A stretch of DNA of 64,000 nucleotides from Seramator thermalis (lineage in GTDB: Bacteria; Bacteroidota; Bacteroidia; Bacteroidales; Dysgonomonadaceae): positions 186,001-250,000 of the forward strand of contig NZ_RXHS01000001.1 in NCBI RefSeq assembly GCF_004138125.1. The letters run 5' to 3'. This document shows, piece by piece, positions 1-64,000 of the stretch (position 1 is its first letter; each line of letters starts with the position of its first letter). The notes beneath the pieces were generated by a model, which did not search any database, was not told where the DNA came from, and saw only the letters and a program-made list of their open reading frames with translations. Both the position numbers and the translations under genes were made by a program.

Positions 1-2893
1 ATATCTCGAACAAGAAGTGAATACATCCGGCAAAAATACCCTAAACATTACCCTAGTAGAGGATACACAAACGTTAGAGGAAGTTGTTGTTGTGGGGTAT
101 GGGACGCAAAAAAAAATTAACCTGACAGGTTCAATTTCATCCGTAAGAACAGAAAACATACAGACTGCAACCCATTCAAGTCTTGCCCAAAAACTACAAG
201 GAAAAGTAGCTGGCTTAAATATCCGTCAAAATTCCGGACAACCGGGACAATTTGACAATAATATACAAATTCGTGGTTTTGGAAATCCATTGTATGTTAT
301 TGATGGTGTCATCAGGAATGATGCCGGGGCGTTTCAAAAATTAAATCCTGAAGATATTGAAAGTATAAGTGTACTTAAGGATGCTTCTGCAGCAATTTAT
401 GGCATCGGAGCTGCAAATGGAGTAATTATTGTTACAACAAACCAAGGTACTAAAGGCAAAACAACATTTAATTATTCAGCAGTAGTAGGAACATCTGCTA
501 TTACTGATCGTGTCAGGCAAGCGACAGCGGCTGAGTATACAATGATGCTAAACGAAGCTGCACTATATTCTAACCCAGGTAGAATTTCTTCACCTGCTTT
601 TGAACGAGAAGAGTTACAAAAATGGCAGGACGGAACCCTTCCAGGTTATGAAGGCACTGACTGGTGGAAATTAACAATGAAGGATTTCTCAACTCAAACT
701 CAACATAATCTATCAGCTAACGGAGGAAATGAAAATGTAACCTATTATATAGGGTTGGAATATGTTAAAGATAATGGAATGTTACAAAGCGGTGATCTGG
801 GCTATGACCGTGCTAATTTAAGGAGTAATGTTACCGCCAACCTAACAAAAGATCTTCGTGTGCGGGTAAACATTGCTGGTTTATATGATAAAGCATATCA
901 ACCAGGGGAAAGTTTTCAACAGATTGCTAGAAATACAATTGTAACTCTACCTACAGAATATCCATATGCAAATAACAATCCGTTATATCCTGCCACCACC
1001 AACCTTGGAGTTACTCCATTGGCAGCATCGCAAAGAGAATTGACAGGTTTCAATGAGAATGAAAATAGAAATTTACAATCAAGTCTTGAGTTGAAATACA
1101 CTGTTCCTTTTCTTAAAAATTTAGTTATAACAGGTCTTGGATCGTATGATCAAGGAACTTACTTAAATAAAAATCTTTATAAAGCATTTTATACATATAC
1201 GTATAATGCTGAAACAGATACTTACAATCCCATCTTTCGCCGACCCGATCAGAATCTTTATAACCAGTCTACTGTTAATAACACTTATATGCTGCGTATC
1301 GGCGCAGATTATAACATAGTAATTGGGGCGGATCATGATGTCAAATTAATGCTGGTTGCTGAACAGTACAAAGGTTGGCTTCGTGGGCTGGAAGGCAGAA
1401 GATACTATGGAGATTTTTTTACAAACGATCAGCTTCGTTTTGCCAATGAAGCTAACCAAACGACCAATGGGTGGGAGGATCAAAATGCAAGGATCAGTTA
1501 TATTGGAAGGTTAAATTATGCTTTTGCTCAAAAGTATCTGATTGATTTCGCATTTAACTACAACGGCTCTTATCGTTACCATCCAGACAATCGATTTGGC
1601 TTCTTCCCAGTTGTCTCCGGCGCATGGAGAATATCTGAGGAAAATTTTTTAAAAAACAATGACGTTATTTCAAATTTAAAATTACGTGCCTCCTATGGTG
1701 TATTGGGAACAGATGCGGGAAATCCTTTTCAATACTTGCCCGGTTTCACATTTGGAGGACCCAGTTTTTGGGAATTTACAAACGGAACTCAGTTAAATGG
1801 ACTTCAATCTCCTGCGCTTACGAATAACTTATTATCGTGGTTAACTAATGAAACTACCGATATAGGTTTTGATCTGAGCTTATGGAATGGAAAACTAGAT
1901 GTGACTTTTGATGTGTACAACAGGGAACAAAAGGGACTATTAGCTACACGGGCAGTATCTTTACCAAATACATTTGGAACAACCCTTCCACAGGAAAACC
2001 TGAATAGCAATCGTCAAACTGGTTTTGACTTGGAACTTGGACACAGGAACAACATCAACGGATTTAACTATGAAATCCGTGGGAATATGAACTGGGCCCG
2101 GACAATGATACGCCATAGAGAACGGGGCCCTTTTCAAAGCCAATACGACAGATGGTTAAGTAATGATGCACCGAACAGATGGACAAACTTTGTCCGCGGA
2201 TATCAAACGGACGGTCAATTTACAAGCTTTGAAGAAATAAATAATTCTCCTCTTCAGCAATTTCAATCTATCAGAGAATTACCGGGAGACTACAGATTTA
2301 AAGACAGAAACAATGATGGGATTATTAATAATAACGATGGCGTAGTTCCTTATAAATTTGGCGCCACTCCGTTATTAAATTTTGGGTTGATGCTTAATCT
2401 TAATTGGAAAGGTTTTGATGCAGCAATACTGTTTCAGGGGGCAAGTGGATATACTGTGAGATATACTGAAACACTTGCCGAGTGGTTTTGGTTTTCAGGT
2501 AGCTTGCCAGCATATTTTATGGATAGGTGGCATCAGGCCGATCCATATGATATAAATAGTGAATGGATACCTGGGAAGTGGCCTGCTCCCAGGCCTAATG
2601 CAACCCAAACTATGCAAAAAGAGGTGGAGAGTGATTTATGGAGAAGAGACGCAACGTATGTCAGATTGAAGAATCTGGAAATCGGATATACTTTTAAACC
2701 TGAGATATTGGAACTAATAAAGGTTCAGCGTCTTCGTGTATATACAAACGCCTTTAATCTTTTAACCTGGACTAAAGATCCGTTAGTAAAAAAATTAGAT
2801 CCGGAGAAAACTGCAGGCCCTGGTACAGCCACATATGGTCACAATTATCCTTTGACCAAGAATTTTAACATTGGTCTAAATGTGACATTTTAG
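1..2893 (+). CDS. SusC/RagA-family TonB-dependent outer-membrane receptor (5' end cut by window)
   Basis: Outer-membrane beta-barrel that imports oligosaccharides with its SusD partner, powered by TonB. The reading frame is open from base 2, so the GTG at 17 is not the true start; the signal peptide and most of the carboxypeptidase-regulatory-like domain lie outside the window. Visible are the TonB-box region (EEVVVVGYGTQKK), the plug (LQGKVAGLNIRQNSGQPG, then GFGNPLYVIDGV and EDIESISVLKDASAAIYG) and a long barrel ending in an aromatic residue (GLNVTF), as outer-membrane barrels do. SusD follows after 24 bases, the standard SusC-SusD pair. Substrate cannot be read from the receptor itself; the downstream enzymes suggest a pectic or similar plant glycan. 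Confidence 0.95.
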   Translation, partial: YLEQEVNTSGKNTLNITLVEDTQTLEEVVVVGYGTQKKINLTGSISSVRTENIQTATHSSLAQKLQGKVAGLNIRQNSGQPGQFDNNIQIRGFGNPLYVIDGVIRNDAGAFQKLNPEDIESISVLKDASAAIYGIGAANGVIIVTTNQGTKGKTTFNYSAVVGTSAITDRVRQATAAEYTMMLNEAALYSNPGRISSPAFEREELQKWQDGTLPGYEGTDWWKLTMKDFSTQTQHNLSANGGNENVTYYIGLEYVKDNGMLQSGDLGYDRANLRSNVTANLTKDLRVRVNIAGLYDKAYQPGESFQQIARNTIVTLPTEYPYANNNPLYPATTNLGVTPLAASQRELTGFNENENRNLQSSLELKYTVPFLKNLVITGLGSYDQGTYLNKNLYKAFYTYTYNAETDTYNPIFRRPDQNLYNQSTVNNTYMLRIGADYNIVIGADHDVKLMLVAEQYKGWLRGLEGRRYYGDFFTNDQLRFANEANQTTNGWEDQNARISYIGRLNYAFAQKYLIDFAFNYNGSYRYHPDNRFGFFPVVSGAWRISEENFLKNNDVISNLKLRASYGVLGTDAGNPFQYLPGFTFGGPSFWEFTNGTQLNGLQSPALTNNLLSWLTNETTDIGFDLSLWNGKLDVTFDVYNREQKGLLATRAVSLPNTFGTTLPQENLNSNRQTGFDLELGHRNNINGFNYEIRGNMNWARTMIRHRERGPFQSQYDRWLSNDAPNRWTNFVRGYQTDGQFTSFEEINNSPLQQFQSIRELPGDYRFKDRNNDGIINNNDGVVPYKFGATPLLNFGLMLNLNWKGFDAAILFQGASGYTVRYTETLAEWFWFSGSLPAYFMDRWHQADPYDINSEWIPGKWPAPRPNATQTMQKEVESDLWRRDATYVRLKNLEIGYTFKPEILELIKVQRLRVYTNAFNLLTWTKDPLVKKLDPEKTAGPGTATYGHNYPLTKNFNIGLNVTF

Positions 2894-2917
2894 TGAATTA
2901 TTAAAAAATTTATAAGT

Positions 2918-4834
2918 ATGAAAACTTTAAAATATATAACATCAGCTTTACTTTTAGTAACTCTATTGATAGCATCTGGGTGCAATGATGTTCTGGACTT
3001 GCAACCTCAAGATAAAATGCCCATAGAAAATGTACTTAGTGATCCAAATGGCCTAAAACTTTACTTAGCAAATTTGTATTACCAAATGCCTGTTGAAGAT
3101 TTCCGTTATGGTGAAGAAGGTTGGCATTCCAATACAAATGGTGGGAGAAACAGGGCAATGTACACGGATGAAGCGATACATACCGAATGGATAGGTAATT
3201 ATGGTGTGGCGACTAGTTATGCGGCTCCTCATTACTGGGAACAAGGTTATCGCTTGATAAGAGATGTCCATTTATTATTAGATGCGATACCCACATTAGA
3301 AGTGACAGACCAGATTAAAGATTACATGACGGGAGAAGCTCTTTTCATCCGGGCTTATGCTTATTTTGGGTTAGCTATGCGTTATGGCGGTTTACCATTA
3401 ATAAAAGAAAGCCAGAAATATGATCCCAATGATCTGGAGTCTCTCAAAGTACCGAGAAGTACCGAGAAGGAAACATTTGAATTTATATTGGATGAACTGG
3501 ATGCGGCAACAGAAAAATTACCTGATTCCTGGGGAGAAGAAGAAGGAAGAAGAGCCAGTAAAATGGTTGCGCAGGCACTTAAATCAAGGGTCGGGCTTTA
3601 TGCCGGTTCTTTGGCCAAATACTGGCATTTAGCACCTTTACAGGGAGAAGCAGTTGATAAAAAGTTAGTGGGTATGGTTCCTAGTGATGCAGAAGCATTC
3701 TTTGCTGCTTCCATAGCAGCATCTGAAACAGTAATAAATTCAGGTAAATATTCATTGTATGCACCCACGCCAAGTACACCTGAAGAAGCAACTGAAAATT
3801 ATATTAAAATGTTTCAGGATCCCAATATTGCCCCAATGGAAGCTATATTTATCCGCGGGTTTAATGTTGTAGGAAGAGGGCATAACTATGATTTCTGGTT
3901 CAGTCCTGCTCAGGTAAGAGCTGGAGCCCCATATCCGGGGCGTATGAATCCACTGGTTGAAATGGTTGATCTTTTTGAGGAATATTCTCATCCAGGGGAG
4001 CCGGCCCCAATTATTACCACTACCGATCCCAATGACGTGGATGATTATAATGGATATAATCCATCAAAAACTTATCTGCATTTTGACGAACCTTTGGATC
4101 CTTTCAGGGACAAAGATGCCAGGTTGCACGCTTATACTGTCCTCCCGGGTAGTATAATGAGAGGTGTTAAGATTGTAATACAGGCCGGTTTAATTATGCC
4201 GGACGGTACCCCACAGATAAGAACAGGGATCCCTTCAGAGGGAATAACCCTTAATGGAGTGACATATTGGCCATGGGGAGCACAAAATCCGGATGATTAT
4301 TCGGGATTTAATTCCAATTCCAGTGTGGCCAGCAGAAACACCAAAACCGGATATTCAATGCGAAAATTTCTTCAGGAAAGAGGTACTGCACAAAGGGATG
4401 CTGGAACTTCTGATTGGATGGATATAAGGTATGCCGAAGTTTTATTAAATTATGCAGAAGCTGTTATTGAAAGCGGACTGGGGGATGTTGATAAAGCTAC
4501 AAAAGCGTTGAATGATATAAGAAGACGTGCTGCTTTTATGGCCCCGGTTCCACTTACACAAGAGAATATATTCCGTGAGAGGAGGGTCGAACTCCTTTTT
4601 GAAAATAAAAGGGATGCAGACATGAAAAGGAGAAGGGAACACCATGTATATTTTAATAATCGGTTGGCATGGGCAATGCTGCCGGTATTAGATCTTAGCG
4701 TAAGTCCCCCCAAGTACATTTTTGTAAGAGATCTCCTTCATGCAGCAGTTGAAAGACCATTTCCAATTAACTGGTATTACTATCCAATCCCAGGTATTGA
4801 AGCTAACGGTTTGATTCAAAATCCAACGGGTTAA
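2918..4834 (+). CDS. SusD/RagB-family glycan-binding lipoprotein
   Basis: Surface lipoprotein that caps the SusC barrel and binds the glycan. The N-terminus has a lipoprotein signal with lipobox ASGC (Cys22), followed by the typical SusD opening NDVLDLQPQDKMP. The TPR-like motifs are recognisable (GEALFIRAYAYFGLAMRYGG; RYAEVLLNYAEAV; FRERRVELLFENKRDADMKR) and the C-terminus ends with the usual YYYPIPGIEANGLIQNPTG. At 638 residues it is within the normal range. It lies directly after SusC with AT-rich spacing. Nothing looks broken. Confidence 0.95.
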   Translation: MKTLKYITSALLLVTLLIASGCNDVLDLQPQDKMPIENVLSDPNGLKLYLANLYYQMPVEDFRYGEEGWHSNTNGGRNRAMYTDEAIHTEWIGNYGVATSYAAPHYWEQGYRLIRDVHLLLDAIPTLEVTDQIKDYMTGEALFIRAYAYFGLAMRYGGLPLIKESQKYDPNDLESLKVPRSTEKETFEFILDELDAATEKLPDSWGEEEGRRASKMVAQALKSRVGLYAGSLAKYWHLAPLQGEAVDKKLVGMVPSDAEAFFAASIAASETVINSGKYSLYAPTPSTPEEATENYIKMFQDPNIAPMEAIFIRGFNVVGRGHNYDFWFSPAQVRAGAPYPGRMNPLVEMVDLFEEYSHPGEPAPIITTTDPNDVDDYNGYNPSKTYLHFDEPLDPFRDKDARLHAYTVLPGSIMRGVKIVIQAGLIMPDGTPQIRTGIPSEGITLNGVTYWPWGAQNPDDYSGFNSNSSVASRNTKTGYSMRKFLQERGTAQRDAGTSDWMDIRYAEVLLNYAEAVIESGLGDVDKATKALNDIRRRAAFMAPVPLTQENIFRERRVELLFENKRDADMKRRREHHVYFNNRLAWAMLPVLDLSVSPPKYIFVRDLLHAAVERPFPINWYYYPIPGIEANGLIQNPTG

Positions 4835-5022
4835 ATGAAACGAGTTTATAAAAATTTTCTGAGTAAGTACAGAACACTTAATAGTTTTAATTATTTTCAA
4901 TAGTAAGGGTTTTGAATATCAATAGATATAGTAGTAGGATAATGCAAACTAATTGAGATCTGATACTAACATCAACAGAATTTTATAAAGGAAATGAATT
5001 TTAAAATTAAAAATTAAAAATT

Positions 5023-5715
5023 ATGAATAGTTTAAAATATATTATGTTTTTTATCGTGCTGGCTTTAGTATATTCTTGTGAAATAGATAATTATGATGCT
5101 CCCAGTGCAGAATTGTTTGGTACCTTTATTGATGCGGAAACCAATGAACCTGTTCAGAGTGAAATTGTGCAAGGTACTGTAATTCAAATTATTGAACATG
5201 GGTGGGTGTCAGGCCAAACAAATATAACACAAACGCTTGTTGTTAAACACGATGGTACTTATCGGAACAGTATGATTTTTCCAGGTGAATATAAGATTAG
5301 TGCAGTACAGGGAAATTTTCAACCAATAGCTCCTATAGACACTTTCGAAATCAAAGGAAGTACCAAACTTGATTTTTTAGTAATTCCCTATTTAAGAATC
5401 AAAGATGCTTCGATTGTTCGAAATGGAAATATTGTTACAGCTACGTTTAAAGTTGAAAAAACAACCGGCGATAATATTGCCCGTATTGGATTATTTTCAC
5501 ATCCTAATATAGCTGTAGGCGCCAATACAAGTCTTGTAATGTCGCAAAGTACAGCAGATTTAAATTCCGATCCGGACAAAATTCATACCCTTCAGATCGA
5601 TTTAAATAATCCTTATTTTATAGCCGGAAGGTCGTATTATTTTCGTATAGGAGCTTTAAGTAGTGCATCTGGAGCAAGGTTTAACTACGCACCGGCCATT
5701 AATATAACCATTTAG
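5023..5715 (+). CDS. DUF3823-family lipoprotein of the PUL
   Basis: Small lipoprotein (230 aa) with signal peptide and lipobox-like VYSC (Cys19). DUF3823 proteins regularly sit third behind SusC/SusD and are thought to be surface glycan-binding accessory proteins, comparable in position to SusE/SusF; that role is inference. The N-terminal part (SAELFGTFIDAETNEPVQSE) resembles a prealbumin/CNA-B-like beta fold, followed by a second beta-rich half. A 188-base spacer separates it from SusD and a 288-base spacer follows, so it may sit at the end of a SusC-SusD-DUF3823 transcript. Confidence 0.82.
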   Translation: MNSLKYIMFFIVLALVYSCEIDNYDAPSAELFGTFIDAETNEPVQSEIVQGTVIQIIEHGWVSGQTNITQTLVVKHDGTYRNSMIFPGEYKISAVQGNFQPIAPIDTFEIKGSTKLDFLVIPYLRIKDASIVRNGNIVTATFKVEKTTGDNIARIGLFSHPNIAVGANTSLVMSQSTADLNSDPDKIHTLQIDLNNPYFIAGRSYYFRIGALSSASGARFNYAPAINITI

Positions 5716-6003
5716 TAATTTTTATTAAGCGGGGTTGTCTTGGAAAAATTTTTATGAATATTTTTATGAGGCGGCCTCGTTTATATCTTTTTTCAATCTT
5801 TTGCCACTTAATTGTAATTTGAAATGTATGGAGATTTAATCCATACAAAAATCAGGTCTTATGTCTTAATGTATTTGGATATAATATCCGGTAATATTAA
5901 GGAAATTAAAAGATTATGTAATAAAAATATGATTTTAATGAACGATATTGGTGAATGGTTGAAACCCTCTATTTATAAATAAATCTATATTAATTTAAAA
6001 AAG

Positions 6004-7428
6004 ATGAAAAATATGTCTATATTCTTCTTGGTCTTTATTTCAATTTTGCCTAATTCAGATGTTTTCTCTCAGAGATTATTTGTAACATTGGGGAAAACTA
6101 TAATAGAAACAGAAACTACCGAACCATTTTTATGGATTGGGGATACTGCCTGGGAATTATTTAATGATTTAACCAAAGAAGAAGTAGTTTCTTACCTTGA
6201 TAACCGGGAAGAGAAAGGCTTTACGGTTATACAGGCAACAATTATGATGGGTGGATTTAATCAAAGGAATGCCTATGGTGATTCCATTTTTTTAAATATG
6301 GACCCAACACGGCCAAATGAAAAATATTTTGAATATGTGGATTTTGTTGTAGATGAAGCAGAAAGGAGGGGGATGTATATGGGGTTACTCCCAACATGGG
6401 CAAATAATGTGGTTGACCGTAATGGGAGAGGTGCTAATTTTAACGTTGAGAATGCTTTTAACTATGGCAAATTCCTTTCCGAAAGATATAAAGATAAACC
6501 TGTCATTTGGATATTGGGTGGAGACAGGAATGTCCAAACTGACCAGGAATATTTGATTTGGAAAGCAATGGGCAAAGGCTTGCAATCGGGAGTTGGTGGC
6601 AAAAATTTGATTTCTTATCATCCCACTGCTCCGATTTCTTCTCATTTTTGGTTTCATAATGAACCTTGGCTTTCATTTAATATTATCCAAAGTGGCCATT
6701 TCAAAAAATTTCAAACAGAGATTTATGAATTTGGAATGGTATTTCAACAACTTATCCCCATAAAACCATGGGTAAATGCCGAACCTGCTTATGAAGATAT
6801 TCCAGTATTGTTTTGGCACTTCGATGATTATTCACAATTTGGGAAAAAGAAGGAGGATGTAATTGGTGAAGATGGATTAATCAAAGACAAGGATTTTTTC
6901 CAGCATGGCTTTTTTGATGATTATGATATTCGAATAGAAGCTTATTGGACCTTCTTCTCGGGCGGGGCAGGCTATACCTATGGGAATAATGCAATCTGGC
7001 AAATGTATAAACCGGGAACAAGGTATGCTGTCCCCTGTCTGAACTTCTGGGATGAGGCATTGGATCGTCCGGGTGCTGAGGATATGAGACATGTGAAAAA
7101 GCTTTTCACCCGATTTCCCTTGGGAAGTTTTCATGTGGATCAATCAGTTATCTATGGTACTAATTTTTTAGATGAGGATAATATCCGTGCAATTGTTGCT
7201 AATGATAAGTCTTTTATCTTATTGTACCTGAATAAGGGACAAGAGGTTAGTGTAAACTTAAGTAAATTGGTCGGTTCAGGAACAGCCTCTTGGTATAATC
7301 CGCGTGAAGGAACAATAGATGAAATAGGATTCGTTGAAAATAAAGGAATCCGTTTATTTGATCCACCGGGTGAATTTGGACAACATGGTAACGACTGGAT
7401 TTTGATTTTAGAAGCTGCCCAAATGTAA
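6004..7428 (+). CDS. GH140-like (DUF4038, apiosidase-type) glycoside hydrolase
   Basis: Predicted secreted TIM-barrel glycosidase, 474 aa, with a signal peptide ending near VFSQ. The DUF4038 barrel is clear: FLWIGDTAWELFNDLTKEE near the N-terminus, WILGGDRNVQTD, and WVNAEPAYED, which hold the likely catalytic acidic residues. A C-terminal beta domain corresponds to the putative collagen-binding domain that normally follows DUF4038. Characterised GH140 members release apiose-linked side chains of rhamnogalacturonan II; other DUF4038 proteins have different or unknown substrates, so apiosidase activity is a family-level guess. Its place behind SusC/SusD/DUF3823 supports a glycan-degrading role. 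Confidence 0.75.
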   Translation: MKNMSIFFLVFISILPNSDVFSQRLFVTLGKTIIETETTEPFLWIGDTAWELFNDLTKEEVVSYLDNREEKGFTVIQATIMMGGFNQRNAYGDSIFLNMDPTRPNEKYFEYVDFVVDEAERRGMYMGLLPTWANNVVDRNGRGANFNVENAFNYGKFLSERYKDKPVIWILGGDRNVQTDQEYLIWKAMGKGLQSGVGGKNLISYHPTAPISSHFWFHNEPWLSFNIIQSGHFKKFQTEIYEFGMVFQQLIPIKPWVNAEPAYEDIPVLFWHFDDYSQFGKKKEDVIGEDGLIKDKDFFQHGFFDDYDIRIEAYWTFFSGGAGYTYGNNAIWQMYKPGTRYAVPCLNFWDEALDRPGAEDMRHVKKLFTRFPLGSFHVDQSVIYGTNFLDEDNIRAIVANDKSFILLYLNKGQEVSVNLSKLVGSGTASWYNPREGTIDEIGFVENKGIRLFDPPGEFGQHGNDWILILEAAQM

Positions 7429-7469
7429 ATCATTTAAATTTCAGCCCACAAAAAAATATCCCGTATGTT

Positions 7470-8918
7470 ATGATGAAAAGACATATTTTTTGGCCCATTT
7501 TTATACTTTTATCCATATGTTGCGCCGACTTATGTTTAGCCGGTACTTTTCAACCAGAACAAATAAGCGACACTGCGGCGGTTTATAACATCAAAGAGTT
7601 TGGCGCTGTTGGAGATGGTGTTACAATTAATACCGAACCGATCAACCGCGCAATTGATGCCTGTGCTTCGAGCGGGGGCGGCACCATACTGGTGCCCGAG
7701 GGAAAGTTTGTTACCGGCACAATTTTGCTTCAAAGCAATGTTACGTTGTATCTTGAAAATAATGCCACTATCGTTGGAACAAACGATACCAGGCTGTACA
7801 AAAGTTTCAACTTTAGGAAGGAGAACCCGGACCGCCCTATTCATTTGCCTATCAAAGGTAATTCAGTATGGTCCCGTTCGTTGATCCTGGTTGACAATGT
7901 GCAGAATGTTACCATCACCGGTACCGGTACAATTGACGGGGGCACAGTCATCGATAAGCAGGGTGAAGAAGGATTCCGGGGGCCGCATGGCATCCTGATT
8001 GGGGAATCGTCAAATGTGAAAATATCCGGTGTGAGGATTTCAAGGTCAGGAAATTACAATATTCTGGGAGCAAATATTGAAGATGTTGAATTAAGCAACC
8101 TGACGATAACAGAAGGATCGGACGGCATTCATATCAGGGGTGGTAAAAATATACAGATCGAAAATTGTAAAATTTATACCAGTGATGATGCAATCGCAGG
8201 AGGATATTGGGAAAATGTGCAAATTTCAGAATGCCTGATCAACAGTTCATGTAATGGTGTGCGGTTAATTTTGCCGGCAACCAATCTTGAAATTAAAGAT
8301 TGTGAAATATCAGGGCCCGGGGTTTTTGGACACAGGCGGGGCTCATTAAACAATCCGCTGGTTACCAACTCGCTGACGGGAATCATCATGCAGCCAGGAG
8401 CCTGGGGGATCGGTCACGGAAACCTGGAGCAGATATTTATTCACGACATTCGGATCAGAGATGTTCAAACGGCTTTGACCATCGTACTAAACGAAGGTAA
8501 CAATGGAAATGATATCCGGGTGGAAAATGTGACAGCGACCGGAATTTACCGGAATGCTTGTTCGGTAGAGGCCTGGCCCGAAGGAAGCCGGTTTAAAAAT
8601 GTCTTGTTCAAAAATGTGTCGATAGCCTATCATGTTAATGACAAAGACATTTTAACTACAACTGCGTTCGACAGGCCTCGGACTGAATCAAGACCACTTC
8701 CGTTTTGGGGATTTTATGTGCGTAACGTTAAGAATATAACATTTGAAAACGTGCGTTTGGATTATACTGGAAACGAGGTGAGACCTATGATGGGGTTTGA
8801 TAAAGTGGATAGCGTATTTTTAGATGGAATGTCGTACCGCGTTGTGCCGGGAGTGGAAGCGATAAGGTATTCCGGGTATACAAAAGTTAGAAATCTGAAT
8901 TCCAAACCATTTAACTGA
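7470..8918 (+). CDS. GH28-like right-handed beta-helix glycosidase (polygalacturonase family)
   Basis: Secreted beta-helix protein of 482 aa with an N-terminal signal (cleavage around CLAG). The opening YNIKEFGAVGDGVTINTEP is the hallmark of pectate-lyase/GH28 proteins, followed by helical-coil repeats such as NVTITGTGTIDGG and GSDGIHIRGGKNIQIENC, and TSDDAIAGG with paired Asp. The canonical GH28 GHG motif is not clearly in its usual place, so the linkage cut may differ from polygalacturonan. It starts 41 bases after the GH140-like gene and is only 5 bases from the next gene, suggesting co-transcription. Confidence 0.75.
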   Translation: MMKRHIFWPIFILLSICCADLCLAGTFQPEQISDTAAVYNIKEFGAVGDGVTINTEPINRAIDACASSGGGTILVPEGKFVTGTILLQSNVTLYLENNATIVGTNDTRLYKSFNFRKENPDRPIHLPIKGNSVWSRSLILVDNVQNVTITGTGTIDGGTVIDKQGEEGFRGPHGILIGESSNVKISGVRISRSGNYNILGANIEDVELSNLTITEGSDGIHIRGGKNIQIENCKIYTSDDAIAGGYWENVQISECLINSSCNGVRLILPATNLEIKDCEISGPGVFGHRRGSLNNPLVTNSLTGIIMQPGAWGIGHGNLEQIFIHDIRIRDVQTALTIVLNEGNNGNDIRVENVTATGIYRNACSVEAWPEGSRFKNVLFKNVSIAYHVNDKDILTTTAFDRPRTESRPLPFWGFYVRNVKNITFENVRLDYTGNEVRPMMGFDKVDSVFLDGMSYRVVPGVEAIRYSGYTKVRNLNSKPFN

Positions 8919-8923
8919 CGGGA

Positions 8924-9808
8924 ATGAAAAAAGGCATAAAAATAACTAAAATAGTACTTGCAGTGATTTTATCCTGTACAATATGCTCCTTTAGCAACCA
9001 AAAGGAGTGGATTCGTTTGCTTGACAAAGATTTGACCGCATGGGAAACCTACCTCAGTTACAGGCATCAAACCGGCTATAACGGTCAGGTTCCTCAAGAT
9101 GAAGAAGGAAAACCTTTAAAGCCAATAGGTTATAATAAGAAAGGACAAAATGTCTTTTCGGTAATTGAACAAGACGGTGTGCCGGTTCTAAGGATATCGG
9201 GTGAAATTTATGGTTGCGTTTTCACCAAACAGGAGTTTGAAAATTATCACCTGAAAATGAAGGTAAAATGGGGAACCAAAAAATGGGATCCGCGGCTGAA
9301 TGAACCCATGGACTCGGGGATACTATACCATTCGCAGGGAGAGGCCGGAGTGGATTACTGGCGGTCATGGATGTTGGCCCAGGAATTTCAGATTATGGAA
9401 GGCGGGTTTGGTGATTACTGGGCTATTGCCAATAGTGGCTCCCACATAAAGATAAAAGATCCCGGTAGCAGAAGCGATATGGGCATCTTTGATCCTGACG
9501 GAATTGATACTGCGATGGGGGCAGGTGGAAACAGGAGTGGGTTTGTTCAGCACAGCGCCGATTACGAAAAACCAGGAGAATGGAACGAGGTGGAGTTGAT
9601 CTGTTTTGAAGATAAAAGTATCCATATCATCAACGGCCATGCGGTGATGGCCCTTTCACAATCGGTTTACCGGGATGGTGAAACACTCAAACCGCTGGTT
9701 AAAGGTAAGATCCAATTACAAAGCGAGGCCGCAGAGGTTTTTTATAAGGATATTGAGATCAGGAGGATCAAACAAATACCTCATAAATTCAAGGCTCTTT
9801 TCCAATAA
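8924..9808 (+). CDS. DUF1080 (3-keto-disaccharide hydrolase-type) secreted protein
   Basis: 294-aa protein with an N-terminal signal and a concanavalin-like fold typical of DUF1080. Recognisable family segments are WIRLLDKDLTAWETYLS near the start, MDSGILYHSQGE in the middle, and GKIQLQSEAAEVFYKDIEIR at the end. Some DUF1080 proteins hydrolyse 3-keto-glycosides produced by sugar 3-dehydrogenases; many are only predicted glycan-binding or hydrolytic proteins. Translation starts 5 bases after the GH28-like gene, and the following beta-helix gene starts 26 bases later, so it is part of the same operon. Confidence 0.8.
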   Translation: MKKGIKITKIVLAVILSCTICSFSNQKEWIRLLDKDLTAWETYLSYRHQTGYNGQVPQDEEGKPLKPIGYNKKGQNVFSVIEQDGVPVLRISGEIYGCVFTKQEFENYHLKMKVKWGTKKWDPRLNEPMDSGILYHSQGEAGVDYWRSWMLAQEFQIMEGGFGDYWAIANSGSHIKIKDPGSRSDMGIFDPDGIDTAMGAGGNRSGFVQHSADYEKPGEWNEVELICFEDKSIHIINGHAVMALSQSVYRDGETLKPLVKGKIQLQSEAAEVFYKDIEIRRIKQIPHKFKALFQ

Positions 9809-9834
9809 ATCAATTAAACTGTTAAACTGTAGCT

Positions 9835-11298
9835 ATGAAAAAAGGCAACTATCTAATGTTGTTTATGCTCCTTCTTCTGAGCGGGCAAGTTTATGCCGGC
9901 GGGAAATCCTACCAGATTTACCCAGCGCCAGCAGGTGAAGTACTGAATGAGGATTACTGGGTGACAATTGAAGGTGAGAATATCCCAGTGTATTCGGTAA
10001 AAGTGGCGCCAAAAGATCAGCAATTGAGATGGAAAGCAATGGATGACAAAAAGAATTCAGCCAATTATTTCGAAGAGGCGGCATTCGCCTATTTTGATTT
10101 GAAAGATGAGGTCACCATTGAAGTAACTAACCGCGAACAGATCCATTCAGTTAAAATACTGCCTTCCTCTGCAGGAATTGTCTCTCATGTTGAAGGCAAA
10201 ACTGTTTCATTTAACGTGGCTTCACCGGTTAATCTCACGATAGAAATTAATGGCGAATGGGTTCGCTCACTGCACCTGTTTGCCAATGCTTTTGAGGAGA
10301 ATGTCCCCGACGCGTATGATCCGGATGTCATTTATTTCGGGCCTGGTATCCACGAAGTCAGTAATATGGTCGTTGGCGATAACAAAACAGTTTATGTCGC
10401 TGGCGGTGCTATTGTCCGGGGAGTCATTAAACCGGAAGAACCATATACCATCAGCGGCTATAGCGGGCTCCGGCTTTATACGCCTACCTTCCACCTTCAG
10501 GGCAAAAATATTACTTTCAGGGGACGTGGAATTATTGATGGCAGCCTTTGCACCACCCACTCACGGTTCATGATTTTTGTAGAAGGCGCTGATATAAACC
10601 TGGAAGGCGTTATTTTGAGGGATGCCAGTCACTGGACCATCCCGGTGAGAAGATCAGACCGGGTACACATCAACAATTTAAAGCTTCTTGGTTATCGGGC
10701 AAATTCTGATGGTATTGATATATGCAACAGTCGCGATGTGTTGGTCGAGAACTGTTTCATACGGACACTTGATGATCTGGTAGTCGTCAAATCGGATGAG
10801 GGAGATGGCGAAACGAGAAATATTGTAACCCGAAAGTGTGTTTTATGGAACGAAGTCGCACACGCTTTGAGCCTTGGCGCTGAGATCAGTGAAGACATTG
10901 ACAATGTTCTGTTTATTGATTGTGATATCATTCATGACAAAGGAAGAGAGTGGACGCTCAGAATTTTTCACGCCGATGCAGCATTAGTCAAAAATGTACG
11001 CTTCGAGAATATTCGGATTGAAGAAACCCAGAAATTGATCTCTTTGTGGATCAACAAAGCAGTGTGGAGCCGTGATAAAGAACGAGGGCATATTCAGGGG
11101 GTGGTGTTTAAAGATATATGGGCCACAGGTGATTTACTCAATGTAGAACTGTTGGGGTTTGACGAGAAGCATCTGGTAGATGATGTGCTCTTTGAAAATG
11201 TTTTCTTTAACCGCAAAGCCCTAACGTTGGACGATATCCACAGTAACTCCTATGTACGACGCGTTTTTGTCCGTCCACAACCTGAAATAAAACAATAA
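9835..11298 (+). CDS. Secreted beta-helix glycoside hydrolase, GH28/GH49-like
   Basis: 487-aa secreted protein with a signal ending near VYAG. An N-terminal beta-sandwich (about residues 25-150) precedes a right-handed beta-helix (ITFRGRGIIDGSL, NSDGIDICNSRDVLVENCF, TLDDLVVVKSDEG). This layout, including RSLHLFANAFEEN, is seen in GH49 dextranase-like and in Bacteroidetes GH28 proteins. The Asp pairs (NSDGID and LDD) are kept, but ALSLGAE stands where GH28 has its GHG motif. It is therefore a glycosidase of the clan, with substrate unresolved. It is the last intact gene of the PUL before the IS1595 insertion. Confidence 0.7.
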   Translation: MKKGNYLMLFMLLLLSGQVYAGGKSYQIYPAPAGEVLNEDYWVTIEGENIPVYSVKVAPKDQQLRWKAMDDKKNSANYFEEAAFAYFDLKDEVTIEVTNREQIHSVKILPSSAGIVSHVEGKTVSFNVASPVNLTIEINGEWVRSLHLFANAFEENVPDAYDPDVIYFGPGIHEVSNMVVGDNKTVYVAGGAIVRGVIKPEEPYTISGYSGLRLYTPTFHLQGKNITFRGRGIIDGSLCTTHSRFMIFVEGADINLEGVILRDASHWTIPVRRSDRVHINNLKLLGYRANSDGIDICNSRDVLVENCFIRTLDDLVVVKSDEGDGETRNIVTRKCVLWNEVAHALSLGAEISEDIDNVLFIDCDIIHDKGREWTLRIFHADAALVKNVRFENIRIEETQKLISLWINKAVWSRDKERGHIQGVVFKDIWATGDLLNVELLGFDEKHLVDDVLFENVFFNRKALTLDDIHSNSYVRRVFVRPQPEIKQ

Positions 11299-11312
11299 AA
11301 AATACCAGAGAT

Positions 11313-11329
11313 ATGAAAATCAATTTATA
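11313..11329 (+). pseudogene. First codons of a gene cut off by the IS1595 element
   Basis: Fourteen bases after the stop of the upstream hydrolase an ATG opens with codons for MKINL and then runs straight into the left inverted repeat of the IS. Spacing and position match the start of a next operon gene. The sequence on the far side of the IS does not continue a reading frame, so the rest of the gene seems lost. Being so short, this is an inference from position. Confidence 0.35.
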
Positions 11330-11357
11330 GGCTTAAGCGCTTAGAGCGCACTAATAA
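11330..11357 (+). repeat. Left terminal inverted repeat of the IS1595 element
   Basis: Pairs with 12282-12309 read on the other strand. The central 18 bases, TAAGCGCTTAGAGCGCAC, are identical, and the outer and inner bases diverge. Confidence 0.85.
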
Positions 11358-11417
11358 AAACAAGATGCTACCTTTGTAGCATGAATAAACGAGATAGGTT
11401 CATGGGAGTAAACTCCA

Positions 11418-12275
11418 TTGTTTTCTACAAACGGTTTTCCGGATGAAGAGTCCTGTTATAATTACCTGGCGGAAATAAAATGGGAAGAGGGTTACGTGTG
11501 CAAAAAGTGTGGGCACACCAACTATTGCAGTGGAAGAAAGCCTCATTCCCGTCGTTGTACACGTTGCAAGTACGATGAGAGTCCAACAGCAGGGACGATG
11601 TTCGACAAATGTAAGTTTTCGCTCCATTTGGCATTTCATATCGTATTCAAGCTAAGTACGAGAAAAAAAGGAATGTCTTCTCCGGAGTTGTCCCACGAAT
11701 TTGATTTGCGTCAAATGACCTGTTGGGAATTCAAAAGAAAAGTGCAGCAAGTGATGCGCAGCTCCATGCGATACCCTCTCACGGGTACGGTGCATGTTGA
11801 CGAGTTTCTGATCGGAGAATATGAAGAAGATCAAACCGGGCGTAGCTCCGACAGCAAAAAATGGTTAGTTGTTGTCGCATTGGAAGTACTGGGAAAAGGC
11901 GGTGTCGGAAGGGCTTATGCCAAGGTGATAGAACACGCTTCAGGTGAGGAGTTCAAGCCCTTTTTCGACAACCACATTTCACCACAGGCGCGTGTTGTCA
12001 CTGATGAGTGGAGAGGCTACCTGCCCCTAAAGAAAAGATATCCTTTCCTTGAACAGAAGCCGTCAGGGAAAGGACGAAACTTCCATGAGCTTCATATCCA
12101 CATAATGAACATACAAGGGTGGTTGAGAGGAATACATCATCACTGCTCAAAGGAACACCTACAGGGCTATCTTGATGAGTATCATTATAGATACAACAGA
12201 AGAAGTCAAATGGAGACAATCTTCGACAACCTTGTCGTAAGGATGATGAGATATAAGTCAATCCAAGGATTATGA
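11418..12275 (+). CDS. IS1595-family transposase, probably frameshifted near its N-terminus
   Basis: DDE-type transposase with an N-terminal zinc ribbon (VCKKCGH and RCTRCKY) and an ISXO2-like catalytic domain (VHVDEFLIGEYEE, VVTDEWRGYL, HIHIMNIQGWLRGIHHH). The frame can only begin at a weak TTG (11418). The normal family N-terminus is found in another frame from ATG 11402 (MGVNSIVFYKRF) and would join this frame at FPDEESCYNYLAEIKW if the run of four T at 11435-11438 were one base shorter. So either the gene is inactivated by one inserted T or it depends on slippage there. The rest, to the stop, is intact. Confidence 0.8.
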   Translation: MFSTNGFPDEESCYNYLAEIKWEEGYVCKKCGHTNYCSGRKPHSRRCTRCKYDESPTAGTMFDKCKFSLHLAFHIVFKLSTRKKGMSSPELSHEFDLRQMTCWEFKRKVQQVMRSSMRYPLTGTVHVDEFLIGEYEEDQTGRSSDSKKWLVVVALEVLGKGGVGRAYAKVIEHASGEEFKPFFDNHISPQARVVTDEWRGYLPLKKRYPFLEQKPSGKGRNFHELHIHIMNIQGWLRGIHHHCSKEHLQGYLDEYHYRYNRRSQMETIFDNLVVRMMRYKSIQGL

Positions 12276-12281
12276 GAATAT

Positions 12282-12309
12282 TAAATGGTGCGCTCTAAGC
12301 GCTTATACC
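12282..12309 (-). repeat. Right terminal inverted repeat of the IS1595 element
   Basis: Reverse complement of the left end over an 18-base identical core. It lies 7 bases after the transposase stop codon. Confidence 0.85.
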
Positions 12310-12374
12310 GAAAAATGAACAGAAATAAGTTTGAAAAATTATAATTTTGCTATCATTTTGTTTCAATTTCATTA

Positions 12375-12434
12375 AGAGTAAACGCTACGAAGAGATTTTA
12401 AACGACGTTTCAATTAAATCGTAACGTTTACTCT
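12375..12434. promoter_or_regulatory. LacI-like operator pair / long dyad upstream of the GH130 cluster
   Basis: Arms agagtaaacgctacga (12375-12390) and tcgtaacgtttactct (12419-12434) are inverted copies with one mismatch, separated by 28 bases. Each arm contains a near-palindrome built on GTAA-ACG-TTAC, as in LacI-family operators, and the spacer holds a third small palindrome aaacgacgttt (12400-12410). It lies 40 bases before the GH130 start, where an operator would be expected. A regulator gene is not in the window. Confidence 0.5.
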
Positions 12435-12473
12435 AATCATTTACAAATGATTAAAACAAATTAAGGATTACAC

Positions 12474-13601
12474 ATGATACACGCTTCAGTGAATAAACGA
12501 TTTATCTTTTTGGCAATTCTATCCATAATCCTGCCGAAAATATTTGCACAAAATACTCAACTTCCATCATGGGCATTAGGCGAATTCGTACGACCGATAG
12601 ATCCGCCCATTATCATTCCCAACTCCGAAAGCAAATTCTATTGTCCGATGCGCAAACAGATTGTAAAATGGGAAGAAAGCGACACATTTAATCCGGCTGC
12701 AGTAGTCAAAGACGGCAAAGTATATGTGTTGTACCGTGCAGAAGACAATTCAGCCGTCGGAATCGGAGAGAGGACATCGCGCATAGGACTTGCCGAAAGT
12801 TCCGACGGCATTAAAATGACTCGCAGAAACAAACCGGTTATGTATCCCAATGAAGATAACATGAAAATATATGACTGGCCCGGAGGGTGCGAAGATCCAC
12901 GTGTTTGCCAAACTGAAAATGGATTATATGTGATGACTTACACTTCATGGAACAGAAAAACACCTCGTTTATGTATAGCAACTTCAAAAGATTTGGTTAA
13001 TTGGCAGAAACACGGACCTGCTTTTGCCAAAGCATATAGGGGCCGCTTCAAGGACATGGCATGCAAATCCGGATCTATTGTTACTAAACTAAAAGATGAC
13101 AAGATGGTCATCGTTAAAATAAAGGGTAACTATTTAATGTATTGGGGCGAAAACCAGGTAAATATGGCTACGTCGAAAGATCTGATCAACTGGGAACCGT
13201 TACTGGAAAAAAATGGAGATTTGAAAGCAGCAATGCATCCACGAAAGGGATACTTCGACAGTGCCCTGACAGAATGCGGACCACCTGCACTACTCACCGA
13301 CAAAGGTATTTTACTGCTTTACAACGGGAAAAATAGTAAGGGCCAAGATCGTGATTTTCGTTTCAAGGACGGAAGTTATTGTGCCGGACAAGCTCTTTTC
13401 GACAAAAATAATCCTTCGGAACTTATCGCAAGATTGGATTTGCCTTTTTTCAAGCCAAGTGCCGATTTCGAAAAAAGTGGTCAATACCCTGATGGAACGG
13501 TTTTTATAGAAGGGCTCGTCTTTTTTCACAAAAAATGGTTTCTTTATTACGGTTGTGCCGATTCAAAAGTCGGCGTAGCTATTTATGATCCAAAGGAATA
13601 A
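12474..13601 (+). CDS. GH130-family beta-mannoside hydrolase/phosphorylase, secreted
   Basis: 375-aa five-bladed beta-propeller enzyme with an N-terminal signal (cleavage near IFAQ). Family motifs include FNPAAV (Asn73) and WPGGCEDPRV (Glu140-Asp141), plus late YYGCADSKVGVA. GH130 contains cytosolic mannosyl phosphorylases and secreted or periplasmic beta-1,2-mannosidases. The signal peptide and the GH38 neighbour favour a hydrolase acting on mannose-containing glycans in the periplasm, by inference. It is the first gene behind the LacI-like dyad, and the GH38 gene follows after 158 bases. Confidence 0.85.
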   Translation: MIHASVNKRFIFLAILSIILPKIFAQNTQLPSWALGEFVRPIDPPIIIPNSESKFYCPMRKQIVKWEESDTFNPAAVVKDGKVYVLYRAEDNSAVGIGERTSRIGLAESSDGIKMTRRNKPVMYPNEDNMKIYDWPGGCEDPRVCQTENGLYVMTYTSWNRKTPRLCIATSKDLVNWQKHGPAFAKAYRGRFKDMACKSGSIVTKLKDDKMVIVKIKGNYLMYWGENQVNMATSKDLINWEPLLEKNGDLKAAMHPRKGYFDSALTECGPPALLTDKGILLLYNGKNSKGQDRDFRFKDGSYCAGQALFDKNNPSELIARLDLPFFKPSADFEKSGQYPDGTVFIEGLVFFHKKWFLYYGCADSKVGVAIYDPKE

Positions 13602-13759
13602 TAAGTTATAATATTTTATCCTCTTTCGCCAAAATTTTCCTCTTGTTGGTTCATCAATAAAGAAACGGCTATTAATCATAATTCATATATTCGCGTCGAG
13701 CATATCCTTAAGAACTTTTTAATTATTTATTTTCAAATCATAAAATCATCACATTAAGA

Positions 13760-16700
13760 ATGAAAAAAATTATTTATTTATTGTTGTTGTGCACAACTGC
13801 TATTCCATTGTTGAATGCGCAGTCCAAGTTGAAGCCCGGCGATTACGACATCACCAAAGATCGTCTGCTTTACACGGTGGGATATGCTCACCTCGATACG
13901 GAATGGAATTGGGATTATCCCTCTACCATTGACGAATTGATTTTGAATACCATGGTCGAGAATTTCAATCTTTTTGAAAAATATCCCGATTATGTCTTCA
14001 ATTTCACGGGTTCACGTCGTTATAAAATGATGAAAGAATACTACCCCAGGCTCTACGACAAAGTCAAAAAATATATTGACGAAGGTCGGTGGAAAGTTTC
14101 CGGTTCGTCGGTTGATGAAGGTGAAGTAAACATTTCTTCTTCCGAGTCACTCGTGCGACAAGTTCTTTATGGAAACGAATTTTTCAGAAATGAATTTGGT
14201 AAGGAAAGTGTCGATTATATGCTGCCCGACTGTTTCGGTTTTTTATGGAACCTGCCATCTATCCTCAATCACTGCGGAATTTTGGGATTTTCCACACAAA
14301 AACTGACATGGCGATCAGCTGCAGGAGTTCCATTCAATGTTGGAGTTTGGAAAGGACCTGATGATAAAGGAATTATCGCAGCACTCAATGCAACAAGCTA
14401 CACATCGGAAGTCGAGAATCGCCTCGATAAGAATCCCGAATGGAGCAAACGATTGGATGAAGACAAGGCAAAAACCGGCTATGCGTTCGACTATCGCTAC
14501 TACGGCGTAGGCGATCAGGGAGGTGCTCCCCGAATCAACGATGTAAAACGTGCTGTGAATAGTCTGAATCACGATGATAGTAATTTCAAGGTATTGCTGA
14601 CTTCTTCCGATCAAATGTACAAAGACATCACTCCCGAAATCAGAGCCAAACTTCCGGTTTATTCGGGCGATTTATTGCTCATCGAGCACAGTGCAGGATC
14701 TTTGACCTCCCAGGCATTTATGAAACGGATGAATCGAAAGAACGAATTATTGGCATCTTCGGCTGAATTGGCTTCGGTTGCAGCCGATTGGACAGGTACA
14801 GCATCCTATCCAATGGAAAAATTGAACAATTCATGGGATCTGGTTTTGGGAAGTCAATTCCATGATATATTGCCCGGAACATCTATCCCCAAAGCTTACG
14901 AATATGCATGGAATGATGAATTTATTGCTGCTAACGGTTTCGCGGAAGCTCTTAAAAACGGCGTTAGCTCCGTAGCTTCGAAACTGAACACACAAACAAC
15001 AGGCCGATCGGTAGTAGTTTACAATCCAGTTTGCAAGACCCGACAAGATGTTGTGGAAGCCGAACTCGAATTTGCTACATTGCCACAGACAATTTCCGTA
15101 TTCGATAAAAGCGGGAAAGAAGTTCCGTCGCAGATTGTTGAAAAAAGTGGAAATAAAATCAAGTTTTTGTTTTTGGCCGATATGCCTTCGGCAGGCATGA
15201 AAGTATATGACGTGCGCGAATCCGGAAGTTCGACAAAATCAACTGAACTCACCATTTCGGATAATACACTCGAAAACGCATACTATACCGTGAAGGTTGC
15301 TTCAAATGGGGATATCACGAGCATTTTCGACAAAAAAGCATCTAAAGAATTATTGTCGAAACCGGCCCGATTGGAATTTTTGGCCGAAAAGCCTAATGAG
15401 TGGCCGGCTTGGAACATGGATTGGAAAGATCGTCAAAAACCCGCTTTCGATTTTCTGGACAAAAATGCAAAACTTTCCATTGTCGAACAAGGGCCTGTGA
15501 GAGTAACCCTAAAAGTGGAACGCGAAGGCCGAAATTCTGTCATCACACAATTCTACAGTCTTAGTGCCGGTGAAGCAGGAAAACGATTTGAAGTAAGCAA
15601 CAAAATCGATTGGCAATCGCAAGGCGTCAGCCTCAAGGCGTCATTTCCGCTGTCTGTTTCCAATGAAAAAGCTACTTACAACATTGGAGTCGGCACCATA
15701 GCAAGAGGGAATAATGAAGAAAAGAAATTCGAAGTTCCTTCAAAAGAATGGTTCGACCTTACCGATAAATCGGGAAAATATGGTGTATCGATTCTTGAGG
15801 ATTGCAAATTTGGTTCGGACAAACCAAATGACAATACGCTTCGTTTAACATTGCTTTATACCCCTGAAATCAACCTTCCGGGATGGCGATGGACAATGTA
15901 CCAAAGCACCCAGGACTGGGGCATTCACGATGTTCGATATGCAGTATATGGACATCAAGGCGATTGGCGAAAAGGCGAATCGGCATGGCAGGCACAGTTT
16001 TTTAATCAACCGTTGATGGCTTTCGAATCGGCTAAACACGATGGCGAATTCAACGGAACGTATTCTATGATTTCGATCGATCGGCCCGAAGCCGGATTGA
16101 TGGCTTTCAAAAAAATGGAATCGGGCGATTATTATATCATCCGCGTAAATGAATTGACAGGAAAAGATATGAAGAACGTCAAGATATCGCTTCCACTCGA
16201 AATCATCGATGCCTACGAAGTAAATGGACAGGAAAAGAAAATCGGAGAAGTGAAATATGCTAAAAACGGATTGCAATTCGATTTAGGCCATTACGGGATA
16301 AAAAGTTTTGCCGTTAAACTCAAAGGGATGAGTCCTACACCGGTGCAACAACAGTCGGTAGAAATTCCGTATAATGTAGATGTTATCAGTTCTGATGGAA
16401 ATCGTAACGACGGTACCATGTTCAACGGACAATCGCTTCCTGCCGAGCAACTGCCGGAATATGTTGAAAGCGAAGGTATTCGCTTTAAAATCGGCAATAA
16501 GGACGACGAGCAAAATAATGCTGTCGTTTGCAATGGACAAACTATATCGTTACCGGCCGGCAATTTCACCAAACTTTATCTACTTGCTGCTGCAGCCGGC
16601 GATATCAAAGCCGATTTTATCGTGGATGGACAACCTACCAATTTGGCCATTCAACGATGGACGGGATATGTAGGGCAGTTCTACAATCGTGTTCTGAATT

Positions 16701-17002
16701 TGGATGAGGATAAAGTTCTTGAAATGAAAGCTCCATTTGCCAAAACAAATAATATTGCATGGTTCGCATCACACTGTCACAATAATTATCCGATGAAAAA
16801 CGAGGCTTACCAATACAGCTATCTTTTCAAATACGAAATTCCGATTCCTGTAGGGGCTAAAAGCATTACATTGCCCAATAACAGAGGCATTAAGATAGTT
16901 GCCATGACCGTAGCAGCACCTAAAGCAGAAGAAATGAAACCCTTGCAGGCTCTCTACGATAATTTCAAAGATAATCCTGTCTTTAGTTTACGTTCGAAAT
17001 AA
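13760..17002 (+). CDS. GH38-family alpha-mannosidase, secreted
   Basis: 1080-aa enzyme that removes alpha-linked mannose with retention. It has a signal peptide (cleavage near LLNAQ). The zinc site and active site of GH38 are visible: GYAHLDTEWNWDYP (His44, Asp46), LPDCFGF with the probable nucleophile Asp157, and SQFHDILPGTSI with a further zinc ligand. The large C-terminal beta-sandwich domains are present and end normally, so the gene is full length. Position after GH130 fits stepwise trimming of a mannan or N-glycan. A strong terminator lies 39 bases after the stop, before the sulfatase. Confidence 0.92.
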   Translation: MKKIIYLLLLCTTAIPLLNAQSKLKPGDYDITKDRLLYTVGYAHLDTEWNWDYPSTIDELILNTMVENFNLFEKYPDYVFNFTGSRRYKMMKEYYPRLYDKVKKYIDEGRWKVSGSSVDEGEVNISSSESLVRQVLYGNEFFRNEFGKESVDYMLPDCFGFLWNLPSILNHCGILGFSTQKLTWRSAAGVPFNVGVWKGPDDKGIIAALNATSYTSEVENRLDKNPEWSKRLDEDKAKTGYAFDYRYYGVGDQGGAPRINDVKRAVNSLNHDDSNFKVLLTSSDQMYKDITPEIRAKLPVYSGDLLLIEHSAGSLTSQAFMKRMNRKNELLASSAELASVAADWTGTASYPMEKLNNSWDLVLGSQFHDILPGTSIPKAYEYAWNDEFIAANGFAEALKNGVSSVASKLNTQTTGRSVVVYNPVCKTRQDVVEAELEFATLPQTISVFDKSGKEVPSQIVEKSGNKIKFLFLADMPSAGMKVYDVRESGSSTKSTELTISDNTLENAYYTVKVASNGDITSIFDKKASKELLSKPARLEFLAEKPNEWPAWNMDWKDRQKPAFDFLDKNAKLSIVEQGPVRVTLKVEREGRNSVITQFYSLSAGEAGKRFEVSNKIDWQSQGVSLKASFPLSVSNEKATYNIGVGTIARGNNEEKKFEVPSKEWFDLTDKSGKYGVSILEDCKFGSDKPNDNTLRLTLLYTPEINLPGWRWTMYQSTQDWGIHDVRYAVYGHQGDWRKGESAWQAQFFNQPLMAFESAKHDGEFNGTYSMISIDRPEAGLMAFKKMESGDYYIIRVNELTGKDMKNVKISLPLEIIDAYEVNGQEKKIGEVKYAKNGLQFDLGHYGIKSFAVKLKGMSPTPVQQQSVEIPYNVDVISSDGNRNDGTMFNGQSLPAEQLPEYVESEGIRFKIGNKDDEQNNAVVCNGQTISLPAGNFTKLYLLAAAAGDIKADFIVDGQPTNLAIQRWTGYVGQFYNRVLNLDEDKVLEMKAPFAKTNNIAWFASHCHNNYPMKNEAYQYSYLFKYEIPIPVGAKSITLPNNRGIKIVAMTVAAPKAEEMKPLQALYDNFKDNPVFSLRSK

Positions 17003-17040
17003 TATTGACATCGAATACATTTCAGTCCATTATTACTCCA

Positions 17041-17071
17041 AAAAATCCCGGAAATTATCCGGGATTTTTTT
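17041..17071 (+). terminator. Rho-independent terminator after the GH38 gene
   Basis: A 12-bp stem (17041-17052 with 17058-17069, core ATCCCGGA/TCCGGGAT) closes a 5-base loop and is followed by T residues. The sulfatase therefore probably needs its own promoter or read-through. Confidence 0.85.
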
Positions 17072-17155
17072 AAATTTGGGAGTTCATTTCTATTCCGTTG
17101 AGTATAAACCACGAGAAATGATGCCAAATATTTAAAACAACGATAAATTTTCGTC

Positions 17156-18706
17156 ATGAACAACAAGTTTCTCGGTTATTTGTCCATACCACTTACATTG
17201 GCAGGACATAATATGCAGGCACAACAAGCCGACGAAACATGCAGCAGTGAAAAAACAATCGGTAAAAAAATGAACATCGTATTCATCCTTTCCGATGATC
17301 ATCGCTATGATTATATGGGATTTGTCGAAAAAATTCCCTGGTTGCAAACGCCATCGATGGACAGAATGGCACACGAAGGCGCATGGATGAAAAACGCGTT
17401 TGTAACCACTTCCTTATCCTCTCCCAGCCGCGCATCCATTCTCACCGGAATGTATTCGCATTCTCACAAAGTGGTAGATAACACGGCCCCCCTGCCCAAA
17501 GGATTGACTTTTTTCCCCGAATATCTGCAAAAAACCGGATACAAAACCGCTTTTTTCGGCAAATGGCACATGGGAAACGATTCGGGCGATCCCCAACCGG
17601 GATTCGATCATTGGGAAGCATTCAAAGGTCAGGGCGAATATTACAATCCGCGACTGAACACAAACGGCAAGTGGATTCAATACGCCGATAGTGTGTATGT
17701 TACCGACTTACTTACGCAACACGCCATCGATTTCATCGATCAACAAACCAAAAATCATCAACCCTTCATGGTGTACCTTTCGCACAAAGGGGTGCACGAC
17801 AATTTTCAACCTGCCAAACGACACAAAGGATGTTATCGGGACAAACCGTTGGTATATCCCGCTTCCTTCAATACTCCGAAGTATGGAATTACCACGCCTC
17901 CAACCATCAACAGCCTAACCGGAAAGGCAGCATCGGGAAAAGACTTCTATGGTGAAAACATGATGCCCAACTGGGTGAAAAACCAGCGTGAAAGTTGGCA
18001 CGGAGTTGATTATTCTTATCACGGCAGACCTTGGGAAACGCAAGTGCGCAACTATTGCGAAACGCTCCGATCAGTGGACGAAAGTATCGGTGCCGTGCTC
18101 GATTATCTCGTTGAAAAGGGGCTGGACAAAAATACGATTGTCATTTACATGGGCGACAACGGTTTTGCATGGGGTGAACACGGATTGATCGACAAACGAC
18201 AGTTTTATGAAGAATCGGTACGGGTGCCGATGCTTGTTTGGGCTCCCGGACTTTTCCCCGGAGGCGAAGTCATCGAAAAAATGGTTCAGAATGTCGATAT
18301 TGCCCCTACCCTGATGCACTGCGCAGGATTGGAAAAAGCTCCGCAAATGGTGGGAGAATCGTTCGTACCACTTTTGCTCGGGAAAAATATCCCTTGGCGC
18401 GACAAGATTTTTTACGAATATTATTGGGAGTACGAATTTCCACAAACACCAACCATGCACGGAGTTCGTACCGATCGCTACAAATATATCCGATATCACG
18501 GCATCTGGGATACAAACGAATTTTACGATCTGAAAAACGATCCTGACGAAATGCACAACCTTATCGCAGATCCTGCCTGTCAGGATACGATAAAGTCGTT
18601 GAATCACGAACTGTATAATTGGCTCGAATCAACCGACGGAATGAGTATTCCCTTGAAAAGGACTGAATGGCCACACGGCGATCATCGAAATACGGGAAAT
18701 TACTGA
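17156..18706 (+). CDS. Family S1 sulfatase, Ser-type
   Basis: 516-aa secreted or periplasmic sulfatase that cleaves sulfate esters from glycans. The metal-binding start (IVFILSDDHRYD), the formylglycine signature LSSPSRASILTG with Ser88 as the residue to be oxidised, GKWHMGN, and the later GDNGFAWGEHG are all present. A serine in the CxPxR position means an anaerobic sulfatase-maturing enzyme (anSME) must activate it; none is in the window. The N-terminus is a weak signal with an early Met-Gln-Ala-Gln. The S1 subfamily, and so the sulfated sugar, cannot be fixed by eye; context suggests a mannose-rich or host glycan. Confidence 0.88.
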   Translation: MNNKFLGYLSIPLTLAGHNMQAQQADETCSSEKTIGKKMNIVFILSDDHRYDYMGFVEKIPWLQTPSMDRMAHEGAWMKNAFVTTSLSSPSRASILTGMYSHSHKVVDNTAPLPKGLTFFPEYLQKTGYKTAFFGKWHMGNDSGDPQPGFDHWEAFKGQGEYYNPRLNTNGKWIQYADSVYVTDLLTQHAIDFIDQQTKNHQPFMVYLSHKGVHDNFQPAKRHKGCYRDKPLVYPASFNTPKYGITTPPTINSLTGKAASGKDFYGENMMPNWVKNQRESWHGVDYSYHGRPWETQVRNYCETLRSVDESIGAVLDYLVEKGLDKNTIVIYMGDNGFAWGEHGLIDKRQFYEESVRVPMLVWAPGLFPGGEVIEKMVQNVDIAPTLMHCAGLEKAPQMVGESFVPLLLGKNIPWRDKIFYEYYWEYEFPQTPTMHGVRTDRYKYIRYHGIWDTNEFYDLKNDPDEMHNLIADPACQDTIKSLNHELYNWLESTDGMSIPLKRTEWPHGDHRNTGNY

Positions 18707-18833
18707 TATTGAGGTAAGGCCCAAAATGGGAAAGGTGTAATTCATTCTTTTGTATCGGTTTCATCAGCTATCACTCTACTCGCCGAGATTCCGGCACAAA
18801 AATAAACCCCAAACATTGTGCTCATTTCTTATT

Positions 18834-18866
18834 CTTGCCAAATTGCCATTTGGGCAATTTGGCAAG
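18834..18866. repeat. Perfect 14-bp inverted repeat (hairpin)
   Basis: Arms cttgccaaattgcc (18834-18847) and ggcaatttggcaag (18853-18866) pair perfectly over a 5-base loop. There is no T tail, so it is a weak terminator at best. It lies between the sulfatase and the decayed hisS fragment, at the point where base composition changes. Confidence 0.6.
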
Positions 18867-18923
18867 ATAATGAAACGCAAATTCAATGCTTTTCCTGCTT
18901 TGCAAATAAACAATCTCCTTCGG

Positions 18924-19258
18924 GGCGGACTGCACTACGATGTGCTTACTCGGCTGAACCTCTTTCCGGAGAGCTTTGTACACAGCACCGACAGCTCTTC
19001 GTCAACTTCGGTGAGCGGGAGGCAAATTACCTGCTGCCAATGATCACGCAATTGCGGCGCACGGGCATCTGCTGCGAACTCTATCCGGGGGCAGCAAAGA
19101 TGAAAAAACAACTCTCCTATGCCGACCGCAATCATATTCCCTTTGTGGTGATGGTGGGTGAGAACGAGATGAAGGAGGAAAAGATTACGCTGAAGAACAT
19201 GCAGTCGGGTGATCAGAAAAGTATCTCCCAAAACGAAGTTCGGAAGAAATCAGTAAAA
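18924..19258 (+). pseudogene. hisS: Histidyl-tRNA synthetase fragment (C-terminal anticodon-binding domain), frameshifted
   Basis: The translated pieces match the end of Bacteroidetes HisRS: GGLHYDVLTRLNLFPESF in one frame (18924-18977), then from about 18980 in another frame QLFVNFGEREANYLLP, ELYPGAAKMKKQLSYADRNH and IPFVVMVGENEMKEEKITLK. The catalytic core is absent and no start can be assigned, so this is a remnant. An intact hisS must exist elsewhere, since the enzyme is essential. It ends at the bidirectional terminator shared with the convergent cold-shock gene. Confidence 0.82.
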
Positions 19259-19296
19259 AGACAACTGTTTGCACAGCTGACAATATCCCAAAAAGA

Positions 19297-19322
19297 AAAC
19301 TCCGGAAATTCCGGAGTTTTTT
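19297..19322. terminator. Bidirectional terminator downstream of the cold-shock gene
   Basis: Stem AAACTCCGGA/TCCGGAGTTT (19297-19306 with 19310-19319) with a 3-base loop, T-rich on the plus side and A-rich on the left, so it can stop transcription both ways. It lies 8 bases from the minus-strand stop at 19330. Confidence 0.85.
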
Positions 19323-19329
19323 GGTTCAA

Positions 19330-19773
19330 TTATCGGATGATCTTCACATCCACGGCATTCATTCCCTTGAGACCGCGTTCCAGCCGGAAGGTGACCATGT
19401 GGTCTTCCTGAATACCGGGCTCGGCATTGCTCTTGTGAAAAAAGTACTTGTTGACACTGTTTTTCTCCTTGATGAAGCCGAAACCACGACTCTCATCGTA
19501 GAAGTCCACCCTGCCTGTGGGCTCACCCACTTCTTCGGGCTTCTCCTTGCGGGGTATGGAAACTTCGATATCCTCAATAGCTATCTCGTCTTTCCGAATG
19601 GGTATTGGCGGCTCATCAACGATTACACCATTGGCATCCACGTAAGCGATCATATCCTCAAAGGAGCTGGGGCCCTGCTTCTTGCGCTCTTCCCTGCGCT
19701 GTAGTTTCTCTTTTTTCTTCTGTTGTTTACTCTTTTCGATCTCTTTTTTGTGAAATGAATTTGATCTGGCCAT
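19330..19773 (-). CDS. Cold-shock domain protein with charged N-terminal extension
   Basis: 147-aa RNA-binding protein. The C-terminal 60 residues form a cold-shock domain (about 85-147) with the RNP1-like RGFGFIKEK and RNP2-like KYFFHKSN. The first 35 residues are very basic and coiled-coil-like (KSKQQKKKEKLQRREERKK), a form common in Bacteroidetes. These proteins act as RNA chaperones. It lies 82 bases downstream of the DEAD-box helicase on the same strand, a pairing that fits RNA unfolding in the cold. Confidence 0.9.
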   Translation of the reverse strand: MARSNSFHKKEIEKSKQQKKKEKLQRREERKKQGPSSFEDMIAYVDANGVIVDEPPIPIRKDEIAIEDIEVSIPRKEKPEEVGEPTGRVDFYDESRGFGFIKEKNSVNKYFFHKSNAEPGIQEDHMVTFRLERGLKGMNAVDVKIIR

Positions 19774-19855
19774 TTAAATGTGTATAGTTTATAAATTTGA
19801 TGTTTCTATTGTTACGTATTTTGTCGTTCCTAAAAATCGATGTTGATACCTTATT

Positions 19856-20971
19856 TCAATTCGCCACAGGTAAAACCCTGCCGGTCAGTTTTTGGATATC
19901 CTTCAGCATTGACCGCTCATCGGGGGCGCAGAAAGTCAGTGCCGTGCCACTGTTGCCGGCTCTGCCGGTACGGCCGATACGGTGCACGTAGGTTTCTGCC
20001 ACATCTGGCAAATCATAATTAATCACCATGTCCAGCTGATCAATATCGATACCGCGGGCAGCAATATCAGTGGCGATCAGTACCCTTGTTTCGTGTGATT
20101 TAAAATTGGTGAGCGCACGCTGACGAGCATTCTGCGATTTGTTGCCATGAATTGCCTCACTGCCGATGCCGACCTTGCTCAGCGACTGGGCAATCTTATC
20201 GGCTCCATGCTTGGTACGTGAAAAGACCAGCACCGATTTACACTTGTCCTTTTTCAGCAGGTCGATCAGCAGATCTTTTTTCTCCGGCTTCTCCACAAAA
20301 TAGATGTATTGTTCGATGGTGTCAACCACGGAGGAGGTGGGATCAACCTCTACCCTCACCGGATCATGCAGGATGGAACGCGAGAGCGAAGTGATGGATG
20401 AGGGCATGGTGGCCGAGAAGAAAAGCGTTTGTTTCTCCCTGGGCAGCAGTGGCAGCAGACGCTTGATATCGTGGATGAATCCCATATCGAGCATCCGGTC
20501 GGCTTCATCCAGCACAAAATGACGGATGGCATGCAGACTGACATAACGCTGGTTGATCAGATCAAGCAAACGGCCCGGCGTGGCAACCAGAATATCGACG
20601 CCGTTTTTCAGTGCACTTACCTGTGCCTGTTGTTTCACTCCGCCATAAATAACGGTGTGACGGATGCCGGTGTAAGTGGTGTACTCCCGCAGACTGTCGT
20701 CGATCTGAATGGCCAGCTCACGGGTGGGCGTCAGGATCAATGCTTTGATCTCTCTTCTTTTTCCGTGGCTTTTATCGAGATACAATTGCTGAATGATAGG
20801 GAGTGCGAAGGCTGCAGTCTTTCCCGTGCCGGTTTGTGCCAGTCCCAGTATATCGCGGTTGCGCAATGCCGGAAGGATGGCTTCTTGTTGGATAGGTGTG
20901 GGAATGGCATATCCTTTTTCGTCGAGCGCCTTCAAGATAGGCTCGATCAATGTTAATTCTTTAAATGTCAT
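19856..20971 (-). CDS. rhlE: DEAD-box ATP-dependent RNA helicase, RhlE-like
   Basis: 371-aa RNA helicase. Motifs in order: Q motif (YAIPTPIQQEA), Walker A AQTGTGKT (45-52), TPTRELAIQ, DEAD box (FVLDEADRMLDMGF), SAT, ARGIDIDQLDMVINYDLP and HRIGRTGRAG. It ends soon after the second RecA domain (RVLPVAN), with almost no C-terminal tail, so it is a core-only member. The class is active in ribosome assembly and RNA turnover, often cold-induced. A promoter-like pair lies about 135 bases upstream, leaving a long leader. Confidence 0.9.
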   Translation of the reverse strand: MTFKELTLIEPILKALDEKGYAIPTPIQQEAILPALRNRDILGLAQTGTGKTAAFALPIIQQLYLDKSHGKRREIKALILTPTRELAIQIDDSLREYTTYTGIRHTVIYGGVKQQAQVSALKNGVDILVATPGRLLDLINQRYVSLHAIRHFVLDEADRMLDMGFIHDIKRLLPLLPREKQTLFFSATMPSSITSLSRSILHDPVRVEVDPTSSVVDTIEQYIYFVEKPEKKDLLIDLLKKDKCKSVLVFSRTKHGADKIAQSLSKVGIGSEAIHGNKSQNARQRALTNFKSHETRVLIATDIAARGIDIDQLDMVINYDLPDVAETYVHRIGRTGRAGNSGTALTFCAPDERSMLKDIQKLTGRVLPVAN

Positions 20972-21105
20972 TTAATTTGTTTATGCTACACCTCGCCGGG
21001 GTAGCGGTTGTTGATAAATGGCCGGTATTTGCTTCAAACGGCCTGAATTTAACAAATGGTGGGGGAGAACGGTAGCGTAACCAACACACAAGATGTTATC
21101 GGGTA

Positions 21106-21137
21106 CAAAATTAATCAAAATTTTCCGATTTAACCAA
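21106..21137 (-). promoter_or_regulatory. Predicted promoter and start of a long leader for the rhlE-like helicase
   Basis: On the minus strand TAATTTTG (21106-21113) matches the Bacteroidetes -7 box TAnnTTTG, and TTGG about 21 bases before it (21134-21137) fits the -33 element. Transcription would begin near 21100, leaving about 125 bases before the ATG. Within that leader GGCCG and CGGCC segments can pair. The rest of 20972-21357 shows no gene. Confidence 0.4.
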
Positions 21138-21357
21138 TCGCACCCGATTTATTATGTTGTCTGATCTGTCTTCTGCAGAATTTTCCCGGTTTATTCCATT
21201 GAACTTCCCTATACACTGCATGTTTGATTTTGAATGCCGGATGTTTGCTTTTTGAATTTCTGTGCTCCCATTCCCAATTTCATTTCCCGATTTCGTGGAA
21301 ATATATTTTCATAGTTGCTCAAAAAGCGTTTCCTTTGCATGCACAAAATGTGAAAAA

Positions 21358-21933
21358 ATGGTCTCTATCGAAAATATCACTGTTGAATTTGGGGGATTCA
21401 CCCTACTCGACCGGATATCGTTCGTACCGAATAAAAATGAACGCGTGGCGCCGGTGGGCAAGAACGGCGCCGACAAATCGACCCTGCTCAAGATCACGGC
21501 CGGTTTGCAGCAACCCACACACGGCACCATCTCCCTGCCGAAAGAGGTCTCTGTGGGCTACCTGTCGCAGCAGATGAAGCTGAGCGACAGCCGCACCGTG
21601 AAGGAGAAAGCGTCGATGGCTTACGACCATCTGCAGAAGATGGAACAGAAGCCGGGGGAGCTGCACACGGAAATGGCAGTGCGCACCGACTGCGAGTCGG
21701 AGGCTTACCATAACATCATTGAGCGGGCGACAGACCTGCAGGAGTTGTTGCAGATGTCGGGCATCCACAACGTCGAGGCAGAGATGGCAGCCACAGAGAA
21801 GGAACTGCCTACGCCGGAGGGGGCATCGGACGCGGAATTACTGCAAAAGTACCCGGAAGCCAAAGCAAAACCGGATCGCGTCATGAACAATTGGGAACGA
21901 TTAACGTTAGAACCAGAGAAGTTTACACACTAA
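21358..21933 (+). pseudogene. ABC-F ATPase remnant with internal deletion
   Basis: Starts like a normal Bacteroidetes ABC-F protein (MVSIENITVEFGGFTLLDRI) with the first ATPase lobe up to about residue 140. It then jumps to what looks like the extreme C-terminal tail (PTPEGASDAELLQKYPEAKA ... RLTLEPEKF), giving 191 aa where about 640 are usual. The signature, both Walker B motifs, the linker and the second ATPase domain are missing. Walker A reads GKNGADKST, with Asp in place of an essential Gly. The frame is open, but the product cannot be an active ATPase. The acyltransferase ATG follows 17 bases after its stop. Confidence 0.8.
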
Positions 21934-21950
21934 ACTTTATACAAAAAAGA

Positions 21951-22493
21951 ATGGCCAATTTCAGCAAATTCATTTTAACCAAGATCCTCGGATGGAAGGT
22001 GATCAACGAATATCCGGTTGTGCCCAAGTGTGTGATGGCAGTAGCACCGCATACCAGCAACTGGGATTTCGTGATAGGTAAGCTTTTCTACTCCTCCCTG
22101 GGCCGTCAGGCCAACTTTTTGATCAAAGCAGAGTGGTTTTTCTTTCCTTTCAACATCTTCTTCAGCAGCATCGGCGGGATACCGGTGAAAAGGGAGAAAA
22201 GCGGTTCACTGACGGATATACTGGTACGGGAGTTTCAAACGCGCGAGTGGATGCATCTTGGCATCACTCCCGAGGGTACACGTAAGCCGGTGAAGGAGTG
22301 GAAGAAAGGCTTCTATTTTATCGCCATGAAAGCGAAGGTACCCATTATTCTGATTGGCCTCGACTACGACAAGAAAGAAGCCAGGGTGCTCGACCTTTTC
22401 TATCCTACGGGTGACTACAGAAAAGATATCGTGGAGATCAAGGCTCACTATCAGGGTATACAGGCCAAGAAACCGGAAAATTTTATCCTGTGA
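21951..22493 (+). CDS. 1-acyl-sn-glycerol-3-phosphate acyltransferase-like protein (PlsC family)
   Basis: 180-aa acyltransferase of the lysophospholipid family. It shows the catalytic HX4D motif as HTSNWD (His34, Asp39), the glycerol-phosphate-binding region around GGIPVKREKSG, and PEGTRKPVKEWKKGF. The start at ATG 21951 (MANFSKF) is preferred to an upstream in-frame codon at 21891, which overlaps the ABC-F remnant. It is shorter than classical PlsC, a common size for this Bacteroidetes subgroup, whose exact acyl acceptor is unknown. dinB converges from the other side 26 bases downstream. Confidence 0.85.
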   Translation: MANFSKFILTKILGWKVINEYPVVPKCVMAVAPHTSNWDFVIGKLFYSSLGRQANFLIKAEWFFFPFNIFFSSIGGIPVKREKSGSLTDILVREFQTREWMHLGITPEGTRKPVKEWKKGFYFIAMKAKVPIILIGLDYDKKEARVLDLFYPTGDYRKDIVEIKAHYQGIQAKKPENFIL

Positions 22494-22519
22494 TATGCTG
22501 CAACTTTAGCGCCCTGTTT

Positions 22520-23605
22520 TTACTCTTCAAACTCAAGCGATAGCTGTACACCCTCCACGGGCACCGGCACATGATCGCCATCGGCATTCCTGAGCGTGAG
22601 GCCCATCAGGCGGATCTTTTGTTCCTGAAAATCGTCCACCTGCAGCAGCAGCTCCTTGCCGATATCAAACAGCTCTTCCTGTGACCGGATGTAATGCCCC
22701 ACGGTACGACTGCGGGTGATCACCGTAAAATCGGCAAACTTGATCTTCAGCGTCAGCGTGCGCGCCAAAAACTTTTTCTTTTCAGTCCTGCGGTGTACTT
22801 CTCCAGCGATCTGATCAAGCGCACCGAGGATATCTATCATCTCGCTCAGATCTTCTGCGAATGTTTCCTCGGCGCCGAGGGACCTGCGCACCCTCTCCGA
22901 CTCCACCTCCCGGTCGTCGATGCCCCTCGCAAAATGATAATAGGAGATACCGGCCTTACCAAACTCGCGCACCAAATCAACCTCTGACCACTGCTTCAGG
23001 TCGGCTCCTGTCTTAATGCCCAGCTTTTCCATGCGCGCTGCCGTCACTTTACCCACCCCGAAGAACTTGTCCACCGGAAGTTTCTCCACGAAAGCCTCCG
23101 CATCACCGGGTTCAATGACAAAGAGTCCGTCCGGTTTCTTGTAATCGGAGGCGATCTTTGCCAGAAACTTATTGTACGACACACCGGCCGAAGCGGTGAG
23201 CCGCGTTCGGTTCAGTATCTTTTGTTTGATTTCTTTGGCAATGAGGGTAGCCGAACGGTTCCCTTTATGGTTAACAGTAACATCGAGGAAAGCCTCGTCG
23301 AGCGACAACGGCTCCACCTTGTCGGTGTACTCAAGGAAGATCTGCATGATCTGGTTGGAGACATTGCGGTAGAGATCGAACCGCGGCATCACGAAGATGA
23401 GATGGGGACATTTGCGCAATGCCGTGACCGACGGCATGGCGGAGTGAATCCCATAGCGACGCGCCTCATAGCTGGCAGCCGCCACCACACCCCTCTTCTC
23501 TCCGTAGCCCACAGCAACCGGCTTGCCGCGATATTCGGGATTGTCGCGCTGCTCGATGGACGCATAGAAGGCGTCCATATCTACATGGATGATCTTGCGG
23601 TTCAT
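22520..23605 (-). CDS. dinB: DNA polymerase IV (Y-family translesion polymerase)
   Basis: 361-aa error-prone polymerase that copies past damaged bases. The catalytic carboxylates are visible in HVDMDAFYASIEQ and LSLDEAFLDVT; the helix-hairpin-helix region (DKFFGVGKVTAARMEKLGI) and the little-finger domain follow. The C-terminus ends GVQLSLEFEE, close to a beta-clamp-binding peptide (QLSLEF). Start ATG 23605 (MNRKIIHVDMD) is chosen over an upstream codon at 23635, because the family begins there. Confidence 0.95.
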   Translation of the reverse strand: MNRKIIHVDMDAFYASIEQRDNPEYRGKPVAVGYGEKRGVVAAASYEARRYGIHSAMPSVTALRKCPHLIFVMPRFDLYRNVSNQIMQIFLEYTDKVEPLSLDEAFLDVTVNHKGNRSATLIAKEIKQKILNRTRLTASAGVSYNKFLAKIASDYKKPDGLFVIEPGDAEAFVEKLPVDKFFGVGKVTAARMEKLGIKTGADLKQWSEVDLVREFGKAGISYYHFARGIDDREVESERVRRSLGAEETFAEDLSEMIDILGALDQIAGEVHRRTEKKKFLARTLTLKIKFADFTVITRSRTVGHYIRSQEELFDIGKELLLQVDDFQEQKIRLMGLTLRNADGDHVPVPVEGVQLSLEFEE

Positions 23606-23610
23606 AGGGG

Positions 23611-23645
23611 CAAATGTACATAAAAGTTTATACATTTACATAAAC
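23611..23645 (-). promoter_or_regulatory. Possible dinB promoter with overlapping dyad
   Basis: TACATTTG on the minus strand (23611-23618) fits a -7 box but lies only 6 bases before the ATG, which would give a nearly leaderless message. Just upstream is an inverted repeat GTTTAT-N8-ATAAAC (23626-23645), where a repressor such as LexA could sit. No regulator can be named from this alone. Confidence 0.3.
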
Positions 23646-24238
23646 CCATAAAAATTGAGGGTTTCATTAACTTCGTTGCCTTCGGATGCGTGAATTGAAG
23701 AAGCCACAACTTTGTTTATATTTGAAGATTATTTATTATTGAGTCCACTTTAAAAAGTCATTTATTGAAAAAATAACATTTGATTATCAGTTTATTACAA
23801 CGTAAAATTCTTGGATTTTGAACATTTTAAAGTAGACTCCTTCTTTATTTCTTTATTTCTTTATTTCCTACTTCTTCACTTCTTTCTTAAATTCTCAATT
23901 ATCCATTATCCATTACATCATAACACCTCCCTGCCTTCGGCAGTACCCCTCTTATCTTAAGAGGGGAGTAATTATAGGATTATACCATCTGAACTGTCCC
24001 CTTAAGATAAGGGGACAAGTGCTGCCGCCAGGCAGCACAGGGGTTATGATATTTCTTCACTTCCAACTTCTTCATTTCTTCTTAATTACCATCGCCGTAC
24101 TTGCGTCATACTTGGTTCGAATCAACACCAAAGGCACATTTTTCTGTAAACCTATTTCGGAACACGATACAACTTTTTGTAAAGGTCGTTGTTTAAAATC
24201 AACAGAATTTCATTCACAACAACAATAGGAAAGAAAAT
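23646..24238. other. Intergenic region with pyrimidine-rich tracts and a MITE-like repeat
   Basis: No coding frame is convincing. The stretch contains two similar low-complexity pyrimidine tracts on the plus strand (about 23845-23895 and 24050-24090, rich in ttctttattt and acttcttca) flanking the inverted repeat at 23917-24050. The last 60 bases lead into zwf with an aggaaag sequence before its ATG. Confidence 0.6.
23917..24050. repeat. 134-bp imperfect inverted repeat, MITE-like
   Basis: The ends atcataacacct (23917-23928) and aggggttatgat (24039-24050) are inverted copies. Further in, CTGCC...GGCAG pieces and two small palindromes (cccctcttatcttaagagggg and ccccttaagataagggg) continue the symmetry, so the whole can fold into one long hairpin. 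It carries no gene. Size and structure suggest a non-autonomous mobile repeat or a dispersed intergenic repeat. Confidence 0.6.
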
Positions 24239-25768
24239 ATGAAAAAAGCAAACAACCAGGCATTGGTAATTTTCGGGGCATCGGGCGACCTAACCTATCG
24301 AAAACTCATTCCGGCGGTTTTCGATTTATATATGAACAATCTGCTCCCCGAAGGATATGTGGTTTTGGGGGTCAGTCGCACAAAATATACCGATAAGGAA
24401 TTCCGAAAAAAGATGTCGGAAGGTATTCGTCAATTTTCGAATTTTAAAGATACAGCCTATGAAAAGATCAACGATTTCGTGGCTAAAATCTTTTATCTGA
24501 GTATCGATACCGAAAACGGAGACGATTATGCACTGGTGAAGGAAAAACTTTCCAAACTGAATGACAAGTTCAATTTGCAACACAACTATATTTTCTATCT
24601 TTCGACGCCTCCTTCGCTCTATCCTCTCATTCCAAAATTTCTTTATGGACAGGGACTTACGATTCAGGAAAAAGGATTCAGGCGTATCATTATCGAAAAA
24701 CCCTTCGGGCACGATTTGCAATCGGCCATCGAATTAAACAAGCTTTTGCTCGAGTTTTTCAGTGAAGATCAGATCTACCGCATCGATCATTATTTGGGAA
24801 AAGAAACCGTGCAAAACCTTATGGTTACACGCTTTGCAAACGGAATTTACGAACCGCTGTGGAACAGAAATTATGTAGAGCATGTCGAAATCACGGCAGC
24901 CGAGAGTTTAGGTGTGGAAGATCGGGGTGGATATTACGACAACGCCGGTGCCTTGCGCGACATGATTCAAAACCATTTGCTTCAAGTGGTTTCGCTCGTG
25001 GCAATGGAGCCTCCCATCAAAAATACGCCCGAAGATATCCGCTACGAAAAGATGAAAGTCTTTCGGGCACTGCATCCACTGAGTGAAGATGACCTGAAAA
25101 ACAACGTGATCAGAGGGCAATATACGGCATCGAACATTCGTGGGAAACACTACGTGGGTTATCGCGAAGAACCCGGCGTCAACAGCGAATCGCGCACGGA
25201 AACATATGTGGCCATGAAATTCTATATCGACAATTGGCGGTGGGCCGGCGTACCTTTCTACGTTCGCACCGGCAAACGAATGCCTACGCGTGTTTCGGAA
25301 GTTGTCATCCACTTCAGACCATCGCCACTGCCCCTCTACAAGCATGAAGATGGAGAAAACAAAGGCTTCAACCAATTGATTTTGCGCATCCAACCCGACG
25401 AAGGTATTTTGCTGAAGACAGGGATGAAAGTTCCCGGAAGCAGCGACAAAGTGAAATCGGTGAACATGGATTTCCACTATTCCGAACTCACCGATCATTA
25501 TATACCCGAAGCTTATGAACGACTGATTCTCGATTGCATGCAGGGCGACAATACGCTTTTCATGCAAGGCGAAGCCGTGGAAGAAACCTGGCGGTTTGTG
25601 CAGCCCATTCTCGACTATTGGGAAAAACATCCCGAAGCTGCATTATACGGTTATCCGGCAGGTTCGTGGGGACCGGATGTTGCCGACGATCTCATCGAAG
25701 GAGCAGATAATACCTGGCGTTATCCCTGCAAGAATCTGGCCGACGACGGCATTTATTGCGAATTGTAA
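24239..25768 (+). CDS. zwf: Glucose-6-phosphate 1-dehydrogenase
   Basis: 509-aa enzyme of the oxidative pentose-phosphate pathway, oxidising glucose-6-phosphate to 6-phosphogluconolactone with NADP. The nucleotide-binding motif GASGDLTYRKL (13-23), IIEKPFGHDL, and the substrate signature RIDHYLGKETVQN with the key His184-Tyr-Leu-Gly-Lys188 are all present; a second conserved His lies in MIQNHLLQV. Length is normal. pgl follows after 39 bases, so the first two pathway steps are co-transcribed. gnd is not in the window. Confidence 0.97.
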   Translation: MKKANNQALVIFGASGDLTYRKLIPAVFDLYMNNLLPEGYVVLGVSRTKYTDKEFRKKMSEGIRQFSNFKDTAYEKINDFVAKIFYLSIDTENGDDYALVKEKLSKLNDKFNLQHNYIFYLSTPPSLYPLIPKFLYGQGLTIQEKGFRRIIIEKPFGHDLQSAIELNKLLLEFFSEDQIYRIDHYLGKETVQNLMVTRFANGIYEPLWNRNYVEHVEITAAESLGVEDRGGYYDNAGALRDMIQNHLLQVVSLVAMEPPIKNTPEDIRYEKMKVFRALHPLSEDDLKNNVIRGQYTASNIRGKHYVGYREEPGVNSESRTETYVAMKFYIDNWRWAGVPFYVRTGKRMPTRVSEVVIHFRPSPLPLYKHEDGENKGFNQLILRIQPDEGILLKTGMKVPGSSDKVKSVNMDFHYSELTDHYIPEAYERLILDCMQGDNTLFMQGEAVEETWRFVQPILDYWEKHPEAALYGYPAGSWGPDVADDLIEGADNTWRYPCKNLADDGIYCEL

Positions 25769-25807
25769 TTCGCTTTTTGTCGATTATTTAAAAACTAAAA
25801 GAGAAAA

Positions 25808-26530
25808 ATGGAAATTCGAATTTTTGATACTCAGCCACAGCTCAATCAGGCATTCACCGACTGGTTGAAAGAAATTGCGTGCAACAAAGATTGCGTCAAT
25901 ATAGCTCTTTCGGGGGGCTCAACGCCCAAATCGCTTTTCGATGAGTGGTCGATGAATCATCGGGACGATATCGATTGGGATCGGATAAGATTTTTTTGGG
26001 GCGACGAACGTTGCGTACCGCCTGACGACGAACAAAGCAATTACAGGATGACGCGCGAACACCTGTTCGACAAACTGTCGATACCCGAAAATCATATTTT
26101 TCGCATTCACGGCGAAGATGATCCCGACGCCGAAGCTCAGCGCTACGCCGAAGTATTGCGCAACGAGTTACCGATTGTGGCCGGAGTACCTGTCTTCGAT
26201 GTAGTGATGCTCGGCATTGGGGATGACGGACACACGGCCTCTATTTTCCCTGATCAACTTTCGCTCTGGAATAACGATCAACTGTGTGTGGTGGGTACGC
26301 ATCCGCAATCCGGACAAAAAAGAGTCAGCCTGACTGGGAAAGTTATCAATCATGCCCGATATGTTGCTTTGCTGGTAACCGGCGAAAATAAGGCGGAGAA
26401 AGTTGTCGAGATTATCGAAAATCCTCAGGAGGCGGCAAAAAAATATCCGGCAGCACAAGTGCAACCGGAATCCGGTAATTTGGTGTGGTTTTTAGATCGC
26501 ACTGCGGCACAAAAACTAACCAAACAGTAG
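25808..26530 (+). CDS. pgl: 6-phosphogluconolactonase
   Basis: 240-aa enzyme that hydrolyses 6-phosphogluconolactone. Typical segments are NIALSGGSTPKSLFDEW, RIRFFWGDERCVPPDDEQSN and MLGIGDDGHTASIFPD, the last two holding phosphate-binding and catalytic residues. It is the second gene of the zwf-pgl operon and ends 12 bases from the convergent def gene. Confidence 0.96.
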   Translation: MEIRIFDTQPQLNQAFTDWLKEIACNKDCVNIALSGGSTPKSLFDEWSMNHRDDIDWDRIRFFWGDERCVPPDDEQSNYRMTREHLFDKLSIPENHIFRIHGEDDPDAEAQRYAEVLRNELPIVAGVPVFDVVMLGIGDDGHTASIFPDQLSLWNNDQLCVVGTHPQSGQKRVSLTGKVINHARYVALLVTGENKAEKVVEIIENPQEAAKKYPAAQVQPESGNLVWFLDRTAAQKLTKQ

Positions 26531-26542
26531 CCCTCACATCCT

Positions 26543-27100
26543 CTATTTTGCAGTTTTCACCCGATAGTGGCAATTGGTTCTTCCGTTTGCCATATTGGTG
26601 AGTTTGCCTTTGATCAATCTTTTGCGAATGGGGGCAATTTTATCGACGAAAAGGATTCCGTCCAAGTGATCGTATTCGTGTTGAATGGCACGAGCCATGA
26701 ATCCCGAAAATTCATCTTCGTGTGGTTGCAGATTTTCGTCGAGATAAGCAATTCGGATATTTCCTTCGCGTGGCACTTTTTCGTGAATGCCGGGAATGCT
26801 CAAACAACCCTCTTCCACAAGTTCCAATTCCCCCCAACGTTCGGTGATGCGGGCATTGATAAACACTTTTTTAAAGCCCTTAAATTCGGGATTTTCATCG
26901 CTGAGCGGATCGAGATCGACAACAAAAATGCGATCTTCTATCCCAACCTGCGGCGCAGCCAACCCCACTCCATCGGCATGATACATGGTTTCGAACATAT
27001 TGTCGATCAATTCCTTCAAATTGGGATAATTGGCCGGATCGATATCTTTTGCAACTTTTCGTAAAATGGGATGTCCGTAAATATAAATCGGGAATATCAT
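26543..27100 (-). CDS. def: Peptide deformylase
   Basis: 185-aa metalloenzyme that removes the formyl group from new proteins. All three motifs are intact: [10 protein letters not shown] (44-53), EEGCLSIPG (Cys99) and QHEYDHLDG (His141, Glu142, His145); the Cys and both His bind the metal. It is the last gene of a minus-strand run lptB-ruvX-def, with 11 bases between ruvX and def. Confidence 0.96.
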
Positions 27101-27111
27101 CTTTAATTATT

Positions 27112-27537
27112 TCATTTATAATTCATTCTTTTGCTTTCCATATATCCCTGAAGAATAATGGTAGCACTGATTTCGTCCACAAGCGCTTTGTTTTGACGAT
27201 CTTTCTTTTTCAAACCTCCATCGATCATCGACTGATGAGCCATCTTCGAGGTAAAGCGTTCATCAAAATATTCGATTTGCAGATTGGGATACAGCTTATG
27301 CAAACGATTGACGAATGGCTCAATCCGGCGAATATTTTCCGAAAGTTCGTTGTTCATCTGTTTGGGCAACCCTACCACAATTGTCGAAACCTCTTCCTTT
27401 TGCAGATAATCGTGCAGGAAATCCAACAAACGGGACGTTTCGACAGTAGTAAGGCCGTTGGCAATAATTTGGAGGGGATCGCTTACGGCGATGCCGGTGC
27501 GTTTTTTCCCGTAATCGATGGCAAGAAGTCTTCCCAT
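27112..27537 (-). CDS. ruvX: YqgF/RuvX-type pre-16S rRNA nuclease
   Basis: 141-aa RNase H-fold protein; the family processes the 5' end of 16S rRNA and was formerly annotated as a putative Holliday-junction resolvase. Family residues are seen in LAIDYGKKRTGIAVSDPL at the start, TIVVGLPKQMNN, and FDERFTSKMA. Spacing to lptB upstream is 6 bases and to def downstream 11, so all three are probably one transcript. Confidence 0.92.
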   Translation of the reverse strand: MGRLLAIDYGKKRTGIAVSDPLQIIANGLTTVETSRLLDFLHDYLQKEEVSTIVVGLPKQMNNELSENIRRIEPFVNRLHKLYPNLQIEYFDERFTSKMAHQSMIDGGLKKKDRQNKALVDEISATIILQGYMESKRMNYK

Positions 27538-27543
27538 AAGAGG

Positions 27544-28374
27544 TTATCCTATATCGAATGTGCGGCGGCGTAATTCAAAATCGCGTCCCAAATATTTTTC
27601 GCGTACAATCGGATTTTCGGCGAGCTCTTCAGCCGTACCCTGGAAGAGTACTTTACCCTCGAATAACAGGTATGCCCGATCGGTAATACTTAGTGTTTCG
27701 TCCACATTGTGGTCGGTAATCAAGATGCCGATATTGCGATATTTGAGTTGTGCCACGATGGACTGAATATCCTGAACGGCAATAGGATCGATGCCGGCAA
27801 AAGGCTCGTCGAGCATGATAAATTTGGGATCGATAGCCAGACATCGGGCTATTTCGGCACGACGACGTTCTCCTCCCGAAAGTCGATCTCCCTGATTTTT
27901 GCGAACTTTTTGCAACCCAAACTCCGAAATCAAACTTTCGAGTTTTTGCTTCTGTTCGTTAGGCGTTTTGTCGGTAAATTCGAGCACTGCACGTATATTA
28001 TCCTCAACCGACATTTTTCGAAAAATAGATGCCTCCTGCGCCAGATAACCGATTCCATTCTGCGCGCGTTTATAGACCGGATATTTGGTAATGTTTTGGT
28101 TGCCGATATAAATTTCGCCTTCGTTAGGAACGATCAATCCTACGGTCATGTAAAAAGTGGTAGTTTTGCCGGCACCGTTTGGTCCCAACAATCCCACAAT
28201 CTCGCCCTGACGCACATTGATCGAAACATGATTTACCACCGTCCGCTTCCCGTACTTCTTCACCAGATTTTCAGTGCGCAGCATCAGCCCATCTCCTTCT
28301 TCCCCTTCAAACATTTCTGTTGCAGGCTCGGGAGCATCGGACGACAGCATTATTTCTTCGAGATTTTCATCCAT
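27544..28374 (-). CDS. lptB: LPS export ABC transporter ATP-binding protein
   Basis: ATPase that drives lipopolysaccharide transport to the outer membrane with LptF/LptG. Walker [10 protein letters not shown], the LptB-type Q-loop segment [16 protein letters not shown], the signature [15 protein letters not shown] and Walker [13 protein letters not shown] are present. The chosen ATG at 28374 (MDENLEEIM) adds a roughly 30-residue acidic leader before the ABC core ([19 protein letters not shown]); a start farther in is possible. The upstream in-frame codon at 28404 is less likely. It heads the run lptB-ruvX-def. Confidence 0.93.
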
Positions 28375-28517
28375 CCTTTTCGCAAAATTTTTGCAAAGGT
28401 ACAAAAAAGAAAGGAGTTCTGTTTGTCCGAAAATCGAAATAGAACTTAATGAATAAGAGGAAAGAAGAAAAATTTAACCTATCCGAAAAACACATTCAGA
28501 AATTTGAATCGAATTTT

Positions 28518-28871
28518 TTATGCAATAATCCTAATTTCGGCAGCTTCCATTTCGCCATTTACAGGTGGTGTCATCTTGGCAAGCCGAATTTCGACGGTTT
28601 CAATTTCCGGAAAATGGTTTTTTATTTGCTCCACGATTCGATAGGCCACATGCTCAATCAATGCCGAAGAAATTGCCATTTCGTGCTTCACGATGTCATA
28701 TACAGCCGCATAATTCACCGTATCTTCCAACGAATCGGAAAGACAGGCCTTTGAAACATCTACCTGGAGCTTCAGATTGACCCGAAATTCGTTCCCCGTC
28801 TTTTTTTCTTGGGGAAACACGCCATGATAGGCATGAAATCGCATGTTTTTAAGTTCGATGTACGTTTTCAT
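28518..28871 (-). CDS. folB: Dihydroneopterin aldolase
   Basis: 117-aa enzyme of folate synthesis that cleaves dihydroneopterin to 6-hydroxymethyl-dihydropterin. Typical features are the start MKTYIELKNMRFHAYHGVFP, with the substrate-binding Tyr-His-Gly, the Glu in VNYAAVYDIVKHEM, the LIEHVAYRIVEQI helix, and the closing VEIRLAKMTPPV. The ATG at 28871 is preferred to 28898 because the family starts at MKTYIEL. Its stop is 143 bases upstream of lptB on the same strand. Confidence 0.94.
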   Translation of the reverse strand: MKTYIELKNMRFHAYHGVFPQEKKTGNEFRVNLKLQVDVSKACLSDSLEDTVNYAAVYDIVKHEMAISSALIEHVAYRIVEQIKNHFPEIETVEIRLAKMTPPVNGEMEAAEIRIIA

Positions 28872-29001
28872 TCGCGAAAAATAATGGTTTGCCCCCAAAT
28901 ATAGACAAAATATTGCGAATAATTTCTTCGGTCGAAATTAGTGTTTCACAAATGAACAAAAGCATCGAAACATTCGTTTGATTGCATAAGTAAGGAAAGA
29001 T

Positions 29002-29877
29002 ATGAAAACTAAAAACATACAGTTCATTCTCGATCCGCCGAAAACACATTGGGTGGGCAATGGCTTTAAAGTCCACAATTTCATTCCGGGTATGCCTGAA
29101 TTGAGTATGCAAGCAATGGATCCATTCGTCCTGCTCGATTACAATGCGCCCATGCACGTTTCTCCATCCGATACTCCAAAAGGAGTTGGACCTCATCCGC
29201 ATCGCGGATTCGAAACGGTAACGATAGCCTACAAGGGCCGCGTGGAACATCACGACAGCAACGGCGGAGGCGGCATTATTGGCGAAGGCGATGTGCAATG
29301 GATGACTGCCGCAGGCGGAATACTGCACAAGGAATTTCACGAAAAGGAGTGGAGCAAACAAGGCGGCACATTTCAGATGGTGCAGTTGTGGACAAATCTT
29401 CCTGCAAAAGACAAAATGGGTCAGCCCAACTATCAGGCTATTCCGCGTTCGACGATGGGACGTTTTGAATTGCCCGATCAGGGCGGATATATCGAAATAA
29501 TTGCAGGAGAATACAATGGCGTGAAAGGTCCGGCGACTGTACATTCGCCTATTTACCTGATGAACGCCCGACTCAACGAAAGCGGAAAAGCCGAATTCAC
29601 GTTCCCCACCGGTTATCACACTGCAATGATTGTAATAGAAGGCCGGGTAAAAGTAAACGGTGAAGCTGCATCAGCCGATCAATTCGTAAAGTTCGAGGAC
29701 GGAGGCGAATCTTTTACGCTGGAAGCTCCCGAAAATGCCGTTGCACTGATTATGAGTGGCCAACCGCTTCACGAACCTATCGCAGCCTACGGACCATTCG
29801 TCATGAATACCCGCCGGGAAATCGTTCAGGCTTTCGATGATTTTAATCAGGGAAAGTTCGGTTACCTCGAAGAATGA
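29002..29877 (+). CDS. Pirin-family bicupin protein
   Basis: 291-aa double-cupin protein. The N-terminal cupin holds the metal-binding pattern HPHRGFETVTIAYKG and VEHHDSNGG, then the pirin signature WMTAAGGILHKEFHE. Pirins bind iron; some are quercetinases or affect redox control, but the role here is unknown. The ATG follows a GGAAAG sequence, and folB is divergent on the other side (130 bases between the starts). Confidence 0.9.
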   Translation: MKTKNIQFILDPPKTHWVGNGFKVHNFIPGMPELSMQAMDPFVLLDYNAPMHVSPSDTPKGVGPHPHRGFETVTIAYKGRVEHHDSNGGGGIIGEGDVQWMTAAGGILHKEFHEKEWSKQGGTFQMVQLWTNLPAKDKMGQPNYQAIPRSTMGRFELPDQGGYIEIIAGEYNGVKGPATVHSPIYLMNARLNESGKAEFTFPTGYHTAMIVIEGRVKVNGEAASADQFVKFEDGGESFTLEAPENAVALIMSGQPLHEPIAAYGPFVMNTRREIVQAFDDFNQGKFGYLEE

Positions 29878-30072
29878 AGGCTAATGTTATTCGATTGTTA
29901 TTCCGGATAGCTGACGCAAGAAAAGTTCACGCAAATCATCGCAGATTTTCCTCGCAGATGTTCGCAGATAATTTGAAATACACCAGTGAGATTGAGAGAA
30001 TATCGATATTTCAACTTCACAAACTTTCAAACTTTATAAACTTTCATCGGACAAAGTATCGCCGAAAGTGCG

Positions 30073-30080
30073 TATATTTG
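30073..30080 (+). promoter_or_regulatory. Candidate -7 box for the aminopeptidase gene
   Basis: TATATTTG matches the Bacteroidetes -7 consensus TAnnTTTG and lies 31 bases before the ATG at 30112. No good -33 TTTG is seen at the right distance. Confidence 0.35.
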
Positions 30081-30111
30081 TTTATTCAAAATCACAAAAA
30101 AAATCGACTAT

Positions 30112-31905
30112 ATGAAAACGAATCAAATTCCCGAAAGACTTTCCGCCTTGCGAAAGTATATGGAAGACCACAATTTGGACGTGTTTATCGTTCCAAGTAC
30201 CGACCCTCATTTGAGCGAATATCCTCCCAAAGCATGGGAATCGCGTAAATGGATCACCGGCTTTACCGGATCGGCCGGCACTGCTGCAATCTCGAAAAAT
30301 CAGGCAGGATTGTGGACCGATTCACGTTACTTTCTGCAAGCTGCCGATCAACTGAGCGGAACGGGATTTGATCTGTATAAAATGGGGGTAGCCGACACTC
30401 CCGACCTCATCGAATGGGTGATCGATCAAGCCGGCAACAACGGCACAGTAGGCATCGACGGGATGGTGTATGCCTCATCGGAAGCCAACATCCTTAAAGA
30501 AAAGCTTTCGGCAAAAGGAATAAAGCTCGAAACCGGACTGAATCCTTTCGACACAATCTGGACAGACAGACCTGCGATTCCCAAAAATCCCATTTTCACC
30601 CTCCCAGAGGATATTTCGGGCGAAACAACCCGACACAAAATTGCCCGCATCATTGCCGAACTCGACAAATGCGATGCCGACGGCATTATAATTGCTGCAC
30701 TTGACGCTGTGGCATGGACATTTAATATTCGGGGCAACGACGTCGATTTCAATCCTGTAGGGGTAGCTTATGGCTATGTTTCGAAAAACGAATCCATTCT
30801 GTTTATCGATCCCGACAAACTTACCGAAAAGGTATCGAACGAACTGAAAGCCGAAGGGGTGAAACTCGCAGGATATAACGATATTTACGCATACGTTAAG
30901 GGACTCCCGGCTTCTACCAAACTTTGCATCACCGGCAGCAAAATAAATTATGCTCTCCGCCAGGCCATTCCTTCGAACTGCAAGGTGATTGACGTTCCCA
31001 TTTCGCCCATCGACAAGATGAAGAGCATGAAAAATCCCATCGAACTGCAAGGTTTTCGCAATGCCATGATCAGAGACGGCGTTGCGCTGGTACGCTTCTA
31101 TCGATGGATGGAAAAAGCCCTTGCCGACGGCGAACTCGACGAACTGACGATTGCCGAAAAATTGCGCGAATATCGCTCGAAACAGGACAAATATGTGGGC
31201 GAAAGTTTCAGCACGATTGCCGGATATGCCGGACACGGCGCTATCGTGCACTACAGTGCAACCGAAGCCACCAACGTGAAAGTGGAGCCCAAAGGACTTC
31301 TCCTCATCGATTCGGGTGCTCAGTTTATGGACGGCACGACCGACATCACTCGCACTTGGGCTGTGGGAGAAACTACCGAACAAATGCGCATCGATTATAC
31401 CAATGTATTGAAAGGTCATATCGCTCTGGCAACTGCTATTTTCCCGCAAGGTACACGCGGTTCGCAGCTCGATATCTTGGCTCGCAAACCTATTTGGGAC
31501 ACTTGCAAAACCTATTGGCATGGGACGGGGCACGGCATCGGACATTTCCTCAATGTGCACGAAGGCCCGCAAAATATCCGCCTCGAAGAGAATCCAACTC
31601 CACTCGAAATAGGAATGGTTACTTCGAATGAGCCCGGCGTTTATCTTGCCAACGAATACGGAATCCGTACCGAAAACCTGATCGTAACGCAAGAATATAA
31701 AAAAACCGAAGATTTCGGAACATTCTATCATTTCGAAACCATTACGCTATGCCCCATCGACACGACTCCCGTCGAAAAAGATTTGCTGACCGAAGACGAA
31801 GTGAATTGGCTCAACCATTATCATGCTATGGTGTACGAAAAACTCGCTCCTCATCTCGATGAGGAAGAAAAAACGTGGTTGAAAAACAAAACAAAAGCAA
31901 TATAA
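30112..31905 (+). CDS. pepP: Xaa-Pro aminopeptidase, M24B family (aminopeptidase P)
   Basis: 597-aa cytosolic metallopeptidase that removes an N-terminal residue before proline. Two creatinase-like N-terminal domains (about 1-300) precede the pita-bread M24 domain. Metal ligands are visible in LLIDSGAQFMDGTTDITRTW (two Asp), HGTGHGIGHFLNVHEGP (His), TSNEPGVY (Glu) and GIRTENLIV (Glu). The three-domain length resembles eukaryotic-type APP1, common in Bacteroidetes. No signal peptide. Confidence 0.93.
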   Translation: MKTNQIPERLSALRKYMEDHNLDVFIVPSTDPHLSEYPPKAWESRKWITGFTGSAGTAAISKNQAGLWTDSRYFLQAADQLSGTGFDLYKMGVADTPDLIEWVIDQAGNNGTVGIDGMVYASSEANILKEKLSAKGIKLETGLNPFDTIWTDRPAIPKNPIFTLPEDISGETTRHKIARIIAELDKCDADGIIIAALDAVAWTFNIRGNDVDFNPVGVAYGYVSKNESILFIDPDKLTEKVSNELKAEGVKLAGYNDIYAYVKGLPASTKLCITGSKINYALRQAIPSNCKVIDVPISPIDKMKSMKNPIELQGFRNAMIRDGVALVRFYRWMEKALADGELDELTIAEKLREYRSKQDKYVGESFSTIAGYAGHGAIVHYSATEATNVKVEPKGLLLIDSGAQFMDGTTDITRTWAVGETTEQMRIDYTNVLKGHIALATAIFPQGTRGSQLDILARKPIWDTCKTYWHGTGHGIGHFLNVHEGPQNIRLEENPTPLEIGMVTSNEPGVYLANEYGIRTENLIVTQEYKKTEDFGTFYHFETITLCPIDTTPVEKDLLTEDEVNWLNHYHAMVYEKLAPHLDEEEKTWLKNKTKAI

Positions 31906-31920
31906 AATACGAACTCGACA

Positions 31921-31951
31921 TAAAAGGTTGCTCATTGCGCGCAACCTTTTA
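31921..31951 (+). terminator. Stem-loop after the aminopeptidase gene
   Basis: An 11-bp perfect stem (31921-31931 with 31941-31951, TAAAAGGTTGC/GCAACCTTTTA) around a 9-base loop lies 15 bases after the stop. The T run is short (four T, inside the stem), so termination may be partial, with read-through into the carbonic anhydrase gene. Confidence 0.55.
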
Positions 31952-31980
31952 CATAATGCAACAAACAAGAAAAAAAACTC

Positions 31981-32508
31981 ATGGCTCTCATAAAATCGGT
32001 TCGGGGATTCACCCCCGAAATTGGAGAAAATACCTATTTGGCCGACAATGCAACGGTGATAGGTGATGTTGTTATCGGCAAAGATTGCAGCATCTGGTTT
32101 AACGCTGTGCTACGAGGCGACGTCAATTCCATCCGCATCGGCGATCGCGTAAACATACAGGACGGAACGGTCATTCACACACTCTATCAAAAATCGGTAT
32201 CCATCATCGGAGACGATGTTTCCATCGGACACAACGTGGTGATTCACGGCGCAGAAATCAAGAACGGGGCGCTGATCGGCATGGGAGCTATTGTGCTCGA
32301 TCATGCGGTGGTGGGCGAAGGCGCCATCATTGCTGCCGGCGCAGTAGTGCTCAGTGGCACACAGGTGGAACCGGGCAGCATTTATGCCGGAGTTCCCGCA
32401 AAATTTGTCAAGAAAGTCGATCCGGAACAAGCTAAGGAAATGAACCAAAAAATTGCTGCAAATTACTTGATGTACTCCGGATGGTTTAAGGAAGAAGATA
32501 ATCGGTAA
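31981..32508 (+). CDS. Gamma-class carbonic anhydrase family protein
   Basis: 175-aa left-handed beta-helix (hexapeptide-repeat) protein of the YrdA/PaaY/CamH group. The sequence runs through repeated I-G-x-x-x turns (VVIGKDCSIWFNAVLRGD, RIGDRVNIQDG, IGDDVSIGHNVVIHG, LIGMGAIVLDHA), with the His residues that bind zinc in this family (TVIHTL, SIGHNVVIHG). It is likely a bicarbonate or CO2-handling enzyme or related acyl-transfer protein; activity is not certain from family alone. Confidence 0.88.
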   Translation: MALIKSVRGFTPEIGENTYLADNATVIGDVVIGKDCSIWFNAVLRGDVNSIRIGDRVNIQDGTVIHTLYQKSVSIIGDDVSIGHNVVIHGAEIKNGALIGMGAIVLDHAVVGEGAIIAAGAVVLSGTQVEPGSIYAGVPAKFVKKVDPEQAKEMNQKIAANYLMYSGWFKEEDNR

Positions 32509-32688
32509 ACTATTCTTTCCACTTCATCATTCGGGCAGGATTATGATTTTTAATCGGGAGTAATTGAATAAATTACTTCTGCGCACGATTTTTATGTAAC
32601 ACCAATTTCCGCACGCCTTCACCCTGCTGACCCCGGAATTGCTACATTTTTATCGTATTTTTGTCAGTTTTCTAAAAAAACAGTCGGC

Positions 32689-34116
32689 ATGATAACATTG
32701 ATGATCGCAATTTTCGTTATAGGCTATATAATGATAGCCTTCGAACGCCCGCTACGCATAAACAAGGCGAGTACAGCTCTCTTCATTGGAACTATTCTCT
32801 GGATTATTTATCTGTATATTGCTCCCGAAGTTATTCCGCAAGTTTCGGCCGATCAATTTGCTCACTTCATTCACACTCATCCCGAAATACAATCGCAACC
32901 CTATGGGGAACAGGTACGAGATTTCGTGATCAACAATCAGATTATAGAGATGTTGGGCGATATCTCCGAAACATTGTTGTTTCTGATGGCCGCAATGACC
33001 ATCGTAGAACTGATTGACGTTCACGGAGGGTTTATGTATATAACGGATTTGATAACCACACGCAATAAAAGGCTGCTACTGTGGTTGATCGGGATTATCA
33101 CTTTTTTCATGTCGAGCATCCTCGACAACTTGACGACCACCATTGTGATGATCATGCTTGTCAAACGTCTTGTACCCGATCGTCTGGATCGATTGATTTA
33201 CGGAAGCATCATTGTGATTGCGGCAAACAGTGGAGGAGCATGGTCGCCTATCGGAGACGTTACGACCATCATGTTGTGGGTAGAAGGCGCCATAACAACC
33301 AAAGTTATTCCTCAATTGTTTTTCCCGAGCTTGATTTCGATGATGCTGCCAATATGTATCGCACAATTTATGCTGAAAGGAAAAATAAAATCTGCGACTT
33401 CAATGAGTGTCAACGACGAAAATTCTGTCCTATTAAGACATCTGAACACCTCCGATCGTGTGGGTATTTTAATTTTTGGTGTTTTGATATTAATCACAGC
33501 CCCAATCTTTAAAGCCATTACACATCTCCCTCCATTTGTATGGTTGTTACTCGGAGTAAGTATGATGTGGATATACACAGAAGTGATCTACAATCACAAA
33601 AAAAATATAGAAGAAAACATAAAACAAAGACTGGATAAGGTTATCGGAAAGCTCGATTTTACCACCCTTTTGTTCTTTTTGGGCATTCTGATGGCGGTAG
33701 ATGCTTTGCAAAGTGCAGGGATATTAAACGGCATCTCGCAGATCATGTCCGAAAAAATGCCAAATGTCTATTCTCAAGCAATCAGCATCGGATTATTATC
33801 CGCCATCATCGACAATGTTCCTCTCGTTGCCGCTGCCATCGGGATGTATCCGACAATTGACCCTGCACTTGTGCAAAACTTTTCCGATCCGGGCTTTATG
33901 CAAAATTTTGTCGTAGATGGTGTTTTCTGGCATTTTCTGGCCTATTGTGCAGGGGTTGGAGGAAGCATATTGATCATCGGCTCGGCGGCCGGAGTGGTCT
34001 TTATGGGGCTCGAAAGAGTTTCCTTCGGATGGTATTTCAAACGAATTTCATTTTTGGCGTTGTTGGGCTATCTGGGTGGTGCAGCTATTTATATTTTGCA
34101 AAATAATTTTTTCTGA
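32689..34116 (+). CDS. nhaD: NhaD-type sodium/proton antiporter
   Basis: 475-aa integral membrane protein with about 12 hydrophobic segments. NhaD features include SETLLFLMAAMTIVELIDVH, the helix FMSSILDNLTTTIVMIMLV with conserved Asp and Asn, SGGAWSPIGDVTTIMLW, and a second SAIIDNVPLVAAAIGM. It exchanges Na+ or Li+ for protons across the inner membrane, giving salt and alkaline tolerance. TATTTTTG at 32656-32663, 26 bases before the ATG, is a possible -7 box. Confidence 0.94.
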   Translation: MITLMIAIFVIGYIMIAFERPLRINKASTALFIGTILWIIYLYIAPEVIPQVSADQFAHFIHTHPEIQSQPYGEQVRDFVINNQIIEMLGDISETLLFLMAAMTIVELIDVHGGFMYITDLITTRNKRLLLWLIGIITFFMSSILDNLTTTIVMIMLVKRLVPDRLDRLIYGSIIVIAANSGGAWSPIGDVTTIMLWVEGAITTKVIPQLFFPSLISMMLPICIAQFMLKGKIKSATSMSVNDENSVLLRHLNTSDRVGILIFGVLILITAPIFKAITHLPPFVWLLLGVSMMWIYTEVIYNHKKNIEENIKQRLDKVIGKLDFTTLLFFLGILMAVDALQSAGILNGISQIMSEKMPNVYSQAISIGLLSAIIDNVPLVAAAIGMYPTIDPALVQNFSDPGFMQNFVVDGVFWHFLAYCAGVGGSILIIGSAAGVVFMGLERVSFGWYFKRISFLALLGYLGGAAIYILQNNFF

Positions 34117-34204
34117 CTTTATAATTGCCGAATTACGAGATAATATCTTCTAAAAATCATCATAGAAAGAGCAACACGGAAAGAAAACAATCGAAAATCA
34201 AAAA

Positions 34205-35584
34205 ATGGCTTGGTCAAAGAAACAACTCTCGACACTACTTGTGGTTGTCGTTACTTCGTTCATGGGAACTTTTTTGGTTTCCTCTATCAACATCTCTCTT
34301 CCCGCAATCGAAAAAAGTTTTGGATTAGATGCAGTTGCTTTGAGTTGGGTCGTCACGGCTTTCATTCTCGCGAGCGCCATGATTCTGCTGCCCGCAGGCA
34401 AATGGGGCGACGTATCGGGGAATGCCCGATTGTTTAAAATTGGACTCATCATTTTTACGATTGCTTCCATTTTTTGCGCCATAGCGCCGAATGCAACATG
34501 GCTCATCATTGCACGTTTTGTTCAGGGTGTAGGTTCCGCTTTCTCCAACACTACAGGACAAGCTATCCTGGTATCGACTTTTCCGCTAAAACAACGGGGA
34601 CAGGTTATCGGATTCAACGTGGCTTCCGTTTACACCGGATTGGCCGTGGGCCCGCTAATTGGGGGATTTCTCACACAACATATTGGTTGGCACTCGATAT
34701 TTTGGGTCGCAAGTTTATTGGGAATTTTGGCAACCATGATCGCATTTATGTTTTTGGAAAAAGATCATTTACTGCGAAAGGAATCGCCGAAAATCGATTA
34801 CCGGGGAACTGTTTTGTTCATGATCGGACTTCCGGCACTTACTTACGGCTCATCACTCATTCCCTCTGGTGCGGGATGGCTGCTGTTAGTGACGGGAAGT
34901 ATTCTGCTCATACTGTTCTGGGTATTGGAAAGTCGGGCAGCAAATCCAATGTTCGACACAAAACTGTTTACGCACAATAGGCTCTTTGCATTCTCCAATA
35001 TCGCCTCGCTCATCAATTACACGGCCACTTTTGCCATCGTTTTCTTTTTGAGCCTCTATCTGCAAAAAATAAAAGGGCTTGCCCCACAGGATGCCGGCAT
35101 GATCATCATCGCCCAACCGCTGATGATGGCTATCTTTTCGCCCTTGGTAGGCAGCTGGTCCGATAAAATTCAACCCAGATATTTTGCCACTTTGGGAATG
35201 GCCATGTGCACAATAGGCTTGGCCGCATTTGCTTTTCTGGATGAAAAGACGCCTCTATGGGTTATCGTCGTCATTCTGCTTTGGGTAGGATTGGGATTCG
35301 GTCTGTTTTCGTCGCCCAACACGAATACGATCATGAGCTCGGTTAAAAAGACACAATACGGTCAGGCATCAGGCACTGCAGCCTCCATGCGAATGATCGG
35401 GCAGATTTTCAGTATGACTATCGCCACGCTGTTTTTCGCAATTCTTTTTGATGGAGAAACCGTTAGCGAGGTGAGTGTTCCAACATTTCTGTCGGCCGTG
35501 CGTCGGGGATTTGCCACATTTGCCCTTATCGGATTTGTGGGAATTTATTTCTCTTCCGCACGCGGCAATCTGAATAGAGATTAA
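34205..35584 (+). CDS. MFS efflux transporter, DHA2 (EmrB/QacA-like) type
   Basis: 459-aa major-facilitator protein with about 14 hydrophobic segments. The N-terminal half shows SSINISLPAIEKSFGLD and WVVTAFILASAMILLPAGKW, a pattern of DHA2 drug exporters, and RFVQGVGSAFSNTTGQAIL with motif C-like GLAVGPLIGGFL. Likely a proton-driven exporter of drugs or small molecules; substrate unknown. It stands alone, without a membrane-fusion partner, 88 bases after nhaD and convergent with the GT4 cluster. Confidence 0.9.
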   Translation: MAWSKKQLSTLLVVVVTSFMGTFLVSSINISLPAIEKSFGLDAVALSWVVTAFILASAMILLPAGKWGDVSGNARLFKIGLIIFTIASIFCAIAPNATWLIIARFVQGVGSAFSNTTGQAILVSTFPLKQRGQVIGFNVASVYTGLAVGPLIGGFLTQHIGWHSIFWVASLLGILATMIAFMFLEKDHLLRKESPKIDYRGTVLFMIGLPALTYGSSLIPSGAGWLLLVTGSILLILFWVLESRAANPMFDTKLFTHNRLFAFSNIASLINYTATFAIVFFLSLYLQKIKGLAPQDAGMIIIAQPLMMAIFSPLVGSWSDKIQPRYFATLGMAMCTIGLAAFAFLDEKTPLWVIVVILLWVGLGFGLFSSPNTNTIMSSVKKTQYGQASGTAASMRMIGQIFSMTIATLFFAILFDGETVSEVSVPTFLSAVRRGFATFALIGFVGIYFSSARGNLNRD

Positions 35585-35611
35585 GGGCAAACGAGGAGTC
35601 TATTACGACAT

Positions 35612-36781
35612 TTATGGTACATCAATCAATCGGTTGAAAATCTTCACGTAACCTTCTGTCATAATTTTCCACGAGAAATGCCGGCGGGTAAATTCCTTTC
35701 CTTGTTCCGAGAAGGTTTGCAGTGCAACTTCATCGCTTAACAATTCGTGAATCTTATCAATCCAGGCACTTGCGTCACCGGCAGGAAGGAGAGAACCATT
35801 TTTGCCATCCACAACGGCATCTGTAATGCCGTCGATGGCCGACGCCAATACATACGTTTCCCGCATACTTGCCTCGAGAGCCACCAAGCCGAATCCTTCC
35901 ACATCACCGGGAATAGAGATATTCGGCATGACAAAAAGATTGGCTAACGATAATAGTTGCATGAGATCTTCGCCGGATACTTTACCCAAATGGTAGGCGT
36001 TTTTCTGTTTGCTCAGTTGTTCGATAACCTCGAGACGGTCGGTGGAGAACCCCAACAATAAATGCAGTTTGTACCCAATCTTGCCGGGTATCATCCTTAA
36101 AAGTCTTTCGAACACGGTTTGTTCTTTTTTTAACGGACCAATCATCAGAAACAGAATATCTTCATCGAGATGTGGCATTACGTTTTTTAGAAACCAGGAA
36201 AAGCCCTTTCGTTTTACGGGACGACCGGTAGAAACAATTACCCGTTTGTTGGAAACATCGATTCCATAATCGTTTTGCAATTTATCGACGATGGTCCGAT
36301 CGAATGGAATATCTGCCGAATGGTGATCGACGCCATTGTTGACGGTGAAAGTGGTTGTTGCATCGAATCCTCGTCGGAGGCATTCCTGACGCGTAAACTC
36401 GCTCACGCAGATAGCTCCACGATATTTGCGAAGTCGGGGGACGAATTGTTTCTGAAAGAGCGTTAACGGATAGGTGATGTCGAGTCCGTGATAGGTAACT
36501 ATGACCGGTATGGCGGTAAATCTTTGCAACCAAAGCGATGCAACACCCATTGACCCATCGTTGAGATGAATGAGCCGAATGTTCGAATTCTTTCTCAAAA
36601 TATTTCGTACACGACGAGGCAACCTCAAAAACCATAATACTTTGTTTTCGTCGCCGGTATAAGCAAGAATATGCACGCTATAGAATTCGGACAATCCACG
36701 GATTAACTCATAACTTTGAGTTTCCATTCCTCCAACAAACGGCGGATATTTGTGCGTGATACACAGTATCTCTTTCTGCAT
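35612..36781 (-). CDS. GT4-family glycosyltransferase
   Basis: 389-aa GT-B glycosyltransferase. The N-terminal domain opens ILCITHKYPPFVGGMETQSY and the C-terminal donor-binding domain shows VSTGRPVKRKGFSWFLKNV and GDVEGFGLVALEASMRE, with the paired acidic residues typical of GT4. Start codon ATG directly follows the TAA of the flippase-like gene (TAAATG), so the two are translationally coupled. The cluster suggests synthesis of a glycolipid or cell-envelope glycan; acceptor unknown. Confidence 0.9.
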   Translation of the reverse strand: MQKEILCITHKYPPFVGGMETQSYELIRGLSEFYSVHILAYTGDENKVLWFLRLPRRVRNILRKNSNIRLIHLNDGSMGVASLWLQRFTAIPVIVTYHGLDITYPLTLFQKQFVPRLRKYRGAICVSEFTRQECLRRGFDATTTFTVNNGVDHHSADIPFDRTIVDKLQNDYGIDVSNKRVIVSTGRPVKRKGFSWFLKNVMPHLDEDILFLMIGPLKKEQTVFERLLRMIPGKIGYKLHLLLGFSTDRLEVIEQLSKQKNAYHLGKVSGEDLMQLLSLANLFVMPNISIPGDVEGFGLVALEASMRETYVLASAIDGITDAVVDGKNGSLLPAGDASAWIDKIHELLSDEVALQTFSEQGKEFTRRHFSWKIMTEGYVKIFNRLIDVP

Positions 36782-37798
36782 TTATGCTGTTTTGTAGGAT
36801 TTTTTGGTGATGATGATTAGGAAAACACCTGCAATCGCCAACCAGAACAATTGTCTTGAACGCCGCACCAGCGATACGATCAACCATATTTCGTTGCTGT
36901 TGATCCCGATTACATCGAGCAATACTTTATTGCCATACTCCTCCACCCCGAGTTGACCGGGAACGATCATCCCCATCGATTTAAAAAGAATAACTCCCAT
37001 TTCTACCGAAACAGCATCGATGAACGACACTTCTATGCCCAACGTTTTCAAAACAATAAAAAATTCGAGAGCTCCCAACATCCAGTGCAAAGCAATCAAA
37101 ACGAAAGCAAGCGAAAATTTCAATTTGTTTGTCCTGAAATAATGGGCAGCGATGGCATTGGTTTCGTAACACGATTCCACAATTTTGGGAGTAAGGAATG
37201 TCCATTTGGTTTTATCTCGAATCTTTTCCACGGTTTTACCGAAATACAGCTTTTCGTTAAGAAAATACTTGGCCAACAAAAAACACAACGCCCCCATAAT
37301 GATAATCATCACGAACAAAATAAATTCGTCTTTGTCTCCGAACCTGCCAAAAGTCAGGTAGATGATCGAAACCGTCATCAATAAAACAGAAGAGAACAGG
37401 TTAATCATCCGCATCAACAAAATCGAAGTCACACCGTTTTCGGTGGACAATCCCGATTTTGACAGCAATGAAATTTTGAACGTATCGCCGGCAATGACAC
37501 TTGTCGGATTAAACGTCCCGAGCATTTCGCCCACGTGCCGAATTCTGAATGCTTCGGCAAGCCTAATTTTGTGACCATCGGCCCCCATACACAGCTTCCA
37601 TCCGACGGTGGAAAACAGATAGGCCAAAAAAGAAGATCCGATGACTGAGGCAAACATGCCCGGCATTTCATCCAGGTATCTGCTTAACATTCGAAAATCG
37701 ATGTTCGATACAAACCGTCCGACGAGTATCAAAACGGAGACGAACAAAACGGAGACAATCAGTCTCCGGTATTTGGTAAAAAATGTCATTCCGTGCAA
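36782..37798 (-). CDS. Flippase-like membrane protein (UPF0104/YbhN family)
   Basis: 338-aa inner-membrane protein with about 8 hydrophobic segments, related to the membrane domain of lysylphosphatidylglycerol synthase. Family-like segments are AFRIRHVGEMLGTFNPTS, GDTFKISLLSK near the N-terminus and MIVPGQLGVEEYGNKVLLD near the C-terminus. Such proteins next to glycosyltransferases are taken as lipid-linked sugar flippases or synthesis partners; that role is inference. ATG 37798 or 37789 could be the start. It overlaps no gene but touches the next. Confidence 0.82.
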   Translation of the reverse strand: MHGMTFFTKYRRLIVSVLFVSVLILVGRFVSNIDFRMLSRYLDEMPGMFASVIGSSFLAYLFSTVGWKLCMGADGHKIRLAEAFRIRHVGEMLGTFNPTSVIAGDTFKISLLSKSGLSTENGVTSILLMRMINLFSSVLLMTVSIIYLTFGRFGDKDEFILFVMIIIMGALCFLLAKYFLNEKLYFGKTVEKIRDKTKWTFLTPKIVESCYETNAIAAHYFRTNKLKFSLAFVLIALHWMLGALEFFIVLKTLGIEVSFIDAVSVEMGVILFKSMGMIVPGQLGVEEYGNKVLLDVIGINSNEIWLIVSLVRRSRQLFWLAIAGVFLIIITKKSYKTA

Positions 37799-37823
37799 TG
37801 ATACTGATTATCCGCTTCCATTC

Positions 37824-39053
37824 TTATACTGCAAAATTAGCCGGATAAACTTCATTCGACAGAACGACATCTTGATTGCTATAGGAAGGAATTTGTTTCC
37901 TTGCAAGAGTTTCGAGATCGGCAAAATATTCATTCACCAAAGCATCCCAGCTCAGTGTCGAGGCAAATTTTACACCGTTCGACTGCATGGACTCTCTCAC
38001 GAAAGTATTGTTTAGCAATACTTTTATTTTTTGTACATACGAAGCCGCATCATAAGGATCGCACAAAAAACCGGTTTCGCCATCGCGTACCAAGTTTCGA
38101 GAACCTCCGCCACGTGCAATCACAGGAACACATCCGCATGCCATTGCTTCTACAACCACATTGCCAAATGTTTCGGATACCGACGGAAAAACAAATACAT
38201 CGGAAGTTGCATATACCTTCGACAATGTCTCTTGATCCAACTGTCCGAGAAACACTGCGCTTTTCATTTTCTTTCGTGCTTCCGTTTCGGCAACCCCGGT
38301 GCCGGCTATAACAAAATTAACATCCAGATGTTGAGCTTCTGTTTCATCATAAATTCGAAACAACGTTTCGAGATTTTTTTCCCAGACCAATCGCGAAGCA
38401 AACAAAATAGACGGTTTATCGTTTCCTGTCAGGTTTTGCATAAACAATACGTCTTTTTTCGAAGGATTAAACAGCTCTCCATCAATTCCTCTTTGCCACA
38501 GCTTCAGGTTGTTGTCCACAATGCCACACTCGGTGAGCTCATCCATCATTTGTAAAGTGGGAACATACACCATTTTACACAAATTATAGAAATTTCGATA
38601 AATTCGTTTCACCAACCCTTCGAGAGGTGATATCAACAGTGGCAAACGACTAAGATAGTGTTTGACATAAGCAAGAAAATGCGTATGATAAATCGATAGC
38701 ACAGGAATGCGATTACGGTTGGCATAATTCAATGCAAAAAATCCTAATGGTGAAGGCGTTGCAATATGAATAACATCGGGGTCGAAATCCGAAAGAGCTT
38801 TTGTAATTTCTCGTTGCTTCAAAGCCGGAAACGAAGCTTTGTAATTCGAATTAAAAGGCATCGTAACAGACGGTATTTCCAAAACCGCATAATCCAGTTT
38901 CTCCTTTGGTGGAATCCCTGTGCAAAACATAAACTCGAACCTGTTTTCAGGTACATTATCGATCAAATGATACATTGTTTTGATGGCCCCGTCATAGTTG
39001 CGAGTGAGAATGTCGGCAAAAAAAGCCACCTTTATTTTTCGTTCATAACTCAT
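37824..39053 (-). CDS. GT4-family glycosyltransferase (mannosyl/SQDG-transferase-like)
   Basis: 409-aa GT-B enzyme opening KVAFFADILTRNYDGAIKTM, with the donor-site segment ILFASRLVWEKNLETLFRIYD and FVFPSVSETFGNVVVEAMAC carrying the EX7E-type acidic pair. The N-terminal pattern resembles GT4 enzymes that glycosylate diacylglycerol or phosphatidylinositol. ATG 39053 (MSYERKIKVAFF) is chosen over 39098. First gene of the minus-strand GT4-flippase-GT4 set, 25 bases before the flippase-like gene. Confidence 0.9.
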   Translation of the reverse strand: MSYERKIKVAFFADILTRNYDGAIKTMYHLIDNVPENRFEFMFCTGIPPKEKLDYAVLEIPSVTMPFNSNYKASFPALKQREITKALSDFDPDVIHIATPSPLGFFALNYANRNRIPVLSIYHTHFLAYVKHYLSRLPLLISPLEGLVKRIYRNFYNLCKMVYVPTLQMMDELTECGIVDNNLKLWQRGIDGELFNPSKKDVLFMQNLTGNDKPSILFASRLVWEKNLETLFRIYDETEAQHLDVNFVIAGTGVAETEARKKMKSAVFLGQLDQETLSKVYATSDVFVFPSVSETFGNVVVEAMACGCVPVIARGGGSRNLVRDGETGFLCDPYDAASYVQKIKVLLNNTFVRESMQSNGVKFASTLSWDALVNEYFADLETLARKQIPSYSNQDVVLSNEVYPANFAV

Positions 39054-39187
39054 GCCAAGAAACTTTTCGTTGTAGGAATACTGCGCAAAGAAACCCAACT
39101 TTAATTACGAATTGCTTACGATTTTATGAAGAATTTGTTAACAATTTTTTCGGCATTGGAAGCCGCAGTAAAACGAAATAATTTGAT

Positions 39188-39195
39188 TACTTTTG
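39188..39195 (+). promoter_or_regulatory. Candidate -7 box for the restriction-modification gene
   Basis: TACTTTTG fits TAnnTTTG 21 bases before the ATG at 39217. A matching -33 was not found at the right distance. Confidence 0.3.
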
Positions 39196-39216
39196 GGAGA
39201 TTGAATCAGCATCCGT

Positions 39217-42200
39217 ATGAATGACAAAAAAGAGCTTATCCGACAGTATTATCGAAAAGTCACTGCTTCAAATAAGGAATTGACCAAAAAAGAAGCTTTT
39301 AAGGATTTACTGAACAGATTATATGTATCGGATAAGGACATCGAAAATATCATCGACAAGATTACGCTTGGTGCTGAAACAACGGTACTTAACATTCCCA
39401 GAAAAGATAAATTGCACCGTGGAAGCGCCGACACGCTTTTCAACAATATCATCATCGAATTTGAAAACGATTTGAAAGTTTCCTATTCTCATGCAAAAGA
39501 ACAGTTGGCCGGATATTTGTTGGGGCAGTTCAAATCGGGAAGCGGCTATAATTTCACCCTGATTGCATCAGATTTTATCCATTGGAAAGTTCTTGCACCC
39601 GATATCGGCTGTCTGGATAAACTGGATTATTTACAGGAAGATGAATTGATGCTGAATGAAATTGAGGGTGTTTCATTTGTACTGAACGAGTCGAATGCTG
39701 AGGATTTTTACTATTGGATCGACAGATTTTTATTTAAGGAAGAAAAGCAAAAAGCGACGCTAAAAAGTATCGAAGAAGCCTTTGGTTATCAAAGTCCCGT
39801 GTTTATCGAATCTTTCAGAGAATTAAATAGTTGGTTTAACGAGGCAAAGAAATACGGTGTCGTACAGGTATCCTATGAGCAATGGCACAGGTTCTTAAGC
39901 ATTGCTTACGGTTCTTTTGATGCGCAGGAAAATGTATTCTTAATTCATACCTATTTGAGCATTTTTTCGAAGATGCTTGCTTATGCCGTAGTATCCAACG
40001 ACGATTATATCGACGATGGCGAGATGCGGAAGATATTGGACGGCAGTATTTTTCACAGTTTTAATATTGCCAATTTTGTCGATAACGATTTCTTCCACTG
40101 GGTAAATGGGGACCGCGATTATCCTAAACTGAAAAAAGTATTTCGCCTGATTGCCCAAGAAATTTCGACCTTCGATTTTACCGATGTTACCGAGGATATT
40201 CTGAAAGGCGTTTATCAGGAACTTATCGATATTGATACGCGTCATTCTCTGGGAGAATATTATACGCCAGACTGGCTTTGCGAACGGATTGTAAACGAAT
40301 TCGAATTTAAAAAGAGCGATAAGATATTGGACCCTGCTTGCGGAAGTGGTTCTTTTCTGCGTGCATTTGTTCACAGGATCAGAGAACTGAATCCGGACAA
40401 CACTCCGGAAGATATTAACAATCAGATTTACGGCATTGATATCCACCCGCTTTCGGTGCAGATTGCCAAAACCACTCTGCTGCTGGCATTAGGTAAAGAT
40501 ATTGCAAAGTCGAGAAAGCCCGTTCACTTGAATGTGATACTGGCAAACACGTTACTTGCTCCTGAAGGTTTGAAAAATTTGTTCGGCAGCGAGTTTGTCA
40601 TGCAAATCGATCGAGATAAGTATGTCATCAATACCCAAGTTCTCGAAAATGTAGAGGTATTCGATTCCGTCCTCGATATTTGTGAAGAATTGTCGGAACA
40701 GACGATGAACAAAAAATCGATTGAATTTTCGGTTTTTGAACCTATTCTTCATCAGCAAACTAAAGGAGGATTAACCCCTCAATCGGTGGAAAGTTTCTAT
40801 CAGATTTATACCGGATTCAAAAAAGTGAAGGAAAAGGGTCGTGACAGCATCTGGAAATTCATCCTGTCTAATCTGTACAAACCGTATTTCTTGGCAGAAA
40901 AGTTTGATTATGTCATAGGCAATCCACCGTGGTTTACCTACAGCTCGATCAAAAATGAGGATTATCAAAATATTCTTGACGAACTGGCCGTCAGATACGA
41001 TGTAAAACCCAAGAAAGCAGCTAATTATCCGCATTTGGAAATTGCGGCTATTTTCCAAGCGTATTGCAGCGGCTATTTTTTGAAAGCATCCGGAAAACAG
41101 GCTTTTGTCCTGCCCAGATCATTTCTTAGCGCCGATCACCACGAAAATTCGAGAAACGGTACAGCCAAGGGGTTTCGTTTGACCCATATCTGGGATTTAA
41201 GCGAGGTATCTCCGTTATTCAGGGTGCCTTGTTGCGTATTGTTTTCCGAGAAGGCACAAGATAAAAGAATAATAAAGACTTCAGGATTGCAGGGGGTGAG
41301 ATTTTCGGGGAAACTGCCCACCCATAATTGCAATTTCGAAACTGCCAAAAATCGGTTACTCGAAACCCCTGTAGCTTGGTATTACATCAAACAAGGCCAA
41401 TCTTCGGCATTTTCAAATAGAAAAAACGGTTCGCAGAAGAACGACGTCAATCCTTATAAAAATCTCTTTAAGCAGGGTGCTACTATCGTGCCTCGTGCTT
41501 TTTATTTTGTTGTCCTCAATCAGGAAATGCCCGATGATTTCGTGGACAGGATTATCAACATAAAAACTGCCGAGTCTGTTAAAGCGGACGCCAAAGCTCC
41601 TTGGAAATTCGATTTCTCGGGAAGAATAGAAAGCCGGTTTTTATTTAGAACGGCAATTTCGAAATCCATGCTTCCCTTTCATATCTACAGACCCGATTTT
41701 GTGGTTCTGCCCATCATTATTGCAGAGGATGAAAATAATCGTAAAGCAATCCGATTGCACAACTCTGACAGTTTAATGAATCTTGGTTATCTGCACGCTT
41801 CCCGTTGGTTTCGCAATGCCGAAAGAATATGGGATATTTCTAAAACAGAAAAAAATAAGGCAATGAGTGCAGTCGATTATTTAAATTGGTTAAATAAATT
41901 GACAAGTCAGAATTTAAATGCCGAATATGTGGTTTTATACAACTCTTCGGCTAAAGATGCGAATGCCGCGATTGTGAAACGCACCGACATCGACTTGGAA
42001 TTTATCGCCGAAAGTAAATCTTATGTTTATTATACCCTTGATGAAAATGAAGCCTATTATCTTTCCGCTATTTTAAATTCCTCTATTCCAAATTTTTTGA
42101 TGAAGGACTTTCAGACAAAAGGATTGTTTGGGGCAAGAGATGTTCACAAGAAAATTTTGGACATCTATTTTCCGAAATTTGATGCAGATGATGAAGTGCA

Positions 42201-42384
42201 TGCAAGGTTAGCAGAATATGGGAGAGTCTGTCACGAAAAGGTGGCAAAATATATGGAAACAAATCCGCCAACAAAAGAATTAACACCACACACTTTGGGG
42301 AAACTCAGGTTAGACATCAAAGCATTTTTATCCGAAGAATTGAGTCAGATCGACAAGCTGGTAAAAAAGGTAATGAAACAATGA
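39217..42384 (+). CDS. Type IIG (Eco57I-like) restriction-modification enzyme
   Basis: 1055-aa single-chain enzyme combining endonuclease, adenine-N6 methyltransferase and target recognition. The N-terminus has a nuclease-like segment (GSADTLFNNIIIEFEND, Asp72, Glu81, Glu83). Methylase motif I is ILDPACGSGSFLRAF (about 370-384) and motif IV is NPPW (569-572), the N6-adenine type. The C-terminal part (residues about 750-1055) should recognise DNA. No separate methylase, specificity or nuclease gene accompanies it. It is followed by a decayed IS3 element, which fits acquisition by transfer. Recognition site unknown; the Glu-x-Glu in place of Glu-x-Lys leaves nuclease activity open. Confidence 0.85.
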   Translation: MNDKKELIRQYYRKVTASNKELTKKEAFKDLLNRLYVSDKDIENIIDKITLGAETTVLNIPRKDKLHRGSADTLFNNIIIEFENDLKVSYSHAKEQLAGYLLGQFKSGSGYNFTLIASDFIHWKVLAPDIGCLDKLDYLQEDELMLNEIEGVSFVLNESNAEDFYYWIDRFLFKEEKQKATLKSIEEAFGYQSPVFIESFRELNSWFNEAKKYGVVQVSYEQWHRFLSIAYGSFDAQENVFLIHTYLSIFSKMLAYAVVSNDDYIDDGEMRKILDGSIFHSFNIANFVDNDFFHWVNGDRDYPKLKKVFRLIAQEISTFDFTDVTEDILKGVYQELIDIDTRHSLGEYYTPDWLCERIVNEFEFKKSDKILDPACGSGSFLRAFVHRIRELNPDNTPEDINNQIYGIDIHPLSVQIAKTTLLLALGKDIAKSRKPVHLNVILANTLLAPEGLKNLFGSEFVMQIDRDKYVINTQVLENVEVFDSVLDICEELSEQTMNKKSIEFSVFEPILHQQTKGGLTPQSVESFYQIYTGFKKVKEKGRDSIWKFILSNLYKPYFLAEKFDYVIGNPPWFTYSSIKNEDYQNILDELAVRYDVKPKKAANYPHLEIAAIFQAYCSGYFLKASGKQAFVLPRSFLSADHHENSRNGTAKGFRLTHIWDLSEVSPLFRVPCCVLFSEKAQDKRIIKTSGLQGVRFSGKLPTHNCNFETAKNRLLETPVAWYYIKQGQSSAFSNRKNGSQKNDVNPYKNLFKQGATIVPRAFYFVVLNQEMPDDFVDRIINIKTAESVKADAKAPWKFDFSGRIESRFLFRTAISKSMLPFHIYRPDFVVLPIIIAEDENNRKAIRLHNSDSLMNLGYLHASRWFRNAERIWDISKTEKNKAMSAVDYLNWLNKLTSQNLNAEYVVLYNSSAKDANAAIVKRTDIDLEFIAESKSYVYYTLDENEAYYLSAILNSSIPNFLMKDFQTKGLFGARDVHKKILDIYFPKFDADDEVHARLAEYGRVCHEKVAKYMETNPPTKELTPHTLGKLRLDIKAFLSEELSQIDKLVKKVMKQ

Positions 42385-42557
42385 AGTCGAGGCGAATGCA
42401 ATGCCTGTTGAATAAGCACTGCATAAGAAAATCGCCATAATTTTTGGATAGGATTGTTTTAAAAAAACAGCATGAATCATTACGGACTTGCAAACTAAAT
42501 AGAGACAAAAAGTTAAGCGACATTTTTAATCGACTCTTTTTTAGTATTATACTGATT

Positions 42558-42812
42558 TCAAAATTCATCAATGGTTAAGTTCACCAATGCCGAGAATCTC
42601 CTTTTATGATTATATCGGGATTCAATATATCCGAATACACACAAGCGCATCTGCTCTCTTGCTTTGAGTTTGGTTCCATAAACCAATTCAGATTTGAAAG
42701 TTTTGAAAAAGTTTTCAGCCACGGCATGATCCCGGCAATTGCCTTTTGCGCTCATACTTTGCTCCGGGTTCAAGGATATCAACAGATTTGGAGCAACCTT
42801 ATAATCGTCCAT
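42558..42812 (-). pseudogene. IS3-family transposase orfB, C-terminal fragment
   Basis: About 84 codons matching the end of the IS3 integrase domain: SAKGNCRDHAVAENFFKTFK (with the catalytic Glu), ELVYGTKLKAREQM, YIESRYNHKRRFSAL. The two catalytic Asp residues and the rest of orfB are missing. Confidence 0.82.
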
Positions 42813-42846
42813 TCTTTCGAGTTGTACTCCTTGATAAACAGAAAAA

Positions 42847-43151
42847 TCAACGATCTCTCATGGAGATGATGCTCAAAGCTTTTTTTAATACGTCACGTTC
42901 CGTTTCGGCATCACCCGGGCGTTTTTCCGGCTCAACTATCCTTTTGGCTTCTTCACCTAGTGACCGGACTCCATTTCCGCGTAAACCGGAGTCACCTTTC
43001 TGTTGGAACTCTTTCCGCCAACGATAGAACAGAAAGAGGGTTATGCCCAATTCCCGTGCAAGCTCGGAAACATTCTTGCGCTATAAGCCAAGCGTGACCG
43101 CATTCTCTTTGAATGCTTTGTCATGTCATAATGGGTTCTTTGTTTTTTCAT
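42847..43151 (-). pseudogene. IS3-family orfA remnant with stop and frameshift
   Basis: From the ATG at 43151 (MKKQRTHYDMTK) the reading frame shifts after about 12 codons, continues FKENAVTLGL, meets a TAG, then resumes RKNVSELARELGI, LFYRWRKEFQQKGDSGL and ERDVLKKALSIISMRDR. These match the helix-turn-helix and leucine-zipper parts of IS3 orfA. It cannot give a full product. Confidence 0.8.
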
Positions 43152-43249
43152 ATTACACAAAAATAGGCGTCTATGCTTAACCCTGTGTCCCGGTAATGTT
43201 AGTAATTCCATTCCATTTTTTCCTTTCTTAAAAACTATTTATTTGTCGA

Positions 43250-43264
43250 ACTGTTATATACAGT
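43250..43264. promoter_or_regulatory. Small dyad upstream of the 2-oxo-acid dehydrogenase operon
   Basis: ACTGT-TATAT-ACAGT is a perfect 5-bp dyad 49 bases before the E1 alpha ATG, between a TTTG (43242-43245) and TATTATTC (43267-43274) that could be a weak promoter. It may be an operator; no regulator is known. Confidence 0.25.
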
Positions 43265-43313
43265 GCTATTATTCACAGCTAATAAATTATACTCGTTCTA
43301 AATAGACAGATAA

Positions 43314-44423
43314 ATGACCCAAAACGATTTACCCGCGATTTTTCGTGAATTTAACCCAATAGAAGATAAGATGCTCTCTATCATCGACAATGAGGGACAT
43401 GTCGTGAACAAGAAATGGATGCCGGCGTTGGATGATGCAACCATTGTCAGTGCCTATAAGCAGATGTATTATGAGCGGGTAGCCGACGAAATGGCCATCT
43501 CTTACCAGCGTCAGGGACGCATATTTACCTATACCCCGAATCTGGGACAGGAAGCCATCCATATTGCCGCCGGAATGAACATCCGCAAAGAGGACTGGTT
43601 AGTGCCTGCCTTCCGCGAGATGGGTACCCTGTTGGCGAAAGGAGTGACGATGAAAGAGATGTTCCTGTTTTATATGGGAAATGAACAGGGAGGCAGTTTT
43701 CAGAACGCGAACCACACGTTGCCAATCTCCATCTCAATAGGGACGCAGTTGCACCACGCCACCGGCATCGGTTACTCCGTAAAATACCGGAAAAAGAACG
43801 AAGCTGTCTTCACCTTTATCGGCGATGGGGGCACCTCAGAGGGCGATTTCAGCGAAGCATTGAACTTCGCCGGCGTCTGGCAGGTGCCCGTCGTCTTCAC
43901 CATACAGAACAACCAGTACGCCATCTCCGTGCCAACGAGGTCGCAGACAAAATCCATCAACCTGGCCGTCAAGTCGGTTGCCTTTGGTATCCCGGGTATC
44001 AAAGTCGACGGGAACGATTTCTTTGCCATGTATCTCGCCTATCAAACAGCAGCCCGGTATGCACTCTCGGGAAAGGGTCCGGTTTTGATCGAAGCTTTTA
44101 CTTACCGGCTGGGAGCACATACGACCTCCGATGATCCCACGAAATACCGCTCAAAGAAGGAAGAGACGGAGTGGGGACTGATCGACCCGTTGATCCGGCT
44201 GAGGCGCTATATGGAAAATGAAGGGATATGGAATATCGATGTGGATAAGTTGACGGATGAATATAAACAGCAGATCAATCAGCAGTTTCTGGAGGCGGAG
44301 CAAAACAAAGCGTATTCGCACGATGAGGTCTTTGCCTATATGTATACCGATATGCCTGACGATCTGAAGAGACAAAAAGCCGAATACGAACAATTCTTAA
44401 GCTGGAAGGAGAACAGAAAATGA
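43314..44423 (+). CDS. 2-oxo-acid dehydrogenase E1 component, alpha subunit
   Basis: 369-aa thiamine-diphosphate enzyme subunit. The ThDP motif GDGGTSEGDFSEALNFAG begins at Gly170 and ends in the expected NN of IQNNQYAIS. QGRIFTYTPNLGQEAIHI and YRLGAHTTSDDPTKYR are typical of the branched-chain or pyruvate alpha subunits. Together with E1 beta it decarboxylates a 2-oxo acid and passes the acyl group to E2. Resemblance to the branched-chain type is somewhat stronger than to the pyruvate type, but this is not certain. Overlaps the next gene by 4 bases (ATGA). Confidence 0.93.
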   Translation: MTQNDLPAIFREFNPIEDKMLSIIDNEGHVVNKKWMPALDDATIVSAYKQMYYERVADEMAISYQRQGRIFTYTPNLGQEAIHIAAGMNIRKEDWLVPAFREMGTLLAKGVTMKEMFLFYMGNEQGGSFQNANHTLPISISIGTQLHHATGIGYSVKYRKKNEAVFTFIGDGGTSEGDFSEALNFAGVWQVPVVFTIQNNQYAISVPTRSQTKSINLAVKSVAFGIPGIKVDGNDFFAMYLAYQTAARYALSGKGPVLIEAFTYRLGAHTTSDDPTKYRSKKEETEWGLIDPLIRLRRYMENEGIWNIDVDKLTDEYKQQINQQFLEAEQNKAYSHDEVFAYMYTDMPDDLKRQKAEYEQFLSWKENRK

Positions 44424-45397
44424 GTGTGATGACCATGGTACAAGCGATAAATAACGCGCTTGATATCAAACTGAACGAAGACAGCACTGTCGTCATCTAC
44501 GGCGAAGATGTGGGTGTGGAAGGAGGTGTTTTTCGTGTGACCGAAGGTTTGCAAAAGAAATACGGGGTGGAACGGGTGTTCGATTCACCACTGGCGGAAT
44601 CGGCCATCGTGGGAACAGCCCTGGGAATGGCTGTCTCGGGACTCAAGCCGATAGTGGAACTGCAATTCGACGGCTTTACCTATCCTGCCTTCAACCAGAT
44701 AGCATCCAATGTGTCACGGATGCAAAACCGTTCACGCGGCAAGTTTACCGTTCCCATGGTGATCCGTTTCCCTTATGGTGGTGGTATCAACGCTCTGGAG
44801 CATCATTCCGATAGTCCTGAAGCACTCTATGCCCATTTACCGGGACTTAAGGTGGTAGTACCATCCACACCGTACGACGCAAAGGGACTCTTGATTGCGG
44901 CGATTGAGAGCAATGATCCGGTCGTTTTTATGGAGCCCAAACGGATTTACCGGGCCATCAAGCAAGAGGTCCCGGATGAAAAATATAGTTTGCCGCTGGG
45001 CAAAGCCAAAGTGATACAGGATGGTTCAGACGTAACAGTCGTGGCTTACGGTGCTATGATCCGGGAATGTCAGAAAGCCATCGCCATGGCAGAAGAGGCC
45101 GGCATATCGGTGGAGCTGATCGACTTGCGCTCCATTTATCCCATCGACAGGGAAACGATTCGCAACTCTGTGCGAAAAACAGGGCGCATGATTGCCGTGG
45201 CGGAAGCCCATGAATCATTCAGTGTGGGCTCGGAGCTGATAGCTATCACCAACGAGGAAGCGTTCCTCTATCTGGAAGCTCCCCCGCGCAGGGTGATGGG
45301 ATACGATACCGTTGTGCCGTTGGCGCAGGGTGAGAAATTCTACATCATATCACCGGACCGGATTTTTTACGAGATAGAGAAAACTGTTAAATTTTAA
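44420..45397 (+). CDS. 2-oxo-acid dehydrogenase E1 component, beta subunit
   Basis: 325-aa partner of E1 alpha, completing the ThDP site. Typical segments are STVVIYGEDVGVEGGVFRVT, FDSPLAESAIVGTALGMA, ELQFDGFTYPAFNQI and VVVPSTPYDAKGLLIAAI. ATGA overlap with E1 alpha, and 5 bases to E2, show one operon. Confidence 0.94.
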   Translation: MSVMTMVQAINNALDIKLNEDSTVVIYGEDVGVEGGVFRVTEGLQKKYGVERVFDSPLAESAIVGTALGMAVSGLKPIVELQFDGFTYPAFNQIASNVSRMQNRSRGKFTVPMVIRFPYGGGINALEHHSDSPEALYAHLPGLKVVVPSTPYDAKGLLIAAIESNDPVVFMEPKRIYRAIKQEVPDEKYSLPLGKAKVIQDGSDVTVVAYGAMIRECQKAIAMAEEAGISVELIDLRSIYPIDRETIRNSVRKTGRMIAVAEAHESFSVGSELIAITNEEAFLYLEAPPRRVMGYDTVVPLAQGEKFYIISPDRIFYEIEKTVKF

Positions 45398-45402
45398 TCG
45401 TT

Positions 45403-46704
45403 ATGAACTTTATATTTCATTTTCCCGATTTAGGAGAGGGACTCGAAGAAGGAACCATCCTGGCGTGGTATGTCACAGAAGGACAACAGGTGAATGAGGG
45501 TGACCCGCTTGTGCAGATGGAAACCGATAAGGTGGTGGCCGATATTCCTTCGCCCAAAAAGGGTGTGATTGTCCTGTTACATGGCAGCGTGGGGGATGTG
45601 ATTAAAGTGGGCACACCCCTGGTGGAAATTAAGACAGAAGATGCCGACGGGGTGCAACAAAGCGGTCAGGTGGGAACTACAAAAGAAAAAGTGACTACCG
45701 AACCCGTCTCCGAAACTGAGGAAGATGCCGGCGCCGTGGTAGGCACCATGGAAATAGCTGGAAAGGATGCCCTGCTCCCGGAGAGTAACGAAGGATCTCA
45801 GGAAATACCTACTACGGAGAAAGCACCGCAAAAAGTACTGGCCACACCCGTGGCAAGGGCCATGGCCAAAGAGATGGGTATCGACATCAACAAAGTGCCA
45901 GGCAGCGGTCCTTCGGGCAGGGTGAAAAGTGAAGATATACTGAATTTCAACGCTGATGTACCAAAGTCAGTTCCCGCCAAAAAAGAAACAACAACCGCCG
46001 CTGAGGATGTAACCTACCTGCCACTGACGCAAATCCGGAAAACCATTGCCCGAAACATGTTACACGCCAAGCATAACGCCGCCCACGTGTCGGTGTTTGA
46101 AGAAGTGGAAATATCTCGATTGATGCAGGTGAGATCGAAATACAAACAGAAGTTTGCCGAAAAGGGAGTGAAGCTGACCTATCTGCCGTTTATCGTGAAA
46201 GCGGTGGCGATGGCATTAAAGAAACATCCGCAACTCAATTCACAGATAGATACGGAAAATAACCGCATAATCATTCGCAACCGCTGCCATATCGGCTTCG
46301 CAGTGGATGCACCCGACGGACTGGTGGTGCCCGTGATCCGGGATGCCGACCGGCAATCGATCTTTCGGATTGCCCAACAGATTGGTGAACTGGCTGATAA
46401 GGCAAGGAGACGGGAACTGACGCTCGACGAGATGAAAGAAGGATCATTCTCCGTTACCAGCTTCGGCTCCTTCGGCGGTATTTATGCCACGCCGGTACTC
46501 AATTACCCACAGGCAGGTATACTGGGAATAGGTCGTATTCTTAAGACACCCATCGTCAGAGATGACGAAATAGTGATTGGTAACATCATGCCTCTGTCGC
46601 TCACTGTGGACCACCGTATTGTGGATGGCGGCGAATCGACCCGTTTCATTTACCAGGTGATGGAATACCTCACAGATCCGATATCCTTTTTAATGGAGGA
46701 CTAG
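45403..46704 (+). CDS. 2-oxo-acid dehydrogenase E2 component (dihydrolipoamide acyltransferase)
   Basis: 433-aa core subunit with three domains: an N-terminal lipoyl domain (METDKVVADI, lipoylated Lys43), a peripheral-subunit-binding domain (ATPVARAMAKEMGIDINKV, about 146-180), and a catalytic domain ending SLTVDHRIVDGGES with the active-site HxxxDG. One lipoyl domain only. E3 (lipoamide dehydrogenase) is not adjacent and must be supplied from elsewhere. A stem-loop between it and the convergent metal gene serves as terminator. Confidence 0.95.
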   Translation: MNFIFHFPDLGEGLEEGTILAWYVTEGQQVNEGDPLVQMETDKVVADIPSPKKGVIVLLHGSVGDVIKVGTPLVEIKTEDADGVQQSGQVGTTKEKVTTEPVSETEEDAGAVVGTMEIAGKDALLPESNEGSQEIPTTEKAPQKVLATPVARAMAKEMGIDINKVPGSGPSGRVKSEDILNFNADVPKSVPAKKETTTAAEDVTYLPLTQIRKTIARNMLHAKHNAAHVSVFEEVEISRLMQVRSKYKQKFAEKGVKLTYLPFIVKAVAMALKKHPQLNSQIDTENNRIIIRNRCHIGFAVDAPDGLVVPVIRDADRQSIFRIAQQIGELADKARRRELTLDEMKEGSFSVTSFGSFGGIYATPVLNYPQAGILGIGRILKTPIVRDDEIVIGNIMPLSLTVDHRIVDGGESTRFIYQVMEYLTDPISFLMED

Positions 46705-46788
46705 ATTTCATGAAGGTGGAATAGAATTCCTTTGACAAAGCTACTTGTGTCAAATGATTCACGGAGCCGTTATAGCAATTATAACAAA

Positions 46789-46817
46789 GGGGAAATACCT
46801 AAACGTGGCATTTCCCC
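46789..46817. terminator. Stem-loop between the E2 gene and the metal-binding lipoprotein gene
   Basis: GGGGAAAT (46789-46796) pairs with ATTTCCCC (46810-46817) over a 13-base loop in the space between two convergent genes. The tail is not T-rich, so strength is uncertain. Confidence 0.5.
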
Positions 46818-46837
46818 TAAACAATATGTCACATCAA

Positions 46838-47272
46838 TTATTCTCTGTATTTACAGCATGAGGGCAATGCGTCATACGTTGCCTGTTCGGCTTTGTCCTT
46901 GTCCGTGTCATGTCCTGCTGCTGCAATCACTTTGCTGATGGCTTCGATATTGGTTTTGGCAGGGTCAAAATTCATATGGAGTTCCTGCTTTTCCATATCC
47001 CAGCTTGCAAAGGAGACGCCTTCCACACTCTTTGCAGCCTTTTCGATGCGCTCCTTGCACATCTCACAGCTTCCCTTTACGCCAAGCATGGCATGATTTT
47101 CGTTCTGAGCACCCTGTTGCATGTGTTCCATTTCATTTTGTGAATCACCTGTTGTCATTTGATTCATCTCTGCTTGCTCATTCTTTGATTGATTCCTGTT
47201 GGATGTGCCTGAATTACATGCAGTGAACAGGATAACACCCAAAATCATGGTTGCTACAAATGTTTTTTTCAT
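46838..47272 (-). CDS. Heavy-metal-associated domain lipoprotein
   Basis: 144-aa lipoprotein with lipobox FTAC (Cys19), a Met/Gln/Asn-rich linker (MNQMTTGDSQNEMEHMQQG), then a heavy-metal-associated fold with GSCEMCKERIEKAAKSVEGV (CxxC). It closes with DALPSCCKYRE. Its last 80 residues are nearly the same as the C-terminus of CusB upstream, including the bases around the stop codon, so it arose by duplication. Probably a periplasmic copper or silver binder that feeds the efflux pump. Last gene of the operon. Confidence 0.87.
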   Translation of the reverse strand: MKKTFVATMILGVILFTACNSGTSNRNQSKNEQAEMNQMTTGDSQNEMEHMQQGAQNENHAMLGVKGSCEMCKERIEKAAKSVEGVSFASWDMEKQELHMNFDPAKTNIEAISKVIAAAGHDTDKDKAEQATYDALPSCCKYRE

Positions 47273-47307
47273 TGTTGTTGCATTTTAAGAATTTATCATT
47301 CAATTAA

Positions 47308-48981
47308 TTATTCTCTGTATTTACAGCAGTCAGGCAACGCATCATAGGTCGCCATGTCTGCTTTGTATGAATCGGTATCGTGCCCCGCTTTGGTAATAGC
47401 TTTGGCAACGGCATCGGCCGATGTCTTGGTCGGATCGAACCCGAGATGCAGCTGTTTGGTCTTCCGGTCCCAGCTGGCGAAGTAAACCCCGTTTACTGCT
47501 TTCGCCGCTTGCTCGATGCGTTCCTTGCACATCTCGCACAACCCCTGCACCGCAAGCATCACATGCTCCCCGCCAGGGATCACAGCCTGCATGGTATGTT
47601 CCTCATGCCCGGCGGAAGGTGCACTACTTGTCGGGGTACTATTCTCAGGACTGTTTCCATTCATCGTATGACCTTCATGCCCGGTAACGGCCCGGCCTGC
47701 CTCGTCATTCATCATACTGCGCTTACCGGCCAGCTGGGCACTCGCATCGATGGTGAACGCACCATTGGTCACGATCTCATCACCCTCATCGATACCTGAA
47801 AGAACGACGTAAGCGTCTCCCAGTGAAGGTCCCAGCTCGACCTCCCGTAGCATGAACGCGGGTGTTTCGGTATCCGGTTGCTTCACATAAACGATAGAGC
47901 GCTTGCCGGTCCACAGGATGGCCGACTTAGGAATAACAACTTCGTTGTTGTATTGTTTAAGCGGTGCGTCGATGAGGGCGTTGGCATACATCTCCGGTTT
48001 CAGCTCCATCCGGGGGTTGGCTGTCTCCACACGCACCTTTGCGGTACGTGTGGAAGGATCGAGAATGGGATTGATAAAAGAGATCCGCCCGGAAAATGTT
48101 TTACCGGGGAGTGACTGGAGGGTGTATGCCAGCCAGTCGCCCACCTTCAGAAAAGGCAGATCGGATTCGTATGCGTCGAAAACAGCCCATACCTGCGATA
48201 AGTTGGCCACATCGAACAGTACAGTGCCGGTATTCACATAGTCACCCTGGTTTACATTTTTTGAAATCACAATGCCGCTTGTGGTTGCCGCTACATCGAT
48301 CAGCGGCGACACCTCACCTGACTGTTCGATGCGTGCAATCTGTTCGTCTGTCAGTTTCCACAGACGCAGTTTCTCTCTTACCGCCTGTAACAAGGCGGGC
48401 TGCAGCTCCTGCATTTTCACCGCCTCTATCAGCTCCTGCTGCGCGTTCAACAGCTCAGGGGAGTAGATGGTGGCGATGGGTTGCCCACGGTGTACACTTT
48501 CGCCGGTGAAGGAGACGAACAACTTCTCAATACGCCCGCTCACATGGGAGGTCTGCGATTGCGACAGCCGTTCATCCACCTGAATGGTGCCATAAAGCTG
48601 AACCTCTTTTACCGGATTTTGTCTGCTCACCACAGTCGTTTGTACGTTGGCGAGGGCAGCCGCTTCTACCGATAGTTGAATGGCATCCGGATCGATGGAA
48701 GCATCGCCCGAGCCGGTAGTCTGTAGCGGGATCAGATCCATCCCGCAAATGGGGCAGTCGCCCGGTTCATTCATCCTTATCTGTGGATGCATGGAACAGG
48801 TCCAGATGGTTTCTTCAGCATCGTGATCGTGCGCTTCTTCTATCGTCGCTGTTTGCTGTGACGATGGTTTGCGGTTCCCGCCGGAGAATAGTAGCCAGCC
48901 GAGAAGGATGCCGGCCAGCAGGATCAACCCATACCTTACATAGGGGTTGTTGGTGATTTTTTTTATTTTATTCTTATCCAT
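47308..48981 (-). CDS. cusB: CusB-like RND efflux periplasmic adaptor with C-terminal HMA domain
   Basis: 557-aa membrane-fusion protein linking CusA and CusC. It starts with a membrane anchor (YGLILLAGILLGWLLFSGG), then a YHS-like metal site TCSMHPQIRMNEPGDCPICG (Cys62, Cys76, Cys79), then the usual barrel-sandwich and hairpin domains (VHRGQPIATIYSPELLNAQQ, ATTSGIVISKNVNQGDYV). The last 80 residues are a heavy-metal-associated domain (GLCEMCKERIEQAAKAVNGV), which CusB of enterobacteria lacks. Order cusA-cusC-cusB is tight: 15 bases to cusC. Specific metal (Cu/Ag versus others) is inferred from the motif set. Confidence 0.92.
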   Translation of the reverse strand: MDKNKIKKITNNPYVRYGLILLAGILLGWLLFSGGNRKPSSQQTATIEEAHDHDAEETIWTCSMHPQIRMNEPGDCPICGMDLIPLQTTGSGDASIDPDAIQLSVEAAALANVQTTVVSRQNPVKEVQLYGTIQVDERLSQSQTSHVSGRIEKLFVSFTGESVHRGQPIATIYSPELLNAQQELIEAVKMQELQPALLQAVREKLRLWKLTDEQIARIEQSGEVSPLIDVAATTSGIVISKNVNQGDYVNTGTVLFDVANLSQVWAVFDAYESDLPFLKVGDWLAYTLQSLPGKTFSGRISFINPILDPSTRTAKVRVETANPRMELKPEMYANALIDAPLKQYNNEVVIPKSAILWTGKRSIVYVKQPDTETPAFMLREVELGPSLGDAYVVLSGIDEGDEIVTNGAFTIDASAQLAGKRSMMNDEAGRAVTGHEGHTMNGNSPENSTPTSSAPSAGHEEHTMQAVIPGGEHVMLAVQGLCEMCKERIEQAAKAVNGVYFASWDRKTKQLHLGFDPTKTSADAVAKAITKAGHDTDSYKADMATYDALPDCCKYRE

Positions 48982-48996
48982 ATTGATAGTTATCTG

Positions 48997-50487
48997 TTAA
49001 TTGTTGAATGAGTTGAAGGAACGCAATTTACGGATGGAAGCCACCCTGGTGTTGTATTCGGCGATGGCTTCGGCCTTCCGCAACTGGTAATCGAGCAGCT
49101 GCCGCTGCACCTGAATCACGTTGGTGAGGTCACTCTTTGCCGATACAAACTCCTGCACCACCAGCTGATAAGTTGTACGAGCCAGTTGTTCCTGTTTCTG
49201 GTACAGCGCGATCTTACGCTCCGCATCATCAAGCTGATGTTTCAGTTTGAACAGGTCAGACTGAAGCATATTCAGCGTGTTGTTGTACTTCTCCCGGGCC
49301 GATTGCCACAGAAACCGGCTCTCCCGTTGCTGCGCCTTGTATTTATTCCGGTAAAGGGGGAGGGAGATGGAAACCATGGGCATAACCATATCCATGCCGT
49401 TCATTTCCGGTTCCATTCCTTGATCCATCGGTGCAGCCGCGATTTCCCCAATCAGCATGTACTGCAGCCCGATACCGAACATAGGATAACTCATTTTTTG
49501 ATCCATCTCACCCTTTGCCCGGTAAGCCAGTTCTTCTTCTTTCAGCATACCCAGCATAGGGTTCCGGTTTTCGATCTCGTCCAGGGAAACCCCTTCATCG
49601 AAGAGAAAGGGCACTTTTGTAATGGAGTCTGGCAGGATAACTTCCACGCCGGCTGGCCGGTTCAACAATGCGTTGAATTTGGCTTTCCCGGCTACAATCT
49701 CCGAAAGGATGCTCTCGATGTTGTTTTCGATTTCGGCTATCTCGAGTTGCACGCGGAGCACGTCTGACATGCCCGGGGCAGCGCTGCCCATGCCGGAGGA
49801 CATGGTTCCGCCGGAACTGCCCATACTAAATGACATCTCGGAGGAGGATGAGGTGCCCGACGAAGCGGCAGTACCTCCCATCGACCCCATGCCCGCCATG
49901 CCTCCACCGGCGGGAGAGGTGGCACTGCCTTTTGTTACCGGTGAAGGGGCAGGCACAGTATACCCTGACGACGAACCGCCGGAGGGCGAAGAGACTCTGC
50001 GAAGAGCCAGCTCTTCAAGTTGCTTCAGCAATTGCAGATTATCGCGGTTGTTACGGAGTTGCTCTACAAGCGTAGAGAGGAGATACCATTGGGTATACAC
50101 TTCAAGATACAGGTTGTCCCTTGTCTCCCTAAATTTTTCATACGCCATTTTGGCCATATGGGTGGCTTCGGTCTGTGCTGCCTTTTTGGTGCCGAACCAG
50201 GGGAACATCTGCATGAGGGTGAAATCGGCTATCTGTCGTCCTCCCACAATATCCATCGGCTTGAGGAAAAAGCCGATTTCCAATTTGGGATCGGGCCAGG
50301 CACCTGCCTGCGGCACCTTCTCCAGTGATGCCTTATAAGTCAGAAAATCGGCATTCAGACCCGGATTGTTCTTCGCCGCTGTTTCCAGGTAATGAGTGAG
50401 TGAATCGGGTGTTTGCGCCACTACAGGGTTAGCACCCATGAGTGTCAGCACAACCAGGATGACGCCGAAGAGGTTATATGGTTTCAT
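48997..50487 (-). CDS. cusC: CusC-like TolC-family outer-membrane channel with Met/Gly/Ser-rich insert
   Basis: 496-aa outer-membrane factor with signal peptide (start MKPYNLFGVIL, cleavage near VVAQ). TolC-like features include LMQMFPWFGTKKAAQTEATH and long helical coiled-coils. Between about residues 165 and 250 sits a low-complexity stretch of Gly, Ser and Met (for example GGGMAGMGSMGG and SEMSFSMGSSGG), with at least nine Met, inside what should be the helical barrel. ATG 50487 is chosen over 50565; it overlaps the cusA end by 14 bases, so the two are coupled. Confidence 0.9.
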   Translation of the reverse strand: MKPYNLFGVILVVLTLMGANPVVAQTPDSLTHYLETAAKNNPGLNADFLTYKASLEKVPQAGAWPDPKLEIGFFLKPMDIVGGRQIADFTLMQMFPWFGTKKAAQTEATHMAKMAYEKFRETRDNLYLEVYTQWYLLSTLVEQLRNNRDNLQLLKQLEELALRRVSSPSGGSSSGYTVPAPSPVTKGSATSPAGGGMAGMGSMGGTAASSGTSSSSEMSFSMGSSGGTMSSGMGSAAPGMSDVLRVQLEIAEIENNIESILSEIVAGKAKFNALLNRPAGVEVILPDSITKVPFLFDEGVSLDEIENRNPMLGMLKEEELAYRAKGEMDQKMSYPMFGIGLQYMLIGEIAAAPMDQGMEPEMNGMDMVMPMVSISLPLYRNKYKAQQRESRFLWQSAREKYNNTLNMLQSDLFKLKHQLDDAERKIALYQKQEQLARTTYQLVVQEFVSAKSDLTNVIQVQRQLLDYQLRKAEAIAEYNTRVASIRKLRSFNSFNN

Positions 50488-53400
50488 AATCTGTCGTTTT
50501 AGCTTGTTGTTTTTCTTTTTTCCGGATGACACCTTCCCGCCACCAGCATTGAAGGATGGGTACAATAAACATGGTCATCGACTGGATGAGCATCCCGCCA
50601 AAGGTGGGGATAGACATGGGAATCATAATCTCGGATCCCTTACCCGTGGAAGTAAGCACCGGCAGGAGTGCGATCAGTGTGGTGGCAGTGGTCATCACTG
50701 CCGGGCGTACCCTTTTTAAACCGGCATGGACAACGGCTTCCCTGATCTCCTCCCTTGTCTGCGGGTCTCTTTCCAGAAATGTATCGTGGATATAGGTTCC
50801 CATCAACACCCCATCGTCCGTGGCAATGCCGAAGAGGGCGATAAATCCTACCCAGACGGCAATGCTGAGGTTGATGGGATGCATGCTGAACATATCACGG
50901 ATATTGATGCCGCCCATCGAAAAATTCATGAACCACGGTTCACCGTATAGCCATAAGAGGATAAATCCTCCGGACAGAGCGACGAACACCCCCGAAAAGT
51001 GAATCAGTGAGGCTGTCACCGTTTTGAACTGGAAATAGAGGATAAGCAGGATGCTGAGCAAAGCGATAGGTATAATAATCATCAGCCGCTTTGATGCGCG
51101 GGCCTGTTGTTCATAATTACCGGCAAAGGTATAGGAGACACCATGGGGCAGGCTGATTTCCCCGCTGCGCAGTTTCTCCTGTAACAGCGCATCGGCCTCT
51201 TTTACCACATCAACCTCGGCCTTGCCTGCTACCTTGTCAAAAATCACATAACCCACCAGGAAAGTATTTTCACTCCGGATCATCTGTGCACCACGGGTGT
51301 ACTCTATCTCCGCAACATCTCCCAACGGTATCTGTGCACCGGTGGCTGTGGGTACGATCAGCCGCGACAGCTCATCGGGGTTCTCTCTCAGTTCACGCGG
51401 ATACCTTAAGCGTACGGGAAAACGTTCACGTCCTTCTACCGTGGTTGTTAACGGCATGCCTCCCACTGCCGCACCGATCACCTCCTGCAGGTCGGCCACC
51501 GTGATGCCGTAGCGGGCCATATGCTGTCGGTTCAGTTTGATCTCGATATATGGTGCTCCCACGGCGCGATCATAGAATACAGTAGAGGAGAGTACGGAAG
51601 GCACCTCTTTCAAAGCTGCTTCCAGCACTTTGCCTCCCTGTTCAATGGATTCCAGGTCGGGTCCCGATACCTTCACGCCCATCGGCGCGCGCATGCCGGT
51701 GGACAACATCACCGTCCGTGCTTCAATCGGTTGCAGTTTCGGTGCCGATGTCAGACCGGGTATATGCGAGACATTGATGATCTCCTGCCAAATATCGTCT
51801 TCAGTCCTGATTTGCGGACGCCACTGTCTGAAGTAATCACCCCGTCTGTCGGGAATAAGACTGTCTGCCGGAACTAATCGATAGCCATCTTCCGGATTGT
51901 ACGTTGACTGATCTGTCAAGATAAATTCTCCTTTTCGGTTGACCTTGAAACGTTGACGGTTGCCGTCTTCATCCAGGATATATTCGGGACGGTAGTTGAT
52001 CGTATTTTCGAACATCTGTACGGGTGCCGGGTCGAGTGCCGAATTGACCCGTCCCCATTTACCGACGGTCATCTCTACTTCCGGGATATTGCTGATTCTT
52101 TTATCCAGTATTTCAATATATTGCAGGTTCTGTTCAATACCCGTATGTGGCATGCTCGTCGGCATCAACAGGAAGGAACCCTCGTTGAGGCTGGGCATAA
52201 ACTCCTGTCCGATACCGGGAAATCTGTTGCTGGCTGTCTGCCAGAAACCTGTCTGACGGAAAGTGCTCCATCCTGCGGTCTCAAAGCCTTTTGCCACAAT
52301 GCCGAATGTTTTGTCGAAACCCATCCAGATGACCAGGCCAAAAAATACCGTCGCAATAGGCAGTGCCATGAACTTCCATTTGTTGGCCAGGCTCCATCGC
52401 AGGATTTTTTCGTAATAGATCACCAACATCCACAGGAGCGCGAGGATAAGAGCGATGATCAGGATCACGAATAACAGGTTGCGGGATACCCCAGCCTGCG
52501 TACCCATGGGCAGCCATTCCACGGTGAGCAGGTAAACCACCGCCAACAGGGCAATCCCGATATTGAGGAAAGTGGGTATCCGCTGATTCTTCCACTGATG
52601 GGCAAACAGGTTGTTCAAACCGAAGAAGGTTAGGGCAATGTAAAGGCCAAATCCGGTGAAGATCACCAACGCAACGCCGGCGACTGCCAATAAAATGTTC
52701 GCTATTTTGTGGACCTGCTTTGAGGTGATTCTGATCGAGAAGATATAATAGACCAGGGTAGGCAGCACGACAATGCCAAGCAGGTATGCCGAGATGAGTG
52801 CAAAGGTCTTGGTATAAGCCAACGGGGTGAAGAGCTTCCCCTCCTGTGCCTCCAGAAAAAAGACAGGGAGAAAACTGACCACAGTGGTGAGCTGCGCGGT
52901 GAGCACAGCCCCAGATACTTCACTGACACTCTTGTAAATTAAGTTAGCGAAAGCCTTGCCTTTTCGTATACTCTTGTTCTCTTCCATCTCCATATGCCGG
53001 ATAATGTTCTCAACAAAGACTACTCCGATGTCGATCATAATCCCGATGGCGATGGCGATACCCGATAGTGCAACAATATTGGCATCAATGCCCGCGTAGC
53101 GCATAATGATGAAAGCGGCCAGCACCCCCACAGGTAATATGCTGGAAATGACGATCGATGCTCTGAGGTTCAGGATGATGACGATGACCACAATAATGGC
53201 AATAAGCGTTTCATGGGTAAGTGCTGTCTCCAGCGTGCCTATGGTTTCATGAATCACACCGGTTCTGTCGTAAAAGGGAACAACGGTCACCTTCGAAACA
53301 GTACCATCAGCAAGGGTCTTTTGGGGTAATCCTGCTTCCATCTCGGAGATTTTCTCCTTCACGTTGTTGATCACCTCCAACGGGTTGGATCCGTAGCGTG

Positions 53401-54319
53401 CTACCACCACACCTCCCACGGCTTCCACCCCTTCCTTGTCGAGGCCGCCCCGCCGTGTGGCAGGACCAAGATTGACAAAAGCCACATCCTTTATTTTTAC
53501 CGGCACACCATTGCGGACAGTGATGACGGTCTCCTCGAGGTCAGACACATTTTTGATGTATCCCAATCCCCGGACGAGATATTCCACCTTATTGATCTCC
53601 ACTGTCTCCGCACCGATATCGAGATTGCTCTTCTGGATGGCATTCATCACATCCATGATGGAGAGGTTGTAGGCGCGCATGGAATTGGGGTTGATCTCCA
53701 CTTGGTATTCTTTTACAAACCCGCCGACAGAAGCCACCTCTGCCACACCCTCTGCCGATGAAAGTGTGTACTTGGCGTAGAAATCCTGTACGGTTCTCAA
53801 CTCGTCGGGATCCCACCCTCCCGTGGGTTCGCCGGTATCCGGGTTTCTACCTTCCAGCGTGTACCAGTATATTTGCCCCAAGGCAGTTGCATCCGGTCCC
53901 AGGCTGGGTTGTACTCCTTCAGGTAACGTTCCCGGTGGCAGTGAATTCAATTTTTCCAGAATGCGCGAGCGACTCCAGTAAAATTCGATATCTTCATCGA
54001 AGATGATGTAGATAAACGACATCCCGAACATGGAAGTGCTGCGAATGGTCTTTACGCCGGGAATGCCGAGCAGTGAGGTGGTGAGCGGATAGGTGATCTG
54101 ATCCTGGATATCTTTGGGTGAGCGTCCCATCCATTCTGTGGCGACGATCTGCTGATTGTCGCCGAGGTCGGGAATCGCATCTACCGGAACCGGATCACGC
54201 GGGAGCACACTGTACCAGTTGAAGGGGGCAGTGGATATGCCCCACGCAATGATGACAGTGAGTATCAGGATTGTTATCATCCTGTTATTCAGAAAATACT
54301 TTATGATCTTGTTAAGCAT
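50474..54319 (-). CDS. cusA: CusA/CzcA-type heavy-metal RND efflux pump
   Basis: 1281-aa inner-membrane proton-driven exporter. It shows the HME-RND start (MLNKIIKYFLNNRMITILIL), AIPDLGDNQQIVATEWMGRS, the TM4-like IAIAIGIMIDIGVVFVENII with the proton-relay Asp, and GIATDDGVLMGTYIHD near the end. It is about 230 residues longer than E. coli CusA. The additions are an extra block of hydrophobic helices (about residues 535-640) and a periplasmic insert (around LDEDGNRQRFKVNRKGEF), both usual in Bacteroidetes. ATG 54319 is chosen over 54370. First large gene of the efflux operon. Confidence 0.95.
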   Translation of the reverse strand: MLNKIIKYFLNNRMITILILTVIIAWGISTAPFNWYSVLPRDPVPVDAIPDLGDNQQIVATEWMGRSPKDIQDQITYPLTTSLLGIPGVKTIRSTSMFGMSFIYIIFDEDIEFYWSRSRILEKLNSLPPGTLPEGVQPSLGPDATALGQIYWYTLEGRNPDTGEPTGGWDPDELRTVQDFYAKYTLSSAEGVAEVASVGGFVKEYQVEINPNSMRAYNLSIMDVMNAIQKSNLDIGAETVEINKVEYLVRGLGYIKNVSDLEETVITVRNGVPVKIKDVAFVNLGPATRRGGLDKEGVEAVGGVVVARYGSNPLEVINNVKEKISEMEAGLPQKTLADGTVSKVTVVPFYDRTGVIHETIGTLETALTHETLIAIIVVIVIILNLRASIVISSILPVGVLAAFIIMRYAGIDANIVALSGIAIAIGIMIDIGVVFVENIIRHMEMEENKSIRKGKAFANLIYKSVSEVSGAVLTAQLTTVVSFLPVFFLEAQEGKLFTPLAYTKTFALISAYLLGIVVLPTLVYYIFSIRITSKQVHKIANILLAVAGVALVIFTGFGLYIALTFFGLNNLFAHQWKNQRIPTFLNIGIALLAVVYLLTVEWLPMGTQAGVSRNLLFVILIIALILALLWMLVIYYEKILRWSLANKWKFMALPIATVFFGLVIWMGFDKTFGIVAKGFETAGWSTFRQTGFWQTASNRFPGIGQEFMPSLNEGSFLLMPTSMPHTGIEQNLQYIEILDKRISNIPEVEMTVGKWGRVNSALDPAPVQMFENTINYRPEYILDEDGNRQRFKVNRKGEFILTDQSTYNPEDGYRLVPADSLIPDRRGDYFRQWRPQIRTEDDIWQEIINVSHIPGLTSAPKLQPIEARTVMLSTGMRAPMGVKVSGPDLESIEQGGKVLEAALKEVPSVLSSTVFYDRAVGAPYIEIKLNRQHMARYGITVADLQEVIGAAVGGMPLTTTVEGRERFPVRLRYPRELRENPDELSRLIVPTATGAQIPLGDVAEIEYTRGAQMIRSENTFLVGYVIFDKVAGKAEVDVVKEADALLQEKLRSGEISLPHGVSYTFAGNYEQQARASKRLMIIIPIALLSILLILYFQFKTVTASLIHFSGVFVALSGGFILLWLYGEPWFMNFSMGGINIRDMFSMHPINLSIAVWVGFIALFGIATDDGVLMGTYIHDTFLERDPQTREEIREAVVHAGLKRVRPAVMTTATTLIALLPVLTSTGKGSEIMIPMSIPTFGGMLIQSMTMFIVPILQCWWREGVIRKKEKQQAKTTDYETI

Positions 54320-54443
54320 GAAAATTTTATTTGATTGAACAATATAAAAATAGTGCACAATATGCCGCAAAATTAAAACGACTGCCGGAGATTCAGGCAG
54401 TGGTAAAACCCCATGAGGTTTTGTTTGTCAGCAATCTGTCCAA

Positions 54444-54920
54444 TCAAATACGGTAAATGCAGATGTAAGTCAGCAGACTTACATCCTGTAGGAAAAGTCC
54501 CTTGGGGGGAAAATCTTGAAAAAAGGATAAAGTGTTGGTTTCGGGTTCTGATAACCTGAACAAAGGAATCAACAATGCAAATGCATCATCGAAAGAAATG
54601 GATGCCATGTGGGAAACAAGCTGCTCGGTTTTACCCTGATAATCATCGGTGTCGATCGTGAGTAATTGTGTAACGCAGCAAGTTTCGTTAGCTTCACCCA
54701 GGATGCAGGTGTGATGGGGTCCCCCGACTGGGATGTTAACTGTTTTGGGAGTCTGTTTTTCGGTTTGTTCTATATTATCACAGCAGGAGTGGAGATTGTC
54801 GGCTGTCTGAACCAGTGAAAAGGAATACAGCTCATTCCCGCAAAAATGCATTGCCAGTACCGGTTTTACCGCTGACAGCATCATCATGAGGAGCAAGAAT
54901 ATGGCCGTAACTTTCTTCAT
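54444..54920 (-). CDS. Small Cys/His-rich exported protein (HYC_CC_PP-like)
   Basis: 158-aa exported protein heading the efflux operon. After a signal peptide (MKKVTAIFLLLMMMLSAVKP) it has HFCGNELYSFSL, then CC pairs (LHSCCDNIE, ETCCVTQL) and a late FPPKGLF, the set that defines the HYC_CC_PP group found beside Bacteroidetes copper-efflux genes. It is probably a periplasmic metal-handling protein; function is unknown. ATG 54920 is chosen from the signal peptide, although the frame is open farther upstream. It ends 124 bases before cusA. Confidence 0.75.
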   Translation of the reverse strand: MKKVTAIFLLLMMMLSAVKPVLAMHFCGNELYSFSLVQTADNLHSCCDNIEQTEKQTPKTVNIPVGGPHHTCILGEANETCCVTQLLTIDTDDYQGKTEQLVSHMASISFDDAFALLIPLFRLSEPETNTLSFFQDFPPKGLFLQDVSLLTYICIYRI

Positions 54921-54972
54921 TCTATATTCAGATTGCATAACCTGTAGAACAACAAAAACAGGTATTTGGTTA

Positions 54973-55003
54973 CAAAAGTAGCGTTTATTTTGTTTTTTGC
55001 AAA
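54973..55003 (-). promoter_or_regulatory. Promoter of the copper/silver efflux operon
   Basis: On the minus strand TTTG (55000-55003), 19 bases, then TACTTTTG (54973-54980) matches the Bacteroidetes consensus TTTG-N19-21-TAnnTTTG. It lies 52 bases before the first gene. The bases 55004-55248 upstream hold no gene and no recognised operator. Confidence 0.6.
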
Positions 55004-55248
55004 AATTGTGCTGTTTAAAATGATGAATTAGTGTCTGCCAAAAAACTCCCTGTTTTTTGAAAATGCAGAAACAAAAAAGTTGATTATTCATTTTTTCGTA
55101 GACCAAAATTTTATTTCCGACTAACTTTACAGGTTTTAACGATTAATCTTCAGTAAAAGTAACAAATTGTTACCAAAATGACATAGCGTTCTCTATAAGT
55201 TTTCACTTTCATTTTATTAATGAGCTGTATATTAAAATGTTGAAATGA

Positions 55249-55515
55249 TTAAGCTGCTTGTTTTATTTTTCCCTCTCTTTCAATTCGTAACAGCTCTGCT
55301 CCTATCTTGTGAAGGTTATAGGCGCAGACGCATATAACCACATATCGTTTGGAGTGGGCATAACCCTTGTCGGGACACCTGTCTGATCCCCTATGTTCCG
55401 GTTCGTTGATGTTCGACTCAATCGCACTGTGTCGATGGCGTGTTTTTCTAAACGCCCTTTCGCTCTCTTGTTCCTGCTCTTTGTGATTGAGCTCTCCCTT
55501 TTTTGGCATAACCAA
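55249..55515 (-). pseudogene. ISNCY-type transposase remnant (C-terminal fragment)
   Basis: 88 codons resembling the end of ISNCY/IS1182-like transposases: RHRHSAIESNINEPEHRG, DRCPDKGYAHSKRYV, CAYNLHKIGAELLRIERE. The upstream catalytic part is absent, and stop codons precede it, so it is a fragment. No end repeats were found. Confidence 0.7.
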
Positions 55516-55652
55516 ATGTTGGAATTTATTTAAAAAAATGTTTGGAGGAGTACGGATTTTTTCTCACAAAGTGTTTTTGTTCAAATTCCCCACCTCTTTA
55601 CCTCATTCATCTTCCCCGTCATCTCCCACTTATCTCTATCTTTCCTACGCTA

Positions 55653-55729
55653 TAGCTCCGACATAGCTCCGAGGCAACTCCATGTCAACTCCAAGTTAAC
55701 TCCATAGCAACTATCAAGCAACTATTACT
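55653..55729 (+). repeat. Seven 11-bp direct repeats upstream of the DUF6266 gene
   Basis: Units: TAGCTCCGACA, TAGCTCCGAGG, CAACTCCATGT, CAACTCCAAGT, TAACTCCATAG, CAACTATCAAG, CAACTATTACT. The shared core is (c/t)AACTCCA, with drift at both ends. The period is about one DNA turn. It lies just upstream of the likely promoter of the following gene. The rest of 55516-55652 is pyrimidine-rich with no gene. Confidence 0.75.
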
Positions 55730-55781
55730 TTTCAAAAAGTTAATGAAATTAAATAAATAAAGATAATGCTTTCATCGGCAC

Positions 55782-55789
55782 TATCTTTG
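55782..55789 (+). promoter_or_regulatory. Candidate -7 box for the DUF6266 gene
   Basis: TATCTTTG is a good match to TAnnTTTG, 37 bases before the ATG at 55827. A -33 TTTG is not visible; the repeats at 55653-55729 lie 53 bases farther upstream and could bind an activator. Confidence 0.45.
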
Positions 55790-55826
55790 TCTTATAGGTA
55801 ACCAATCGATCAAATTGAAAAAAATA

Positions 55827-56456
55827 ATGGCTAAATTCGAATCAAGTACTTTTGGCAAAATGTCCGGACGATTAGGCAAAGTAGTTGCGGTAAAACGCAA
55901 CGGGAAAAACTTCCTGCGCGAATATACCGTTCCGGCTAATCCACAAACGCTCAAACAACAGGCAAATCGTATGAAGTTCAGGTTTGTCAATCGCAGCCTG
56001 ACACCACTGCGCCAAGTCATCAAACGAGGCTATCTCGACACTCAGGCTTTCCCGAAAGTTTGCAGTAAAGTACTGAAAACGGCCGTCGAAGGTGAATATC
56101 CCGATTTCGCCATCGATTTTTCGAAGCTGCAACCGGCGGATGGTACTTTGCCGCCGGTGGAAATGGTTACGGCTGAAACCCGAAAAAGCACATCCGAAGT
56201 TATCGTCAAATGGCAAATCGCACCTGAAGCGCAATTACAAGGGAATGCAGACGACAAAATCTCGCTGGTGTTTTTTGACGAAGCAACAGGGTCATGTTTT
56301 TTTCACCAAAATATCGGTTCTCGCTCCGACCAAATGGTTACCGTATTGTTGCCCGAAACAAACAAAGAAAATCCTCTCCACTGTTGGGCTTATTTATCTA
56401 CAAGCAACGGCAACATGAATTCTTCGAGTGTATATATAGGGCAATTGAAATGGTAA
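55827..56456 (+). CDS. DUF6266-family protein, unknown function
   Basis: 209-aa protein recognised by its N-terminal pattern (MAKFESSTFGKMSGRLGKVV, then KNFLREYTVPANPQTLKQQ and RMKFRFVNRSLTPLR), characteristic of DUF6266, a family widespread in Bacteroidota without known function. No signal peptide; the C-terminal half looks beta-rich (SEVIVKWQIAPE, DDKISLVFFDEATGSC). ATG 55827 is preferred to the TTG at 55815. It stands alone, with 11-bp repeats on both sides that share a core, and next to a transposase remnant. Confidence 0.75.
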   Translation: MAKFESSTFGKMSGRLGKVVAVKRNGKNFLREYTVPANPQTLKQQANRMKFRFVNRSLTPLRQVIKRGYLDTQAFPKVCSKVLKTAVEGEYPDFAIDFSKLQPADGTLPPVEMVTAETRKSTSEVIVKWQIAPEAQLQGNADDKISLVFFDEATGSCFFHQNIGSRSDQMVTVLLPETNKENPLHCWAYLSTSNGNMNSSSVYIGQLKW

Positions 56457-56467
56457 AACCAAATTCG

Positions 56468-56500
56468 TACCAAGTCCATACCAACTCCATACCAAGTCCA
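56468..56500 (+). repeat. Three 11-bp direct repeats downstream of the DUF6266 gene
   Basis: TACCAAGTCCA, TACCAACTCCA, TACCAAGTCCA in tandem, 11 bases after the stop codon. The core CAA(C/G)TCCA is the same as in the upstream array. Confidence 0.75.
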
Positions 56501-56748
56501 AGTAGAATTTCGTGTATTCCGGCTAAAGATATCAGATGATGCTGTCAGGAAGATCAGCACCTGCGACTGCGAGACACTTTCACGGTGAATGCATTCGAAT
56601 TGGTATTTAACGATGGTATAACAGACAAGCACATCGGCAAAACCTCTATCATTTCGAGTTGAAATAAACTGCCTTTCCCCATTTTTATACGAAATTGGTG
56701 AGGAATGATGACCGCTCAATAATGGTTTTTTATTTGTTTTGAATAATT

Positions 56749-56780
56749 AAATCACCACCCACCAAAGGAGGTGGTGGTTT
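56749..56780 (+). terminator. Stem-loop between DUF6266 and gap
   Basis: An 11-bp stem (56749-56759 with 56770-56780, AAATCACCACC/GGTGGTGGTTT, one G-T pair) around 10 bases. It may end transcription from upstream; only a short T stretch follows. Confidence 0.5.
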
Positions 56781-56860
56781 AATATTTACACTAACTGCTT
56801 CGAAGTGATTATTTTTATACATTTTGACATGAATAATTTCGTTAAAAACAAAAGAAGTTG

Positions 56861-56868
56861 TATTTTTG
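56861..56868 (+). promoter_or_regulatory. Candidate -7 box of gap
   Basis: TATTTTTG fits TAnnTTTG, 58 bases before the ATG. The -33 region is AT-rich with no clear TTTG. Confidence 0.45.
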
Positions 56869-56914
56869 TAACTCAATAAAAAAGATAGTATTTAGGAACA
56901 CTTTTAACAAATAA

Positions 56915-57931
<1,017 letters not shown>

Positions 57932-57952
57932 TCCGGATTTTCACATACAACT

Positions 57953-57990
57953 AAAACAAAAAGCGCCTTTCGAAAGGCGCTTTTTGTTTT
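57953..57990. terminator. Bidirectional terminator: perfect 38-bp palindrome
   Basis: Left half 57953-57971 and right half 57972-57990 are exact reverse complements (19 bp each), with core AAGCGCCTTTCGAAAGGCGC, flanked by A and T runs. It lies between the convergent gap and aldo/keto reductase genes and serves both. Confidence 0.9.
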
Positions 57991-58009
57991 TTATCCGTTG
58001 TAAACTATT

Positions 58010-59023
58010 TTATTGCCTTTCTTGTGTTTGCATATTAAGCATCCAACCCGGATATTCGGGACGCAATTCGCTTACAGCATTCAATTGCGACAGCTCTTCA
58101 GCGGACAATTTCACATCTGCCGATTTCAAATTATCCGTCAATTGTTCCGGTTTTTTGGAGCCAACAATCACGGATGTTACCACAGGTTGATGGAGCAACC
58201 ATGCCAAAGCGATCTGAGCCACCGACACCTGTTTATTTTGAGCAATTGTCTGCATGACGTCAATAATGTCGTAAGCTTTTTCCTTATCGATAGGCGGAAA
58301 GTCGTAGTTGGCACGACGCCCTTCGGTATCCGCATTCTGACGGGTATATTTTCCACTCAAGAAACCACCTGCCAGCGGACTCCATACCAACAATCCCATT
58401 TTCTGATCAAGCAGCAGCGGAACAATTTCGCGTTCCAGGTCACGACCTGCTATTGTATAGTAAGCCTGCAGTGAAACAAATTTCGACAAATGTTGCTGTG
58501 CCGAAATTCCCAATGCTTTCATAATCTGCCAGGCGGCCAAGTTGCTGCAACCAATGTAACGAACTTTACCGCTTTTTACCAGTATGTCAAGCGTTTCGAG
58601 TGTCTCTTCCATCGGAGTTTGCGGATCAAAACCATGAATCTGATACAAATCGATATAGTCCGTCTGCAGACGTCGCAAACTATCCTCAACCTGCTGCATA
58701 ATGTGTTTACGACTCAAACCCACATCGTTCGGGCCTTCACCCATCATGCCGCGCACTTTGGTTGCAATCACCAAATCATAACGCTTCAGCCCCAGCTCCC
58801 GAATAGCATTTCCGGTCAATTGTTCGCTCAGTCCAAAGCTGTAAATATTTGCCGTATCAATAAAATTGACACCGGCATCCACCGCAATTTTAATCAATTG
58901 TTTTGCCTCTTCCAGTGGAAGTGAACCGATGGCAGTCCACATACCCTGTCCACCAAATGTCATGGTTCCCAGGCACAATTCGGAAACCTTCAATCCCGTA
59001 TTACCCAATAATTTGTACTTCAT
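58010..59023 (-). CDS. Aldo/keto reductase
   Basis: 337-aa NADPH-dependent oxidoreductase with a TIM barrel. The catalytic tetrad is seen in GVNFIDTANIYSFGLSEQ (Asp, Tyr), LVIATKVRG (Lys) and YIDLYQIHGFD (His). The C-terminus carries the coenzyme-binding VIVGSKKPEQLTDNL. Members of this subgroup reduce a range of sugars and aldehydes; the true substrate is unknown. Confidence 0.92.
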   Translation of the reverse strand: MKYKLLGNTGLKVSELCLGTMTFGGQGMWTAIGSLPLEEAKQLIKIAVDAGVNFIDTANIYSFGLSEQLTGNAIRELGLKRYDLVIATKVRGMMGEGPNDVGLSRKHIMQQVEDSLRRLQTDYIDLYQIHGFDPQTPMEETLETLDILVKSGKVRYIGCSNLAAWQIMKALGISAQQHLSKFVSLQAYYTIAGRDLEREIVPLLLDQKMGLLVWSPLAGGFLSGKYTRQNADTEGRRANYDFPPIDKEKAYDIIDVMQTIAQNKQVSVAQIALAWLLHQPVVTSVIVGSKKPEQLTDNLKSADVKLSAEELSQLNAVSELRPEYPGWMLNMQTQERQ

Positions 59024-59339
59024 AAACTTAAATTTAGAATTTCTACTCTGTCCTTTTTGATTTTATACTTTCGAAGAAATTGTGATTTTTACCCTCTTAA
59101 AACAAACAGGAATGGAGGAATGTTCGCCCGCTATCCTGAAATTTTTCCGAATAACTCGCAAAAAAGCATCATCGGAAAGCTAAGTTCAAGTTAGAAATGC
59201 CAACAAACGTTGCATCGACAAAATCACGGTGAAAGTTAACGGCAAAGAAGTAAAATCGATGTCGCTCGTCACGCGAAGCTCCACTGCATCTCATATTATC
59301 AAAATCAGCCTCATTAGAATATTATCGAAGACAAAATCG
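59024..59339. other. Intergenic region with a possible decayed coding fragment
   Basis: In the plus frame around 59200-59285 a short peptide IDKITVKVNGKEVKSMSLV resembles part of a coding sequence, but stops and lack of a start surround it and no family is recognised. Nothing else is seen here. Confidence 0.3.
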
Positions 59340-60662
59340 CTATAAAAAAGGTACAGCTTTTTCGAGATGAACCGAATGCGAGCCTTTGAGCAAAATGTAA
59401 TATCCCTTGAGCGGTTTTTTTTGCAGCTCATCACACAATTCGGCGACGGACGAAAAACAGTTTCCATTCATCCACTGCCTTAGCGATTCGTCACCATCGG
59501 TCAACGTTTTGAAGATGTTGCCCACCAGATAAACTTTTTCGAATTGTTGCGAAGCAATAAAATTCACCAGCTTTTGATGCTCCTCCAGACTAATATTGCC
59601 TAACTCGCTCATTTCGCCAATGATGACGGCTTTGGGCAAAGACGTAGGGATTTTCACAAAAAAATCCATTGCAGCCATCATGCTGGTAGGATTGGCATTG
59701 TAGGCATCCACGATGAGATCGTTGTACTCGGTGCGTTCGAATTGCGAACGGTTATTTTTCGGCTGATAGGCTTCGAGAGCATCGCTGATGCTGTCGGCAT
59801 TGATGCCGAAATACTTGCCGATGGCCACTGCCGCAAGTGCATTGTCGAAGTTGTACTCGCCCACCAGATGGGTTTTCACGTGATGGGGATGCTCGAAAAA
59901 GTTCCAGTCGAATTCGAGAAAGGGCGTTTCGGACGAAAGCGTGCCCGAGGCAAACAAATCGAGATTATTGCGCCCGTAAAGAAGGCGATCCATCCCTTCG
60001 GACATTTCGAGCAACATTTCGTTGTCGGCATTCACAAAAACCTTCCCGTCATGTTCGCGAATGAAATCATAGAGCTCGCCTTTGGTTTTTTTTACGTTTT
60101 CAAACGATCCGAATCCCTCGATATGCGCTTTGCCGATGTTGGTAATCAGCCCGAAATTGGGCTCGGCTATGGCACACAGTTGCGCAATTTCGCCGGGATG
60201 GCTTGCCCCCATTTCCACAACGCCTATCTCGTGCTCGTGCTTCATCAACAAAAGAGTGAGCGGCACACCGATGTGATTATTGAAATTTCCCTGCGTGAAA
60301 GCCACCTTAAACTCTTTCGAAAGAATGGCCGAAACCAATTCCTTAGTAGTGGTTTTGCCATTGGTGCCTGTGATGCCGATGATGGGAATTTTGAGCTTGC
60401 GCCGATGATGATTGGCAAGCTTTTGCAAGGATTCGAGGACATTGTCCACCATGATGATGTGATCGTTGCCCTCCAAAGCCTCGTCGCGCTCGTCAACTAC
60501 GGCGTAAGCGCAACCTTGCTGCAAGGCATTCAGGGCAAAACGATTGCCATTGAATTTGTCGCCTTTGAGTGCAAAAAATATAGAGCCCGCAGGACAGTTG
60601 CGCGAATCGGTGGTGACGATCGGATGTTGGATGTAAATATCGTATAGAGCAGGTATATCCAT
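59340..60662 (-). CDS. murF: UDP-N-acetylmuramoyl-tripeptide--D-alanyl-D-alanine ligase
   Basis: 440-aa cytosolic Mur ligase that adds D-Ala-D-Ala in peptidoglycan synthesis. It begins with a UDP-binding domain (VTTDSRNCPAGSIFFALKG), then the ATP site GITGTNGKTTTKELV, the central domain and the C-terminal Rossmann domain (VDAYNANPTSMMAAMD, IIGEMSELG). ATG 60662 (MDIPALYD) is preferred over a TTG at 60677. The upstream pepC stops 15 bases before it. Confidence 0.95.
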   Translation of the reverse strand: MDIPALYDIYIQHPIVTTDSRNCPAGSIFFALKGDKFNGNRFALNALQQGCAYAVVDERDEALEGNDHIIMVDNVLESLQKLANHHRRKLKIPIIGITGTNGKTTTKELVSAILSKEFKVAFTQGNFNNHIGVPLTLLLMKHEHEIGVVEMGASHPGEIAQLCAIAEPNFGLITNIGKAHIEGFGSFENVKKTKGELYDFIREHDGKVFVNADNEMLLEMSEGMDRLLYGRNNLDLFASGTLSSETPFLEFDWNFFEHPHHVKTHLVGEYNFDNALAAVAIGKYFGINADSISDALEAYQPKNNRSQFERTEYNDLIVDAYNANPTSMMAAMDFFVKIPTSLPKAVIIGEMSELGNISLEEHQKLVNFIASQQFEKVYLVGNIFKTLTDGDESLRQWMNGNCFSSVAELCDELQKKPLKGYYILLKGSHSVHLEKAVPFL

Positions 60663-60677
60663 GCTGTTTGCTGCCAA

Positions 60678-61856
60678 TTACAAACCGAGTTTTTTGGAAA
60701 CAGAAGCCGGAAGTGCTTTTTTGTTGACAACGGCACTCAGCGTTTTGTAACGGACAAAAGCTTCGGAAACATACCAGATTCCTTTGTAAGGTCCAGTTTC
60801 GCCCCACGAATTTTTCACCATATAGTATTTGTTGCCGTTTTGATCTTTGGCAATGCCATAAATTTGCATTCCGTGATCGTCTGTCGTCTGAAAATTATCG
60901 AAAGCCTCCTGTCGCGTTTCCTGTGTAACGGTTTTTTCCTTCAGCATTTCCTTCCCGATTTTGTCGCGAAGCGCATTGGTTTTTTCGCGAGGCGAAAGTC
61001 CCAACCATTTGGCTTGATCGCTTCCGGCATTTTCGGGAGCATTTTCATCGGGTACGATTGCAATTCCTTCGCGCGAAAAACCGGCTTCGCTCACGTCGGA
61101 AGCCCAAGCCACCGTGTAGCCGTTGTTGATGGCATTGTCGATGGTTTCAATCAGTTCGTCCAACGGAAGATTGTACGAATTAGCCCAACGCCAGTTGTCG
61201 GGCACTTCGATGGCGAATTTGGTATAAAAAGGATGATGGGTGAACGAGGTAATCGAAACATAATCATTTTGGTTCAAGCCCAACATTTTTGCGAAACTTT
61301 GAGGCGTGTATTGTTTGCCCTCATAAGTAAATGTGTCGGGCGTGTTTCCGAGATAAGCATCGAGAATCCCGCTAAATCCGTTGAACCAGGCAGTGGTCAA
61401 CGAATTGCTTTCCGCGATGCCTTTAATATATCCGCTCAGGGCTTTATCCATTTCGCTGTGGTTGTGCGTTTCCGAGCCATAATTTAAACCGGTATACACC
61501 GAATTGGGAACCAATCCGTAGTCGTCAATCGACTCGATGACATCGGCAAACGATCCGCCAGGGCCGAAATTGAGACTGCCATGCAATCGGGTATATTTTT
61601 TGGCCTTATCTTCATAATTTTTCCGGACAGTGTACATTTCGGACAAATCGTAGGTTCCTTTTCCCTGCCTGAGAAGTTCCGATTCCAAAAAACCAAGTCC
61701 CGAAAAACACCAGCATGTACCCGTGCTATTTTGATTTTTGACGGAAGTAATCGGATTTTCTTTTACGACAGTAAATGTGTAAGCTTCGGTTTTTTGCTGA
61801 GCCATCAGCATCACAGAGCATAACAAAAGCGCGCTGAATAAAGTTAACCTTTTCAT
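60678..61856 (-). CDS. pepC: Secreted C1-family cysteine peptidase (bleomycin hydrolase / PepC-like)
   Basis: 392-aa papain-fold peptidase with a signal peptide (cleavage near LMAQ). Active-site residues: the oxyanion Gln42 and nucleophile Cys48 in KNQNSTGTCWCFSG, the His in TDDHGMQIYGI, the Asn in VKNSWGETG. The family is a C1B aminopeptidase; here it is exported, unlike the cytosolic lactobacillal PepC. It lies 15 bases before murF and shares its strand. Confidence 0.9.
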   Translation of the reverse strand: MKRLTLFSALLLCSVMLMAQQKTEAYTFTVVKENPITSVKNQNSTGTCWCFSGLGFLESELLRQGKGTYDLSEMYTVRKNYEDKAKKYTRLHGSLNFGPGGSFADVIESIDDYGLVPNSVYTGLNYGSETHNHSEMDKALSGYIKGIAESNSLTTAWFNGFSGILDAYLGNTPDTFTYEGKQYTPQSFAKMLGLNQNDYVSITSFTHHPFYTKFAIEVPDNWRWANSYNLPLDELIETIDNAINNGYTVAWASDVSEAGFSREGIAIVPDENAPENAGSDQAKWLGLSPREKTNALRDKIGKEMLKEKTVTQETRQEAFDNFQTTDDHGMQIYGIAKDQNGNKYYMVKNSWGETGPYKGIWYVSEAFVRYKTLSAVVNKKALPASVSKKLGL

Positions 61857-61910
61857 AATGAGTGTTATCTTAAATAATAAATAAGTAATTGACTTGTAAC
61901 TATTGTTTCA

Positions 61911-61918
61911 CAAAGATA
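61911..61918 (-). promoter_or_regulatory. Candidate -7 box of pepC-murF
   Basis: TATCTTTG on the minus strand, 54 bases before the pepC ATG at 61856. No clear -33. Confidence 0.4.
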
Positions 61919-62017
61919 GCCAAAAGGAAAATATTATTCAGGATTTTAGGTTTGATAAATACTTAAAAAGCAAAAATACTCTTAACTTTACGGACGAAAT
62001 ATTAATACTTGATTGTT

Positions 62018-62479
62018 ATGGACGAACTGAAACCCCGAAGCAACAGAAAGAAAAAATTTCTTGGCTGGGCTACTTTTATCATAATATTGGCATTGGGAAT
62101 CTTTGTTTACGTACGTTTTTATTACGTATTCGGCACCGGCGTGAAGTCGGGCGAACTCAATTATCTCGTTTATAAAGGTGTGATCTTCAAAACCTACGAA
62201 GGGAAACTCATTCAGTCGGGTTTTCGGGCCGAAAAATCGAGTGGTTTGCAATCGAATCAGTTCGAATTTTCGGTGGTGGATAAGGCAATTGCCGAAAAGC
62301 TCATGCTTGCCGGGGGGAAAAATGTTCAGCTTCACTACAAAGAGTATTTTGCGCCCCTTCCGTGGCGGGGATACACGAAATACATTGTGGACAGCATCAT
62401 CGACATCCGGGAACCTCAACCGATTCAGGAAATTCCATATCCTTATCAGGATAGTTTTCAGCCTGCCCCCGGACAATGA
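62018..62479 (+). CDS. Membrane-anchored conserved hypothetical protein
   Basis: 153-aa protein with a basic N-terminus (RSNRKKKFLGW), one transmembrane helix (ATFIIILALGIFVYVRFYYV) and a soluble beta-rich remainder outside the cytoplasm (KSGELNYLVYKGVIFKTYEG). Similar proteins occur widely in Bacteroidales; function unknown. ATG 62018 is preferred to the TTG at 62009. Its stop overlaps the rnhA start by 4 bases. Confidence 0.75.
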   Translation: MDELKPRSNRKKKFLGWATFIIILALGIFVYVRFYYVFGTGVKSGELNYLVYKGVIFKTYEGKLIQSGFRAEKSSGLQSNQFEFSVVDKAIAEKLMLAGGKNVQLHYKEYFAPLPWRGYTKYIVDSIIDIREPQPIQEIPYPYQDSFQPAPGQ

Positions 62480-63099
62480 AGAAGCAAAAATATTATGTCG
62501 TATGGCAGGGCGTGAAACCCGGTATATACACATCGTGGGAAGCATGTAAGGCTCAAGTATCGGGTTTCGAAAACGCGCGATACAAGTCGTTCGAGTCGGA
62601 AGAAGAAGCGCAAAAAGCCTTTGCAGATAATCCATGGAAACATATCGGCCTCAAGAAAAGAACTCGTCCTGCTTTCCTACCCTCTTCTGCCGAAATCATT
62701 GCGGAAAGCATAGCCGTAGATGCAGCCTGCAGCGGTAATCCCGGACGAATGGAATATCGCGGTGTTTATGTTGCCGACGGCACCGAAATATTCCACGTAG
62801 GCCCGTTCGAAGACGGTACCAACAATATCGGAGAATTTTTGGGTATTGTTCATGCGCTTGCGCTTCTGGCGCAAAAGAAGAGCAATTTACCGATTTATTC
62901 GGACAGCGTGAATGCCATCAAATGGGTAGAACGCAAAAAATGCAACACCAAGCTCAAAGAAACACCCCGAAACCAAATCATTTTCGACTTGATAGCCCGA
63001 GCCGAAAAATGGTTGAACGAAAACAGCTACTCCAATCCGATTTTGAAATGGCAAACCGAGATTTGGGGAGAAATCCCGGCCGATTTCGGCAGAAAATAA
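62476..63099 (+). CDS. rnhA: Ribonuclease H with N-terminal RHBD domain
   Basis: 207-aa enzyme that degrades RNA in RNA-DNA hybrids. An N-terminal hybrid-binding (caulimovirus viroplasmin-like) domain (KYYVVWQGVKPGIYTSWEA) precedes the RNase H domain with catalytic acids in SIAVDAACSGNPG, NNIGEFLGIVHAL and PIYSDSVNAIKWV. ATGA overlap with the preceding gene points to translational coupling. It is convergent with tatD. Confidence 0.93.
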   Translation: MKKQKYYVVWQGVKPGIYTSWEACKAQVSGFENARYKSFESEEEAQKAFADNPWKHIGLKKRTRPAFLPSSAEIIAESIAVDAACSGNPGRMEYRGVYVADGTEIFHVGPFEDGTNNIGEFLGIVHALALLAQKKSNLPIYSDSVNAIKWVERKKCNTKLKETPRNQIIFDLIARAEKWLNENSYSNPILKWQTEIWGEIPADFGRK

Positions 63100-63169
63100 A
63101 AACTCACGCCGTTGGTTGCAGCATGAGTCTTTATTATTAATTTGGTGAAAAAACAATGCAATTTGTTTT

Positions 63170-63877
63170 TTATTCTTCCTGTACTTCTTTCATCTCCTCC
63201 GGATCGAATGGTTTGGGTGGTTGCAGTGTTGGAAAGATACGATGAACATTTTGTGCAATCCTGTCAGCAAAATCTTCAAGATTCATATTCAATGCCAGAG
63301 CAGCCTGCATATAAATGTCGCGTATATCCATTTCGTCTTCGTCGGTTTCGCAAAACAGAGAGTCTAACGGAATCAAAGCGAGCGATTCGATATTGATTTT
63401 ATCACCCACGGAAAACATAAATCCCTCCTTGATCAATCTTTTAGTAAGCTCCGGATTACTGCGGTAACCGTGAATAATCCAGGGTTGCGATGGCTGTGAT
63501 TGCCGGCGAACGCGAATGAGCTCGTCCCATGCTTTCACGCAATGTATTATGAGAGGTTTCTTGAGTGATTCGGACAATGCGATATGTTTCTCAAACACAG
63601 GAATCTGAATGTCGTATGACGGTCCTTTCAGTTTATCGATACCCGTTTCTCCGATAGCTACAATGCGTGGATCAGTCGCTATTTCGGTCAAATATTGCAT
63701 TTGAAAATCGCTATCTTCTGAGTACCAGGGATGGATTCCGCATGAAAAAGCATGTCGGTGATAAGATTCTTTTGCTACTTCAAATTCCAAAGGATAAACA
63801 TCGAGGATACACGAGTGATAGGGGTCATCATTGTCCTCTAAAAAAACTTGGTGAGTATGTACGTCATAAAGTTCCAT
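63170..63877 (-). CDS. TatD-family metal-dependent hydrolase
   Basis: 235-aa TIM-barrel nuclease-like hydrolase. Metal-binding residues are in YDVHTHQ (His-x-His), AIGETGIDKL (Glu), PLIIHCVKAWDEL (His), WIIHGYRSNP (His) and FCETDEDEM (Asp). It is downstream of yidD on the same strand by 11 bases, as in other Bacteroidales. Confidence 0.92.
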   Translation of the reverse strand: MELYDVHTHQVFLEDNDDPYHSCILDVYPLEFEVAKESYHRHAFSCGIHPWYSEDSDFQMQYLTEIATDPRIVAIGETGIDKLKGPSYDIQIPVFEKHIALSESLKKPLIIHCVKAWDELIRVRRQSQPSQPWIIHGYRSNPELTKRLIKEGFMFSVGDKINIESLALIPLDSLFCETDEDEMDIRDIYMQAALALNMNLEDFADRIAQNVHRIFPTLQPPKPFDPEEMKEVQEE

Positions 63878-63888
63878 AGTGTGTCTTG

Positions 63889-64000
63889 CTATGCTTTCGG
63901 TCTGTCTTTTTTCACCTTTACCTTGGGCTCAGGAACAGGATCGTACCCGGAACCGCCCCACGGATTACAACTTAAGATGCGTTTGGCAGAAAGCCACGAA
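63889..64000 (-). CDS. yidD: YidD membrane-protein insertion efficiency factor (partial)
   Basis: Only the last 37 codons are in the window. [20 protein letters not shown] is the conserved C-terminal part of YidD, which helps YidC-dependent insertion of inner-membrane proteins. The basic tail [12 protein letters not shown] ends the protein. The start and probable upstream rnpA lie beyond the window. Confidence 0.9.

Follow-up and report, generated by a model that had tools for sequence, protein, structure and literature searches.

A divergent DUF6266 gene in Seramator thermalis and its upstream array of 11-bp repeats, a possible REPtron-like gene-repeat pair

The window, a 64,000-nucleotide stretch of the Seramator thermalis genome (C11:186001-250000 of an assembly of 2.98 Mb in 39 contigs), contains a 209-aa DUF6266 gene (55827..56456, + strand; ATG 55827 being the best placement of the start) with arrays of 11-bp repeats on both sides. 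The upstream array (55652..55729, +), referred to here as family A, consists of seven units, is C-rich on the sense strand of the gene and ends ~98 bp before the ATG; the downstream array (56468..56500, +) consists of three units and matches the pattern ACCAA(G/C)TCC. A two-unit pattern allowing up to 3 mismatches matches 8 times in the window versus a mean of 1.31 in shuffled sequence, with at least 8 matches in 0 of 100 shuffles, so that the original prediction of seven upstream and three downstream units is borne out by both the sequence and the shuffle test. The core CAA(C/G)TCCA proposed as common to both sides holds only in part, since exact CAACTCCA occurs in just two of the seven upstream units, the others being TAGCTCCGA-type (two), TAACTCCA (one) and CAACTAT-type (two), and since the downstream array, TACCAA[G/C]TCCA, is a distinct sub-family whose motif is also dispersed and found upstream of other DUF6266 genes. 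The upstream array is preceded by degenerate leader units at 55603..55651 (+), in the same 11-bp register as judged by eye, and the end of this leader (CTACGC before TATAGCTCCGA) is common to several dispersed copies. Between array and gene lies TATCTTTG (55782..55789, +), a candidate -7 element by the Bacteroidota consensus (TAnnTTTG), with no visible -33 partner. To the left, an ISNCY-like transposase remnant (55249..55515, - strand) is cut off beside the edge of the repeat-bearing unit; as predicted, it is a transposase fragment, most like the ISNCY C-terminus (profile positions 371-443 of 444), and its score falls under the curated cut-off, as expected for a fragment.

Membership of the window protein in DUF6266, likewise predicted, is confirmed by a PF19781 profile score of 64.1 bits against a curated cut-off of 23.4. 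The protein belongs to a divergent subfamily, called type 2 here and assigned from low PF19781 profile scores, and comprises a basic N-terminal part and an Fn3-like C-terminal domain; in every row of three alignments the net charge is +6 to +15 in the N-terminal part, and in the C-terminal part it is 0 to -14. The structure model (pLDDT 83.4, pTM 0.74) consists of an N-terminal beta hairpin (at lower confidence), a helical hairpin and a seven-strand sandwich, and the N-terminal part modelled alone gives a poor model (pLDDT 57). All nine PDB matches at E of 0.001 or less, and most of the 50 listed, are domains of the fibronectin-III type or else receptors and enzymes that contain one, and the matches to viral structures are weaker, many of them likewise fibronectin-III-type. 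No catalytic domain or nuclease fold is seen in the model or the fold comparisons, nor is there any sign of an HUH tyrosine transposase, Pfam returning DUF6266 only and the model showing only the helical hairpin and the Fn3-like sandwich. DUF6266 is a family of no known function, and no paper on DUF6266 or PF19781 was found in the literature searched. The dN/dS values of 0.09 between species and 0.18 between two copies in the S. thermalis genome point to purifying selection on the gene.

The S. thermalis genome contains four DUF6266 genes, including that of the window. The gene at C1:89531 lies within a second copy of the entire unit of leader, upstream array, DUF6266 and downstream array (55519..56508, +, the right edge set by eye), which at C1:89143-90176 is 91-92% identical and retains both arrays. 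The gene on C34 encodes a protein that is 44% identical and also has an upstream array, and the fourth gene (C11:163215) is canonical and has no array that passes the threshold up to a distance of 1.5 kb. The family A motif is found at 15 distinct places, a count that leaves out six isolated two-mismatch matches, the places of the downstream-type motif and one related array; three of these places are at DUF6266 genes and 12 are without the gene. The left-end motif of the family occurs at 13 places (none for the reversed control), and a looser pattern gives 58 matches versus 8 in the control. A second family of 11-bp arrays, family B (units TATTTGCGTCG; e.g., C22:164339-164397, with TTCGAAT often beside the units), occupies 31 distinct places (up to 2 mismatches; reversed control 0), none of them near DUF6266 and none with a recognised partner gene. 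A weak copy of family B lies in the window at 24098-24114.

These data bear on the proposal in the original prediction that the two arrays are the edges of a mobile cassette and that gene and repeats form a unit. The duplication of the whole unit at C1 agrees with such a cassette, but the shared unit extends ~130 bp beyond the upstream array, downstream arrays were found only at these two near-identical copies (and at 0 of 20 type-2 genes of relatives), most family A arrays, at 12 places, lie apart from any DUF6266 gene, an outcome anticipated in the original prediction as evidence against it, and the neighbouring IS elements differ in type; a mobile cassette delimited by the arrays is therefore most improbable. 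The association of gene and repeats survives, as indicated by the 91-92% copy of array, gene and array and by the upstream arrays of type-2 genes described below. Transfer of the two unit copies by a shared transposase was also considered and rejected, the IS genes beside them being ISNCY-like and IS1182-like (both under the curated cut-offs). In a comparison of the edges of the two copies, by eye only, no inverted repeats or target duplications were seen, and empty sites lacking the unit were looked for and not found in the sequences compared.

The association of arrays with type-2 genes extends to other genomes. Twenty of the 32 low-scoring, near-complete DUF6266 rows outside S. thermalis were fetched as stretches of 2.2-3.6 kb, among which 12 have a period-11 array and two more a period-22 array, in every case upstream of the gene. 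Scoring was performed on 24 type-2 genes, namely these 20 and six added genes (the three of S. thermalis, L315, L321 and L322), minus L277 and L280, whose upstream letters are missing; the partial genes L313, L326 and L327 were left out (L327, from Paludibacter, has no array by eye). With gene starts fixed and an array taken as a period-11 stretch of at least 21 of 30 bases within 260 bp upstream, 17 of the 24 type-2 genes carry an array, and in the control a period-11 stretch lies within 250 bp upstream of 9 of 1436 mechanical ORFs (at least 100 aa). Of the other periods from 6 to 30, period 22 is passed by 13 of the 24 genes, whether in addition to 11 or in its place, period 8 by one gene and the remainder by none. 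The type-2 genes are not independent of each other; when they are grouped by eye into 14 clades from the alignment, 12 clades include at least one array-bearing gene, and the array motifs differ between DUF6266 clades. Amongst canonical genes, an upstream array is present in 6 of 26 usable genes (from 32 loci), one of the six (L329) being a low-complexity stretch that passes at many periods. DUF6266 genes without repeats, anticipated as evidence against a link, thus exist (20 of 26 canonical and 7 of 24 type-2 genes at this threshold), but the majority of the type-2 subfamily does carry the array. Pairs of ACCAAGTCC are found ~71-83 bp before the DUF6266 match in five further genomes (G041, G042, G050, G053 and G100), and in a rumen member of the Bacteroidales (L328) this motif precedes a canonical gene. 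Type-2 DUF6266 genes and upstream 11-bp arrays are a conserved pairing, in which, for most of the subfamily, the array keeps to one region upstream of the gene and to one strand. From clade to clade the letters of the unit vary, whereas its period and strand do not. Common descent alone could account for a joint change of motif and protein clade.

The window gene is a PF19781 member by profile like the canonical genes, and differs from them in its surroundings. In four of six canonical loci viewed, DUF6266 lies before holin-/endolysin-like genes (one of the other two loci ends at a contig edge), and one canonical gene is on a viral contig of 4.3 kb (L329) together with a holin and a tyrosine integrase. 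Holin-/endolysin-like genes adjoin the canonical gene at L048, L060, L064, L071 and L329, and L048 also has a DUF3987/PriCT_2 primase gene. These loci look like a satellite or relic of a phage. No holin-/endolysin-like genes are seen beside the three type-2 genes of S. thermalis, and the neighbours of these genes and of those at L262, L264, L272, L278 and L281 contain no recognised phage-type cassette, as judged without a profile search. A phage origin was rejected, one match being obtained in each of two viral scans. In three genomes (G055 C22, G056 C3 and G078 C280) a type-2 gene and a canonical one are divergently oriented at a distance of 1.8-2.2 kb; in two of them (G056 and G078) the interval contains a gene of 285-292 codons.

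The dispersal of the gene's own motif is not restricted to S. thermalis, being positive in all three genomes tested (S. thermalis, G056 and G079). The motif of the G056 gene has 39 matches at 13 places (up to 3 mismatches) and that of the G079 gene 24 matches at 12 places (up to 2 mismatches), with no matches for the reversed control in either genome. Some array families have no DUF6266 partner (e.g., the ATTAGAACNAN family of G079, which has no adjoining DUF6266 when positions are compared, and the ACCAAGTCC arrays of G021, where no DUF6266 match was found), and in G001 none of the 10 ACCAAGTCC matches is on the contig of its DUF6266; together with the canonical genes, most of which have no array, these cases argue against strict dependence. 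The ATTAGAACNAN family is found at 25 loci on G079 C1 (L198-L258), with an ordered leader, and the strand of its arrays comes in runs along the chromosome. The dispersed arrays are mostly intergenic and lineage-specific. Array positions common between genera were sought and rejected, the proteins around the 25 G079 loci and 35 S. thermalis loci sharing a single gene pair (HydG/HydF), at which the arrays of the two genomes occupy different gaps. The remaining protein matches have 28-57% identity.

At the level of whole sequence samples, a shift of 11 in 364 kb of the S. thermalis genome, including the window, yields 7 noncoding stretches, compared with 3 for the next best period (7 to 30) and none at period 11 in block-shuffled sequence. 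A further weak noncoding period-11 stretch of unrelated sequence lies at 39105-39147 of the window. Some other genomes of the bacterial family have 11-bp arrays with other motifs, and samples of G053, G050 and G007 have no period-11 stretches. Genomes with type-2 genes have 15 stretches in 966 kb, among them the array of the window itself, a stretch preceding a canonical DUF6266 of G060 and one of low complexity. This is about three times the density of genomes without such genes, where 883 kb contains 5, one being located at a DUF6266 fragment of G100. In a fresh sample of ten genomes with type-2 genes the density is low, with 3 stretches in 382 kb.

Comparison with a genome of the same genus (G092, 83% complete) indicates how the arrays change. 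Each of the five left-end motifs detected in G092 has a counterpart place in S. thermalis, and array positions within the genus are orthologous, with whole units gained or lost. When seven orthologous array blocks are scored against 60 bp on each side, the array clearly exceeds both flanks in three pairs, i.e., valS (0.95; flanks 0.77 and 0.67), C34 DUF6266 (0.99; 0.80 and 0.83) and C38:17324 (0.86; 0.57 and 0.48). The other blocks score 1.00 at ftsK (1.00 and 0.93), 0.71 at C39 (0.72 and 0.70), 0.54 at HydF (0.97 and 0.52) and 0.72 at C38:47285 (0.98 and 1.00), so that of the seven pairs three look constrained, three show unit turnover and one is uninformative. The difference at C38:47285 is a clean gain or loss of exactly one 11-bp unit between flanks that are 96-100% identical. 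The C34 upstream array is identical at 72 of 73 positions between the species, versus a synonymous divergence of 0.44; the DUF6266 frame is open through this array in both species (L041 3996-4818; L260), and since the array can be read in the frame of the gene it may be coding, and its conservation partly so. Family B, with 44 matches in S. thermalis, has one in G092, a difference that would fit either recent spread or loss.

Such turnover raises the possibility that the arrays are neutral minisatellite-bearing MITE-like elements, with DUF6266 as cargo or as a relic of the parent element. A comparable case is the BrickBuilt MITE of Porphyromonas gingivalis, where, in the available part of PMC4596501, a minisatellite of variable unit number is described within a dispersed intergenic element of a Bacteroidales member; its unit is 23 nt, unlike the arrays here, it has IS5-like inverted repeats, and that part mentions no partner gene. 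The intergenic, lineage-specific dispersal, the excess of family B and the single-unit difference at C38:47285 are consistent with MITE-like elements, as is the finding that ten of the 25 ATTAGAAC arrays of G079 (counted by eye) lie inside one longer conserved element. However, arrays of unrelated motif keep to one region and strand upstream of type-2 DUF6266 across many clades, which would not be expected if the gene were cargo, some arrays exceed their flanks in conservation, and inverted-repeat ends or target duplications are not established, making neutral elements an unlikely explanation. The longer G079 element is mostly located 3' of a gene and also holds a terminator-like palindrome (by eye).

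The strand of the arrays suggests the main rival explanation. All 22 gene-proximal arrays (17 type-2, 5 canonical) have C>G on the sense strand, and the in-phase YC runs are longer on this strand in 17 of the 22, longer on the antisense strand in 2 and equal in 3. The upstream array might accordingly be a rut-type leader, transcribed into C-rich, G-poor RNA with YC dimers every 11 nt, at which Rho would stop transcription before the gene. Known rut sites are described as C>G bubbles in which YC dimers recur every 9-13 bases, and they can be located at gene beginnings (PMC9160355); the gene-proximal arrays share both the composition and the regular spacing. In such a leader the sequence would be free to drift while spacing and C>G are kept. 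On the other hand, the arrays are near-identical 11-bp tandem units with dispersed copies of mixed orientation, unlike Rho utilisation sites, and the dispersal would be left unexplained. Arrays at DUF6266 all have the same strand whereas those at dispersed sites have either, and the dispersed arrays are not consistently downstream of a gene on their own strand (18 of 34 have an upstream neighbour on that strand, p 0.86; in the three C-rich families only, 12 of 18, p 0.24). Moreover, C>G does not hold for the units of family B, those of ATTAGAAC contain a single YC on each strand, the spacers of the C34 array are conserved as well, and the candidate promoter in the window lies between array and gene. 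A rut-type leader is regarded as rather unlikely.

Two generalisations about the arrays were rejected. An oriented terminator role of dispersed arrays as a general rule is not borne out by the 18 of 34 (p 0.86). The ATTAGAAC family of G079 does have its upstream neighbour on the array's strand in 18 of 25 cases (p 0.043), a bias that arises because of the ten copies of the longer element, 9 of which lie 3' of a gene and carry the excess (the other 15 arrays give 9), so that a terminator role is not general but may hold for that element. A terminal hairpin is not general either, a terminal palindrome being found at p<=0.05 in 8 of 16 arrays versus 0 of 15 control segments, and not in the clade of the window, whose own array gives p 0.88. 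Inverted units directly after the arrays, forming an end hairpin by eye, are seen at G079 C1:1267891-1267963 and 1301350-1301444 and at the dispersed arrays L297-L309.

The preferred reading, to which a probability of roughly 0.45 is assigned, is that the locus is a REPtron-like gene-repeat pair with a non-transposase protein, consisting of type-2 DUF6266 and its own upstream 11-bp array. REPtrons combine an HUH transposase gene (TnpAREP/RAYT) with REP repeats (PMC8266576, PMC8049555, PMC3733652), and the repeats are said to have co-evolved with the protein (PMC8266576). The likeness lies in one gene, a cognate short repeat beside it and copies scattered in the genome (here in three of three genomes tested). 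The differences are that DUF6266 comprises a basic part and an Fn3-like domain with no HUH fold seen, and that its units are 11-bp direct repeats, whereas REP repeats are short palindromes, which in the main group carry a GTAG tag. No description of such 11-bp arrays was found among the literature matches listed, by title or in the available parts of PMC3733652 and PMC5771137.

In a REPtron-like pair of this type, the basic N-terminal part of DUF6266 would bind the 11-bp units, which at this spacing would lie near one face of the helix, and the protein may regulate its own gene from the upstream array. The dispersed arrays would be non-autonomous copies recognised by the same DUF6266 protein, and their copying to new places may use host or IS enzymes. 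It is conceivable, though doubtful at present, that the full scheme applies, with a private 11-bp helical-turn array read by a non-transposase DNA-binding DUF6266 that controls its own gene and holds and homogenises the dispersed arrays, clades and motifs changing together, which would constitute a new gene-repeat system in Bacteroidota. For DUF6266, so far a family without a known function, these comparisons provide a concrete and testable partner in the form of an array that changes its letters yet keeps period and strand. Should the arrays be rut-like, nature would have supplied an exceptionally regular test of the way Rho reads spacing; should DUF6266 read them, the family would offer a gene-repeat pair that does not involve a transposase, together with a natural collection of proteins and their matching motifs.
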